Of a stretch of DNA of 44,874 nt, positions 1-44,874 are shown piece by piece. This DNA is from Hyphomonadaceae bacterium (GTDB lineage: Bacteria > Pseudomonadota > Alphaproteobacteria > Caulobacterales > Aquidulcibacteraceae). The translations under genes and the position numbers were made by a program. Below the pieces are notes generated by a model. It did not search any database and had not been told where the DNA came from. It was given only the letters and a program-made list of their open reading frames with translations. The DNA is taken from NCBI GenBank assembly GCA_014378995.1, contig JACMMP010000144.1:1-44874 (forward strand), written 5' to 3'. The number at the start of each line of letters is the position of its first letter. Positions within the stretch are counted from its first letter, which is position 1.

Positions 1-467
1 AGGTCACCTCGAAGATCGACTCGCGCACCATCCTCGGCGAGCAAGGCGCAGAACAACTCCTCGGCATGGGCGACTTGTTGTTCATGGCCGGCGGCGGCCG
101 CATCCGGCGCCTGCACGGACCCTTCGTCACCGACGGCGAAGTCGAACGCGTCGTCGCCATGCTGAAAGAGCAAGGCGCGCCGCAATATCGCACCGACGTC
201 ACCCAAGAGCCGAACGAGAACGCCGGCGAAGACGACAATCCCGAATTGTTCGACGCCGACGGCGAAGGCGGCGACCTGTTGGATCGCGCCATCGAGATTG
301 TCCGCCGCGACCGCAAAGCGAGCACCAGCTACCTGCAGCGCCGCCTAAGCATCGGCTACAACCGCGCCGCCACGCTGATCGAGAAGATGGAAAAGGCCGG
401 GATTATCTCGGAGGCGAACGCTGCCGGGAAACGGGATATTTTGGTTGATGTGGTGGACGAGGATTAG
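1..467 (+). CDS. ftsK: DNA translocase FtsK, C-terminal end (partial)
   Basis: Only the last ~155 codons are present; the frame is open from base 3 and the gene begins upstream of the window. The product is the hexameric division-septum DNA pump that moves chromosome termini apart and activates XerCD. What is visible is the end of the motor domain (SKIDSRTILGEQGAEQLLG, then GDLLFM and the HGPFV segment), an acidic linker, and the winged-helix gamma domain at the C-terminus (DLLDRAIEIV...SYLQRRLSIGYNRAATLIEKME) that reads KOPS sequences in characterised FtsK. The match to the family is unambiguous. A hairpin directly follows the stop codon. In many alphaproteobacteria lolA follows ftsK closely; here about 6 kb of other genes intervenes. 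Confidence 0.97.
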   Translation, partial: VTSKIDSRTILGEQGAEQLLGMGDLLFMAGGGRIRRLHGPFVTDGEVERVVAMLKEQGAPQYRTDVTQEPNENAGEDDNPELFDADGEGGDLLDRAIEIVRRDRKASTSYLQRRLSIGYNRAATLIEKMEKAGIISEANAAGKRDILVDVVDED

Positions 468-500
468 GGGCTAGCGCGATCTAGAGCAGCGCTGCGCCCC
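467..500 (+). terminator. Hairpin after ftsK
   Basis: GGGGCTAGCGC (467-477) can pair with GCGCTGCGCCCC (489-500) with one bulged base and an 11-nt loop, starting on the last base of the ftsK stop codon. There is no T-run after it, so it is a weak or factor-assisted terminator candidate. It also marks the left edge of the inserted defence genes. Confidence 0.45.
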
Positions 501-577
501 ACGGCATTCCGTTAGCGTCACCACGCAAGGAATCGGATAGGCTGGCCTCGACCGTTTTATAACGCGCGAGGCATCCC

Positions 578-1909
578 TTGGAGTCCACCCACAATCCCGA
601 TCGATTTATGTCGGACTTGAGATTCGTATTGTCTCAGGGCCGCAAGCGCATTGGGCTATTGGTGGGGGCTGGCGCGCCGGTATCGATCTTGGTCGACAAG
701 AACAATCGTTTGTCCTCGACTGGCGCTCCACTGATCCCGAACGTCGACGCACTCACTATTCAAGTGCTGGACACGCTCACTGGAGCCAATGCGAAAGCCG
801 CAGACGCACTCTACAAGGAATTGGGCAAAGAAACGAACATTGAGTCGATACTCTCTCGAGTTCGCCTGCTTGAGCGCGCGATCGGTTCAACACCAGTGCA
901 CGGGTTAGATTCAGGCGGCTATGCCGCCCTTGCTCAAGCCATCTGCGCGGCGATCGGGAAGATCGTCGGCCCTTCCTTGCCCACCGAGCGCAATTCATAC
1001 CACGAACTCATCGCCTGGGTCAGTGGGACCATGAGGAACCACGCGATTGAGATTTTCACGACAAACTACGACCTGCTCTTCGAAGAAGCGTTTGAGCGCG
1101 CACGCGCTCCGTACTTCGACGGATTTACTGGCGGCAAGTCACCGTTCTTCGATCCCGTTACAGTGGCGGGCAACGATCTGCCATCCCGCTGGTCACGACT
1201 CTGGAAGCTTCACGGCAGCCTCGGCTGGACACTCGATGGCAATTCGATCGTTCGAAGCGGCGGGCGCAACGCCAACGAACTCGTGTATCCTGACTATCTT
1301 AAGTACGATCAAACACAGCGTCAGCCGTACGCGGCGCTATTCGAGCGCCTAAAAACTTTTCTCCTTACTCCCGACACGCTGCTGCTTTCGATCGGCTTCT
1401 CTTTTCGAGATGCACACGTATCCGCGATACTGGACGAAGCGCTGGCGATGAACTCGAACACCGCAGTTATAGCATTCCAGTATCAGAATCTTGCAGCTGA
1501 AGAGAGCGCATGCCGCCTAGCGTTGGATCGCCCTAACATAAGCGTCTACGCTGCTGACGGCGCTGTGATCAGCGGTGTCGCCGGAAAATGGCTGCCAGGA
1601 GAGCTGCCGAAGAACTGGGCGGAAATCCGTTCTAGTTTCTGGAATTTGCGAGCACCAGATAAACCAGCGTGTTTCATCTTGGGCGACTTTCAGAAATTTG
1701 CTAGGTTTTGCGCACTAGCCCAAGCCACTGACCTCGCCTACTCGCCACCAAATTCTTCAGTCTCCGTGGAGCCTGAGCCGCACAGCGAGTCTGCTTCGGG
1801 CATGGAGACGCCGGCATCCACGCCAGACTTAAGCGTGGCGGTGAGCACGCCGACCGAGCCGACAGCAGCCAACGATGGGACTGATCTGCACGCACCGGAG
1901 GCGCGATAG
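578..1909 (+). CDS. sir2: SIR2-family NADase subunit of a SIR2-HerA anti-phage system
   Basis: 443 residues with a SIR2-like Rossmann domain: glycine-rich GAGAP near residues 30-34, FTTNYD at 160-165 (Asn163), LWKLHGSLGW with His212, and GFSFRD near the domain end. The Asn/His pair is what SIR2 defence NADases use to hydrolyse NAD+. The last ~50 residues are a Pro/Ser/Thr/Glu-rich tail of low complexity. The start is taken as TTG 578 because GAGG (568-571) sits six bases upstream; ATG 608 has no well-placed ribosome site. The stop codon overlaps the herA start by one base, so the pair is translationally coupled. Base composition is lower in GC and codon use looser than in flanking genes, consistent with transfer. 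In known SIR2-HerA systems the two proteins form a large complex that depletes NAD+ on infection; that role here is inferred from the pairing. Confidence 0.88.
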   Translation: MESTHNPDRFMSDLRFVLSQGRKRIGLLVGAGAPVSILVDKNNRLSSTGAPLIPNVDALTIQVLDTLTGANAKAADALYKELGKETNIESILSRVRLLERAIGSTPVHGLDSGGYAALAQAICAAIGKIVGPSLPTERNSYHELIAWVSGTMRNHAIEIFTTNYDLLFEEAFERARAPYFDGFTGGKSPFFDPVTVAGNDLPSRWSRLWKLHGSLGWTLDGNSIVRSGGRNANELVYPDYLKYDQTQRQPYAALFERLKTFLLTPDTLLLSIGFSFRDAHVSAILDEALAMNSNTAVIAFQYQNLAAEESACRLALDRPNISVYAADGAVISGVAGKWLPGELPKNWAEIRSSFWNLRAPDKPACFILGDFQKFARFCALAQATDLAYSPPNSSVSVEPEPHSESASGMETPASTPDLSVAVSTPTEPTAANDGTDLHAPEAR

Positions 1910-3741
1910 TGTCCACCACATCAAACGATCCCGCTTTGTTGGGCGAAATTAGTGCGGTGGCTGGTTCGAGCGTCACGGTGAAGCTGGCGCAATCAATTGC
2001 GTCTGGCGTCGCAATAATCCGAGGACACACTTATCGTGTTGGGCAAGTCGGAAGCTTCGTGCGCGTACCGCAGGGATATCAAGATCTGTTCGGCATCGTC
2101 GCAGAAGTAGGTGCGAGCGCCGCCCCAAACACTGCGGACCCTGGAGCAATTGACCCAGGACGGTGGATGCGCATCGAACTGGTTGGCGAAGCAATCGGTG
2201 GGAGATTCGAACGGGGGCTCAGTCAACACCCGAATATTGGGGACCACGTCTTTTTGGTCGTCGAGTCGGACTTAGTCCGCATCTATGGACAAGGAAGTGA
2301 CGATCAGATCGCGATCGGATCGCTTTCTAGCGCTGAAAACATAACCGTTCGCGTGTCGCTGGACTACTTACTGACCCGGCACAGCGCGGTGTTAGGATCG
2401 ACAGGTTCAGGCAAATCAACGACCGTGGCATCGCTGCTCCGCTCAATCGTTAAGCCTGAGTCTGGGCCGGGCCTTAAGGGCGCGCGAGTTTTGCTTCTGG
2501 ATCTCCACGGCGAGTACTCGCATGCGCTTGCCGATGTAGCTCGAGTATTCAGCGCAACCCCACAGCCCGGCGAAGAACAACTTCACGTGCCGTTCTGGGC
2601 GCTAGAAGCAGGTGAACTTCTGGCCTTCCTTACCGGAGACTTGAATGACAATCAGGAGATCGCTTTCACGGACAAAATTCTGGAGCTAAAATCCCAGCGG
2701 ATAGCAGCATCCCCACTCCCAGGGCTCCATGCGCAATCAATCACCATAGACAGTCCCGTACCGTTCAGCCTCGCACGTCTTTGGTATGATCTCACAGATT
2801 TTGAACTGATGACCTTCGAGGGGCCACAACGCGATATTCCTGCCCTAATACAAAAGGGCGCTGCTTCAACGCTAACCGCCCCGAAATATAAGCCTCACGC
2901 GATGGGAGCCGCGGGACCATTTCTCAACAATGCCGCGAAAGGTGTTCGGCGTCAGCTGAATCTGCTTCGCTCGAGGTTGCTGGATCGACGCTTCGATTTT
3001 GTACTGCATCCCGGCCCCTGGGAGCCCGACGAAAATGGCGTTGCCTCGGCCGATCTCGATTTGTTGCTCGAAAAGTGGCTTGGGCACGACAAACCCATCA
3101 CCATACTCGACTTGTCGGGAGTGCCGAGCGCCGTCCTAGAGCGTTTGATCGCGTCCATCCTGCGAGTTGTTTACGAAGCGCTCTACTGGAGCCGTGAGAA
3201 AACCGAGGGCGGAATATTGCGCCCCCTATTGATAGTCATGGAAGAAGCCCATCGCTACTTGAACCCTGGGACAGGTAATGTGGCAGCGGAAATTGTAAAA
3301 CGCATTGCCAAGGAGGGCAGAAAATACGGCGTCGGCGCTATGGTAGTTTCGCAACGTCCTTCGGAAGTGGATGAGACGATCCTATCTCAATGCGGGACCG
3401 TCATTGCGCTTCGTCTGTCAAATCCGGCGGATCGCTCAAGAGTCAAAGGGACGATGCCTGACAGCCTCGGCGGATTGATGGACCTGTTGCCCGTTCTACG
3501 GACCGGCGAGGCGATAATTTCGGGTGAAGCCGCCCGATTGCCTGTTCGCTGTCGTGTGACGATGCCGGCCCATGAACACGCGCCGCGAAGCCAAGATCCC
3601 GATGTAACAAATGCGTGGAAGCAGCGACGTGTGGCCGAAGGTTACGATCGGATGGTCGCGGCTTGGCGCGCTCAGCGATCCACCGCCGTCGCCAATGAAG
3701 TCAGCATTGATCGGAGTCCGGTTCCAAAGGCCGAGCAATAG
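1909..3741 (+). CDS. herA: HerA-family hexameric ATPase/helicase, partner of SIR2
   Basis: 610 residues. An N-terminal beta-barrel HAS-like region (about 8-150) precedes the FtsK/HerA ATPase core: Walker A GSTGSGKS at 163-170, Walker B LLIVMEEAH at about 438-446, and the SQRPSEVDETILSQC segment typical of HerA after it. Start GTG 1909 lies in TAGTG, sharing one base with the sir2 stop. HerA proteins are hexameric DNA translocases; paired with SIR2 they form the defence complex described for SIR2-HerA. The gene uses many A/T-ending codons (tta, ata, aaa), and its local GC falls below 50% around 2640-2700, unlike the surrounding chromosome. The family assignment is firm and the defence role is inferred from context. 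Confidence 0.9.
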   Translation: MSTTSNDPALLGEISAVAGSSVTVKLAQSIASGVAIIRGHTYRVGQVGSFVRVPQGYQDLFGIVAEVGASAAPNTADPGAIDPGRWMRIELVGEAIGGRFERGLSQHPNIGDHVFLVVESDLVRIYGQGSDDQIAIGSLSSAENITVRVSLDYLLTRHSAVLGSTGSGKSTTVASLLRSIVKPESGPGLKGARVLLLDLHGEYSHALADVARVFSATPQPGEEQLHVPFWALEAGELLAFLTGDLNDNQEIAFTDKILELKSQRIAASPLPGLHAQSITIDSPVPFSLARLWYDLTDFELMTFEGPQRDIPALIQKGAASTLTAPKYKPHAMGAAGPFLNNAAKGVRRQLNLLRSRLLDRRFDFVLHPGPWEPDENGVASADLDLLLEKWLGHDKPITILDLSGVPSAVLERLIASILRVVYEALYWSREKTEGGILRPLLIVMEEAHRYLNPGTGNVAAEIVKRIAKEGRKYGVGAMVVSQRPSEVDETILSQCGTVIALRLSNPADRSRVKGTMPDSLGGLMDLLPVLRTGEAIISGEAARLPVRCRVTMPAHEHAPRSQDPDVTNAWKQRRVAEGYDRMVAAWRAQRSTAVANEVSIDRSPVPKAEQ

Positions 3742-3752
3742 GGGACGCAGAA

Positions 3753-3962
3753 GTGGATCGCCAATCCGTCGCATCAAGTAACATCGTCTCCGTAGGCTAC
3801 GATGAAGGGTCCGAAACCCTCGAGGTCGAGTTCGCCGGGGGGCAGGTCTATCAATATTACAACGTCGGAGCGGCGCTGTATGAACAGTTCAAGAGCGCGT
3901 CTTCCAAGGGCCAGTTTCTGAACGCGCACATTCGAAACAGTTATCCCTATTCGCGAGTGTAG
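3753..3962 (+). CDS. KTSC-domain small protein
   Basis: 69 residues, all of which match the KTSC fold pattern: SSNIVSVGYDEGSETLEVEF, then GGQVYQYYNV with the central YxY, and a C-terminal SSKGQFLNAHIR. KTSC domains occur alone or at the C-terminus of some lysyl-tRNA synthetases; a nucleic-acid role has been suggested but is unproven. The start is GTG 3753 with a purine-rich stretch (GGGGACGCAG) just upstream. It begins 11 bases after the herA stop, so it is probably co-transcribed with sir2-herA. Whether it is part of the defence operon or a passenger cannot be told from one sequence. Confidence 0.82.
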   Translation: MDRQSVASSNIVSVGYDEGSETLEVEFAGGQVYQYYNVGAALYEQFKSASSKGQFLNAHIRNSYPYSRV

Positions 3963-4060
3963 CAGCCTCTATCCCCCAACTTCCCGCCCCAAGTCCTTGA
4001 TTCCCCTCGCCCCAAATAAATCTATCCGCCCCCATCCCGGCGCCCGTATCATGCGCCGTC

Positions 4061-4717
4061 ATGTCCACCACCGAGCCCGCCCCCGCCCGCACTGCGCCCC
4101 TGGCGCTGTGGCGCGTCGCAGAAACGCTGCTGCGCACGCTGCACATGCTCTTCGGCGCGCCCGAGGACGTCGCGGCGCAGCACACGTTTACGGCCAAGGC
4201 GCACGCGACGCTCGCGTCGTGGCTGCGCTGCGCCGAGGCGATGCTGCGGCGGCTGTTGCTGATCGAAGCGGCGGCGCTGCCTAAGCCCGGCGCGCACACG
4301 CCGCCGCGTCCCGCGCGTCCACGCGAACGCAAGCTCATGTCGTTCGAAGCCGATCAGCCGGAAACCTGGCGCGTCAGTTTTCGCTGCTTCACATCGTCAC
4401 CCGCGCGCGGGGGACGCATCAGCGCGCAAAGCGCGATGACGATGGGGGCCGGCGATCGCTGCGCCTCCCCTGCAGGCGCAGGAGGAAGGAGATTTTGCTC
4501 CGCCTGGCCGTTGGCCGAGCGTTACGAGGCGCTGCTGCGCGTCTTCAACGATCCCACCGCTTACGCCCGCCGCCTCGCGCGCCGGCTCCACGCCGCGCCA
4601 CAGCTGTTGGCCCAAGCGCTACGGGCGCCGCCGGAAGCGGCTCACCGCGTCGATCTTTTCGATGAAAGCGGCGAGCGCGCGGAAAGCGCATGGGCGCTCC
4701 ATTTCAGCTCGGCGTAA
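4061..4717 (+). CDS. Uncharacterised protein with a palindrome-encoded low-complexity segment
   Basis: 218 residues, no signal peptide or membrane segment, rich in Ala and Arg. Two ordered-looking parts, an N-terminal helical region (about 10-75) and a C-terminal one (WPLAERYEALLRVFNDP..., about 147-200), are separated by a low-complexity stretch rich in Gly, Ser, Ala and Arg at about 110-145. The DNA of that stretch (about 4390-4500) is full of inverted repeats and looks inserted. I do not recognise a function. Composition and codon use of the two flanking parts suggest a genuine gene. ATG 4061 is chosen as the start without a strong ribosome site. Confidence 0.6.
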   Translation: MSTTEPAPARTAPLALWRVAETLLRTLHMLFGAPEDVAAQHTFTAKAHATLASWLRCAEAMLRRLLLIEAAALPKPGAHTPPRPARPRERKLMSFEADQPETWRVSFRCFTSSPARGGRISAQSAMTMGAGDRCASPAGAGGRRFCSAWPLAERYEALLRVFNDPTAYARRLARRLHAAPQLLAQALRAPPEAAHRVDLFDESGERAESAWALHFSSA

Positions 4718-4872
4718 GCGCGACCGCTCTCCGACAAGGAATTTCCCACAACGCCGCGAACCTCAAAGCGCGGCGCGCCTAAACGCGCCTCGTGCGCGGA
4801 TGGCCGAATTGTTTCGCGCCAAGGTGGCGTCTCTGTTACGGTCACCCCTTAAGGCCGTCGGGGGACGCCCTG

Positions 4873-5577
4873 GTGTTTGAATCAGTTGTGTTGGCCAGCG
4901 CCGCGTGCGCCGCCGCCTTGAAACAGGCCGGCGAGGCTGCGCCCAGCCCGCCGCCGCAATACCATGTCTCCGGCGAAATCGTGCTGGTCTCGGACTATCG
5001 CCGCGGCGGCGCCACGCAATCTGACGGCGATCCCGCCCTCCAAGGCCGCATCGACATCCGCCATGACTCGGGATGGAGCGTGGGCGCCTTCGCCTCCAGC
5101 ATGAACGGCCGGCGCGGTTCGAACGCGCAGGTCTCGCTGTTCGGCGCGCGCCGCTTCGAATTCGGCGAGGCTGATTTGAGCCTCGGCGCCAGCGCCGTGA
5201 TCTTCCTGGGCGGCGACGCCGATCCCTTCGTCATCGCCCAAGCCAGCGTCGCCCACCCGATCGGCCCGGTCGATGCGACGCTCGCGGTCAATTACGCGCC
5301 GCCGCAAGCATCGCTCGGCGGCGAGCACGGGCTTGGCGTCGGTTTGCGCGCACGCACGCCGCTTGGACGCGTTAACGGCGCGCCGCTGACCGCTGCGGCG
5401 AGCGTGGGCTGGTCGGAGGGCGATTTCGCCATGGGCGCGGGGACGAAGTTCGATTGGTCGCTAGGCGTCAGCGCCGAAATCGAGGGCGTCGAAATCGGTC
5501 TCGCTTATGTCGATAACGATCTGGATGACGAGCGCGGCGAAGCGGGCCTGGTGTTCTCCATCGCTCACCGTTTTTGA
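4873..5577 (+). CDS. TorF/TIGR02001-type putative outer-membrane beta-barrel protein
   Basis: About 234 residues from GTG 4873, which has GGGGGA (4860-4865) seven bases upstream; an in-frame start at 4792 is possible but gives an odd basic N-terminus. The pattern YHVSGEIVLVSDYRRGG followed by ATQSD, IDIRHDSGWSVGAFASS and alternating hydrophobic strands ending in IAHRF fits the TIGR02001 outer-membrane family, with an aromatic C-terminus as barrel proteins have. The segment VVLASAACAAA could be the core of a signal peptide, but the usual basic n-region is missing with this start, so export is inferred. It is followed at once by a possible lipoprotein gene. Confidence 0.68.
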   Translation: MFESVVLASAACAAALKQAGEAAPSPPPQYHVSGEIVLVSDYRRGGATQSDGDPALQGRIDIRHDSGWSVGAFASSMNGRRGSNAQVSLFGARRFEFGEADLSLGASAVIFLGGDADPFVIAQASVAHPIGPVDATLAVNYAPPQASLGGEHGLGVGLRARTPLGRVNGAPLTAAASVGWSEGDFAMGAGTKFDWSLGVSAEIEGVEIGLAYVDNDLDDERGEAGLVFSIAHRF

Positions 5578-5603
5578 ACGAAACGCATGGCATGCAAGAA
5601 GGC

Positions 5604-5822
5604 ATGAACAAAGCTCTGAAAAGCCTGGCGCTGGCGGCGCTGCTCACCGGCGGCGGCTGTTCGTCGTTTCGCTACGAGCCGACCGCGAACTGGCTGCGCG
5701 ACGGCGGCCGCCTTTGCGCCGCCAACCGCGATCCGCACTTTCATGACTGGGATCGCGCCGCTCCGCGCCCCTGCGCGCAAGCTCTCGCGGATACGCCCTC
5801 GCCGCAGAAGACCGGCGGCTAA
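5604..5822 (+). CDS. Small putative lipoprotein
   Basis: 72 residues from ATG 5604 (ATG 5592 and TTG 5574 are in-frame alternatives; the last would overlap the preceding stop). The N-terminus MNKALKSLALAALLTGGGC looks like a lipoprotein signal with Cys as residue 19, although Gly at -3 is unusual for a lipobox. The remainder is short, contains two more cysteines, and ends in a Pro/Lys tail. No family recognised. It sits right behind the beta-barrel gene and is probably co-transcribed. It could be a spurious frame, but the signal-like start argues for a real gene. Confidence 0.5.
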   Translation: MNKALKSLALAALLTGGGCSSFRYEPTANWLRDGGRLCAANRDPHFHDWDRAAPRPCAQALADTPSPQKTGG

Positions 5823-5826
5823 GGCG

Positions 5827-6504
5827 CTACTCGATCTCCCAATCGATCTCGCCGCGCACGTCGTGCGGCACGGAATCGCACAGCGCCTTGTGCACTTGCT
5901 CCTGTGTTTTGTTGCGCGGCATGCGGAAGACGTAGTCGATGCGGCTTTTGCCGAATTGCTTGTTCTCGCTGATCAGCTTGCAATCCATGTCGGCAAGCAC
6001 GGCGCGGTAGGCGAGAGCGGCGTCCTTCAGGCGCCCCTTCGGAATTTCCTGCACTTCGAGCTCGCACACCGGGTGGCCGTCGAAGACGTAAACCAGAACC
6101 CACGCGAACGCCGTCGCCATCACTGCAAAGTGCGGCAGGTTGAGCCCCGCGATCAGCCCGATCAGCGTCACCATGATGAGGCGGCTGGTGTCGCGCGTGG
6201 AGGCGGCGTCGGTGCGGAAGCGCATCAGCCCGCCGAGGCCGAAAATCACAAAGCCGATCACCATGCCGTAGGCGAGCACGATCTCGCCAATCACCGCGCC
6301 GACCAGCGCGTACATGACCAGCACTTTCGGCAGCTCGGCCTCTTCGCGGGTGTCGACCGTGCGCGCCGTGGTGGGGTGAAACGCGACCACGCCGCCCAGG
6401 ACGATCGCCAGCACCAGCGCCAGGAACGCCTGCAGCAATTGTTCCCAGTCGAGGAAGCCAGCCCAGCCGATCGAGGGCAGCATTGTCATATCAGCGCCGA
6501 ACAT
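5827..6504 (-). CDS. Inner-membrane protein, DUF4956/MgtC-like
   Basis: 225 residues. Four or so hydrophobic segments fill the first ~145 residues (LLQAFLALVLAIVLGGVVAF; a pair around VMYALVGAVIGEIVLAYG and FVIFGLGGLMRF; then LIMVTLIGLIAGL and MATAFAWVLVYVF), followed by a cytoplasmic alpha/beta C-terminal domain of about 80 residues. The GLGGLMRFRTDA motif between segments recalls DUF4956 and, more distantly, MgtC proteins. No transport or regulatory role can be assigned. It is convergent with the small lipoprotein gene (4-base gap) and divergent from lolA. Confidence 0.65.
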   Translation of the reverse strand: MFGADMTMLPSIGWAGFLDWEQLLQAFLALVLAIVLGGVVAFHPTTARTVDTREEAELPKVLVMYALVGAVIGEIVLAYGMVIGFVIFGLGGLMRFRTDAASTRDTSRLIMVTLIGLIAGLNLPHFAVMATAFAWVLVYVFDGHPVCELEVQEIPKGRLKDAALAYRAVLADMDCKLISENKQFGKSRIDYVFRMPRNKTQEQVHKALCDSVPHDVRGEIDWEIE

Positions 6505-6659
6505 CCCGCCCCCGTCACGAATCGAAATTGATCAAGCCCGCTGCGCGGGACAAAGCCAAGCGCTCTAACGCCCAAGATGAACGCAAACTGAAGCGAAAAG
6601 GCCAATTCTGGGCAAAGCGAACCCTTTTTTCCGCCACGCGTTTGCGGCACATGACCCTC

Positions 6660-7316
6660 ATGAAGAAGTCCCTCGCCCTCGTCGCGCTGGCTGCGCTCGC
6701 ACTTTCCGCGCCCGCGATTGCGCAAAGCGCGCGTCCCGCAACCGTCGCCGCCGCCTCTTCCGCGCTGGTGACGCTGCAGGGCGCCGAACGCGCCCAGGCG
6801 CTGACGGCGATCAACGCCGAGCTCAATGCGGTCCAGCGCCTGCAGGGGCGCTTCGTGCAAACCTCGCCCGACGGCAGCCGCGCCGCCGGCGCCTTCTACA
6901 TGCAGCGCCCAGGGCGGCTGCGCTTCGAGTACGATTCCCCCGCCACCATGCTGATCGTCGCTGACGGCAGCGTTGTCGCGTTGCGCGACACGGCGCTGCG
7001 CACCACAGAACGCACCCCGCTGCGCTCTACGCCCTTGAGCCTCATCCTCGGCGAACGCATCGACCTGGAACGCAACGCCCGCATCATCCGCGTTTCCCGC
7101 GAAGGCCCTTGGACGCTCGTCACAGCGCGCGACCGCGCCGGACAGACGGACGGCGTTATCACGCTGCAATTCAACAATGGCGAACTGCGCTCGTGGGATG
7201 TGATCGATGCGACCGGCGCGCGCACGCGCATCACGCTCTCGAATCTGACCCGGCCAGCGAGCCTCGACCGCGGACTTTTCCGGCTTGAGGACGTGGTTTC
7301 CCCGCGGCGCAGATAG
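6660..7316 (+). CDS. lolA: Outer-membrane lipoprotein carrier protein LolA
   Basis: 218 residues with a clear Sec signal peptide (MKKSLALVALAALALSAPAIAQ). The mature part carries LolA signatures: LQGRFVQTSPDG, then GAFYMQRPGRLRFEYDSP, then LIVADG, and a C-terminal LRSWDVIDATG. LolA ferries lipoproteins across the periplasm from LolCDE to the outer membrane. ATG 6651 is an in-frame alternative start; 6660 gives the more typical signal peptide. The gene is divergent from the membrane-protein gene and lies upstream of xthA, the usual alphaproteobacterial neighbour. Confidence 0.93.
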   Translation: MKKSLALVALAALALSAPAIAQSARPATVAAASSALVTLQGAERAQALTAINAELNAVQRLQGRFVQTSPDGSRAAGAFYMQRPGRLRFEYDSPATMLIVADGSVVALRDTALRTTERTPLRSTPLSLILGERIDLERNARIIRVSREGPWTLVTARDRAGQTDGVITLQFNNGELRSWDVIDATGARTRITLSNLTRPASLDRGLFRLEDVVSPRRR

Positions 7317-7372
7317 GCGGAGCGCCGTATCCCAACCTTTCTGCATTGCAAGCACTTTCGCCAACGCTGAAC

Positions 7373-7401
7373 TTGAAAAACTTTGGCTTGTGGCGTATAT
7401 G
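7373..7401 (+). promoter_or_regulatory. Strong sigma-70-type promoter
   Basis: TTGAAA (7373-7378), a 17-base spacer, then TATATG (7396-7401). This is the best housekeeping promoter match noticed in the window. The predicted start, about 7408, coincides with the first base of a small hairpin (AGCGG at 7408-7412 paired with CCGCT at 7416-7420). Confidence 0.68.
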
Positions 7402-7407
7402 CAACGT

Positions 7408-7560
7408 AGCGGTCGCCGCTCATCCCCCTGGATGGCGTCGTCCCCCCCGCTGACGGATCCAGCGCGGCGCCCGCTTATGCCGGACAATCCCCTGCCGGCG
7501 AATATGCGCCTCCCTCAGGCGCTCAGAGGCCCGGCTGCTGAATGCGGCCGGGTCTCTTTG
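7408..7560 (+). ncRNA. Candidate small RNA with C-rich hairpin loops
   Basis: This non-coding interval of about 150 bases starts at a strong promoter and ends in a terminator. It folds into consecutive hairpins: 7408-7412/7416-7420; 7428-7433 + 7436-7439 with 7452-7455 + 7457-7462, loop containing seven C; 7479-7483/7495-7499, loop ACAATCCCCTG; 7506-7510/7518-7522, loop TCCCTCA; then the terminator stem 7526-7535/7547-7556. C-rich single-stranded loops that can pair with Shine-Dalgarno sequences are a hallmark of several alphaproteobacterial regulatory RNAs (for example CcsR and GsrN types), but I do not recognise this one. It could instead be a long xthA leader if the terminator leaks. Confidence 0.6.
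7526..7560 (+). terminator. Intrinsic terminator before xthA
   Basis: GAGGCCCGGC (7526-7535) pairs with GCCGGGTCTC (7547-7556), ten base pairs including one G-T pair, with an 11-base loop. It is followed by a short TTTG. It ends the candidate small RNA and perhaps lolA read-through. Confidence 0.65.
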
Positions 7561-7607
7561 CATGCGGAGCGCGTGCATTCCGCCGCCGCCCAGGCCATGA
7601 ACCGCCA

Positions 7608-8399
7608 ATGCTGAAAATTGCGACTTGGAACATCAACTCCGTACGGCTGCGCATCAACACGGTGTGCCGCTTCCTCGCCGAAGCAAAACCGGACGTGTTG
7701 TGCCTACAGGAAATCAAATGTCGCGACGGCGAGTTTCCGGCCAAGGCGTTCAAGGAAGCCGGCTACAAGCACATGCATGTCGTGGGCCAAAAGGGCTGGC
7801 ACGGCGTCGCCATTGTTTCACGCGTGAAGCTGGAGCCGGTGGAAGCGCCGGCGATCTGCGCGAAGAAGGAAGCGCGCATCGCCGCGGCGTTAATCGACGG
7901 CGTCGAGGTGCACAATCTCTATGTGCCCGCGGGCGCCGATTTGCCGGAACTAAGCAACCCAAAGTTCGCGCACAAACTCAGCGTGCTGGATCAAATGAAA
8001 GCGCTCTACAAAAAGCGTAAAGGCAAAACACCAACGGTTCTGGTCGGCGATCTCAACGTGGCCCCCGGTGAATTCGACGTCTGGAGCCACCGCCAACTCC
8101 TCAAAGTCGTGAGCCACACGCCAGGCGAGACCGAGCGGCTGAACGCCGTGCGCGATCTCGGCGGCTTCGTCGATCTGGCGCGCCAGCACAAACCCGATCC
8201 GGAAAAGCTGTTCACATGGTGGAGCTATCGCAGCCCCGACTGGACCAAGAACAATCGCGGCCGCCGCCTCGATCACATCTGGGCCACTAGCGACATCGCT
8301 GTGACCTCACGCGCCGAAGCGTTCCACATCCACATGCCCTGCCGATCGTGGGAACGCCCCAGCGATCATGTGCCGGTGGTCGCCGGGCTGAAGCTCTGA
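7608..8399 (+). CDS. xthA: Exodeoxyribonuclease III / AP endonuclease
   Basis: 263 residues, the usual ExoIII length. Catalytic landmarks of the EEP fold are present: N-terminal ATWNINS, CLQEIK with metal-binding Glu35, GDLNVAP with Asp148 and Asn150, RRLDHIWA, and C-terminal PSDHVPV with the Asp253-His254 pair. The enzyme cuts abasic sites in base-excision repair. Start ATG 7608 directly yields the canonical MLKIATWN beginning. It lies about 50 bases after the terminator of the putative small RNA. Confidence 0.96.
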   Translation: MLKIATWNINSVRLRINTVCRFLAEAKPDVLCLQEIKCRDGEFPAKAFKEAGYKHMHVVGQKGWHGVAIVSRVKLEPVEAPAICAKKEARIAAALIDGVEVHNLYVPAGADLPELSNPKFAHKLSVLDQMKALYKKRKGKTPTVLVGDLNVAPGEFDVWSHRQLLKVVSHTPGETERLNAVRDLGGFVDLARQHKPDPEKLFTWWSYRSPDWTKNNRGRRLDHIWATSDIAVTSRAEAFHIHMPCRSWERPSDHVPVVAGLKL

Positions 8400-8476
8400 G
8401 GCTTTCGTCGCAAGCGGCATTGAGACACGAGCGCGCGACGCTAAGGTGGGCGCTAAAATCAAATTGGGGGATCGAT

Positions 8477-10336
8477 ATGCAGCTTTCACGACGCGCTCTT
8501 CTCGGCGCTGGCGCGGCCAGTGTTGCTGTGCTTTCCGGTTGTGCTACCGGCGCGAGTGACGCGACGGCGCCGGCTGCGACGCAAAGCCCGAGCGAACAGC
8601 TTACCGCCACGCTCGATCGCACCGTCGCCGCCATCCTGCGCGAGTCGCCGGAACGCTGCACCGCGCTCGGTCTCACGGAAGCGCGCGCCGGCTATCGCTT
8701 CGTCGATAAATTGAGCGACGCCTCGAAAGACGGCGCGCGGCGTTATCGCGGCATCATCCAGAACGCACTGACGGAGCTGCGCGCCATCGACCGCAGCGCA
8801 CTGCCGACGAACGAAGCGGTGACGCTCGATGTCGTCACCACGTCCTACGACTACAATCTCGCCAACTCGCGCTTTGAAGTGGGCAGCGGCGCAGGTGCGC
8901 CGTACGTGGTGACGCAACTCACCGGTTCGTACGGCAACTTCCCCGATTTCATGGATGCGCAACACCCGCTGCGCACGCGCGATGAGGCGGACGCTTATCT
9001 CGCGCGCCTCGGCGAATACGTGCGCGTGCTCGATCAGGAAACCGCGACCATCCGCGAGGACGCCGCCGGCGGAATTGTCCCGCCAGACTTCGCCATCGAT
9101 CGCGCGCTTGAGCAGATGAGCGCATTCACCTCGACTGCGCCGGCACAGACCGTGCTGGTGGAATCCTTGGTGCGCCGCCTGCCGAGCGTGGCCGAAATTT
9201 CGGAGAGCGAACGCGCCGGCTATTTAACGCGTGCGGAATCCGCTGTGCGCGACGCAATCTTGCCGGCTTATGAGCGCCAGAAAGCGGCGCTCGGCGAAAT
9301 CCGCCGCAACGCGGTGCACGATGCGGGAATCTGGCGTTTGCCGCGCGGCGCGGAGATGTATGCCGCCTCGCTGCAAAGCCGCACCACGACGACTATGTCG
9401 CCGGACGAAATCCACTACATGGGCGTTGAGCTTATTCGCGGCTTCCACAGCGAGATGAACACGATCCTGCGCGCGCAGGGCCTCACCCGCGGCAGCGTCG
9501 CGCAGCGTGTGCAGCAGCTCTCGCGCCGGCCGGATCAGCTTTACCCGAACACCGACGCCGGCCGCGCGCAGATCCTCGCTGACCTCAACACGCAGACTCG
9601 CCACATCGAATCGCTGATGCCGCAAGCCTTCAACACGTTGGCGCAGGCGCAGCTGGAAATCCGCCGTGTGCCGGTGACGACCGAAGCCGGCGCGCCGGGC
9701 GGCTATTATCAGCGCGCCGCGCTCGATGGCTCGCGCCCCGGCGCCTATTACATCAACCTGCGCAACACCGCCGAATGGCCGAAATTCACGCTGCCGACGT
9801 TGAATTATCACGAGGGCGTGCCGGGTCATCACTGGCAGATCTCGATCCAACAAGAATCTGGCTCGATCCCCTTCATCCGCAGCGCCATGCTGGGCTTTTC
9901 CGCTTTCAGCGAGGGTTGGGGGCTTTACGCGGAGCAGCTCGCCGACGAACTCGGCGTCTATGCCAACAATCCGCTTGGTCGCCTCGGCTATCTCCAATCG
10001 ATGACGTTCCGCGCCTCGCGCTTGGTCGTTGACACCGGCATGCACCACAAACGCTGGAGCCGCGAACAGGCGATCGCCTCCATGATGGAAGCCACCGGCG
10101 ATCAGGAAAGCTCGATCACCACCGAGATCGAGCGCTACGCGGTGTGGCCGGGCCAAGCCTGCAGCTACATGGTCGGTCGCCAGGCCATCAACCGCATGCG
10201 CGACGCTTCGCGCGCGGCGCTAGGCAGCCGCTTCGATCTGAAGGGCTTCCACGACACCATGCTGGCCAACGGTGCGGTGCCGCTCTCGGTGCTGGAGCGG
10301 ATAATGACCGATTGGACAACCTCGCAACGCGCTTAG
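8477..10336 (+). CDS. DUF885-family lipoprotein (putative metallopeptidase)
   Basis: 619 residues. The N-terminus MQLSRRALLGAGAASVAVLSGC combines a twin-arginine motif (SRRALL) with a lipobox (LSGC), so it is probably a Tat-exported lipoprotein. The body belongs to DUF885: the hallmark HEGVPGHHWQ at 445-454 is a zinc-peptidase-like HExxxGH arrangement, and FSEGWGLYAEQLADE follows. DUF885 proteins are secreted and thought to be zinc metallopeptidases; substrates are unknown. Start ATG 8477 has GGGGG (8466-8470) six bases upstream. It appears to be a single-gene unit. Confidence 0.92.
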   Translation: MQLSRRALLGAGAASVAVLSGCATGASDATAPAATQSPSEQLTATLDRTVAAILRESPERCTALGLTEARAGYRFVDKLSDASKDGARRYRGIIQNALTELRAIDRSALPTNEAVTLDVVTTSYDYNLANSRFEVGSGAGAPYVVTQLTGSYGNFPDFMDAQHPLRTRDEADAYLARLGEYVRVLDQETATIREDAAGGIVPPDFAIDRALEQMSAFTSTAPAQTVLVESLVRRLPSVAEISESERAGYLTRAESAVRDAILPAYERQKAALGEIRRNAVHDAGIWRLPRGAEMYAASLQSRTTTTMSPDEIHYMGVELIRGFHSEMNTILRAQGLTRGSVAQRVQQLSRRPDQLYPNTDAGRAQILADLNTQTRHIESLMPQAFNTLAQAQLEIRRVPVTTEAGAPGGYYQRAALDGSRPGAYYINLRNTAEWPKFTLPTLNYHEGVPGHHWQISIQQESGSIPFIRSAMLGFSAFSEGWGLYAEQLADELGVYANNPLGRLGYLQSMTFRASRLVVDTGMHHKRWSREQAIASMMEATGDQESSITTEIERYAVWPGQACSYMVGRQAINRMRDASRAALGSRFDLKGFHDTMLANGAVPLSVLERIMTDWTTSQRA

Positions 10337-10407
10337 CTCTCGGCGATGCAATTAACCAGGCGCTCCTGCGAAGGGAGCCAAGGGTGCAATTCTGCTCTGC
10401 AAACGCG

Positions 10408-10425
10408 ATTGCTACCGGTGGCAAT
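10408..10425 (+). promoter_or_regulatory. LacI/GalR-type operator-like palindrome upstream of pckG
   Basis: The 18-base near-perfect palindrome ATTGCTACCGGTGGCAAT has a central ACCGGT and one T/G mismatch pair. LacI-family operators such as the GntR box have this size and central CG. It lies about 120 bases before the pckG start. In rhizobia pckA is controlled by the LacI-family protein PckR, so a similar regulator is a reasonable inference. No regulator gene is present in the window. Confidence 0.5.
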
Positions 10426-10543
10426 TGCGAATGTGCAGGATCGCCACATTGGCCCGTAGAACGCGTTTGACATACACGTCCGGTCACACACTTTGACGAA
10501 GTACGAACGAGCGCCGGACGCACACGGCGCCTGGAGGGATTCC

Positions 10544-12451
10544 GTGACCGCTAAGATCGAAGGCCTGTATCCGGCCCCGACCAACCACAAGAAACTTGTG
10601 CAGTGGGTGGAGGAGATCGCCGCACTCACAAAGCCGGACCGTGTCTATTGGTGCGACGGCTCGGAAGCCGAATGGAAGCGGCTGACCAAAGAATTGGTCG
10701 CGGCGGGCACGCTGAAGCAGCTCAACCCGGAAGCGCGCCCGAACTCGTTCTACGCCGCCTCCGACCCTAAGGACGTCGCGCGCGTCGAAAGCCGCACCTT
10801 CATCTGCTCGGAAGACGAGGACGATGCGGGCCCGACCAACAATTGGGTCGCGCCATCCGAAATGCGCGCCAAGCTCGGTGGCCTGTTCGACGGCTGCATG
10901 CGCGGGCGCACGATGTACGTGGTGCCATTCTCGATGGGTCCGATTGGCTCGCCCATTAGCGCGCTGGGCGTCGAGATCACCGATTCCGGCTACGTCGCCG
11001 CATCGATGCGGATCATGACCCGCATGGGCAAAGCCGCCCTCGACCAGATGGGCGACGACGGCTTCTTCGTGCCGGCCGTGCACTCGCTGGGCGCGCCGCT
11101 CGCCGCCGGCGAGAAGGACGTGCCGTGGCCGTGCAATGTGGAAAAGTGGATCGTTCACTTCCCGGAAAGCCGCGAAATCTGGAGCTACGGTTCGGGCTAT
11201 GGCGGCAACGCCCTGCTCGGCAAGAAATGCTTTGCGCTGCGCATCGCGTCAGTCATGGCGCGCGATGAAGGCTGGCTCGCCGAGCACATGCTCATTCTGA
11301 AGCTCACCAACCCAAAGGGCGAAGCGAAATATGTCGCCGCGGCCTTCCCATCCGCTTGCGGCAAAACCAATTTGGCCATGCTGCAGCCGACCATTCCCGG
11401 TTGGAAAGCCGAGACCATTGGCGACGACATCGCCTGGATGCGCTTTGGCGACGACGGCCGCCTGTACGCGATCAACCCGGAAGCCGGCTTTTTCGGCGTC
11501 GCGCCAGGCACCGGTTCGAAAACGAACAAGAGCGCGCTTGAAACGCTGCACGCCAACACGGTTTTCACCAACGTTGCACTGACCGCGGACGGCGACGTGT
11601 GGTGGGAGGGTCTGACTGCAACGCCGCCGGCGGGCCTCACCGACTGGCAGGGCAATGCGTGGATGTCGGATTCGAAATTCCCGGCCGCGCACCCGAACTC
11701 ACGCTTCGCCGTGCCGGCGGGCCAATGCCCGGTGATCGCACCGGAATGGGAAGATCCCGCAGGCGTGCCGATCGATGCGATCCTGTTTGGCGGCCGCCGC
11801 GCGAGCGCAGTGCCGCTGGTGACGGAAGCGTTCGACTGGGCGCACGGCGTGTTCCTCGCCTCGAACGTGGCGAGCGAAGGAACGGCTGCGGCGGAAAACA
11901 AGGTCGGCGAATTGCGCCGCGATCCGTTCGCGATGCTGCCTTTCTGCGGCTATCACATGGGCGATTACTTCGCGCATTGGCTGAAGATCGGCGAGCGCAA
12001 GGGCGCGAAGCTGCCGAAGATTTATTTCGTCAACTGGTTCCGCAAGGATCAGAACGGCAAATTCATCTGGCCGGGCTTCGGCGAAAACGCGCGCGTGCTG
12101 AAGTGGATTTCGGAGCGCCTCGACGGCAAAGCCGAAGCAAAGCAAACGCCGATCGGTTATGTGCCGGCCAAAGGCGCGCTCGATGTCGGCGGCCTTAAGC
12201 TAAGCGACGAAGCGATGGAAACGCTGACCAGCGTCGATCTCGGCGTCTGGGCCGAAGAAGCCGACCTCATCCCCGCGCACTACGAAAAGTTCGGCGACCG
12301 CCTGCCGCAGCGCCTGTGGGACGAATACGCCGCTTTGATCGAGCGCCTAGGCGAAGCGCGCACCGGCAAGCCCGCGGCGAAGCTGGCGGCCGCGCGTGGG
12401 CCGAACGTACCGCGTGCTACGGCGCCATCAAACGAAGCGACCGCGAAGTAG
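10544..12451 (+). CDS. pckG: Phosphoenolpyruvate carboxykinase, GTP-dependent
   Basis: 635 residues, the size of GTP-type PEPCK (EC 4.1.1.32), which converts oxaloacetate to PEP at the start of gluconeogenesis. Signatures are VYWCDGS near the N-terminus, the kinase-1a loop FPSACGKTN with the reactive Cys272 and Lys274, and [12 protein letters not shown]. Start GTG 10544 is chosen because GGAGGG (10533-10538) lies five bases upstream; an upstream TTG at 10493 would also be in frame but lacks such a site. It is probably monocistronic, convergent with the serine-hydrolase gene, and preceded by a LacI-type palindrome. Confidence 0.95.
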
Positions 12452-12477
12452 GCGTCGCGCTAACGGCGTACCCTGGG

Positions 12478-13995
12478 CTAGTTTGGGTGCGGCACGACGT
12501 TGAGACGCAGCGCCTGGATGGTTGGCGGATTGGTCGGCGCCAAGAGCAGCGCGCCCTGAATGTCGGCGTGCTCGCAAGTCCAGAGGAACTGTCCCGCAAG
12601 CGCTCCGGTCGCGACGATCTCGTCATCGGTATTGCAGGCGCCGGCATCGGATTTGATCCGCTGAAACTCGCGCCGCCAGTTTGGCGCCGAACGGTCCATC
12701 AGAAAATTCATCGCCAGTTGCCCGCGGCCGGGTTCGACTGAGCTGGCGGCGAACATTGCACGGGCGGCAGCGTATGTGCGCGCGAGATCGGCGTTGCCCG
12801 GCAATTCGCGAGGTCTCAGCAACCCAGCTCGCTGCATCAGCAGCGCGGCTTGCGTGACCGGCGGCGACGGCCCGGCGTAGGTGCGATTGGCGAACGCAAA
12901 AATGCCGACACCGTACTCTGGCAGCAGCAGCAGGTAGGAGCCGTAGCCGGGATAGCCGCCGCCGTGCGCCATTGTCGTGCCAAGCACGCAATCGCGCGCC
13001 ACCCGGAAACCCATGGCGTACGCCCCGGCAAAGCGGCACGGCTCTTCACCCTCGAGCCCAGGACGTGATCCGTTTGAAATAAAATTCAGCCCTTGCGCCA
13101 GTTCGCGCACGGTCGAACGCCGCACCAGCCCCGCTTCGGCGTCGTCGCGCGCAGGCCACGCCGACAGCAGAAAGGCCACCCAGCGCGCATAATCGTCGGC
13201 GCTGGTTTGCACCCCGCCCATCGCGCCGAAGGCGCCGTGGCGCATATCCGGCTCGCGCGTCCAACGCTCGTTCTCCCAGCGATAGCCGAGCGCGCGGCGC
13301 TCTTGCGGCGACGCGAAAACGTCGTAGCCGCTTGAGGCCATGCCGAGCGGACGCATGATCTCCTGCTCGATGTACTCGTTATAGGGCTGGCCCGACACGT
13401 TGCTGACGATGCGCCCGAGCAGCGCGTAGCCGAAGTTCGAGTATTCAAACTGCGTTTGCGGCGCGCGCGTGAACGGCACGCCGTCCTCCAGCATGCGGGT
13501 AAAAGCGTCTTCGCTGAGCACTTGCTGGCGATCACCCCACGGATCGTCGGTGACGAAGCCGCCGACATGGGAGAGCAGATCACGCACGCGGATGCGCGGC
13601 GAATCCGTGGTCGGGTAGCGCCAGTTGCGCATCTCGGGCACGTAGGTTTCGGCCGTCGCATCGAGCGACAGGCGCCCCTCGTCGCGCAGCCTCAGGATCG
13701 CGAGCGCCGTGAACGCTTTCGACATTGAAGCGATGCGGAAAAGGCTGTCAGATCCGACCGGGCTATGCGAGCGCGTGTCCAGTTCGCCCATCGCCGTCGT
13801 GTGCACCAAGTCGCCGTTCTGCACGATGCCGTAAATCAGGCCCGGCACATGCGACTCGCGCTGATACTGCGCGAACACGGCGTCAATCTCTGGGATGAGC
13901 TGCTCGAGCGTCTGCGGCGGCGATGCCTGAGTTTGCGCAATCGCCGCCGTCGGGCACAACGCAAGCACAAACGCGGCGACGAACCAGTTACGCAT
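12478..13995 (-). CDS. Serine hydrolase, beta-lactamase/class C-like family
   Basis: 505 residues with a Sec signal peptide (MRNWFVAAFVLALCPTAAIAQ). It carries penicillin-binding-type motifs: SMSK (Ser90-Lys93) as the nucleophile motif, YSN at 185-187 as the second, and HGGGYPG as the third KTG-like element. This is the AmpC-related Beta-lactamase (PF00144) superfamily, whose members act as esterases, peptidases or beta-lactamases; the substrate cannot be told from sequence. ATG 13995 is chosen over 14001 because GAGGG then sits seven bases upstream. The C-terminal ~120 residues form an additional domain. Confidence 0.88.
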   Translation of the reverse strand: MRNWFVAAFVLALCPTAAIAQTQASPPQTLEQLIPEIDAVFAQYQRESHVPGLIYGIVQNGDLVHTTAMGELDTRSHSPVGSDSLFRIASMSKAFTALAILRLRDEGRLSLDATAETYVPEMRNWRYPTTDSPRIRVRDLLSHVGGFVTDDPWGDRQQVLSEDAFTRMLEDGVPFTRAPQTQFEYSNFGYALLGRIVSNVSGQPYNEYIEQEIMRPLGMASSGYDVFASPQERRALGYRWENERWTREPDMRHGAFGAMGGVQTSADDYARWVAFLLSAWPARDDAEAGLVRRSTVRELAQGLNFISNGSRPGLEGEEPCRFAGAYAMGFRVARDCVLGTTMAHGGGYPGYGSYLLLLPEYGVGIFAFANRTYAGPSPPVTQAALLMQRAGLLRPRELPGNADLARTYAAARAMFAASSVEPGRGQLAMNFLMDRSAPNWRREFQRIKSDAGACNTDDEIVATGALAGQFLWTCEHADIQGALLLAPTNPPTIQALRLNVVPHPN

Positions 13996-14070
13996 GCCCA
14001 TTCCCTCGCTCGGTCAACGGGAATGTGTAGCAAACGAGGCGGCTTAGCGCACGTGAATGTCGGCACCGCG

Positions 14071-14760
14071 CTAAACCTGCAGCCTGTACCCGCCCGTTTC
14101 CGTGATCAGCAGCTTCGGGCTTTGCGCGTCTGGCTCGATCTTTTGGCGGAGGCGATAGATGTGCGTCTCCAAAGTGTGCGTGGTGACGTTGGCGTTGTAG
14201 CCCCACACTTCTCGCAACAACTCATCGCGGCCGACCGGCTTTTCGCCGGAGCGATAGAGATAGCGCAGGATCGACGCTTCCTTGTCGGTGAGGCGGATTT
14301 TCTTTTCCTGCGGATCGAGCAGCAGCCGCATCGCCGGGCGGAACTCGTAAGGGCCGATGCGATAGACGGCGTCTTCGCTAGCTTCGTGGCTGCGCAGATG
14401 CGCCCGGATGCGGGCCAGCAGCACCGAGAACTTGAACGGCTTCAGCACGTAGTCGTTTGCGCCGGCGTCCAGGCCTTGGACCTGTTGCTCTTCTTCTTGC
14501 GCGGCGCCCGTCAGCATGATGATCGGCGCCTTGACCCCCTGTTCGCGCAGGAGGCGGCACGCTTCGAAGCCGTCCATGTCTGGCAGCGAAACATCGAGCA
14601 CGATGCAGGCCGGCTTGTGCTCGCTGGCGGCCGCGAGCCCCTCGGCCGCGCTGGCGACGCCGACACCGCCAAAGCCGTCCTCGAGGTCGAACTGCTCAAC
14701 CAGCGCCTGACGTAGATCGGCGTCGTCGTCGATAATGAGGATGATTGTATCGCGGGCCAT
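14071..14760 (-). CDS. cenR: OmpR-family response regulator, CenR-like
   Basis: 229 residues. The receiver domain has Asp11/Asp12, phospho-acceptor Asp56, Thr84 and Lys107. After a linker comes a winged-helix DNA-binding domain (RLTDKEASILRYLYRSGEKPVGRDELLREVW...HTLETHIYRLRQKI). The symbol rests on context: in Caulobacter the essential envelope regulator CenR lies just before the yggS-ntrZ-leuS-holA block, as here. No sensor-kinase gene is adjacent, also as in Caulobacter. Start ATG 14760 gives the normal receiver beginning MARDTIILIIDDD; a longer in-frame start at 14793 is less typical. Confidence 0.85.
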   Translation of the reverse strand: MARDTIILIIDDDADLRQALVEQFDLEDGFGGVGVASAAEGLAAASEHKPACIVLDVSLPDMDGFEACRLLREQGVKAPIIMLTGAAQEEEQQVQGLDAGANDYVLKPFKFSVLLARIRAHLRSHEASEDAVYRIGPYEFRPAMRLLLDPQEKKIRLTDKEASILRYLYRSGEKPVGRDELLREVWGYNANVTTHTLETHIYRLRQKIEPDAQSPKLLITETGGYRLQV

Positions 14761-14832
14761 CGGTCTTGAGCTTACCCTGGAGGTAATGACCATGTCCTTT
14801 CAAGCTTTTGCAACCGGAGACGCTCCCGGAGC

Positions 14833-15507
14833 CTAGCCGCGGGCGCCAAAGAGAGCAGAGCCTACCCGGACCTGGGTCGCGCCGAAACGGATCGCGGTTT
14901 CAAAATCGTCGCTCATGCCCATGGAAAGCTCCCGAAGTCCGTTCCGGGCGGCTATTTTGGCCAGGAGGGCGAAATGCATCGCCGGCGCCTCGTCGGCTGG
15001 CGGGATGCACATGAGGCCGGCGATGGGGAGATTATAAGCCTCCCGGGCCTGGTTGATGAAGGCGTCCGCCTCCCCCGGCGCGATGCCAGCCTTTTGGCCC
15101 TCCTCCCCCGTGTTCAGCTGGATCAGCAGCTCGGGACAACGCCCGGCTTTTTGGGCGGCGTCCGCAAGCGCCGCGGCGAGCTTTGGACGGTCGAGGCTGT
15201 CGATGGCGTCGAACAGGCGAACGGCGTCCAGCGCTTTGTTTGACTGCAGCGGCCCAATCAGGCGCAGGCGTAGATCGGAGAACTGGGTCTTTCGCTCCGC
15301 CCACCGCGCCTGGGCTTCCTGCACGCGGTTCTCGCCGAAGTCGCGCTGAGCGGTCGCTAGCATGGCGTCGATGCGCTCATCGGGTTGTTGCTTTGAAACC
15401 GCCACCAGCGAAACTGCTTCAACCGCGCGCCCGCTCACGCGGGCGGCGTCGGCGATGCGCGAGAGGATCGAGGCGCGCGCGGCGGCGATTTCGGAGGTGA
15501 TGTCCAT
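14833..15507 (-). CDS. yggS: YggS/PLPBP-family pyridoxal-phosphate homeostasis protein
   Basis: 224 residues, a single alanine-racemase-like TIM barrel without the second domain, as in YggS/PROSC. The PLP lysine is in VAVSKQQP (Lys39); FGENRVQE, LRLIGPLQSNK and LSMGMSDDFETAI are family signatures. The protein buffers free PLP and affects amino-acid balance. The start codon (complement of 15505-15507) overlaps the start codon of the opposite-strand thiE-like gene inside CATG. It is followed downstream by cenR on the same strand after about 70 bases. Confidence 0.95.
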   Translation of the reverse strand: MDITSEIAAARASILSRIADAARVSGRAVEAVSLVAVSKQQPDERIDAMLATAQRDFGENRVQEAQARWAERKTQFSDLRLRLIGPLQSNKALDAVRLFDAIDSLDRPKLAAALADAAQKAGRCPELLIQLNTGEEGQKAGIAPGEADAFINQAREAYNLPIAGLMCIPPADEAPAMHFALLAKIAARNGLRELSMGMSDDFETAIRFGATQVRVGSALFGARG

Positions 15508-16093
15508 GGGCTCGGTTCACGCACTAGCCGCGCACGCGCTGCGCCTCAACCGCGAGGCGGGCGCTCCACCCATTCCGGCCCTGTTTTTTTTCACCGATCC
15601 GGAGCGCACCCCCGATCCGTGCGCCGTCGCCCGGCGATTGCCGCGAGGCGCCGCCATCGTCTACCGCCATTTCGGCGCGCCCGGCCGTGCCCGCACCGCC
15701 CGCCGCTTAGCTGCGATTGCGCGTTCACGCGGGCTGACTCTGCTTATCGCCGCCGATCCGGAAATGGCCGAACGCGTGGGCGCTGGCGGCGTACATTGGC
15801 CGGAGCGCATGACGCCGGTGCGCAGCGGGGGGTTAATGACTGTCAGCGCTCATGGAGCGGAAGGATTGGAGCGAGCCGGCCAGGCGGGGGCGGACGCGTG
15901 CTTTCTTGCGCCGGTATTCGCAACGCGAAGCGCCTCAGGGCGCGCCCCGCTTGGCATGTTCAGGGCGAGCCAATTGGCTCTAAGCTCGCGCATTCCCGTC
16001 ATCGCGCTTGGCGGCATCAGCAATGAAACAGCGCCCAGGCTGGCTGGACGCGGCTTTGCGGGCATAGCGGCTGTGGACGCTCTCGCCGCTTAA
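15506..16093 (+). CDS. Thiamine-phosphate synthase-like protein
   Basis: 195 residues with the ThiE/TenI barrel pattern: ALFFFTDPERTPDP at the start, LLIAADPEMAERVGAGGVHWPE, TVSAHGAEGLERAGQAGADACFLAPVFATRSASG, and IPVIALGGISNETAPRL. ThiE joins the pyrimidine and thiazole halves of thiamine. Some positions look divergent from biosynthetic ThiE, so a related role is possible. Start ATG 15506 has GGAGG (15493-15497) eight bases upstream; ATG 15500 is too close to it. It is divergent from yggS with overlapping start codons, and its TAA overlaps the stop of the ntrZ-like gene. Confidence 0.75.
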   Translation: MGSVHALAAHALRLNREAGAPPIPALFFFTDPERTPDPCAVARRLPRGAAIVYRHFGAPGRARTARRLAAIARSRGLTLLIAADPEMAERVGAGGVHWPERMTPVRSGGLMTVSAHGAEGLERAGQAGADACFLAPVFATRSASGRAPLGMFRASQLALSSRIPVIALGGISNETAPRLAGRGFAGIAAVDALAA

Positions 16094-16100
16094 AAGCGGA
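16087..16100. terminator. Short palindrome at convergent stop codons
   Basis: CCGCTTAAAAGCGG is a perfect palindrome containing the stop codons of both convergent genes (TAA at 16091-16093 on plus, TAA at 16092-16090 on minus). It may act as a weak bidirectional terminator. Confidence 0.35.
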
Positions 16101-16554
16101 ACGCCGACTCAATGCGCACGTCAGCGCGTGGCTCATCGCTGCGGTCGATCGGCGCGATGGCGATCGGACGCTCTTCGGTCTCGACGCTGACTTCGCCGCC
16201 CACTCGCATGTTCGGCGTGAACTGGTAGAATGCGCCAACAGATGCCTGGTCGCCGCGGCTGCCTTCCGGCGAACGCTCGATTCGCTGGGCTTCCCTAAGG
16301 TCAACCGTGACACCCCAACGCTGGCTGAGCGTCCAGGCCGGGGCGAGGATGCGGTCGTTCTCGCCCTCACCGGTGATCGACTCGGTCACGCCGTTGGAGG
16401 TTGTGAAGCGCTGGTACCAAGGAACGCCGGCGCGGCTAGTGGCTTCGGCGGCCGGAGCGACTGTGACAGCTGGGGCCTGCTGCGCATGTGCAACGCCAGC
16501 CGTCGCCAAAACGGCGGCTCCTGCGATCGCGAATGCGGACGGCCGAAACACCAA
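16090..16554 (-). CDS. NtrZ-like periplasmic/outer-membrane-associated protein
   Basis: About 154 residues. A signal peptide (AFAIAGAAVLATAGVAHAQ) is followed by a 130-residue mature part ending in ESAFRF, a beta-strand-like aromatic terminus. Position just before the DUF3576-leuS-lptE-holA block matches that of Caulobacter NtrZ, a periplasmic regulator of the NtrY kinase; similarity beyond context was not tested. The start is GTG 16551 or TTG 16554, with AGGGG just upstream. It is convergent with the thiE-like gene. Confidence 0.65.
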   Translation of the reverse strand: MVFRPSAFAIAGAAVLATAGVAHAQQAPAVTVAPAAEATSRAGVPWYQRFTTSNGVTESITGEGENDRILAPAWTLSQRWGVTVDLREAQRIERSPEGSRGDQASVGAFYQFTPNMRVGGEVSVETEERPIAIAPIDRSDEPRADVRIESAFRF

Positions 16555-16835
16555 CTCTACCCCTAAGCAAGCCCTAGCCAGACAATGTAGCCGAATCGCG
16601 CGTCAATTGCTGTGAATTATGGGACACACATTCCCATGAATATTTCGTCAAAATCTTGGCGAGCGCGTTTGTTCCGAGTGACCCCCGATTCCGGCGATTT
16701 AGTGAATTTGGCGAATTCGCAGCCACAACATAGCCAGCATCGCAGTGGACCACTGGCTCTGCCGTGGGCGCATGATATATGGGCGGCCCGCCCGGGGATG
16801 AACGCGGCGGTAATGACACCTGGAGGGAATATCTG

Positions 16836-17345
16836 ATGACGCAGGCTGGGCGGACGCTCTTGAAGGGCGCACTCTTCATGGTGGCGGCCGTAGCGCTTTC
16901 GGCGTGTTCGATGTTCCGCGCCGACGACAGCCCGACTGGGCAGTCGCGCGCCGACGATAACCGTGACCAAGGCGGCGTCTCGATCTTCGGCGGTGGTGGC
17001 GGCGGCGGCGGCGGGCAAGAAGCTGGGATCGGCGTGAACTCGTTCCTGTGGCGCGCTTCGCTCGACACGCTGAACTTCATGCCGCTCGCCTCGGCCGATC
17101 CTTTTGGCGGCGTCATCATTACCGATTGGCACTCCGACGCGACGACGCCGAACGAGCGTTTCAAGGCGACCGTCTATATTCTAGACACGCGCCTGCGGGC
17201 CGATGCGCTCAACGTCTCGATCTTCCGCCAGACGCAAGTGAACGGCGCATGGAGCGACGCCGCGGTCGATCCGGAAACGGAAATCCAGATCGAAAACGCG
17301 ATTCTTACCCGCGCCCGCCAGCTGCGACTTAGCAACGTCCGCTAG
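16836..17345 (+). CDS. DUF3576-family lipoprotein
   Basis: 169 residues. The signal [24 protein letters not shown] ends in a lipobox (LSAC). After it come an Asp-rich stretch, a run of nine glycines (about 53-61), and the conserved DUF3576 domain ([32 protein letters not shown]). The function of the family is unknown; it is conserved next to leuS in alphaproteobacteria. ATG 16836 is well supported by GGAGGG (16822-16827) eight bases upstream. It probably heads an operon with leuS, lptE and holA. Confidence 0.88.
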
Positions 17346-17400
17346 ACACACCGAGCGTTTGCAGTCACCAAAAACGCTCCTCGAGGGGCGTGAAGCAGCT

Positions 17401-20217
17401 ATGTCGTCACGGTACAATCATCGCGAAGTCGAGCCGAAGTGGCGCGCCAAGTGGGACGCCGCAGGAATCGACCGCGCGCTGACGCCCGACGCCGCGAAGG
17501 GAAAAAAGAAGGCTTACATCCTCGAGATGTTCCCCTACCCGTCGGGGCGCATCCATGTGGGGCACTCGCGCAATTATGCGATGGGCGATGTCATCGCCCG
17601 CTTCCGCCGCGCCAACGGCTACAACGTGCTTCACCCGATGGGCTGGGACGCGTTCGGCCTACCGGCAGAAAACGCCGCCATGGAACGCGGCATCCATCCG
17701 AAGGGCTGGACCTACGACAACATCGCGGCGATGCGCGAGCAGCTGAAATTGCTGGGGCTCGCCATCGATTGGTCGCGCGAGCTCGCGACCTGCGACGTCG
17801 CCTATTACAAGCACCAACAAGCGCTGTTCTTGGCGTTTTGGCGGAAGGACCTAGTCTATCGCAAGAAGCAGAAAGTGAACTGGGACCCCGTCGACAACAT
17901 TGTGCTCGCCAATGAGCAGGTGGTCGACGGCAAGGGCTGGCGCTCCGGCGCACCAGTGGAGACGCGCGAGCTCGAACAATGGATGTTCCGCGTCACCGCG
18001 TATGCGGACGATCTGCTGCAAGCGATCGGCGGCCTGGAGAGATGGCCCGACAAAGTGCGGCTGATGCAGTCGAACTGGATCGGCAAGAGTCAGGGCGCAA
18101 AGATTTGGTGGCCGCTTTCGAAGACGCCGGATGAGCTGCCGAAGACCGCCGACGCCTCCGGCCGCAGCCACGCGCGCGATCCGATCGAAGTCTCCACCAC
18201 GCGTCCCGACACGCTGTTTGGCGCAAGCTTCCTGGCCTTGGCGCCCGACCATCCGCTGACCAAAACCATCGCGCAGTTCCGGCCCGATGTTGCGGCGTTC
18301 ATCGCCGATTGCGCGCGCTTGGGCACCAGCGAAGCCGACATCGAAAAGGCCGAGAAAACCGGCGTCGATCTCGGCGTCCGCGTGAAACATCCGTTCGACG
18401 AAAGCTGGGAATTGCCGGTTTATGCGGCGAATTTCGTGCTTTCGAGCTATGGCTCGGGCGCAATCTTCGGCTCACCGGCCGGCGATCAGCGCGACTTGGA
18501 CTTCGCCAACAAATATAAATTGCCGTTCAAGCCGGTGGTGCTGCCGCCCGGCGAGGACGCAGCGACCTACGCGGTGACGGACGAGGCGTTCACCGACGAT
18601 GGCGTCATTTACAATTCCGGGTTCCTCGATGGGTTGAGCACGCGCGATGCGATCGTACGAGCGATTGATGAACTGGTAAAACTCGGCGCCGGCGAAGCGA
18701 CGACGCAATGGCGGCTGCGCGATTGGGGTGTTTCACGGCAACGCTATTGGGGTTGTCCGATCCCGGCGATCCACTGCGCCAAATGCGGCGTCGTGCCGGT
18801 GCCGGAGAAAGATCTGCCGGTGGCGCTGCCAGACGATGTCACCTTCGACCGCGATCATCCGGGCAATCCGCTCGATCGCCATCCGACGTGGAAGCACACC
18901 ACCTGCCCGCAGTGCAACAGTGAGGCGACGCGCGAAACGGATACGCTCGACACCTTCGTAGATTCGAGCTGGTATTTCGCGCGCTTCACCGATCCGAACA
19001 ACGAGGCGCAGCCGTTCGACAAGGCGCTCGCCAGCTATTGGCTGCCGGTCGATCAGTATGTCGGCGGCGTCGAGCATGCGGTGCTCCACTTGCTGTACGC
19101 GCGCTTTTTCACGCGCGCGATGCGCGACTGCGGCTATCTCGATCTGCCCAGCGGTGAGCCATTCAAGAGCTTGTTCACGCAAGGCATGGTGGTTCACGAG
19201 GTGCTCAGGCTGGCAGTGCCTGTCGGAAACGCAGGTAGTGGCGAAACCGTTGTGTCACTGCCAGATGGGGCCAGCATTCGTCTTCCCGTTGGCGTGCTGT
19301 ACGAAGCTCACAACACCCATCAACTTGCCAGCATTCCTTCTGGCCGCACTATCCTAAGATTTGACAGCGACGCCGGTGCCGCGGGCACGATCGTTGATTT
19401 AAGTTATCTTGAGCCCGCAGAAGTCGATCGCGCAAAAGCAGACAACCCCGGGGGCGTTATATTTTCGTGCCCGATCGAGAAAATGTCGAAGTCCAAGAAG
19501 AACGTCGTCGACCTCGATGCGTTCGTCACCGATTTCGGCGCTGATGTCGCGCGCTGGTTCGTGCTCTCGGACTCGCCGCCCGAGCGCGATGTTGAATGGA
19601 CCGCTTCCGGCGTCAAAGGCGCTTGGGGATTTGTGCAGCGTGTGTGGACGCTGGTGGATACGCACGCTAACGCAGCCGCCGGCATGGATTTCGGCGGCGG
19701 CTTGCCGGAGGGGGCCGATCAAGGCGAACCGCTCGCGCTGCTCCAACTGGCGCACCGCGCGGTCGACAGTGTCACCTCCGACATTGAGCACTTCCGTTTC
19801 AACGTCGCGGTCGCGCGGTGCTACGAACTTGTGAACGCGATTGCCAAGCTGAAGGGCGACGATGCGGGGGCGCACTACGCCCGCCAGCAAGCGCTGACCA
19901 TCCTGACGCAGCTCATCTCCCCTTTCATGCCGCACTTGGCGGAGGAGTGCTGGGAGCACTTAGGCTACGCCGGCTTCGTCGCCACCGCGCGCTGGCCGGT
20001 CGCCGATCCAGCCTTGGCGGCGCGCAACACTGTTACGCTGCCAATTCAGGTGAACGGTAAGAAACGCGCCGAGATCGGGGCGCCCGCAGGCGCCCCCGAG
20101 GCGGCTGTGCGCGAGCTGGCGCTGCAACATGCTGCGGTAAAGGCCTTCCTGGAAGGCGTTACAGTCCGCAAGGTGATTGTCGTTCCGGACAGGATCGTGA
20201 ATATCGTGGCCAACTGA
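17401..20217 (+). CDS. leuS: Leucyl-tRNA synthetase
   Basis: 938 residues. Class I signatures are HVGH (52-55) and KMSKS (694-698); the CP1 editing domain lies between them ([13 protein letters not shown]...). The C-terminal part ([14 protein letters not shown]...) is the usual beta-rich domain. It is longer than typical because the stretch between QGMV (594-597) and KMSKS is about 96 residues, against roughly 50 in E. coli. DNA for that stretch (about 19195-19475) is about 57% GC, lower than flanking leuS. Start ATG 17401 gives the conserved [11 protein letters not shown] beginning. It is downstream of the DUF3576 gene and 20 bases ahead of lptE. Confidence 0.97.
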
Positions 20218-20237
20218 TGGGCCGGGAGAATCCCTCG

Positions 20238-20726
20238 ATGCGTGTGCTGATCGCGAGCCTTACGCTGCTTTTGGCCGCCTGCGGCTTCCAGCCGATGTAC
20301 GCGCCGCCGGGCGGCGGCCAGGCTATCGGCCCGGTGCAGATCGAGCAGATCGAGGGCAAGGCCGGCCACGTGCTGCGCACCGAGCTCAGCCGCATCCTCT
20401 CGGTGGAGAATGGCGCCGCGCCCTCCCAGCTTGAGATCACGCTCGCCGAGCAGGTGACGCCCCTCGGCATCCGCCGCGACGAATCGGCGACGCGCGCGGA
20501 GCTGCGCCTGATCGCCAATTACGTGCTGACGCCGCCGAACAATGCGCAAGTGATGCGCGGCTCGGTCGTCACCGTCGTGAACTACGACATTCCAACCGCC
20601 GCCTTCGGCGAAATCGCGGCGCAGGACGACGCGCGCGAGCGCGCCGCCGAGACCATGGCGCAGCGATTCCGCTCCGAGCTGGCGCTGCGCATAGCGCAGG
20701 CGCGCGAGGCCGGCGCTGTCCAGTGA
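20238..20726 (+). CDS. lptE: LPS-assembly lipoprotein LptE
   Basis: 162 residues, lipoprotein signal MRVLIASLTLLLAAC with a good lipobox, then GFQPMY, the near-invariant start of mature LptE. It plugs the LptD barrel that inserts LPS in the outer membrane. The rest has the expected two-strand/two-helix pattern (LRTELSRILS...AELRLIANYVLT...AQRFRSELALRI). Start ATG 20238 has GGGAGAA seven bases upstream. The order leuS-lptE-holA is conserved widely in proteobacteria, supporting the call. Confidence 0.92.
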   Translation: MRVLIASLTLLLAACGFQPMYAPPGGGQAIGPVQIEQIEGKAGHVLRTELSRILSVENGAAPSQLEITLAEQVTPLGIRRDESATRAELRLIANYVLTPPNNAQVMRGSVVTVVNYDIPTAAFGEIAAQDDARERAAETMAQRFRSELALRIAQAREAGAVQ

Positions 20727-20736
20727 CGCCTGCATC

Positions 20737-21759
20737 GTGAAGATCCAAGGCGCCTCGATCCGACGTTTCATCGACAAGCCGGATAAAGCCGTCCGCGCTG
20801 TTTTGCTCTACGGCCCAAACGAAAGCTTCATCCACGAAGCAGCGCAGAAGCTCACCGCCTGGGCGCTCGGCAGAAGCGACGACCCCTACGCCGTCACCAA
20901 ATTGGGCGACGACGACATCAAGAAGGATAGCGCGCGTTTAGCCGACGCGCTGGCCGCGCAATCGCTGCTGGGCGGGCCGACGATCGTGTGGGCGCGCATC
21001 GTCGGCAAAGGCGCCGATGCGGCGATCGTCGATGCGCTTGAGGGCATCGAGCGCGATGAGCCGTTTGGTTATCTCATCGTCGAAGCCGGCGATCTTGGTT
21101 CGACCGCGGAGCTGGTGAAGAAGTTCACCGCCGCCAAAAACGCCGCCGTCATTGCGTTTTACGAAGAGACCGAGGCTGAGCGCGCGCAACACGCCCGCGC
21201 ACTGGCCAAGGACATGGGCATTCGCTTCGAGCGCGATGCTGAGGAGGTATTCCTCGCCGCCCTCCCCGCCGACCGCGGCCTCGCTACGCGCGAGATCGAA
21301 AAGCTGGCGCTTTACGCGCACGATCTCGGCCGCGGCGTCAGCGCCGATGATTTGGCTGCGTTAATGACCGACGAAGGCGAAAGCGCGCTCGACGCCGCCA
21401 GCCTCGCCGCCGCGCAAGGGCGCGCCGCGCAGGCAGTGGAATCGCTGGCGCGCATCGATGCGCTCTCAGGCGTCTCGGCGCTGCGCGCTTTGCTGCGACG
21501 GATGCATCAGCTGCGCGAGGCGCGTCTGCTAATCGACGCCGGCGCCAGCCCCACCGACGCCATCGCCAAGCTCCGCCCGCCCGTGTTCTGGAAAGAGCGC
21601 GACGCCGTCGCCGCCCAAGCGCGCCAGTGGAACGGCAAAAAGCTCAACGCCGCCTTCGATATTCTCTGGGGCGCCGAGCTGCGTTCGAAAACCGCCGGCG
21701 CGCCGCAAGAGCTTATCGCGGCGGACGCGTATCGGGGGGTGGCGAACTTGGTTGGCTAA
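20737..21759 (+). CDS. holA: DNA polymerase III delta subunit
   Basis: 340 residues, typical HolA length. The N-terminal domain has LLYGPNESFIHEAA (clamp-loader P-loop remnant) and the interior shows the AAA+ delta pattern (SLLGGPTIVWARI...FGYLIVEAGDL...ATREIEKLALYA), ending in a collar domain. Delta opens the beta sliding clamp within the clamp loader. The GTG start at 20737 lies 10 bases after lptE. In Caulobacter parB follows holA closely; here an accessory block of four genes intervenes. Confidence 0.93.
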   Translation: MKIQGASIRRFIDKPDKAVRAVLLYGPNESFIHEAAQKLTAWALGRSDDPYAVTKLGDDDIKKDSARLADALAAQSLLGGPTIVWARIVGKGADAAIVDALEGIERDEPFGYLIVEAGDLGSTAELVKKFTAAKNAAVIAFYEETEAERAQHARALAKDMGIRFERDAEEVFLAALPADRGLATREIEKLALYAHDLGRGVSADDLAALMTDEGESALDAASLAAAQGRAAQAVESLARIDALSGVSALRALLRRMHQLREARLLIDAGASPTDAIAKLRPPVFWKERDAVAAQARQWNGKKLNAAFDILWGAELRSKTAGAPQELIAADAYRGVANLVG

Positions 21760-21828
21760 TGAGCGGGTTGATCGCTTGCTCCCCTGCCGCTAGCCAAGTT
21801 TGCTAGAACACGCGCCCGGGGAGACGAC

Positions 21829-23154
21829 ATGGAAGCGACCAAGAAGGGCGGCATCGCATTTCACTGGCTGATGCTGCTGGGCTTCATCGTCGGCCTCGGC
21901 GCTGGGCTCTACGTGAACCTTTATGTCGGCGCGGAGACGCCCTGGGTGCAAATGGTGACCGCGAGCGTCACCGGGCCGATCGGGCAGATCTTCCTTGGCT
22001 TGCTGTTCATGCTGGTGCTGCCGCTCTTGTTTAGCGCCATCGTTGTCGGCGTCGCCGAGATGGGCGACCTCGGCAGCCTCGGACGCGTCGGCTGGAAGAC
22101 GCTTGCTATGACCGTGATTATCTCCGCCATCGCGGTGCTGATCGGGCTTGGTCTGGTCAACTATTTCCAGCCCGGCGCGGGCGTCGATCAGGCCGTCGCG
22201 CAGCAATTGCTCGTGCAATACGCCGATAGCGCGCGCGGTATCGTCGAGAACGCGCCGGCGAGTGTCGATCTTGGAAAATTCTTCCTAGATCTGGTGCCGC
22301 GCAACGTCTTCAACGCCGCGGCCGAGAACCAAGTGCTCCCGTTCATGGTGTTCTCCGTGTTCTTCGGCGTCGGCCTCGTGCTGGTGCGCTCGAAGGCGAC
22401 GGATCAGCTGCAGCTCGCCATCACGGGCCTGTTCGAAGTTATGATGAAGCTGCTGACGATCGTGATCGGCCTCGCGCCCTTCGCCATTGCCTGCCTCATG
22501 TTCAACCTCGCGGCGCTGTTCGGCTGGGATTTGCTGGCGCGGCTGGCGGCGTTCGTCGGCGTCGCGGTCGGGGCGATGGCGATACACATGTTCATCGTCT
22601 ATCCGCTGTTTGTCTGGGTGGTTGGCGGCAAGAACCCGTTCGCCTTCTTCGCGCAGGTGCGCGATCCGATGGTGGTCGCCTTCACTACGGCGTCGTCGAA
22701 CGCCACCCTGCCCGTCTCGCTCCGCGCGGCGGAAACCGAGCTCAAACTGCCGCGCAAGATTTCGCGCTTCGTGCTGACCGTGGGCGCGACCGCCAATCAG
22801 AACGGCACCGCGCTTTTCGAGGGCGTGACGGTGCTGTTCCTCGCGCAATTCTTCGGCGTTGATTTGTCGATCCAGCAGCAGGTCGTCGTGATGCTGGTCT
22901 GCATCCTCGGCGGTATCGGCACGGCTGGCGTGCCAGCCGGCTCGCTGCCAGTGATTGCAATGATCCTGGTGATGGTCGGCGTGCCGGCTGAAGGCATCGG
23001 CCTTATCCTCGGCGTCGACCGCTTCCTGGATATGTGCCGCACCACGCTCAACGTCACCGGCGATCTGGTCGTGGCGACGGTGGTTTCCCGCGGCGAGAAA
23101 GACCCGGTCGATGTCGCCGCGCCAACCGTGACCACCGTCACATCGTCAGGGTAG
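21829..23154 (+). CDS. Dicarboxylate/amino acid:cation symporter (DAACS family)
   Basis: 441 residues with about eight hydrophobic segments and two re-entrant loop signatures: TTASSNATLPVS (serine-rich HP1) and the GATANQNGTAL segment of the Na+-binding region, as in GltP/DctA/GltPh. It imports C4-dicarboxylates or acidic amino acids with Na+ or H+. Substrate is not decidable from sequence. ATG 21829 is preceded by GGGGAGA at a good distance. It stands alone downstream of holA and ends near a double terminator. Confidence 0.92.
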   Translation: MEATKKGGIAFHWLMLLGFIVGLGAGLYVNLYVGAETPWVQMVTASVTGPIGQIFLGLLFMLVLPLLFSAIVVGVAEMGDLGSLGRVGWKTLAMTVIISAIAVLIGLGLVNYFQPGAGVDQAVAQQLLVQYADSARGIVENAPASVDLGKFFLDLVPRNVFNAAAENQVLPFMVFSVFFGVGLVLVRSKATDQLQLAITGLFEVMMKLLTIVIGLAPFAIACLMFNLAALFGWDLLARLAAFVGVAVGAMAIHMFIVYPLFVWVVGGKNPFAFFAQVRDPMVVAFTTASSNATLPVSLRAAETELKLPRKISRFVLTVGATANQNGTALFEGVTVLFLAQFFGVDLSIQQQVVVMLVCILGGIGTAGVPAGSLPVIAMILVMVGVPAEGIGLILGVDRFLDMCRTTLNVTGDLVVATVVSRGEKDPVDVAAPTVTTVTSSG

Positions 23155-23210
23155 AGCGCGGGTTAGGTTTGTTCATCGAAGCGAGGGCGCTTTGAGACGG
23201 AGCTAACCAG

Positions 23211-23303
23211 ATGACCAAGTTTTACAGCCTCATGCTCGCAGCTCTGCTGCTCGCGCCAATGGCCTACGCGACACTGAACCAAGCCGCGTTGATGGTCGCC
23301 TGA
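23211..23303 (+). CDS. 30-residue hydrophobic peptide of unknown function
   Basis: The peptide reads MTKFYSLMLAALLLAPMAYA and then TLNQAALMVA: a basic start, a hydrophobic core and an AYA-type cleavage or membrane-exit site, so it is a small membrane or exported peptide. A GGAG (about 23200) lies 9-10 bases before the ATG. Just downstream, 23312-23338 encodes NQAAAIVA and a stop in another frame, an evident decayed tandem copy of the 3' end. I know of no characterised function. Confidence 0.55.
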   Translation: MTKFYSLMLAALLLAPMAYATLNQAALMVA

Positions 23304-23311
23304 TCGTAACG

Positions 23312-23338
23312 AACCAAGCCGCCGCCATCGTCGCGTAG
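23312..23338 (+). pseudogene. Remnant tandem copy of the small-peptide gene
   Basis: Reads NQAAAIVA-stop in the frame of 23312, against NQAALMVA-stop at the end of the intact copy (23277-23303). About 12 consecutive bases (GAACCAAGCCGC) are identical, and several more match after them. The upstream part of the copy is lost or scrambled, and it lies inside a hairpin. Confidence 0.4.
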
Positions 23339-23361
23339 CTCCCCGCGACTTGGCGGCGGCT
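23317..23361. terminator. Long GC hairpin after the small-peptide gene
   Basis: Perfect 11-bp stem, 23317-23327 with 23351-23361, and an inner stem TCGCG/CGCGA (23331-23335/23344-23348). It lies just downstream of the small ORF and overlaps its decayed copy. Confidence 0.6.
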
Positions 23362-23367
23362 CAAAGA

Positions 23368-23403
23368 GAAGGCCGCGGAGGCAGCTCCCCCTCCGCGGCC
23401 TTC
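23368..23403. terminator. 14-bp terminator-like stem between convergent genes
   Basis: GAAGGCCGCGGAGG (23368-23381) pairs perfectly with 23390-23403 around an 8-base loop. It separates the plus-strand genes from the convergent aminotransferase gene and would work from either side. Confidence 0.65.
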
Positions 23404-23444
23404 GCTATGTGCGGAAAATCTATCCGCCCCCTGCCCGCGCGAGC

Positions 23445-24593
23445 TTACATTGCGCTTCGCCGCGCGCTTGCGAGCGCCTCGGCGCCGCGATCCAGCGTTT
23501 CGTCTTTCTTCGCAAAACACAGCCGCAGCAGATTCGGAGGGTCAGGATTGGCGTAAAACCCGGAGAGCGGGATGGCGGCGACGCCGTGCTCGATGGCGTG
23601 TTGCGCGAAGGCGACGTCGCTCATGGCGATGCGGGACGCGGCGAGATCGATGCTGACGAAGTAGGCGCCCTTCGCCGGCAGCAACACGAAACCCTCGCCT
23701 TCAAGCGCGCCAACAAGGCGGTCGCGCGAACGTTGAAAGCCTGCGCGTAGGTTGTCAAAGTACGCGCGCTCCTTGCCAAGCGCGTAGGTGACGGCGCGTT
23801 GTAAATTAGGCGGCGTCGTGAAGGTGAGGAATTGGTGCGCCTTGACGAATTGCTCGGTGAGCTCCGGCGCGCCGCAGGCGAAGCCTACTTTCCAGCCGGT
23901 AAGCGAAAACATTTTGCCCGCGGAGCCGATCTTGAGCGTGCGATCGCGCATCACATCAAGCATCGAGACGTGCGCCACGCCCTCGAAGACCACATGCTCC
24001 CAAACCTCATCGCTGATGCAAATTGCGCCATGTGCGCGGCAAAGCTCGGCGAGCATTCCGAGTTCGTCCCGGCTCATCACCGAGGCGCACGGATTGTGCG
24101 GCGTGTTGATAACGACGACGCGCGTCTTGTTGCTGAACGCGGCAGCGACCGTTTCATGCTCAAAGCGCCAATGCGGCGGCTCGAGCCGCACGACACGCGG
24201 CACGCCGCCTGCCCGTCGCACCATCGGCAGGTACGCATCGTACATCGGCTCGAACAACACGACCTCGTCGCCGGGCTCAATGAACGCGAGCAGCGCGGCG
24301 GCGATGGCTTCGGTGGCGCCGGATGTTATCGTCACTTCGCGTTGCCAATCGAGGGCGATGCCTTGGTGCGCATGGTAGTGCGCAGCCACCGCTTCACGCA
24401 GCGCCGGCAAACCGCGCATCGGCGGGTATTGGTTAGGGCCATTGAGCGTAGCGCGCGCCGCCGCTTCGAGAATGTCGCGCGGCCCGTCTTCTTCCGGAAA
24501 GCCTTGACCGAGATTTACCACACCGCGTTCTGCGGCGAGGCGCGACATGATTTCGAATACCGTGGTGCCGAGCGCGGCATAGACGCTGTTCAT
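23445..24593 (-). CDS. PLP-dependent class I/II aminotransferase
   Basis: 382 residues, fold-type I aminotransferase. Landmarks are NLGQGFPEEDGP, the PLP phosphate region SGATEAI, VINTPHNPCASVMS, SDEVWEHVVFEG, and the PLP-lysine motif SAGKMFSLTGWKVG (Lys227). The pattern resembles methionine/kynurenine/arylalkyl aminotransferases such as YbdL, but substrate cannot be fixed. The start at 24593 overlaps the stop of the upstream TonB-domain gene in ATGA, so the two genes are translationally coupled. Confidence 0.92.
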   Translation of the reverse strand: MNSVYAALGTTVFEIMSRLAAERGVVNLGQGFPEEDGPRDILEAAARATLNGPNQYPPMRGLPALREAVAAHYHAHQGIALDWQREVTITSGATEAIAAALLAFIEPGDEVVLFEPMYDAYLPMVRRAGGVPRVVRLEPPHWRFEHETVAAAFSNKTRVVVINTPHNPCASVMSRDELGMLAELCRAHGAICISDEVWEHVVFEGVAHVSMLDVMRDRTLKIGSAGKMFSLTGWKVGFACGAPELTEQFVKAHQFLTFTTPPNLQRAVTYALGKERAYFDNLRAGFQRSRDRLVGALEGEGFVLLPAKGAYFVSIDLAASRIAMSDVAFAQHAIEHGVAAIPLSGFYANPDPPNLLRLCFAKKDETLDRGAEALASARRSAM

Positions 24594-25486
24594 CGAGGAA
24601 TAGCAAAACGAATGCGTCGACGAACGCAGGCCCCCGCTGAAGGCTGGCCGTCGTCTGTCGTTTCCGCCACACGCAGACGACTGCTCTGCATTGCACGGAT
24701 TGCCGCCTGCCCGAAATCGGATTCGTAGTTCTCCGCACGCCAGCCGGCTGCACCCAAGGATGGCCGCGGCACATCCACGCCGATGACGCCGCATCGCAAC
24801 GTGAAGTCCACTTCGACGTGACATCCCATCAGAACAGCGGCTTCAATCTCCCTCTCCAGCGCACGCTGCGGATAGAAACGCGAGATGTCAGGCAGTTGCT
24901 GCGATGGAGCAAACGGCAGCACCGCGCTTGCCGGCAGCTCTCGCCCGTTGACGGTGCGTGCATCAGGAGATCCGCTAAGCGCTAGGTCCAGCGCGTCAGA
25001 ATCGGGACGCCACGCATTCCCAAGATAGGTGATGTCGCCCAGATATGCGTCACCCGCCCAAGGCAGCTGGCTGCCGCATATCGTGTACGGGTTCATCAGC
25101 ACCAATCCGCGCACCACGCTTCGGGTCGCGACATCGCTGGCTGGATCGCTCCAGTATCCGTAGGCAATGCCTGGGCGCGTCGCCGTATCCGCGAAAAGCG
25201 CAAAATAGCCGCCAACTCCAGGAAGAACGCGCTGAGCTAGGCCGTCAGGGCCTCGAGCTGGAATGTAGGCTCCCATGCGGCGACGCTCGGCGTCTCGCCA
25301 GCGGGCAAGATTGCCTCGCGCTTGCTCCACTGCCTGCAGCGAATAATCCGTCGGAAGCCTCAGCGTGCTAGGCGCTGCTGAGTATTCCGGCGGCGGGGGC
25401 AGAACCAAAGTCGGCGGATCGCTAGTTTGAGCAACCGCCGCGCCACCGCATAGCCAAGCTACCATCACGAGAAGCATATGCCGCAT
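24590..25486 (-). CDS. Secreted protein with a TonB C-terminal-like domain
   Basis: 298 residues. The signal peptide MRHMLLVMVAWLCGGAAVAQ is followed by a proline-rich stretch, a middle domain I do not recognise, and a C-terminal part (YPQRALEREIEAAVLMGCHVEVDFTLRC...FGQAAIRAM) with the TonB C-domain pattern YPxxA...G.V...C.V..DG.L..C. Such domains occur in periplasmic proteins lacking the TonB membrane anchor. Start ATG 25486 is supported by GGAG 7-8 bases upstream. The gene overlaps the aminotransferase by ATGA; a shared function is not evident. Confidence 0.6.
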   Translation of the reverse strand: MRHMLLVMVAWLCGGAAVAQTSDPPTLVLPPPPEYSAAPSTLRLPTDYSLQAVEQARGNLARWRDAERRRMGAYIPARGPDGLAQRVLPGVGGYFALFADTATRPGIAYGYWSDPASDVATRSVVRGLVLMNPYTICGSQLPWAGDAYLGDITYLGNAWRPDSDALDLALSGSPDARTVNGRELPASAVLPFAPSQQLPDISRFYPQRALEREIEAAVLMGCHVEVDFTLRCGVIGVDVPRPSLGAAGWRAENYESDFGQAAIRAMQSSRLRVAETTDDGQPSAGACVRRRIRFAIPR

Positions 25487-25555
25487 GACCGGTCTCCAAG
25501 GGTCATTCACAGCACGCACAAGAGCGCGATGTCCAGCGTTGGTCCTGGTTCTGCC

Positions 25556-26581
25556 TCAGAACCCGCCGCGCAAGCGCCGGATGACGTCGTCGAGTTGCTC
25601 GAGCGACTTGTAGGAGATTTTCACCTCCCCGGCGCCGCCCTTGTCGTTGATGGTCACTTCGAGACCGAGCGCATTCGACAAGCTCTGCTCCAGCGCGCGC
25701 GTATCGGCGCTCTTGGCTTCGGCGGCGACGATCGACGCGCGCGGGCCGTGCTTTTCGTCCTTCGCAACTTGCGCGATGCGCTCGACTTCGCGGACGTTCA
25801 GCCCTTCGCTGATCGCGCGCTGCGCCAAGCCACGCGGATCGGGCGCCGTCAGGATGGCGCGCGCGTGGCCGGACGAGAGTCGCCCGTCGCGCACCATTTC
25901 CTGCAGATCGTCCGGCAGCGCCAGCAAGCGCAGCATGTTGGCGATGTGCGGGCGCGACTTGCCGACGGCATCGGCGATGTCCTGCTGCGTGCGGCCGAAG
26001 CGGTCGATCAAGGTTTGGAAGCCTTGCGCCTCTTCGATCGGGTTGAGGTCCGTGCGCTGCACGTTTTCGACGATGGCAATCTCGACAACTTCAACTTCGT
26101 TGAGGTCGCGAATAACCGCCGGGATGGAGTGCAGGCCAGCGCGTTGCGCTGCGCGCCAGCGGCGTTCGCCGGCGACGATTTCGAAGCGGCCATCGACAAT
26201 CGGGCGCACTAGGATCGGTTGCAGCACGCCGTGGGTTTTGATCGAGTTGGCGAGGTCCGTCAGCTCGGCTTCGTCAAAGTGCTTGCGCGGCTGTTGCGGA
26301 TTGCGTTGCACCAAATCGATGGCGATGCCGCGCGGACCTGCGTCCGTCGTTGGCGGCGCGGCGACAGGCGGCGCCGGTTGCGCAGGCGGCGTTTGCATCG
26401 TGCTCATCGGCAGCTCGAACACATTGCGCGGCGGATCGATCGGCGCGCGCTGAACCTCCGGCGCTGGCGCCGGCCAAGCCGGGGCGTTCGCCGGCGTCGG
26501 CGTTGCTGTTTCGGTGCGCACTGGTTCGCCAAGCAGAGCGGAGAGTCCCCGGCCCAGTCCTCGCGGTCTCAAATCGCTCAT
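25556..26581 (-). CDS. parB: Chromosome-partitioning protein ParB
   Basis: 341 residues. N-terminal RGLGRGLSALLGE (7-19) is the ParA-contact box. It is followed by a Pro/Ala-rich linker, NPQQPRKHFD (94-103), the CTP-binding GERRWR (138-143), ENVQR (172-176), a helix-turn-helix (TQQDIADAVGKSRPHIANMLRLL, about 198-220), and the dimerising tail. ParB loads at parS and slides as a CTP clamp. It is the distal gene of a minus-strand cluster; candidate parS sites lie at 28-34.6 kb. There is an 89-base gap to parA. Confidence 0.97.
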   Translation of the reverse strand: MSDLRPRGLGRGLSALLGEPVRTETATPTPANAPAWPAPAPEVQRAPIDPPRNVFELPMSTMQTPPAQPAPPVAAPPTTDAGPRGIAIDLVQRNPQQPRKHFDEAELTDLANSIKTHGVLQPILVRPIVDGRFEIVAGERRWRAAQRAGLHSIPAVIRDLNEVEVVEIAIVENVQRTDLNPIEEAQGFQTLIDRFGRTQQDIADAVGKSRPHIANMLRLLALPDDLQEMVRDGRLSSGHARAILTAPDPRGLAQRAISEGLNVREVERIAQVAKDEKHGPRASIVAAEAKSADTRALEQSLSNALGLEVTINDKGGAGEVKISYKSLEQLDDVIRRLRGGF

Positions 26582-26670
26582 ATCGCCCTCGTCTTTTGCC
26601 GACCCGATTCGGTATGCTTAACAATCTGATCGGCAAACCTTGCCCACCGGTAAAAATTTCCGACCTCGAA

Positions 26671-27459
26671 CTAAGCCGCGGCCAGCATTCGCTCCCGTTC
26701 GATCAGTTCTTTGGCAAGCTTGATGTAGGCTTTGCTGCCGGAAGCGTTCTGATCGTAAATGATCGCGGGCAGGCCGTGGCTCGGCGCCTCGCTGATGCGG
26801 ACGTTGCGCGGGATCACGGTCTCGTAGACCTTATCCGGGAAGTGCGCCCTCACCTCTTGCGCCACTTGCTCGCTCAAAGTCGTCCGCTTGTCGTACATCG
26901 TCAGCACGACGCCTTGGATCTCGAGTGCGGCGTTCAGATTGACCTTCACTGCGTTGATGGTGGCGACCAATTGCGCGAGGCCTTCGAGCGCGAAGTATTC
27001 CGTTTGCAACGGCACCAAAACGCCATCGGCGGCAGTGAGCGCATTCACGGTCAAAACGTTCAAGGACGGCGGGCAATCGATCAGAATGTAATCGATGCCA
27101 AGCGTCGATTCGGCGCGGAATTTGTCGAACGCGTTGCGCAGAAAAAACTGCGGCTGCGCCTCGCCCATCAGCTCGCCTTCGACGCCAGACAAACGCGCGT
27201 CGCCTGGCGTGATGAACAAATGCGGCACCTTCGTCGGCAGTACAGCTTTCGACAGCGGCAGTTGGCCAACGAGGACGTCGTAGCTCGTCACCGTGCGATC
27301 GTGCGGGTGGATGTCGAGACCGGTCGACGCATTGCCTTGCGGGTCGGTGTCGAAGATCAGCACGCCCTTCCCGGCCGCCGCCAAGGCGGTGCCGAGGTTG
27401 ATCGCGGTGGTCGTCTTGCCTACGCCGCCCTTCTGGTTGGCGATCGCCAAAGCCCGCAT
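26671..27459 (-). CDS. parA: Chromosome-partitioning ATPase ParA
   Basis: 262 residues. Deviant Walker A NQKGGVGKTT (8-17) with the signature lysine, then INLGTALAAAGKGVLIFDTDPQGNASTGL and DCPPSLNVLTVNAL. It is a Soj-type ParA without an N-terminal DNA-binding extension, as expected for chromosomal systems. ATP-dependent nucleoid binding pulls ParB-parS complexes to the pole. The order rsmG-parA-parB is the conserved alphaproteobacterial arrangement. Confidence 0.98.
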   Translation of the reverse strand: MRALAIANQKGGVGKTTTAINLGTALAAAGKGVLIFDTDPQGNASTGLDIHPHDRTVTSYDVLVGQLPLSKAVLPTKVPHLFITPGDARLSGVEGELMGEAQPQFFLRNAFDKFRAESTLGIDYILIDCPPSLNVLTVNALTAADGVLVPLQTEYFALEGLAQLVATINAVKVNLNAALEIQGVVLTMYDKRTTLSEQVAQEVRAHFPDKVYETVIPRNVRISEAPSHGLPAIIYDQNASGSKAYIKLAKELIERERMLAAA

Positions 27460-27490
27460 GTCCCCGTTCTCCTTTGCGGAGCTTGGGCGG

Positions 27491-28150
27491 TCACGCGGCC
27501 TTTGTTATGCGAACAATGCGGCCGCGCGGATCGCTCAGGCTCTCCAGCACGTCTGCCCTATATCGGATCGCCCCACCATTTAGGACGTTTGTCGCGGCGG
27601 CCAGCTCGGCGTCTATGTCAGCGCCTTTATGGAAGAGACCTTGCGCGCCGCGATCTAGAATCGGCTTCGCATAGGGGATGAGTCGGTTCAAGGGCGCCAA
27701 AGCACGGGCGGTAACGACGTCATACCGCCCCTCGCCCGCCCCGAAGTCTTCGATCCGCTGGTTGAACACCTTTACCGGCAGGCCCGCTTCGTCCGATACC
27801 GCTCGCAGAAAGGCCGCCTTTTTGCCGGTGGATTCAACGAGGTGGACAACGGTATCGGGCTGATCGGCCAAAAAGGCTGCCACGATCAGACCCGGGAACC
27901 CAGCGCCGGAACCAAGGTCGGCCCAGCTTTTCGCCTCAGGGGCGAGTTGCAGCAGCTGGGCGCTATCCAGGGCATGCCGGCTCCAGAACAGGTCCAGCTC
28001 CTTAGGCCCGACCAGATTCATCCGCTCGGACCACTCGGCCAGGAGGCGCTTATGGATCTCCAGCCGGGCGATTGTTTCACGGGGAACGGGAGCGCCCAGG
28101 TCGCGCTGGAACTCGTCCGGGCCATAGCTCACGGGGCGTCGCCCTTGCAT
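27491..28150 (-). CDS. rsmG: 16S rRNA (guanine-N7) methyltransferase RsmG
   Basis: About 219 residues from ATG 28150; an earlier in-frame ATG at 28180 would start inside a long palindrome and give an Arg-rich extension, so it is disfavoured. RsmG features are ERMNLVGPKEL, RHALDSAQLL, the SAM site WADLGSGAGFPG, and TARALAPLNRL. It makes m7G527 in 16S rRNA. Codons for VPRET near the N-terminus overlap a parS-like palindrome (28073-28088), as in many bacteria. Confidence 0.95.
   Translation of the reverse strand: MQGRRPVSYGPDEFQRDLGAPVPRETIARLEIHKRLLAEWSERMNLVGPKELDLFWSRHALDSAQLLQLAPEAKSWADLGSGAGFPGLIVAAFLADQPDTVVHLVESTGKKAAFLRAVSDEAGLPVKVFNQRIEDFGAGEGRYDVVTARALAPLNRLIPYAKPILDRGAQGLFHKGADIDAELAAATNVLNGGAIRYRADVLESLSDPRGRIVRITKAA
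28073..28088. other. parS-like site in rsmG (degenerate)
   Basis: TGTTTCACGGGGAACG matches the general parS palindrome TGTTTCACGTGAAACA at 13 of 16 positions. rsmG often carries a parS site in this part of the gene. Confidence 0.45.
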
Positions 28151-28154
28151 GGCG

Positions 28155-28204
28155 GGAGCGCGGCGCCTCCGGCGACGCATGCGCGGCCGGAGGCCGCGCG
28201 CTCC
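28155..28204. repeat. Long GC palindrome upstream of rsmG
   Basis: GGAGCGCGGCGCCTCCGGC (28155-28173) is the near-exact inverse of 28186-28204 (two-base difference in 19), with a 12-base loop. It lies between the rsmG start and the DUF3088 gene. It looks like a repetitive extragenic palindrome, or could attenuate rsmG-parAB transcription. Confidence 0.6.
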
Positions 28205-28223
28205 AACTTACAACCAGCGCAGC

Positions 28224-28574
28224 TCACGGGTGCGGCCCTGCTCCGCCGTATTTTGCGGCGAGGTAGCGAGTGATCGGTTTGGGCTCATCGAGAAAGAAGC
28301 GGCCCTCGAATTCCTTGGCGCCCTCAGGCGGCGTCGAGCTGTCGGCCAGCACCAACACCGGCATCGACTGGTTGTCCTCGCCGATCAGCGCGATGACGTC
28401 GTGGCGGGGACGCAGATGCGCCATGCGCTTCACATCGATGCGATTTGCCCAATGCGGATTGGCCAGCAGCGCGCCCTCCATCGTCGCGCACGACGTGCAG
28501 AACCACGTGCCCGCAAGCTCGTGATCCTCGAACGGCGCACGAAGGATGAAGAGCGTGTCGCGCGTCAAACTCAT
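28224..28574 (-). CDS. DUF3088-family protein
   Basis: 116 residues: [53 protein letters not shown] and [15 protein letters not shown] match DUF3088, a thioredoxin/glutaredoxin-like small domain with a CxxC (FCTSC). Function is unknown. The start ATG (28574) overlaps the mnmG stop in ATGA, so it is translated with mnmG. Confidence 0.85.
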
Positions 28575-30532
28575 GCACGTTTCCTCTGTTCGCGCTTTAC
28601 ATGCGCCAGCAATGCGGTGAGCGCGCCAGGCGTGACGCCCTCGATGCGCGAGGCCTGGCCAAGCGTGACGGGCCGCGCCGCCGCGAGCTTCTCGCGCACT
28701 TCATTCGAGAGGCCGCCGACGCTGGCGTAGTCGAGATCCGTTGAAAGTCGCAGATCCTCGTCGCGCTTGAAGGCTTCGACATCGAGCGCCTGGCGTTCGA
28801 GGTAGCCGGAATACATCGCGTCGATCTCGATCTGCTCGCGCGCTTGCACGCTGAGCGAGCCGAGCTCGGGCCAGATGCCAGCGAGCTGATCGAAGCTGAT
28901 GGACGGGTACGCGAGCAGCTGCAGCGCATCGCGGCGCACGCCGTCCTGATTGACTTTGAGGCCCCGCGCTTCGGCTTGCTGCGGCGTCAGGTTGAGCGCG
29001 CGAGCCATTTGGCGGGCGGTGTCGATTTCGCGCATTTTAGTTGCAAAAGCAGCGTTTCGCGTCGAGCTCACGCAGCCCAGCTCTATGCCCTTCGGCGTCA
29101 GCCGTTGGTCTGCGTTGTCGGCGCGCAGCGACAAACGATACTCGGCGCGCGAGGTGAACATGCGATAGGGCTCGGTGACGCCGCGCGTAACGAGGTCGTC
29201 GATCATCACGCCGATATAGCCTTCGGCGCGGGTGATCTCGAACGGCCCTGCTCCGGATGCCGCGCGCGCTGCGTTGAGGCCGGCGATCAGGCCTTGCGCG
29301 GCGGCTTCCTCATAGCCGGTGGTGCCGTTGATCTGGCCGGCGAGGTAGAGCCCGGCGATGCGCTTTGTCTCCAATGTCGGCATCAGCTCGCGCGGATCGA
29401 CGTAGTCGTACTCGATCGCATAAGCGTGGCGTTTGATGACAACGTTCTCGAGCCCAGCGATGGTGCGGATGAATTGCTCCTGCACATCCTCTGGCAGCGA
29501 GGTGCTGATGCCGTTCGGATAGACGGTGTCGTCGTCCAGCCCTTCCGGTTCGAGGAAGATTTGGTGCGCGGACTTGTCGACGAAGCGGACGACCTTGTCT
29601 TCGATCGATGGACAATAGCGCGGGCCTCGGCCGCTGATAGCGCCGGAGTACACAGCGCTCTTCGACAGCGAGTCTTCGATAATCCGATGCGTTTCCGCGT
29701 TGGTATACGTGACGCCGCACGGCACCTGCTTGTTGGTGATGCGCTCGGTCAGGAACGAAAATGGTGATGGGATTTCGTCGCCGTGCTGCAGCTCCAGCGA
29801 GGCCCAATCGATCGAGCTGGATTGCAGCCGCGCCGGCGTGCCGGTCTTCAGCCGCCCCATCGCGAAACCCGCGCCGTACAAGCGATCCGAGAGGCCAATG
29901 GCCGGCGCCTCGCCGTGGCGGCCGGCGGGGATGCGCTTGTCGCCGATATGGATGACGCCCTTCAGGAATGTGCCGGTGGTGAGGACGATGCGGGGGGCGC
30001 GAAACTCGCGGCCGTCTTGGGTGATCACACCCATAACCCGCTCCCCGGGCGAGCGGAGCGAGACCCGGGGCCCAGGGGCCGCGTCTCCGACACCCTCCCT
30101 GGGTCCCGGCTCGACGGCTGCGCCGCCGGCCGGGAAGCGTTGGAGGATGAGGTCTTCAACGGCGCCCGCCGCGATCGTCAGGTTCGCCTGCTCGGCCAGC
30201 GCCGCTTGCATGGCTTGGCGGTAGAGCTTGCGGTCGGACTGCGCCCGCGGCCCGCGCACGGCGGGGCCCTTGGACCGGTTGAGCAGCCGGAACTGGATGC
30301 CGGCGGCGTCGGCCACCCGGCCCATAACGCCGTCCAGCGCATCAATCTCGCGGACTAGGTGGCCCTTGCCGAGGCCGCCAATGGCTGGGTTGCAGCTCAT
30401 CTCGCCGATGGTTTCGAGCTTATGCGTCAGCAGCAGCGTCCGCGCGCCCAAGCGCGCAGCCGCCCCCGCGGCCTCGCAGCCGGCATGGCCGCCGCCGATG
30501 ACGATGACGTCGAAGGAGCGCTCTGAACTCAT
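28571..30532 (-). CDS. mnmG: tRNA uridine-5-carboxymethylaminomethyl modification enzyme MnmG
   Basis: 653 residues, about 25-35 more than usual. The N-terminus [14 protein letters not shown] is the FAD site; [25 protein letters not shown] and [14 protein letters not shown] are diagnostic. With MnmE it makes cmnm5U34 in tRNA. Residues 131-165 (DNA 30038-30142) are a Gly/Pro/Arg-rich insertion replacing a short beta-turn between VEDLIL and VMGVITQDG. That DNA is a palindromic repeat related to two intergenic copies in this window. The frame is kept, so the enzyme is presumably functional. Confidence 0.97.
30039..30139. repeat. Palindromic repeat copy B, in frame inside mnmG
   Basis: Outer stem 30039-30050/30128-30139 (two mismatches, one wobble). 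Central stem 30065-30077/30097-30109, 13 bp with one wobble. A right-arm mini-hairpin CGGC-TGC-GCCG lies at about 30115-30125. Shares the unit CCGGGnCCCAGGG with copies A and C. Confidence 0.65.
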
Positions 30533-30583
30533 CTGTCGGGGTTCATATAGGAGCGGGTTTGCCGCGTCACTTGCTCACGCTCA

Positions 30584-30713
30584 CACCCATTCCCGGGGCG
30601 ATGCGCAGCATCGAGCCCGGGACCCATAAACACGATTATTCGGCGCTGGAGCGCCGCCTTCGAACACACGTGCTTATAGGTCCCGGACTCGCTTCGCGCA
30701 TCCGGAATGGGTG
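30584..30713. repeat. Palindromic repeat copy C, cloverleaf-like
   Basis: Outer stem CACCCATTCC (30584-30593)/GGAATGGGTG (30704-30713). Left mini-hairpin CGATGC-GCA-GCATCG at 30599-30613, right mini-hairpin CGC-TTC-GCG at 30690-30698. Central stem is 30617-30634/30669-30686 (two mismatches in 18). Apical hairpin is GGCGC-TGGA-GCGCC (30642-30655). It lies between mnmG and mnmE. Confidence 0.7.
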
Positions 30714-30764
30714 GGTTGGCGTGAAGCACCAAGCGCGCTTTGCGCTCGCGCTTCACGTGCAACC
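30714..30764. repeat. Adjacent inverted repeat between mnmG and mnmE
   Basis: GGTTGGCGTGAAGC on the left nearly mirrors GCTTCACGTGCAACC on the right (one-base indel), around a loop with AAGCGCGCTT. It directly abuts copy C. The right arm contains a parS-like core (30750-30763). Confidence 0.5.
30750..30763. other. parS-like site, mnmG-mnmE gap
   Basis: GCTTCACGTGCAAC matches GTTTCACGTGAAAC at 12 of 14 positions with a perfect central TTCACGTG. It forms one arm of a hairpin, so the match may be partly incidental. Confidence 0.4.
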
Positions 30765-30783
30765 CGCTAATTTCAATTCACCA

Positions 30784-30797
30784 GTTTCGCGTGAAAC
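30784..30797. other. parS-like site, best match, mnmG-mnmE gap
   Basis: GTTTCGCGTGAAAC matches GTTTCACGTGAAAC at 13 of 14 positions. It is intergenic, about 4 kb from parB and 9.5 kb from oriC. Confidence 0.6.
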
Positions 30798-30827
30798 TGC
30801 CCATTCCATGCGGTTTTCGTGCGAGTT

Positions 30828-32189
30828 TCACTTGCCGATGCAGAAGCTCGAGAAGATCTCGTCGAGCAAATCTTCAACATCGATGCGACCCGTCAAGCGC
30901 CCGATCTGATCGGCGGCGACGCGCACATCCTCGGCCGCCAATTCCGGGCCCTGTTCGAGCGCCGGCATCGCACGCAGCAGCGCCGCCTGCGCCTCTTCCA
31001 CCAGCCGCCGATGCCGCGCCCGCGTCAGCACCGGCGCCTCCTCGCGGCTGAGCGCTTCAGCGACCTTTGCGCTAAGCTCATCGGCCAGATCACCGACTGG
31101 CCAGCGCGTTGCCGGATCGGTGAGGCTGAGATTGTAGAGAGCAGTGCCGATCTCCAGGGCAGCCTCGGCGGCAACGCGCGTCGCGGGACCGCGAGGCTGG
31201 TCCCATTTGTTCACGACGATCCAATCGCCCGGCCGAAGCACCGCAGCCCACTCCGTCGCATCGTCAGTGCTGCCGTCCACCAAGCCAATCCGCAGATCAG
31301 CCTCCTCGGCCCGCTCCAGCGCGCGGCGGATGCCTTCAGCCTCGATTGCGTCGGCGGCTTCGCGGAGCCCTGCCGTGTCGGCGATCCAGACTGGGTAGCC
31401 AGTCAGCACGAGGCGCACCTCCACCACGTCCCGCGTCGTGCCCGGCATCTCGCTGACAATGGCGGCTTCGCGTTGGGCCAGTGCGTTCAGCAAGCTCGAC
31501 TTGCCGGCGTTGGGTGGGCCAATGATGGCGATGCGATAGCCGTCGCGGATGCGCTCGCCGCGGTGGGCGTCGTCAAGGTGGTGGGCCATGTCGTCTGCGA
31601 GCGCCTGAAGTAGCGGCCCAGCCCGTCGCAAAAGTTCGCCGGGCAAGTCCTCGTCCGGAAAGTCGATCTCGGCTTCGATCAGAGCCGCCGCCTCGATCAG
31701 CTTGCCTCGCCAGCCTTCATAGACGGCGCTCAGGGCCCCGCGGCGCTGGCGGAGCGCCTGGCGGCGCTGGCCTTCGGTCTCGGCGTCCACGAGGTCGGCC
31801 AGGCCCTCGGCCTCGGCCAGATCGAGCTTGCCGTTCTCGAAGGCGCGGCGAGTGTATTCGCCGGGCTCGGCGATGCGCACGCCAGCTTGGCTGAGGCAAG
31901 CATCGATGATGGCGGCGATGACGGCCGGGCCGCCGTGAATCTGCAGTTCGGCGACGTCTTCGCCGGTGAAGCTGTGCGGGCCGGGAAACCAGAGCGCGAT
32001 GCCGTCATCGAGCGAAAGCCCGCCATCGGGCGCGCAGAACGCCATGCGCGTGGCGTGGCGCGGCTGCGGCAGATCGCGGTCGGTCAGCGCTTTGAGCGTC
32101 GGGCCTGAGGCAGGGCCGGAGAGCCGGATCACCGCGACGCCGGCGCGGCCCGCGCCGGAGGCCAGCGCGACGATGGTGTCCGGTTTCAT
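30828..32189 (-). CDS. mnmE: tRNA modification GTPase MnmE
   Basis: 453 residues. The N-terminal tetrahydrofolate-binding domain has [22 protein letters not shown] and HGGPAV. The G domain has GPPNAGKSS (224-232), LPGTTRDVVE, DTAGLRE and NKWD. The C-terminal FCIGK carries the conserved Cys. It works with MnmG on tRNA wobble uridines. It is the first gene of the minus-strand cluster; its start codon overlaps a parS-like palindrome. A roughly 300-base gap full of repeats separates it from mnmG. Confidence 0.97.
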   Translation of the reverse strand: MKPDTIVALASGAGRAGVAVIRLSGPASGPTLKALTDRDLPQPRHATRMAFCAPDGGLSLDDGIALWFPGPHSFTGEDVAELQIHGGPAVIAAIIDACLSQAGVRIAEPGEYTRRAFENGKLDLAEAEGLADLVDAETEGQRRQALRQRRGALSAVYEGWRGKLIEAAALIEAEIDFPDEDLPGELLRRAGPLLQALADDMAHHLDDAHRGERIRDGYRIAIIGPPNAGKSSLLNALAQREAAIVSEMPGTTRDVVEVRLVLTGYPVWIADTAGLREAADAIEAEGIRRALERAEEADLRIGLVDGSTDDATEWAAVLRPGDWIVVNKWDQPRGPATRVAAEAALEIGTALYNLSLTDPATRWPVGDLADELSAKVAEALSREEAPVLTRARHRRLVEEAQAALLRAMPALEQGPELAAEDVRVAADQIGRLTGRIDVEDLLDEIFSSFCIGK

Positions 32190-32196
32190 GTGAAAA
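32183..32196. other. parS-like site at the mnmE start
   Basis: GTTTCATGTGAAAA matches GTTTCACGTGAAAC at 12 of 14 positions and overlaps the mnmE start codon. Confidence 0.4.
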
Positions 32197-32210
32197 TATC
32201 TAAGCCGCCT

Positions 32211-32468
32211 TTAGGGCTTTTCACGTGAAGCGCCGCCCATTGCGCCGCCGGCCGCGGAGGTCATCAGCTTCACGAACGCGTCCTGCGCCTGGGTGCCGAC
32301 GCTCATCCAGGACGACATCATCGTCTCCGGGCTCATCATGGCGAGGTTCGATTCCATGCGCTTACCCATCTCGGACACCAGCGCCTCGTTGATCGGCGTG
32401 ACATCTGGCAGGCCCATGAAGCGGCGCGCTTCCTCCGGCGAGCACTCAACGTTGACGGTGAACTTCAT
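32211..32468 (-). CDS. Small conserved protein, DUF6489-like
   Basis: 85 residues: MKFTVNVECSPEEARRFMGL, then PDVTPINEALVSEMGKRM and a Met-rich helix (NLAMMSPETMMSSWMSVG). This resembles the alphaproteobacterial DUF6489 family of small proteins with unknown function, which share the start MKFTxDxxCTPEEARRFLGLPD. The stop lies about 20 bases upstream of the mnmE start on the same strand, so it may be the operon leader. It is divergent from the dienelactone-hydrolase gene. A parS-like site sits at its 3' end. Confidence 0.7.
   Translation of the reverse strand: MKFTVNVECSPEEARRFMGLPDVTPINEALVSEMGKRMESNLAMMSPETMMSSWMSVGTQAQDAFVKLMTSAAGGAMGGASREKP
32218..32231. other. parS-like site at the 3' end of the small gene
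   Basis: TTTTCACGTGAAGC has a perfect TTTCACGTGAA core and matches the 14-base palindrome at 12 positions. Confidence 0.5.
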
Positions 32469-32542
32469 GGCTCGAATTCCTTTCGCGGCTGAGGCGTCTA
32501 TAACGCGGCCCAGCTTGAAGCGACAGAGACGGAGCGACGACG

Positions 32543-33247
32543 ATGGGTGAATGGGTAGAGATCGACGGTCCGGATGGCGCGTTCAAAGCCTACGTCGCCC
32601 GCCCAAGCGGCACACCCAAAGGCGCGGTCGTGGTCGTGCAGGAAATTTTCGGCGTCAACGCGGTGATGCGCGGCAAGGCCGATTGGCTGGCGCGCGAGGG
32701 TTTCCTGGCGGCGGCGCCGGATCTGTTTTGGCGGATCAAGCCGGGCATCGATCTGACCGACCAGAGCGAAGCCGAATGGAAGCAGGCGCTCGATTACATG
32801 AACCAGCTCGACAAGAACGCCAGCGTCAATGACGTGGCGGCGACGCTCGCCTGGGCGCGCATCCATTCCTCGACTCTTGGGGGCGTCAGCAAGGCCGGCG
32901 TCATGGGCTATTGCATGGGCGGCTACATCGCGTTCCTGGCGGCGTGCCGGACGGATACTGACGCGACCGTCGCGTATCATGGCGGCGGCATCCACACCGC
33001 GCTCGGCGAAGCTGGCGGCATTAAAAAGCCGGTGATGCTGCACAATCCACTCGAAGATAGCTTCATCCCGATTGAGGCGCTGGACACGATCCGCGAAACG
33101 CTGAGCGGCAATCCGCTGGTGATTGTGCACGAATATGCCGGCCTCGATCACGCATTCACGCGCGAAGGCGGCAAGCACTACGACCGCGCCGGCACCGATC
33201 TCGCCGACAACGCAACCATCAACTTCTTCAATCAGCACCTCACATGA
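32543..33247 (+). CDS. Dienelactone hydrolase-family protein
   Basis: 234 residues, alpha/beta hydrolase. The catalytic Cys124 is in GYCMGG; Glu34 is in VQEIFG; His is in YAGLDHAFTR near the end. Family members open dienelactone in aromatic degradation or act as general hydrolases; the substrate here is unknown. Start ATG 32543 has GGAG 8-9 bases upstream. The stop overlaps the start of the glycerophosphodiesterase gene by ATGA. Confidence 0.92.
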   Translation: MGEWVEIDGPDGAFKAYVARPSGTPKGAVVVVQEIFGVNAVMRGKADWLAREGFLAAAPDLFWRIKPGIDLTDQSEAEWKQALDYMNQLDKNASVNDVAATLAWARIHSSTLGGVSKAGVMGYCMGGYIAFLAACRTDTDATVAYHGGGIHTALGEAGGIKKPVMLHNPLEDSFIPIEALDTIRETLSGNPLVIVHEYAGLDHAFTREGGKHYDRAGTDLADNATINFFNQHLT

Positions 33248-34170
33248 AGCGCGCGCTAATGGCTGCGGCGCTGGTGCTGGCGGCGTGCGGCGACATTGCA
33301 TCGAACCGCGAGCCGGGGTCGGCGGACGGTCCGTGGAATGGTGCGCCCGAGCTCACCCCGCACTTTCCGCCGCCAACTAACCTGCCTGCGTTCTTTGACT
33401 GCGTGCGCGCGAGCGGAGGCGCAATTGTCTCCGCGCATCGCGGCGGTCCGGCGCGTGGTTACGCCGAAAACGCCGTCGCCACGTTCGAACGCACGCTTAG
33501 CCAAGCGCCGGCGTTTCTCGAAGTCGATGTGAACCAAACACGCGACGGCGCACTGGTACTGATGCACGACGATACGGTGGATCGCACGACTGAGGGCGCG
33601 GGCGCGCTCAGCGCAATGACGCTGCAAGCGTTCCAGGCGTTGCGGCTTCAGGATGAAGACGGCACGACTTTGGACCAGCATCCGCCGACATTGCGCCAGG
33701 CGCTGGATTGGGCGGACGGACGCGCCATCCTCGAACTCGATATCAAGCGCAGCGTCTCCTATGAGGACGCGGTGCGCGAGGTGGAAGAGGCCGGCGCGAT
33801 GGATCGCGTGGTGTTCATCACCTACAACATCGATGGCGCCGCACGGCTGGCGCGGCTGGCGCCCGGGGCGATGATCTACACAACGATCTCCGGCGCGCGC
33901 GACCTGGATGTGCTGGAGCGGCGCCGCGTCAATCTCAATCACATCGTGGCGTGGCTGGGCACAGAAGCGCCGGACGCGCGCCTGGTCGAGGCGCTGGCGG
34001 CGCGCGGCGTCGAGGCGCGGTTCGGCATGTTTGGAGAAGGCGGCGACTTCGCGAACGCCGCGCGCGTCGGCGCGCAGATCGTGGCGGTTGACGATGCTGC
34101 GGAAGCCGCACGCGATCTCGACGCCGCCGACGGCGAAGAGGGCTACGCGGCGCTGCGGTGCGCCAGTTAG
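33244..34170 (+). CDS. Glycerophosphodiester phosphodiesterase-family lipoprotein
   Basis: 308 residues. The lipoprotein signal MKRALMAAALVLAAC has a good lipobox. GDPD catalytic residues are in SAHRGG (His65, Arg66), YAEN (Glu75, Asn76), LEVDV (Glu93, Asp95) and MHDDTVDRTT (His108, Asp109). It hydrolyses glycerophosphodiesters to glycerol-3-phosphate plus an alcohol. The C-terminal half has the barrel pattern (ILELDIKRS...RVVFITYN). Its ATG overlaps the preceding stop, so it is coupled to the dienelactone-hydrolase gene. Confidence 0.92.
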   Translation: MKRALMAAALVLAACGDIASNREPGSADGPWNGAPELTPHFPPPTNLPAFFDCVRASGGAIVSAHRGGPARGYAENAVATFERTLSQAPAFLEVDVNQTRDGALVLMHDDTVDRTTEGAGALSAMTLQAFQALRLQDEDGTTLDQHPPTLRQALDWADGRAILELDIKRSVSYEDAVREVEEAGAMDRVVFITYNIDGAARLARLAPGAMIYTTISGARDLDVLERRRVNLNHIVAWLGTEAPDARLVEALAARGVEARFGMFGEGGDFANAARVGAQIVAVDDAAEAARDLDAADGEEGYAALRCAS

Positions 34171-34214
34171 CTCAGCCCAACGGGTCGCTATGACCGTGGA
34201 TCGACGAGGGATAG

Positions 34215-35183
34215 ATGAAAGCTATACGCATCGAGCAAAATGGCGGGCCGGACGTGATGCGGCTCGACGAGATCGCAACCCCCGAGCCTGGCGCGAACGA
34301 AGTGCGCGTGCGCCATCATGCAATCGGCGTGAACTTCATCGACACCTATCACCGCAGCGGCTTGTACAGAAATCCACTGCCCACCGGCTTGGGCTTGGAG
34401 GCGGCCGGCGTAGTCGATGCGATTGGCGCGAACGTCACGCGCTTTAAGGCCGGCGATCGCGTCGCGTATTGCAGCGGGCCGATCGGCGCCTACGCGGAAA
34501 CGCACGTTGTCAACGAAGCCAAGGCCGTGAAGCTGCCGGACGCTGTTTCTTTCGACGATGCAGCGGCCTCGATGCTTAAGGGCATGACGGGGCGTTATCT
34601 TCTGCGCAAGACGTTTCGCGTGGAACGTGGCCACGCCGTCGTCATCCATGCGGCCGCCGGCGGCGTTGGACAGATCGCGACGCAATGGGCAAAGCATCTC
34701 GGCGCGCTCGTCATCGCTGTTGTCGGAAGCGATGCGAAAGCGGAGATCGCGCGCGCTCTCGGCGCCGATCATGTGATTGTGCAGGGGCGCGAGGATATCG
34801 CGCAGCGCGTGCGTGAGATCACCGGCGGTGGCGCGCATGTCGTGTACGACGGCGTCGGCAAGGACACGTTCGCCGCATCGCTCGATGCTTTGCGTCCGCT
34901 CGGCATGATGGTGAGTTACGGCAATGCGTCGGGGGCGCCGCCGGACATCCACCCGCTCACGCTCTCGCAGAAAGGCTCGCTATTTCTGACGCGGCCGACG
35001 CTGTTTCACTACACGGCGACTATCGAACAATTGGATGAGACGGCGGCGGATTTGTTCGGCGTGATCGCTAGCGGCGCGGTGAAGATCGCTCCGCCGACCC
35101 GTTACGCGCTGGCGGATGCAGCACAGGCGCATCGCGATTTGGAAGCGCGCAAGACGACTGGAAGCTTGGTGCTTACGCCCTAG
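34215..35183 (+). CDS. Quinone oxidoreductase (zinc-independent MDR family)
   Basis: 322 residues. QOR features are HAIGVNFIDTYHRSGLY, LGLEAAGVVDAIG, MTGRYLL, and the NADPH-binding AAAGGVGQIATQWAK, with SYGNASGAPP near the end. It transfers electrons from NADPH to quinones. Zinc-ligand residues of alcohol dehydrogenases are absent, as expected. A parS-like palindrome (34613-34626) lies inside the coding sequence at the FRVERG codons. It appears to be a single gene following the lipoprotein gene by 44 bases. Confidence 0.92.
   Translation: MKAIRIEQNGGPDVMRLDEIATPEPGANEVRVRHHAIGVNFIDTYHRSGLYRNPLPTGLGLEAAGVVDAIGANVTRFKAGDRVAYCSGPIGAYAETHVVNEAKAVKLPDAVSFDDAAASMLKGMTGRYLLRKTFRVERGHAVVIHAAAGGVGQIATQWAKHLGALVIAVVGSDAKAEIARALGADHVIVQGREDIAQRVREITGGGAHVVYDGVGKDTFAASLDALRPLGMMVSYGNASGAPPDIHPLTLSQKGSLFLTRPTLFHYTATIEQLDETAADLFGVIASGAVKIAPPTRYALADAAQAHRDLEARKTTGSLVLTP
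34613..34626. other. parS-like site inside the quinone oxidoreductase gene
   Basis: GTTTCGCGTGGAAC matches GTTTCACGTGAAAC at 12 of 14 positions. It is the parS-like site nearest oriC, about 5.6 kb away. Confidence 0.4.
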
Positions 35184-35233
35184 CACGGCGCGCCGATAGC
35201 TGCCGCGGCGAGGGCGCCGGCGCTCCGTATTGA

Positions 35234-35839
35234 TTACTTCACCGCGGCGGCGCGCTGGAAAGCTGGCCGCTGCCAGAGGTTTTCGATGTAGGCTTTAATG
35301 CTCGCCGGAAACTCATCTTCGATACCGACGAATTTCGCGCCCGTGGCAATGTAGGCGATCGAGATGTCAGCGGCGGTGAAGCGGTTGGCGGCGACGTAGG
35401 GCCTGCCGTCCAAGCGCTCACCGACGAACTCTAAGCGCTTCAGAATGGCAGTCTTCAGATAGCCGGCGGTGAAGTTCTGCTTTTGGTCGGCCGGCGCCAT
35501 GAAGCGCGTCGCGACGAGGGGATTGCCGTAAGCCGCGAGCCCCGCTTCGCCGAACATCAAATACTGCAGGTAATCCGCGTAGCCCGCTTCGCTCGGCTTC
35601 ACTTCAAGATCGGTCGGGCCGTGCTTGGACATGATGTAAATCATCATGGCGACGGACTCGATCATCGTGACGTCGCCGTCTTGCATCGCCGGTACGGTGC
35701 GGAGCGGGTTCACGGTTTTGAACGCGTCGCTCGGCTTGAAGAACGAGGCTTCCGCCGTTTCGTACGGCACGCCCATTTCCTCGCACAGCCACAGAACGCG
35801 CAGCGAGCGTGCGCCTTGCGAGTGATAGATTTTCAGCAT
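35234..35839 (-). CDS. Glutathione S-transferase-family protein
   Basis: 201 residues. The N-terminal thioredoxin-like domain reads LKIYHSQGARSLRVLWLCEEMGVPYE with PLRTVPAMQDGD and the ESVAMMIYI segment of the glutathione site. The helical C-terminal domain contains NRFTAADISIAY. It is a beta/theta-like bacterial GST, probably for detoxification. Start at 35839 is well supported by GGAGGG 6-7 bases upstream; a longer in-frame start at 35899 runs into the repeat region. Confidence 0.92.
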   Translation of the reverse strand: MLKIYHSQGARSLRVLWLCEEMGVPYETAEASFFKPSDAFKTVNPLRTVPAMQDGDVTMIESVAMMIYIMSKHGPTDLEVKPSEAGYADYLQYLMFGEAGLAAYGNPLVATRFMAPADQKQNFTAGYLKTAILKRLEFVGERLDGRPYVAANRFTAADISIAYIATGAKFVGIEDEFPASIKAYIENLWQRPAFQRAAAVK

Positions 35840-35882
35840 GAGCGTCCCTCCGTTTGGAGGAGTGCTAGCATTGCAAAGCCAT

Positions 35883-35997
35883 ATCGTCATCCCTGACACG
35901 CGAAGCGTGATCCGGGACCGAGGGGCAACCAGAGCAACCAGCTCGGTGTTGACCCCTGGGTCCCGGGCTCGTGCTGCGCACGCCCCGGGATGACGAT
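35883..35997. repeat. Palindromic repeat copy A
   Basis: Outer stem ATCGTCATCCC (35883-35893)/GGGATGACGAT (35987-35997), perfect. Mini-hairpins are CACGC-GAA-GCGTG (35897-35909) and CGTGC-TGC-GCACG (35970-35982). Central stem 35912-35925/35953-35966 has one mismatch in 14. It is intergenic between the GST gene and the 3' end of rho, and has the same architecture as copies B and C. Confidence 0.72.
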
Positions 35998-36022
35998 GGA
36001 GCTTGTGGAGCGCGGTTGCGCT

Positions 36023-37315
<1,293 letters not shown>

Positions 37316-37514
37316 AGATATCTCGGAAGGGAAGTTTGGGGGGACGGACCTTCGGCGCGAAGTGCGCTCGGGCAGGGCCGTTTGAAAGGAAAGTCCGGCG
37401 GTTGAGAAAGGTTGCGGCGCCGCCGTCGCACGCGCGCTCTGGGAAAGCGCGTTGGCCGCATGGACACCACATAGCGCCCCACGCGTCAAGCGGGGCTTAA
37501 CCGGTTAGGACGGT

Positions 37515-37985
37515 TCAGGGCTCGAGTGTGGCTAGCAGAACGGCCGCTATCGCGACCAGGAACGGGACTTCGCTCATCAGCCGCCAGTACCGCTCGGTAT
37601 GCCGGCGCTCGCCTTTGGCCAGCCGCCGACCCTCTGAAGATAGGAAGCCTTGATAGCCGCTCAAGCCCAGGACCAGGACGAGCTTGCCCCAAAACCAATG
37701 TGGGACTGCGGCAAGGACCTCACCAATCGGCCGGCTCCAGTCGCCGCTGACATAGGTGGCGAACAGGAAGAGGCCGAATGCCCAAGCGAGGATAAAGCTC
37801 GGGGTCAAAATAATCATGCGCAGATTGCGAGCCGCCTTGAGCATCGCGGCTTCAAGCTCGCCACCCGGCTGGGAGGCCGTGACGTACGCATAAAAGCGCG
37901 GCAGCATCAGCAGCCCGGAAATCCAGGCGATGACCGCGATAATGTGTAGGCCCCGGGCGAGGTCGTAACCGATTATGTGCTCCAT
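37515..37985 (-). CDS. hemJ: Protoporphyrinogen oxidase HemJ-like membrane protein
   Basis: 156 residues, four membrane segments. The N-terminal LARGLHIIAVIAWISGLLMLPRF carries the conserved His and Arg of HemJ; RNLRMIILTPSFILAWAFGL and FWGKLVLVLGL follow. HemJ performs the penultimate haem step in many alphaproteobacteria that lack HemG/HemY. Context with hemH and hemE directly upstream supports this. It starts 15 bases after the hemH stop. Confidence 0.88.
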   Translation of the reverse strand: MEHIIGYDLARGLHIIAVIAWISGLLMLPRFYAYVTASQPGGELEAAMLKAARNLRMIILTPSFILAWAFGLFLFATYVSGDWSRPIGEVLAAVPHWFWGKLVLVLGLSGYQGFLSSEGRRLAKGERRHTERYWRLMSEVPFLVAIAAVLLATLEP

Positions 37986-38000
37986 TGCCTCGCCGCTCCA

Positions 38001-39095
38001 TCACGATCCCTGCGGGCACAGACCCCATTGCGCCGGGCAGAGTCTAGCCCCCGAGTCCGACTGTGTCTTACCCGGCGCGGCCAAAGCGCGCTCGGCCAAA
38101 TCTGCCAGCGCGTCGATGAAGCGCGGCGTTGTCCCGGGGGTGGGGGCGCGGAGGTAGAAGGGCAGCTGCAACCGCTGGGCGAGATGGGCGTACTCGATGT
38201 CGAGTTCGACCAAGGTCTCCACGTGCTCGGAGACGAACGCGATCGGCGAGACGATAACGCCCGCGCCATCCTTGCCGGCGCGATGTATTTCCGCCTCCGT
38301 CGAGGGCTCGATCCATTTCAGCGGCCCGACGCGCGATTGATAACAGATGCGGGTGTCCCAGTCGGCAGGAAGTAAGGCGCGCACAGCGGCTACGCTTTGC
38401 TCGACTTGCCATTGGTAGGGATCGCCGCGGTCGATCACGTTCTGCGGCAGACCATGCGCGGAAAATAGCACACGCGGGCGCGGCGGCGAGCCGGCGTTGC
38501 GCCACGTTTCCAAGATTGCGTCTGCGTGCGCCTGCGCGAACGACGCGGCGGCGGGATAACAGCAAATGGTGGAGGCGGGGAGGTCGCTCGCTTGGCGCCA
38601 GGCTTTTAGCGACGAGGCGGTCGTCGTTGAGGAAAATTGCGGGTAGAGCGGCAGGAGGATCGCATCGGTGGCGCCCCATGCTTTCGCGGCTTTGGCCGCG
38701 TCCTTCACGAACGGCTTCCAATAGCGCATCGCCGGAAAGCACTTGAACGTCACATCACCTACGCGCTTGCTGATGGCGGCTTCGAGCGCATCCGCTTGTT
38801 TCACGGTTTCCGGCAGGATCGGCGAGCCGCCGCCCATCAAGGCGTAGTTGGCTTTCGCCAATTCTTCGCGCGTGCGTGAAATCAGTTGCGCAATGAGAAA
38901 CCGGATCGGTTGCGGGGCGCTGATGATGGCCTTGTCGTTGAACAGATTAAACAGAAAGGGGCGCACGGCCTGCTGTGAATCCGGGCCGCCGAGATTAAAC
39001 AGAATGATGGCCACGCGGCGCGATGTCATGACGCGCAGACCATGCCCTTCGTCCGGTTCGGACGAGGGCGGTTTTTCCAAAGGCGCAGCGCTCAT
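38001..39095 (-). CDS. hemH: Ferrochelatase
   Basis: 364 residues. RRVAIILFNLGGPDSQQAVRPFLFNLF is the classic ferrochelatase start; VLFSAHGLPQ contains the metal-relay His; later come CYQSRVGPLKWIEPSTE and SPIAFVSEHVETLVELD. It inserts Fe2+ into protoporphyrin IX. The first ~25 residues are an unconserved extension, so a later start is possible. Its ATG overlaps the hemE stop in ATGA; it is followed by hemJ. Confidence 0.95.
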   Translation of the reverse strand: MSAAPLEKPPSSEPDEGHGLRVMTSRRVAIILFNLGGPDSQQAVRPFLFNLFNDKAIISAPQPIRFLIAQLISRTREELAKANYALMGGGSPILPETVKQADALEAAISKRVGDVTFKCFPAMRYWKPFVKDAAKAAKAWGATDAILLPLYPQFSSTTTASSLKAWRQASDLPASTICCYPAAASFAQAHADAILETWRNAGSPPRPRVLFSAHGLPQNVIDRGDPYQWQVEQSVAAVRALLPADWDTRICYQSRVGPLKWIEPSTEAEIHRAGKDGAGVIVSPIAFVSEHVETLVELDIEYAHLAQRLQLPFYLRAPTPGTTPRFIDALADLAERALAAPGKTQSDSGARLCPAQWGLCPQGS

Positions 39096-40132
39096 GCGCC
39101 GCCTTTCACGATTTCAACCAAACGCGCAACATTTTCCGGGCTAGCCTGCGGCGTGATGCCGTGGCCCAGGTTGAAAATGTGCGGCGCGCCCTTGAAGGCA
39201 ATTAGAACATCGCGTGCAGCGCGTTCTAAAGCCTCCCCGCCAACGACGAGCGTTTGCGGGTCGAGATTGCCTTGTAGCGCCATGCCTTCAGGTGTGACTT
39301 CAAACGCGTAATCCGCCGGCGTTTGGGTATCGACACCTAATGCGTTGACGCCAGTTTCGTTCGCATACGCCGCGATCTGTGCGCCCGCGCCGCGCGGAAA
39401 GCCGATGATCGGCACGGTGACGCCGAGGCTACGCAAACGTGCGACCAGCTTTCGCGTTGGCTCGATAATGACATGTTGGAACGCGAGCGGCGGCAGCCCC
39501 TCGGCCCAGCTTTCGAACACTTGCAAGCAATCAGCGCCAGCCTTCACTTGGGCCGCGAGGTGCTGAGCGGTGGTCTCCACCAACACGTCGAGCAGCGCAT
39601 CGATATCGTTCGGGCGCTGGTAGATCGCCAGGCGCGCTTCGTCTTTATCGCCGCCGCGGCCTTGCAGCATGTAGGTGGCGACAGTCCACGGGCCGCCGGC
39701 GAAACCGATCAAAGCCACACCGTCGGGCAAACCGGCCTTAATGCGTTCTACCGCTTCATAGACAGGCGCCAGGCGCTGAATTGCTTTCTCCGGCTCGCCC
39801 AACTTCCACTCTGTCAGGGGCAATAGCGGCTCAAGGCGCGGCCCTTCGCCTTCGACGAACCAGACCTTCTGCCCGAGCGCATCAGGGACGACCAAGATAT
39901 CGGAGAACAGGATTGCGGCGTCGAGCGGGAAGCGGCGCAGCGGCTGCATCACCGCTTCGGTCGCCAGGGCAGGGGAATAGCAAAACTCAAGGAAGGTCTT
40001 CGCACGTGTCCGGAGTTCCCGGTACTCAGGCAAGTAACGCCCGGCCTGACGCATGATCCAGATCGGCGGCGGATCGAGCCGCTCTCCGTTTAAGACACGC
40101 AAGAGGGCGGGAAGGCTTTCCCGGTGGGCCAT
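39092..40132 (-). CDS. hemE: Uroporphyrinogen decarboxylase
   Basis: 346 residues. WIMRQAGRYLPEYRELR is the diagnostic start, then ILFSDILVVPDALG, GFAGGPWTVATYML and the C-terminal PHIFNLGHGI. It decarboxylates uroporphyrinogen III to coproporphyrinogen III. Start ATG 40132 has GGAAGAAG just upstream; TTG 40144 is a less likely alternative. Its 5' end abuts the probable oriC, as in Caulobacter, where hemE borders the origin and its promoter lies within it. Confidence 0.97.
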   Translation of the reverse strand: MAHRESLPALLRVLNGERLDPPPIWIMRQAGRYLPEYRELRTRAKTFLEFCYSPALATEAVMQPLRRFPLDAAILFSDILVVPDALGQKVWFVEGEGPRLEPLLPLTEWKLGEPEKAIQRLAPVYEAVERIKAGLPDGVALIGFAGGPWTVATYMLQGRGGDKDEARLAIYQRPNDIDALLDVLVETTAQHLAAQVKAGADCLQVFESWAEGLPPLAFQHVIIEPTRKLVARLRSLGVTVPIIGFPRGAGAQIAAYANETGVNALGVDTQTPADYAFEVTPEGMALQGNLDPQTLVVGGEALERAARDVLIAFKGAPHIFNLGHGITPQASPENVARLVEIVKGGA

Positions 40133-40471
40133 GACTTCTTCCAAACTCTAAAATCTGAATCGTGATTAATGAGGACTCGTTGTTGTGGCGATACGCAAAC
40201 CGGGACAACTGGGATGCCCACACCCAATCCACAGACTTATCCCTGCCGGCTCCAGTCGCGAAGCCATTGGCTTCAAAGCGTTTGTTGCCGCTACCTCGCA
40301 GCTGTGATTCCCACTCGTCCACAATGCCGCACTGTGGAGAGTACGGGGAGGAATCGCGCATGAGGGGAGGTCGATTTCGGCTTGAAGCGCCTTTTGGGTC
40401 TGCGACGCTCGTTTGGCCTGCAGAAACCAACAGCTTGTCCACACCCCGAGCAAGCCTGATATGTGAGCCCA
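40133..40471. other. oriC: Probable chromosomal replication origin (oriC)
   Basis: A 339-base gap between divergent hemE and ppsR, the location of Caulobacter Cori and related alphaproteobacterial origins. It contains DnaA-box-like sequences: TGTGGCGAT (40184-40192), CAATCCACA (40225-40233), TTATCCCTG (40237-40245), TCGTCCACA (40315-40323), TGTGGAGAG (40333-40341) and TTGTCCACA (40435-40443, one change from TTATCCACA). Its most A/T-rich stretch, 40136-40187, is the likely unwinding region. Three GANTC (CcrM) sites are at 40157, 40306 and 40351. No full TTAA-N7-TTAA CtrA site was found. Confidence 0.8.
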
Positions 40472-41299
40472 ATGCGTGAACGCCTCGCCATCTATTTCAA
40501 CGTCCACCTAGTGTCGGATTCCACGGGTGAGACCCTGGCGGGCGTTATGCGAGCCACGTGCGCCCAATTCGACAACATCCTGCCGGTTGAACACTCTTAC
40601 TTCCTGGTCCGCTCGGCGCGGCAGCTGGAGCGGGTCATTCGCGAATTGGAGTCGGCGCCTGGCCTGGTGATGTTCACGCTCTCCAATCTCGAACACCGGG
40701 CGATGCTGGAGGACGCCTGCGCCAAGTTGAACATGCCATGCGTGGCGGTGCTCGATCCAGTTTTGGACATCACCTCCCGCTATCTTGGGCTCGAACTCAA
40801 CCACCGCGTCGGCGCGGCGCGGAAGTTAAACGCCGAATATTTCAAGCGGATCGATGCGCTTGATTTTGCGATGTACCATGATGACGGGCAGCAGGCCGTC
40901 GAGCTATCGGTTGCCGACGTCATCCTCGTCGGTGTCAGCCGCACCTCGAAAACACCGACTAGCGTCTATCTCGCTCACCGCGGCATCAAGGCCGCCAACG
41001 TGCCGATCGTGCCTGGGGTGCCGCTCCCGGACATTCTCTTCCGGGCGAACCGCCCGCTTATCGTCGGGCTGCTGATTTCCGCCGACCGCCTGATACACAT
41101 CCGGCGCAATCGCTTAGCGGCAATGAAGGAGACGCGGGCCGGCGACTACACCGATGAAGATGCGGTGCGGCGTGAGGTCATGGAGGCGCAAAAACTGTTC
41201 GAGCGCGAAGGCTGGCCGACCATAGATGTGTCGCGCCGCTCGATCGAGGAAACTGCGGCTCAAGTGCTGAATTTGTTGGCGGAGCATCGCGAGCCGTGA
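40472..41299 (+). CDS. ppsR: PPSR-family kinase/pyrophosphorylase (DUF299)
   Basis: 275 residues. LVSDSTGETL near the start and the P-loop-like GVSRTSKTPTSVYLA (154-168) define the pyruvate,phosphate dikinase / PEP synthase regulatory protein family, which uses ADP to phosphorylate and Pi to dephosphorylate its target. The target gene is not in this window. GTG 40463 is an in-frame alternative start. It heads a plus-strand operon (overlapping maf by GTGA) and borders oriC. Confidence 0.94.
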   Translation: MRERLAIYFNVHLVSDSTGETLAGVMRATCAQFDNILPVEHSYFLVRSARQLERVIRELESAPGLVMFTLSNLEHRAMLEDACAKLNMPCVAVLDPVLDITSRYLGLELNHRVGAARKLNAEYFKRIDALDFAMYHDDGQQAVELSVADVILVGVSRTSKTPTSVYLAHRGIKAANVPIVPGVPLPDILFRANRPLIVGLLISADRLIHIRRNRLAAMKETRAGDYTDEDAVRREVMEAQKLFEREGWPTIDVSRRSIEETAAQVLNLLAEHREP

Positions 41300-41886
41300 C
41301 GCTGATCCTGGCTTCCGGAAGCGCCGCGCGGCGCAAGATGCTGGAAGATTCCGGGCTCGTGTTCGAGGTGGAAATCCCGCGCGTTGACGAAGAAGCGGCA
41401 AAGGCGAGCCTGCGCGCAGAAGGCATGAAGCCGCGCGACCAGGCCGACGCGCTGGCCGAATTGAAGGCGCTTTCCGTTTCGCGCAGGCGTGCGGGCTTTG
41501 TGATTGGCGCCGATCAGATGCTAGCGGTCGAAGGCAGGGTGCTCGACAAGCCGCAGGATGCGGCCGAGGCGCGCGAGCATTTGCAGAGCCTGCGCGGACG
41601 CGCGCACGATTTGCTGACAGCAGCTGTCGTCGCAAAAGACGGCGCGGTGATCTGGCGGCACATGGAAACGCCGAGATTGCGCATGCGCGCGTTCTCGGAC
41701 GCCTTCCTCGATTACTATCTGGCTGAAGCGGGGGAGGCGGTGCTTCGATCCGTCGGCGCCTACCAACTCGAAGGCCTCGGCGCGCAATTGTTCGACCGCG
41801 TGGAGGGCGACTATTTCTCCGTGCTGGGCCTGCCGCTGTTGCCGTTGCTCGCGTTCCTCCGCGAACATGGCGTCGTGCGCACATGA
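41296..41886 (+). CDS. maf: Maf-family nucleotide pyrophosphatase
   Basis: 196 residues. The N-terminal LILASGSAARRKMLEDSGL is the Maf motif, with FVIGADQML and RDQADALAELKA in the interior. Maf proteins hydrolyse dTTP, UTP or modified nucleotides and influence division. GTG 41296 overlaps the ppsR stop (GTGA), and its stop overlaps aroE (ATGA). Family placement is clear; nucleotide preference is not. Confidence 0.92.
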   Translation: MTLILASGSAARRKMLEDSGLVFEVEIPRVDEEAAKASLRAEGMKPRDQADALAELKALSVSRRRAGFVIGADQMLAVEGRVLDKPQDAAEAREHLQSLRGRAHDLLTAAVVAKDGAVIWRHMETPRLRMRAFSDAFLDYYLAEAGEAVLRSVGAYQLEGLGAQLFDRVEGDYFSVLGLPLLPLLAFLREHGVVRT

Positions 41887-42704
41887 ACATCACCGCCGCC
41901 ACCAAGGTGTTCGCCGTCATCGGCGATCCGGTGAGCCATTCGCTTTCGCCGCTGATGCACAATGGTTGGATCGCCGATCACGGACTCGATGCCGTGTACG
42001 TGGCGTTGCCGCTGCGCAGCGAGGATCCGGTTGCCGCGATCCGCGCCATGAAAGGCCTCGGCTTTGCGGGCCTCAACGTCACCGTGCCGCACAAGGAAGC
42101 CGCAGCGAGGGCGGCGGATCGAGGCGACCTCAGCGTCGCCAATGTCCTGTGGTGGGATGAGAATGGTATCCTTTCTGCCTACAACACCGATGGGCTCGGC
42201 TTTCTCGACGCCTTGTCTGAAGCCGCGCCCGACTGGCGCACAAGCGTAAAGCGCGTGCTCATTGTTGGCGCCGGTGGCGCGGCCGTTGGGATCGGGCAGG
42301 CGCTCTCGCCGCATGTGGACCGGGTGCACTTTGCGAACCGCACACATGCCCGCGGCGAGGCCGCGGCGGCGATGTTTCAGAATGGACGCACGCTCCGATG
42401 GGATGATCTTGAGCGCGGCTTTGGTGCGGCGGACCTGATCGTCCAGACCACAACGCTCGGCATGGCAGGTCAGCCGGCGCAGGCTTGGCCGCTCGAGTTC
42501 TGCCGCCCCACGGCGATCGTCGCCGACATTGTCTATCGCCCGCTGGAAACCGGCCTGCTGCGCGCGGCGCGCGCGCGCGGGCAAGTCACGATGGACGGCC
42601 TCGGGATGCTTATCCACCAGGGCGCGCGGGCGTTTGAAATTTGGTTTGGCGTCAAGCCCGATGTTGTGAAGGCCCGCGAGCGCCTCACGGCGGCGCTGAC
42701 ATGA
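41883..42704 (+). CDS. aroE: Shikimate dehydrogenase
   Basis: 273 residues. [18 protein letters not shown] is the shikimate-binding start, NVTVPHKE has the catalytic Lys71, [12 protein letters not shown] and the NADP-binding VGAGGAA follow. It reduces dehydroshikimate in aromatic amino-acid synthesis. It is coupled by ATGA overlaps to maf on one side and coaE on the other. This order is shared with Caulobacter next to its origin. Confidence 0.97.
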
Positions 42705-43294
42705 TCGTGGTTGGCCTTACCGGCTCGATCGGGATGGGCAAGAGCACCGTCGCGAAGATGTTCGCGGAGGAGGGCGCGCCCTTCCTGGATTCTGACGCCG
42801 TCGTGCACGCGCTGTACGACGCCGGCGGCGCGGCGGTCGCCCTGGTAGAGGGGGCGTTCCCCGGTGTGGCCAAGGACGGCGCGATAGATCGCACCACCCT
42901 CTCAGCGCGCGTGGTGGGGGACGACGCGGCCATCCGCCGCCTGGAAGCCATCGTCCATCCCCTCGTCCGGCAAGCGCAGGCGGAGTTTTTGCAGTCCCGC
43001 CGCGAGAGCGGGGCGGACGTCGTAGTGCTGGATATCCCGCTCCTGTTCGAGGGCGGGGGACAAAAGTTCGTCGATAAAGTCGTCGTCGTCTCTGCGCCGG
43101 CGGAGGTGCAGCGCGCGCGCGTGCTGGCGCGGCCCGGCATGACGCCCGAGAAGTTTGAGGCCATCCTCGCGCGGCAGACGCCCGATGCCGAAAAGCGCGC
43201 GCGCGCGGATTTCGTGATCGACACCAGCGGCGCCTTCGATGCGACGCGGGCGCAAGTCAGAGCCGTGCTGGACGCGCTGCGCGAACACGATTAG
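42701..43294 (+). CDS. coaE: Dephospho-CoA kinase
   Basis: 197 residues. P-loop GSIGMGKST (8-16), then [13 protein letters not shown], the IPLLFEGGG segment and the lid-like [10 protein letters not shown]. It is the last step of CoA synthesis. Start ATG 42701 overlaps the aroE stop (ATGA). dnaQ begins 10 bases after its stop. Confidence 0.97.
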
Positions 43295-43304
43295 CCACGA
43301 ACGC

Positions 43305-44045
43305 ATGCGCGAAATCCTGTTCGACACGGAAACAACGGGTGTTTTCCCGGATCACCAAGATCCCAAACAGTGCGATCGCATTGTCGAGATCGGCTGCGTC
43401 GAGATCGTGAATTTGGAGCGCACCGGGCGTGAGTTTCACGCCTACCTCAATCCGGATCGGGACGTGCCGGAAGAGGTGGTGCGGGTGCATGGCCTCAGGC
43501 TGGATTTCCTGCGCAATCACAAGCGGTTTCCTGAAGTCATCGGCGACTTCATGGAATTCATCGGCGATGCGCCGCTGGTCGCGCACAACGCGTCGTTCGA
43601 CCAAGGCTTTCTAAACGCCGAGCTGAGGCGCTGCTCACGCGAATTGCTTGGAAACGAGCGTTTCATCGACACATTGGCGATTGCGCGCAAACGCTTTCCT
43701 GGCGCGTCGTGCTCGCTGGATGCGTTGGCCAAGCGCTTCCAGCTCGATCGCTATGGCTTCGATCTCGCCGCGCGCAAAGGCGCGGGCGGCCACGGCGCAT
43801 TGGTCGACTCGCGCATCCTCGCCGAAGTGTATCTGCACCTCAAAGGCGGACGCGAACAACGCCTGGTGTTCGACGCCGGCGAGGCTGCGTCGGAAAACGC
43901 GTCGGTGCTGCGCCCGGTGGAGTTCGTACGCCGTCAGCCGCGGCCGACGCCGCTGGCGCCGCTGGCGACCGCGGACGAGCAAGCCGCGCATGCGGCGTTC
44001 ATCGACCGGCTCGGCCCGAACGCCCTCTGGCGGAAAGTCAGCTAG
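43305..44045 (+). CDS. dnaQ: DNA polymerase III epsilon subunit (3'-5' exonuclease)
   Basis: 246 residues. Exo I motif LFDTETTG (Asp7, Glu9), exo II HNASFDQGFLNAEL, and exo III HGALVDSRILAEVY are all present: the proofreading DEDDh exonuclease. The C-terminal ~60 residues carry the linker to the polymerase alpha subunit. It is the last gene of the ppsR operon. Its TAG stop overlaps the secB TAG stop on the other strand within CTAG (44042-44045). Confidence 0.95.
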   Translation: MREILFDTETTGVFPDHQDPKQCDRIVEIGCVEIVNLERTGREFHAYLNPDRDVPEEVVRVHGLRLDFLRNHKRFPEVIGDFMEFIGDAPLVAHNASFDQGFLNAELRRCSRELLGNERFIDTLAIARKRFPGASCSLDALAKRFQLDRYGFDLAARKGAGGHGALVDSRILAEVYLHLKGGREQRLVFDAGEAASENASVLRPVEFVRRQPRPTPLAPLATADEQAAHAAFIDRLGPNALWRKVS

Positions 44046-44566
44046 AAGGCGGCGGCGGAGGTCGGGCTGCCGCCCATATCCGCCAGCGGCACACTGCCCC
44101 GCTGCTCGCGGTCCCGCAGCTCGGCCCAGTAGAGCGGGGTGAAATCGATCGGGTTGATCAGCAGGGGCGGGTAGCCGCCTTCGCGCGTGATTTCAGCCAG
44201 GATCTGGCGGCTGAACGGGAAGAGCAGCCGCGGGCACTCGATCCAGATCAGCGGCTCCACATCGTCCGGGCGCACGTTCATGAACTGGAAAACGCCCGAA
44301 TAGACCAGATCGACCGAGAACATCAGCGCATCCTGGCGCTTGGCGTGGACGTTTATGCAGAGATCCACCTCGGTCGCTTCGCCCTGACCCATGGGCCGCG
44401 ACTTTACCTCGACGCCCATGTCGATGCTGGGCTGGATATCGTAGGCTTGGCCCGCCGCGCCCTGGGCATTGCGAAATGACAGCTCCTTCACATATTGGGC
44501 GAGTACGCGCAGGTGAGGGGAGTCTGCTGGTGGCGGGGCGCCGTCTGAAGCGTTGTGCGTGTTCAT
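44042..44566 (-). CDS. secB: Protein-export chaperone SecB
   Basis: 174 residues with the SecB core: VLAQYVKELSFRN, QPSIDMGVEVKSRP, YSGVFQFMNV, then ECPRLLFPFSRQILAEITREGGYPPLLINPIDF. It keeps preproteins unfolded for SecA. The C-terminal tail is rather long and Ala/Ser-rich. It is convergent with dnaQ (4-base overlap of stop codons) and divergent from the Tim44-like gene. The 141-base gap between them holds no further gene. Confidence 0.96.
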   Translation of the reverse strand: MNTHNASDGAPPPADSPHLRVLAQYVKELSFRNAQGAAGQAYDIQPSIDMGVEVKSRPMGQGEATEVDLCINVHAKRQDALMFSVDLVYSGVFQFMNVRPDDVEPLIWIECPRLLFPFSRQILAEITREGGYPPLLINPIDFTPLYWAELRDREQRGSVPLADMGGSPTSAAAF

Positions 44567-44707
44567 GCGCCAGCTTTCGGTGCGATCCTGGGAACTAAGC
44601 GGCTAGAATGGGGCGCAAGCGGGCGCGAGGCAACAGCGCTAGAAGTAGCCGGCTGTTGGCATTATCTTAATTGTCGGCGCATCGGAATGCGCCCTGGAGT
44701 TTGTCCT

Positions 44708-44874
44708 TTGGACCAGAGCCTGATTGAGATTGTCGTGCTGGCGTTCGTGGCCGGCTTTGTGCTGTTTCGCCTCTACACCACGCTGGGCAAGCGTACGGGC
44801 GCGGAGCGTCCGCCGCAGCCAGCGCCAGCGCAGGGCGAACTGCCTCGCGATCTTCCCGGCGCGCCGCGCGTCAT
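44708..44874 (+). CDS. Tim44-domain membrane protein, N-terminal part (partial)
   Basis: About 55 codons to the window edge. It begins with TTG 44708 (GGAG at 44696-44699 is eight bases upstream): DQSLIEIVVLAFVAGFVLFRLYTTLG is a single membrane anchor, then KRTGAERPPQP and a Pro-rich linker. This matches the start of alphaproteobacterial Tim44-like proteins found next to secB; the diagnostic Tim44 domain lies outside the window. No ATG start is possible in this position. Confidence 0.75.
   Translation, partial: MDQSLIEIVVLAFVAGFVLFRLYTTLGKRTGAERPPQPAPAQGELPRDLPGAPRV

Follow-up and report, generated by a model that had tools for sequence, protein, structure and literature searches.

The stretch of DNA analysed here, referred to as the window, comprises 44,874 nucleotides (nts) of a Hyphomonadaceae bacterium (contig JACMMP010000144.1). 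A 291-nt gap within it separates lolA (ending at 7316) from xthA (starting at 7608), and holds a structured element on the same strand as both flanking genes (Table 1). The lolA assignment is anchored by a Pfam match, while its match to TIGR00547 (E 8.8e-22) falls under the cut-off of that model. Other genes seen around the element include a DUF885 gene and a PEP carboxykinase gene. Elsewhere in the window, positions 1909–3741 encode a HerA-like ATPase, whose top NCBIfam match, HerA_antiphage_2 (E 2.7e-72), lies under the curated cut-off.

Table 1. Genes and predicted RNA features of the lolA–xthA locus, in window coordinates
Feature	Position	Strand	Basis or detail
lolA, outer-membrane lipoprotein carrier, upstream gene	6660..7316	+	Pfam PF03548, E 8.5e-31, above cut-off
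Upstream promoter box, GCAAG (7348-7352) and CTTGA (7372-7376) overlapping the -35; candidate regulator site, possibly for NtrX	7348..7376	+	Motif counts
Putative promoter, TTGAAA-17-TATATG, with GTGGC directly 5′ of the -10	7373..7401	+	Pattern match
RusT-type small RNA, predicted extent	7408..7559	+	Fold z -4.73; covariance models R1 (6.7e-34) and R2 (2.9e-29), both built with the window sequence included
Hairpin 1 (H1)	7410..7473	+	Predicted outer stem 7410-7419/7464-7473, middle 7428-7432/7458-7462, inner 7437-7440/7451-7454
Hairpin 2 (H2), AUCCCCU in the loop, corresponding to the RusT seed	7479..7499	+	Predicted stem 7479-7483/7495-7499
Hairpin 3 (H3), loop with UCCCUC	7506..7522	+	Predicted stem 7506-7509/7519-7522
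Rho-independent terminator, short U run	7526..7559	+	Predicted stem 7526-7538/7544-7556
xthA, exodeoxyribonuclease III, downstream gene	7608..8399	+	TIGR00633 and TIGR00195, above cut-off

An initial annotation had placed a promoter, consecutive hairpins whose loops are rich in C, and a GC-rich terminator in 7373–7560, and all of these are found there. The −35 (TTGAAA, 7373–7378) and −10 (TATATG, 7396–7401) hexamers are separated by exactly 17 nts, and the pair at a spacing of 16–18 occurs once in the window, compared with a mean of 0.00 in 100 shuffles. The box overlapping the −35 recurs as CAAG-N15..21-TTGA upstream of 29 of 40 own-family loci (shuffled mean 0.5) and of 8/14 loci from the other families of the order (shuffled mean 0.1), and of none of nine loci in other orders (shuffled mean 0.2); loci L019 and L025 are omitted from this count. 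The box is conserved within the order.

The predicted fold of 7400–7560 has an energy of −82.8 kcal/mol (z −4.73), and none of 200 shuffles was as stable. It comprises four stem-loops, the last being the Rho-independent terminator, which is trailed by a short U run, TCTCTTTG. H1 has an internal loop (7420–7427) that carries AUCCCC and an apical loop that reads UCCCCCCCGC (7441–7450). The C-rich loops of the initial annotation are thus recovered, though their number is not: three were claimed, and four C tracts are counted. These are five Cs from 7424, made up of part of the H1 internal loop and the first stem base; seven Cs from 7442 in the H1 apical loop, the sole plus-strand run of at least six in the window; and two smaller tracts, TCCCCT in H2 and TCCCT in H3. 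C-richness by itself is unusual and not unique, since CCCC runs are as numerous in 29 of the 4472 segments of 160 nts scanned over both strands. The real evidence for the element is its conservation.

Conservation and Covariation of the Element

When 61 genomes were searched at the DNA level, 33 gave a match at E ≤ 0.01, in some cases over short stretches only. Within the genus, the element is present in 26 of 29 further genomes (27/30 counting the own genome). The three misses (G021, G026, and G028) also lack a LolA match, so the locus is probably absent from those assemblies. A LolA match accompanies all 30 loci returned by the DNA search.

Compensatory change, which the initial annotation had named as a check, is abundant in two alignments. 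In the genus-centred MAFFT alignment A2 (29 sequences, excluding L025, which is cut by a contig end), whose structure was derived by RNAalifold from A2 itself, 20 of the 41 pairs are altered at both partners. Such changes fill 54 cells against 9.1 in shuffles, with none of 500 shuffles as high, and 95.9% of cells are paired against 30–44% when partners are slid by 1–3 columns. They fall on 10 of the 13 terminator pairs and 7 of the 10 outer-stem pairs of H1, and on 0/9 of the middle and inner H1 pairs, stems which hardly vary within this set. In A4, an alignment of 56 diverse members fitted to the structure of model R1, and itself the source of model R2, 38/41 pairs change on both sides, among them all 19 pairs of H1 and 13/13 of the terminator, and 99.6% of H2 cells are paired. 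Near-duplicates were excluded from A4, as were L019, L025, L090, L093, L094, and L095. A further alignment, A5, covaries as well, though it is fitted to the model.

The H1 loop of six or seven Cs is almost invariant while its stem covaries: a run of at least six Cs followed by GC occurs in 52 of the 56 A4 members, the exceptions being L061, L062, L066, and L076. The H2 motif TCCCCT is present in 50/56. Taken together, the fold, promoter and covariation support the annotated structured, apparently independently promoted noncoding RNA of ~150 nts, and the element very probably encodes a small regulatory RNA.

Probable Kinship with RusT of Caulobacter

A small RNA is already known from the corresponding gap of Caulobacter crescentus, which takes the word “new” away from the initial annotation. 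There, RusT (CCNA_R0199) is a 118-nt sRNA encoded between lolA (CCNA_03820) and xth (CCNA_03821), and folds into four stem-loops, of which the conserved second contains the seed (nts 45–57, with C53). Its promoter is occupied by NtrX, which seemingly represses it, and the RNA is induced by iron chelation or zinc. RusT binds and needs Hfq, which contacts stem-loop 3, and together with Hfq represses TonB-dependent receptors, OmpW, and others. Its sequence varies little among close relatives of C. crescentus, and the accessible part of the source reports it from Caulobacteraceae only (PMC11005374). A literature search of largely open-access papers found no description of the family outside Caulobacteraceae. 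What is new here, as read from sequence, is a probable RusT ortholog in which a further hairpin also presents a C-loop, and a family far wider than we found reported.

Kinship with C. crescentus RusT was judged through Caulobacteraceae-type loci and the published coordinates. Three loci of one further family, L061, L062, and L066, are flanked by lolA and xthA. No Caulobacteraceae-type sequence went into model R1, and its match listed for each of these genomes falls in the gap, at 1.0e-5 in L061, 1.4e-5 in L062, and 1.4e-3 in L066. If the RNA starts at base 5 of the match in L061 and base 4 in L062, then the U run closes the 118 nts, and nt 53 falls on a C of AUCCCCU; in their predicted folds, stem-loop 3 occupies nts 72–87, fitting the published RusT map. 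L066 likewise fits C53 and the 118-nt end; a separate stem-loop 3 is absent from its folds. Because the published coordinates fit, we infer that all three are Caulobacteraceae-type RusT. Six R1 matches were fetched in that family, and three lie elsewhere (2.6e-5 to 8.8e-4, with L064 at 2.6e-5), so that the R1 score alone is not decisive; position and the H2 motif carry the case. The H2 seed reads AUCCCCUGCCGGC in the window and UAUCCCCUCCCGGCGG in the Caulobacteraceae-type loci that fit the published coordinates.

RusT and the window RNA are alike in their lolA–xth gap, in a plan of four stem-loops including a terminator, and in a C-rich seed in the second hairpin; the promoter layout is also common to the window RNA and the Caulobacteraceae-type loci. 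Their kinship is apparent, at the level of sequence comparison, in the conserved structure, the synteny, and the H2 seed hairpin common to the Caulobacteraceae-type loci. Three differences stand beside these. First, the window RNA is ~150 nts long against the 118 nts of RusT. Since the paper states the 118-nt length and low variation for close relatives of C. crescentus, both are read as a trait of that clade, not of the whole family. Second, H1 carries the C7 loop at its apex and AUCCCC in its internal loop, and this C-loop hairpin is without counterpart in L061, L062, or L066, which limits the likeness to H2, the overall plan, the terminator, and the position. Third, H3 is a GC-rich stem unlike the Hfq-contacted stem-loop 3 of RusT, so that the Hfq binding of RusT is not transferable to the window RNA. 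On balance, we regard it as likely, with good confidence, that the window RNA is orthologous to RusT, a trans-acting sRNA, and carries an extra C-loop hairpin at its 5′ end. That hairpin is probably ancestral.

Placed between lolA and xthA on their strand and ending ~50 nts 5′ of xthA, the element could instead act in cis, as a leader or attenuator of xthA, or be just the 3′ end of the lolA transcript. This is improbable given that promoter box and terminator are both conserved. In L012 and L022, moreover, xthA lies further off with the RNA still beside lolA, and a number of other members have no recognised xthA or no recognised lolA alongside. RusT itself is a separate 118-nt transcript in C. 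crescentus (PMC11005374).

Less probable still is that the RNA belongs to another C-rich alphaproteobacterial family, such as GsrN, αR8/SisA–D, or CcsR, and merely sits at lolA. Sigma-T-type promoters carry the motif GGAAC-N14..19-CGTT. Its single match in the window falls inside lolA, with none at the sRNA promoter. GsrN resembles the window RNA in having six tandem Cs in a 5′ loop, modelled to pair with G-rich mRNA sites, and differs from it in sigma-T control, in its locus, typically near ecfG/nepR/phyR (C. crescentus itself excepted), and in pairing with the katG leader to activate katG (PMC5869019). The initial annotation's comparison with CcsR and GsrN is one of manner only: GsrN does have the six tandem Cs, but its sigma-T control finds no match at this promoter. 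The SisA–D/αR8 RNAs (including MmgR) resemble RusT-type RNAs in using an anti-Shine–Dalgarno seed and in having been found with Hfq, but their seed is the 10-mer UUUCCUCCCU, a single-stranded core, and they come from another locus, most often beside an FGase gene (PMC12559287). That core has no match at ≤2 mismatches in 7373–7560. The Rfam search that had been suggested for the element gave no match at the gathering score, either for the window or for any of 12 related loci; at E up to 10, the region 7200–7700 had three weak matches, to MIR1846 (0.24), sR46 (1.4), and the Brucella sRNA CI414 (6.4). The lolA–xth position and H2 point to RusT.

ChvR, a first candidate for this locus, was rejected, as it is an 84-nt RNA at recF. 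As is proposed for the window RNA, this sRNA has two pairing sites and a TonB-dependent receptor mRNA as target; in C. crescentus it is Hfq-independent, and in the accessible part of the source its authors did not find it beyond C. crescentus (PMC6237742).

Open frames do span the region (e.g., 7285..7614 on the plus strand), yet a small protein gene is hardly credible, since the number of Cs in the run varies (6, 7, or 8) within the one genus and single bases are gained or lost elsewhere, so that every frame is shifted and none is kept, and substitutions track base pairing.

Spread Across the Order and Class

Of the 249 genomes of the order, 134, spread over 32 of 48 genera, have a match to model R1, and 115 have none. 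Twenty order-level matches, picked by hand, were fetched, and 17 have lolA and/or xthA in the locus. L063, L064, and L065, all from one family, have neither and are probably false matches; since 3/20 fetched matches are thus probably false, 134/249 sets a ceiling on true members at that threshold. Conversely, the lolA locus was read in four genomes of the order that R1 did not match: L090 has a C7-GC loop, L094 and L095 have an H2-like motif, and L093 has neither. In the class, R1 matched 26/385 genomes at E ≤ 0.001, and 7 of the 9 new loci read have lolA and/or xthA; R2 matched 62/385, a count that takes in weaker, provisional matches. L083 and L089, which have no recognised lolA or xthA nearby, may be relocated copies, or have diverged neighbours or short flanks.

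A pattern scan covered named records. Both the C6 loop and the H2 seed form part of the search pattern and are therefore present by construction in its 80 loci listed, of 119 stretches. Among these 80, R2 matches 71 and misses 9. None of the nine listed misses has lolA or xthA near, and their titles include Streptomyces, Arthrobacter, Clostridia, Balneolaceae, and one Magnetococcales. Among the 71 listed matches, lolA lies ≤200 nts upstream on the same strand in 41 and 200–5000 nts away in 9, and xthA is within 2 kb in 44; at least one of these placements is found in 59 and none in 12, some of which have short flanks. These 12 (L123, L130, L133, L145, L153, L166, L182, L190, L195, L196, L197, and L198) could, in the same manner as L083 and L089, be relocated copies, or have diverged neighbours or short flanks. 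Hosts among the matches listed include Maricaulis, Hyphomonas, Ponticaulis, Parvularcula, Marinicaulis, Aestuariivirga, and Taklimakanibacter, with Parvibaculum at lower scores. A strong copy of the RNA (133 bits), together with lolA and xthA, also occurs at 3471–3640 of L140, on a contig titled Hydrogenophilaceae bacterium, which is perhaps mislabelled or mis-binned alphaproteobacterial DNA.

With a family spanning Maricaulis, Hyphomonas, Parvularcula, Parvibaculum, and Aestuariivirga, what was a single Caulobacter RNA becomes open to wide comparison as a regulator, and a covariance model is now at hand for annotating the RusT family, so far without an Rfam match. One broader reading is that RusT derives, by trimming, from an ancient alphaproteobacterial sRNA that was linked to lolA and had two anti-Shine–Dalgarno seeds. 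The C6–7 loop of H1 would be the second seed, setting a broader, GsrN-like regulon, and Caulobacteraceae would have lost the H1 seed and kept only that of H2. We hold the chances of this history to be evenly balanced. The breadth of the family makes two questions testable: whether the C6–7 loop serves as a second seed, and whether NtrX control of this promoter goes back as far as the RNA itself.

Proposed Mechanism and Candidate Targets

For the window RNA, we infer transcription, Hfq binding, NtrX control, targets, and a stress response of the following form. The RNA would be transcribed from its own sigma-70-type promoter, under the upstream regulator box, perhaps read by NtrX, and would end at its own terminator and bind Hfq. 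Its exposed C-loops (AUCCCCU in H2, and the C7 loop and AUCCCC internal loop in H1) would then base-pair at G-rich ribosome-binding sites on mRNAs for envelope proteins, including TonB-dependent receptors, and reduce translation of these mRNAs under disturbed iron or envelope homeostasis. Such pairing is likely by analogy with RusT and the six-C loop of GsrN.

As to the regulator, NtrX is perhaps the natural candidate reader of the promoter box, because it binds PrusT in C. crescentus. L061, L062, and L066 are among the eight other-family loci that carry the box, as can be read in their printed sequences. The reported NtrX motifs are CAAN2-5TTG and GCAN9TGC (PMC9223101), and the window box, GCAAG-N19-CTTG, matches neither. 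The own genome encodes Hfq and NtrY, and an AAA-lid/Fis-HTH fragment compatible with NtrX lies 5′ of hfq. A scan of the hfq and ntrY loci for CAAG...CTTG-like boxes yielded nothing telling.

The initial annotation had the RNA hitting several mRNAs at G-rich ribosome sites, which is plausible from RusT and GsrN; specificity did not emerge from the target tests. The own genome has 14 receptor matches, of which 13 starts were used, L120 being a fragment without a start. When duplex energies of the four C segments were computed against these 13 starts (chosen by eye) and 48 controls (placed automatically), receptor starts paired better than controls (one-sided p 0.000 to 0.009). Reversed C segments did nearly as well (p 0.000 to 0.019), so the receptor preference is mostly G-richness. 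GGGG occurs upstream of 6/13 receptors and 5/48 controls. Among genus orthologues, two receptor sets have GGGG in −30..−1 at 16/16 and 10/10 starts (26/26), L258, the 17th locus of the first set, having yielded no start. Control genes, for each of which 27 genus loci were tried with starts placed automatically, fall into two groups: GGGG is found in the same interval at 18/18 starts of the DUF885 gene and 14/16 of the gene at 5827–6504 (32/34 together), and at 0/25 each of lolA and xthA (0/50). Neither the own-genome duplexes nor the orthologue starts thus show specificity over general G-richness of ribosome sites.

Some genes of the genus have conserved GGGG(G) tracts in place of AGGAG, mostly starting at −9 to −14. 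G-tract sites are not rare in the genus. With its several C-loops, such an RNA could affect a large number of mRNAs. Within the window, the DUF885 ribosome site at 8464–8479, UUGGGGGAUCGAUAUG, is complementary to AUCCCCC at 7422–7428 in H1; it is possibly a nearby target, or may simply reflect the local Shine–Dalgarno style.
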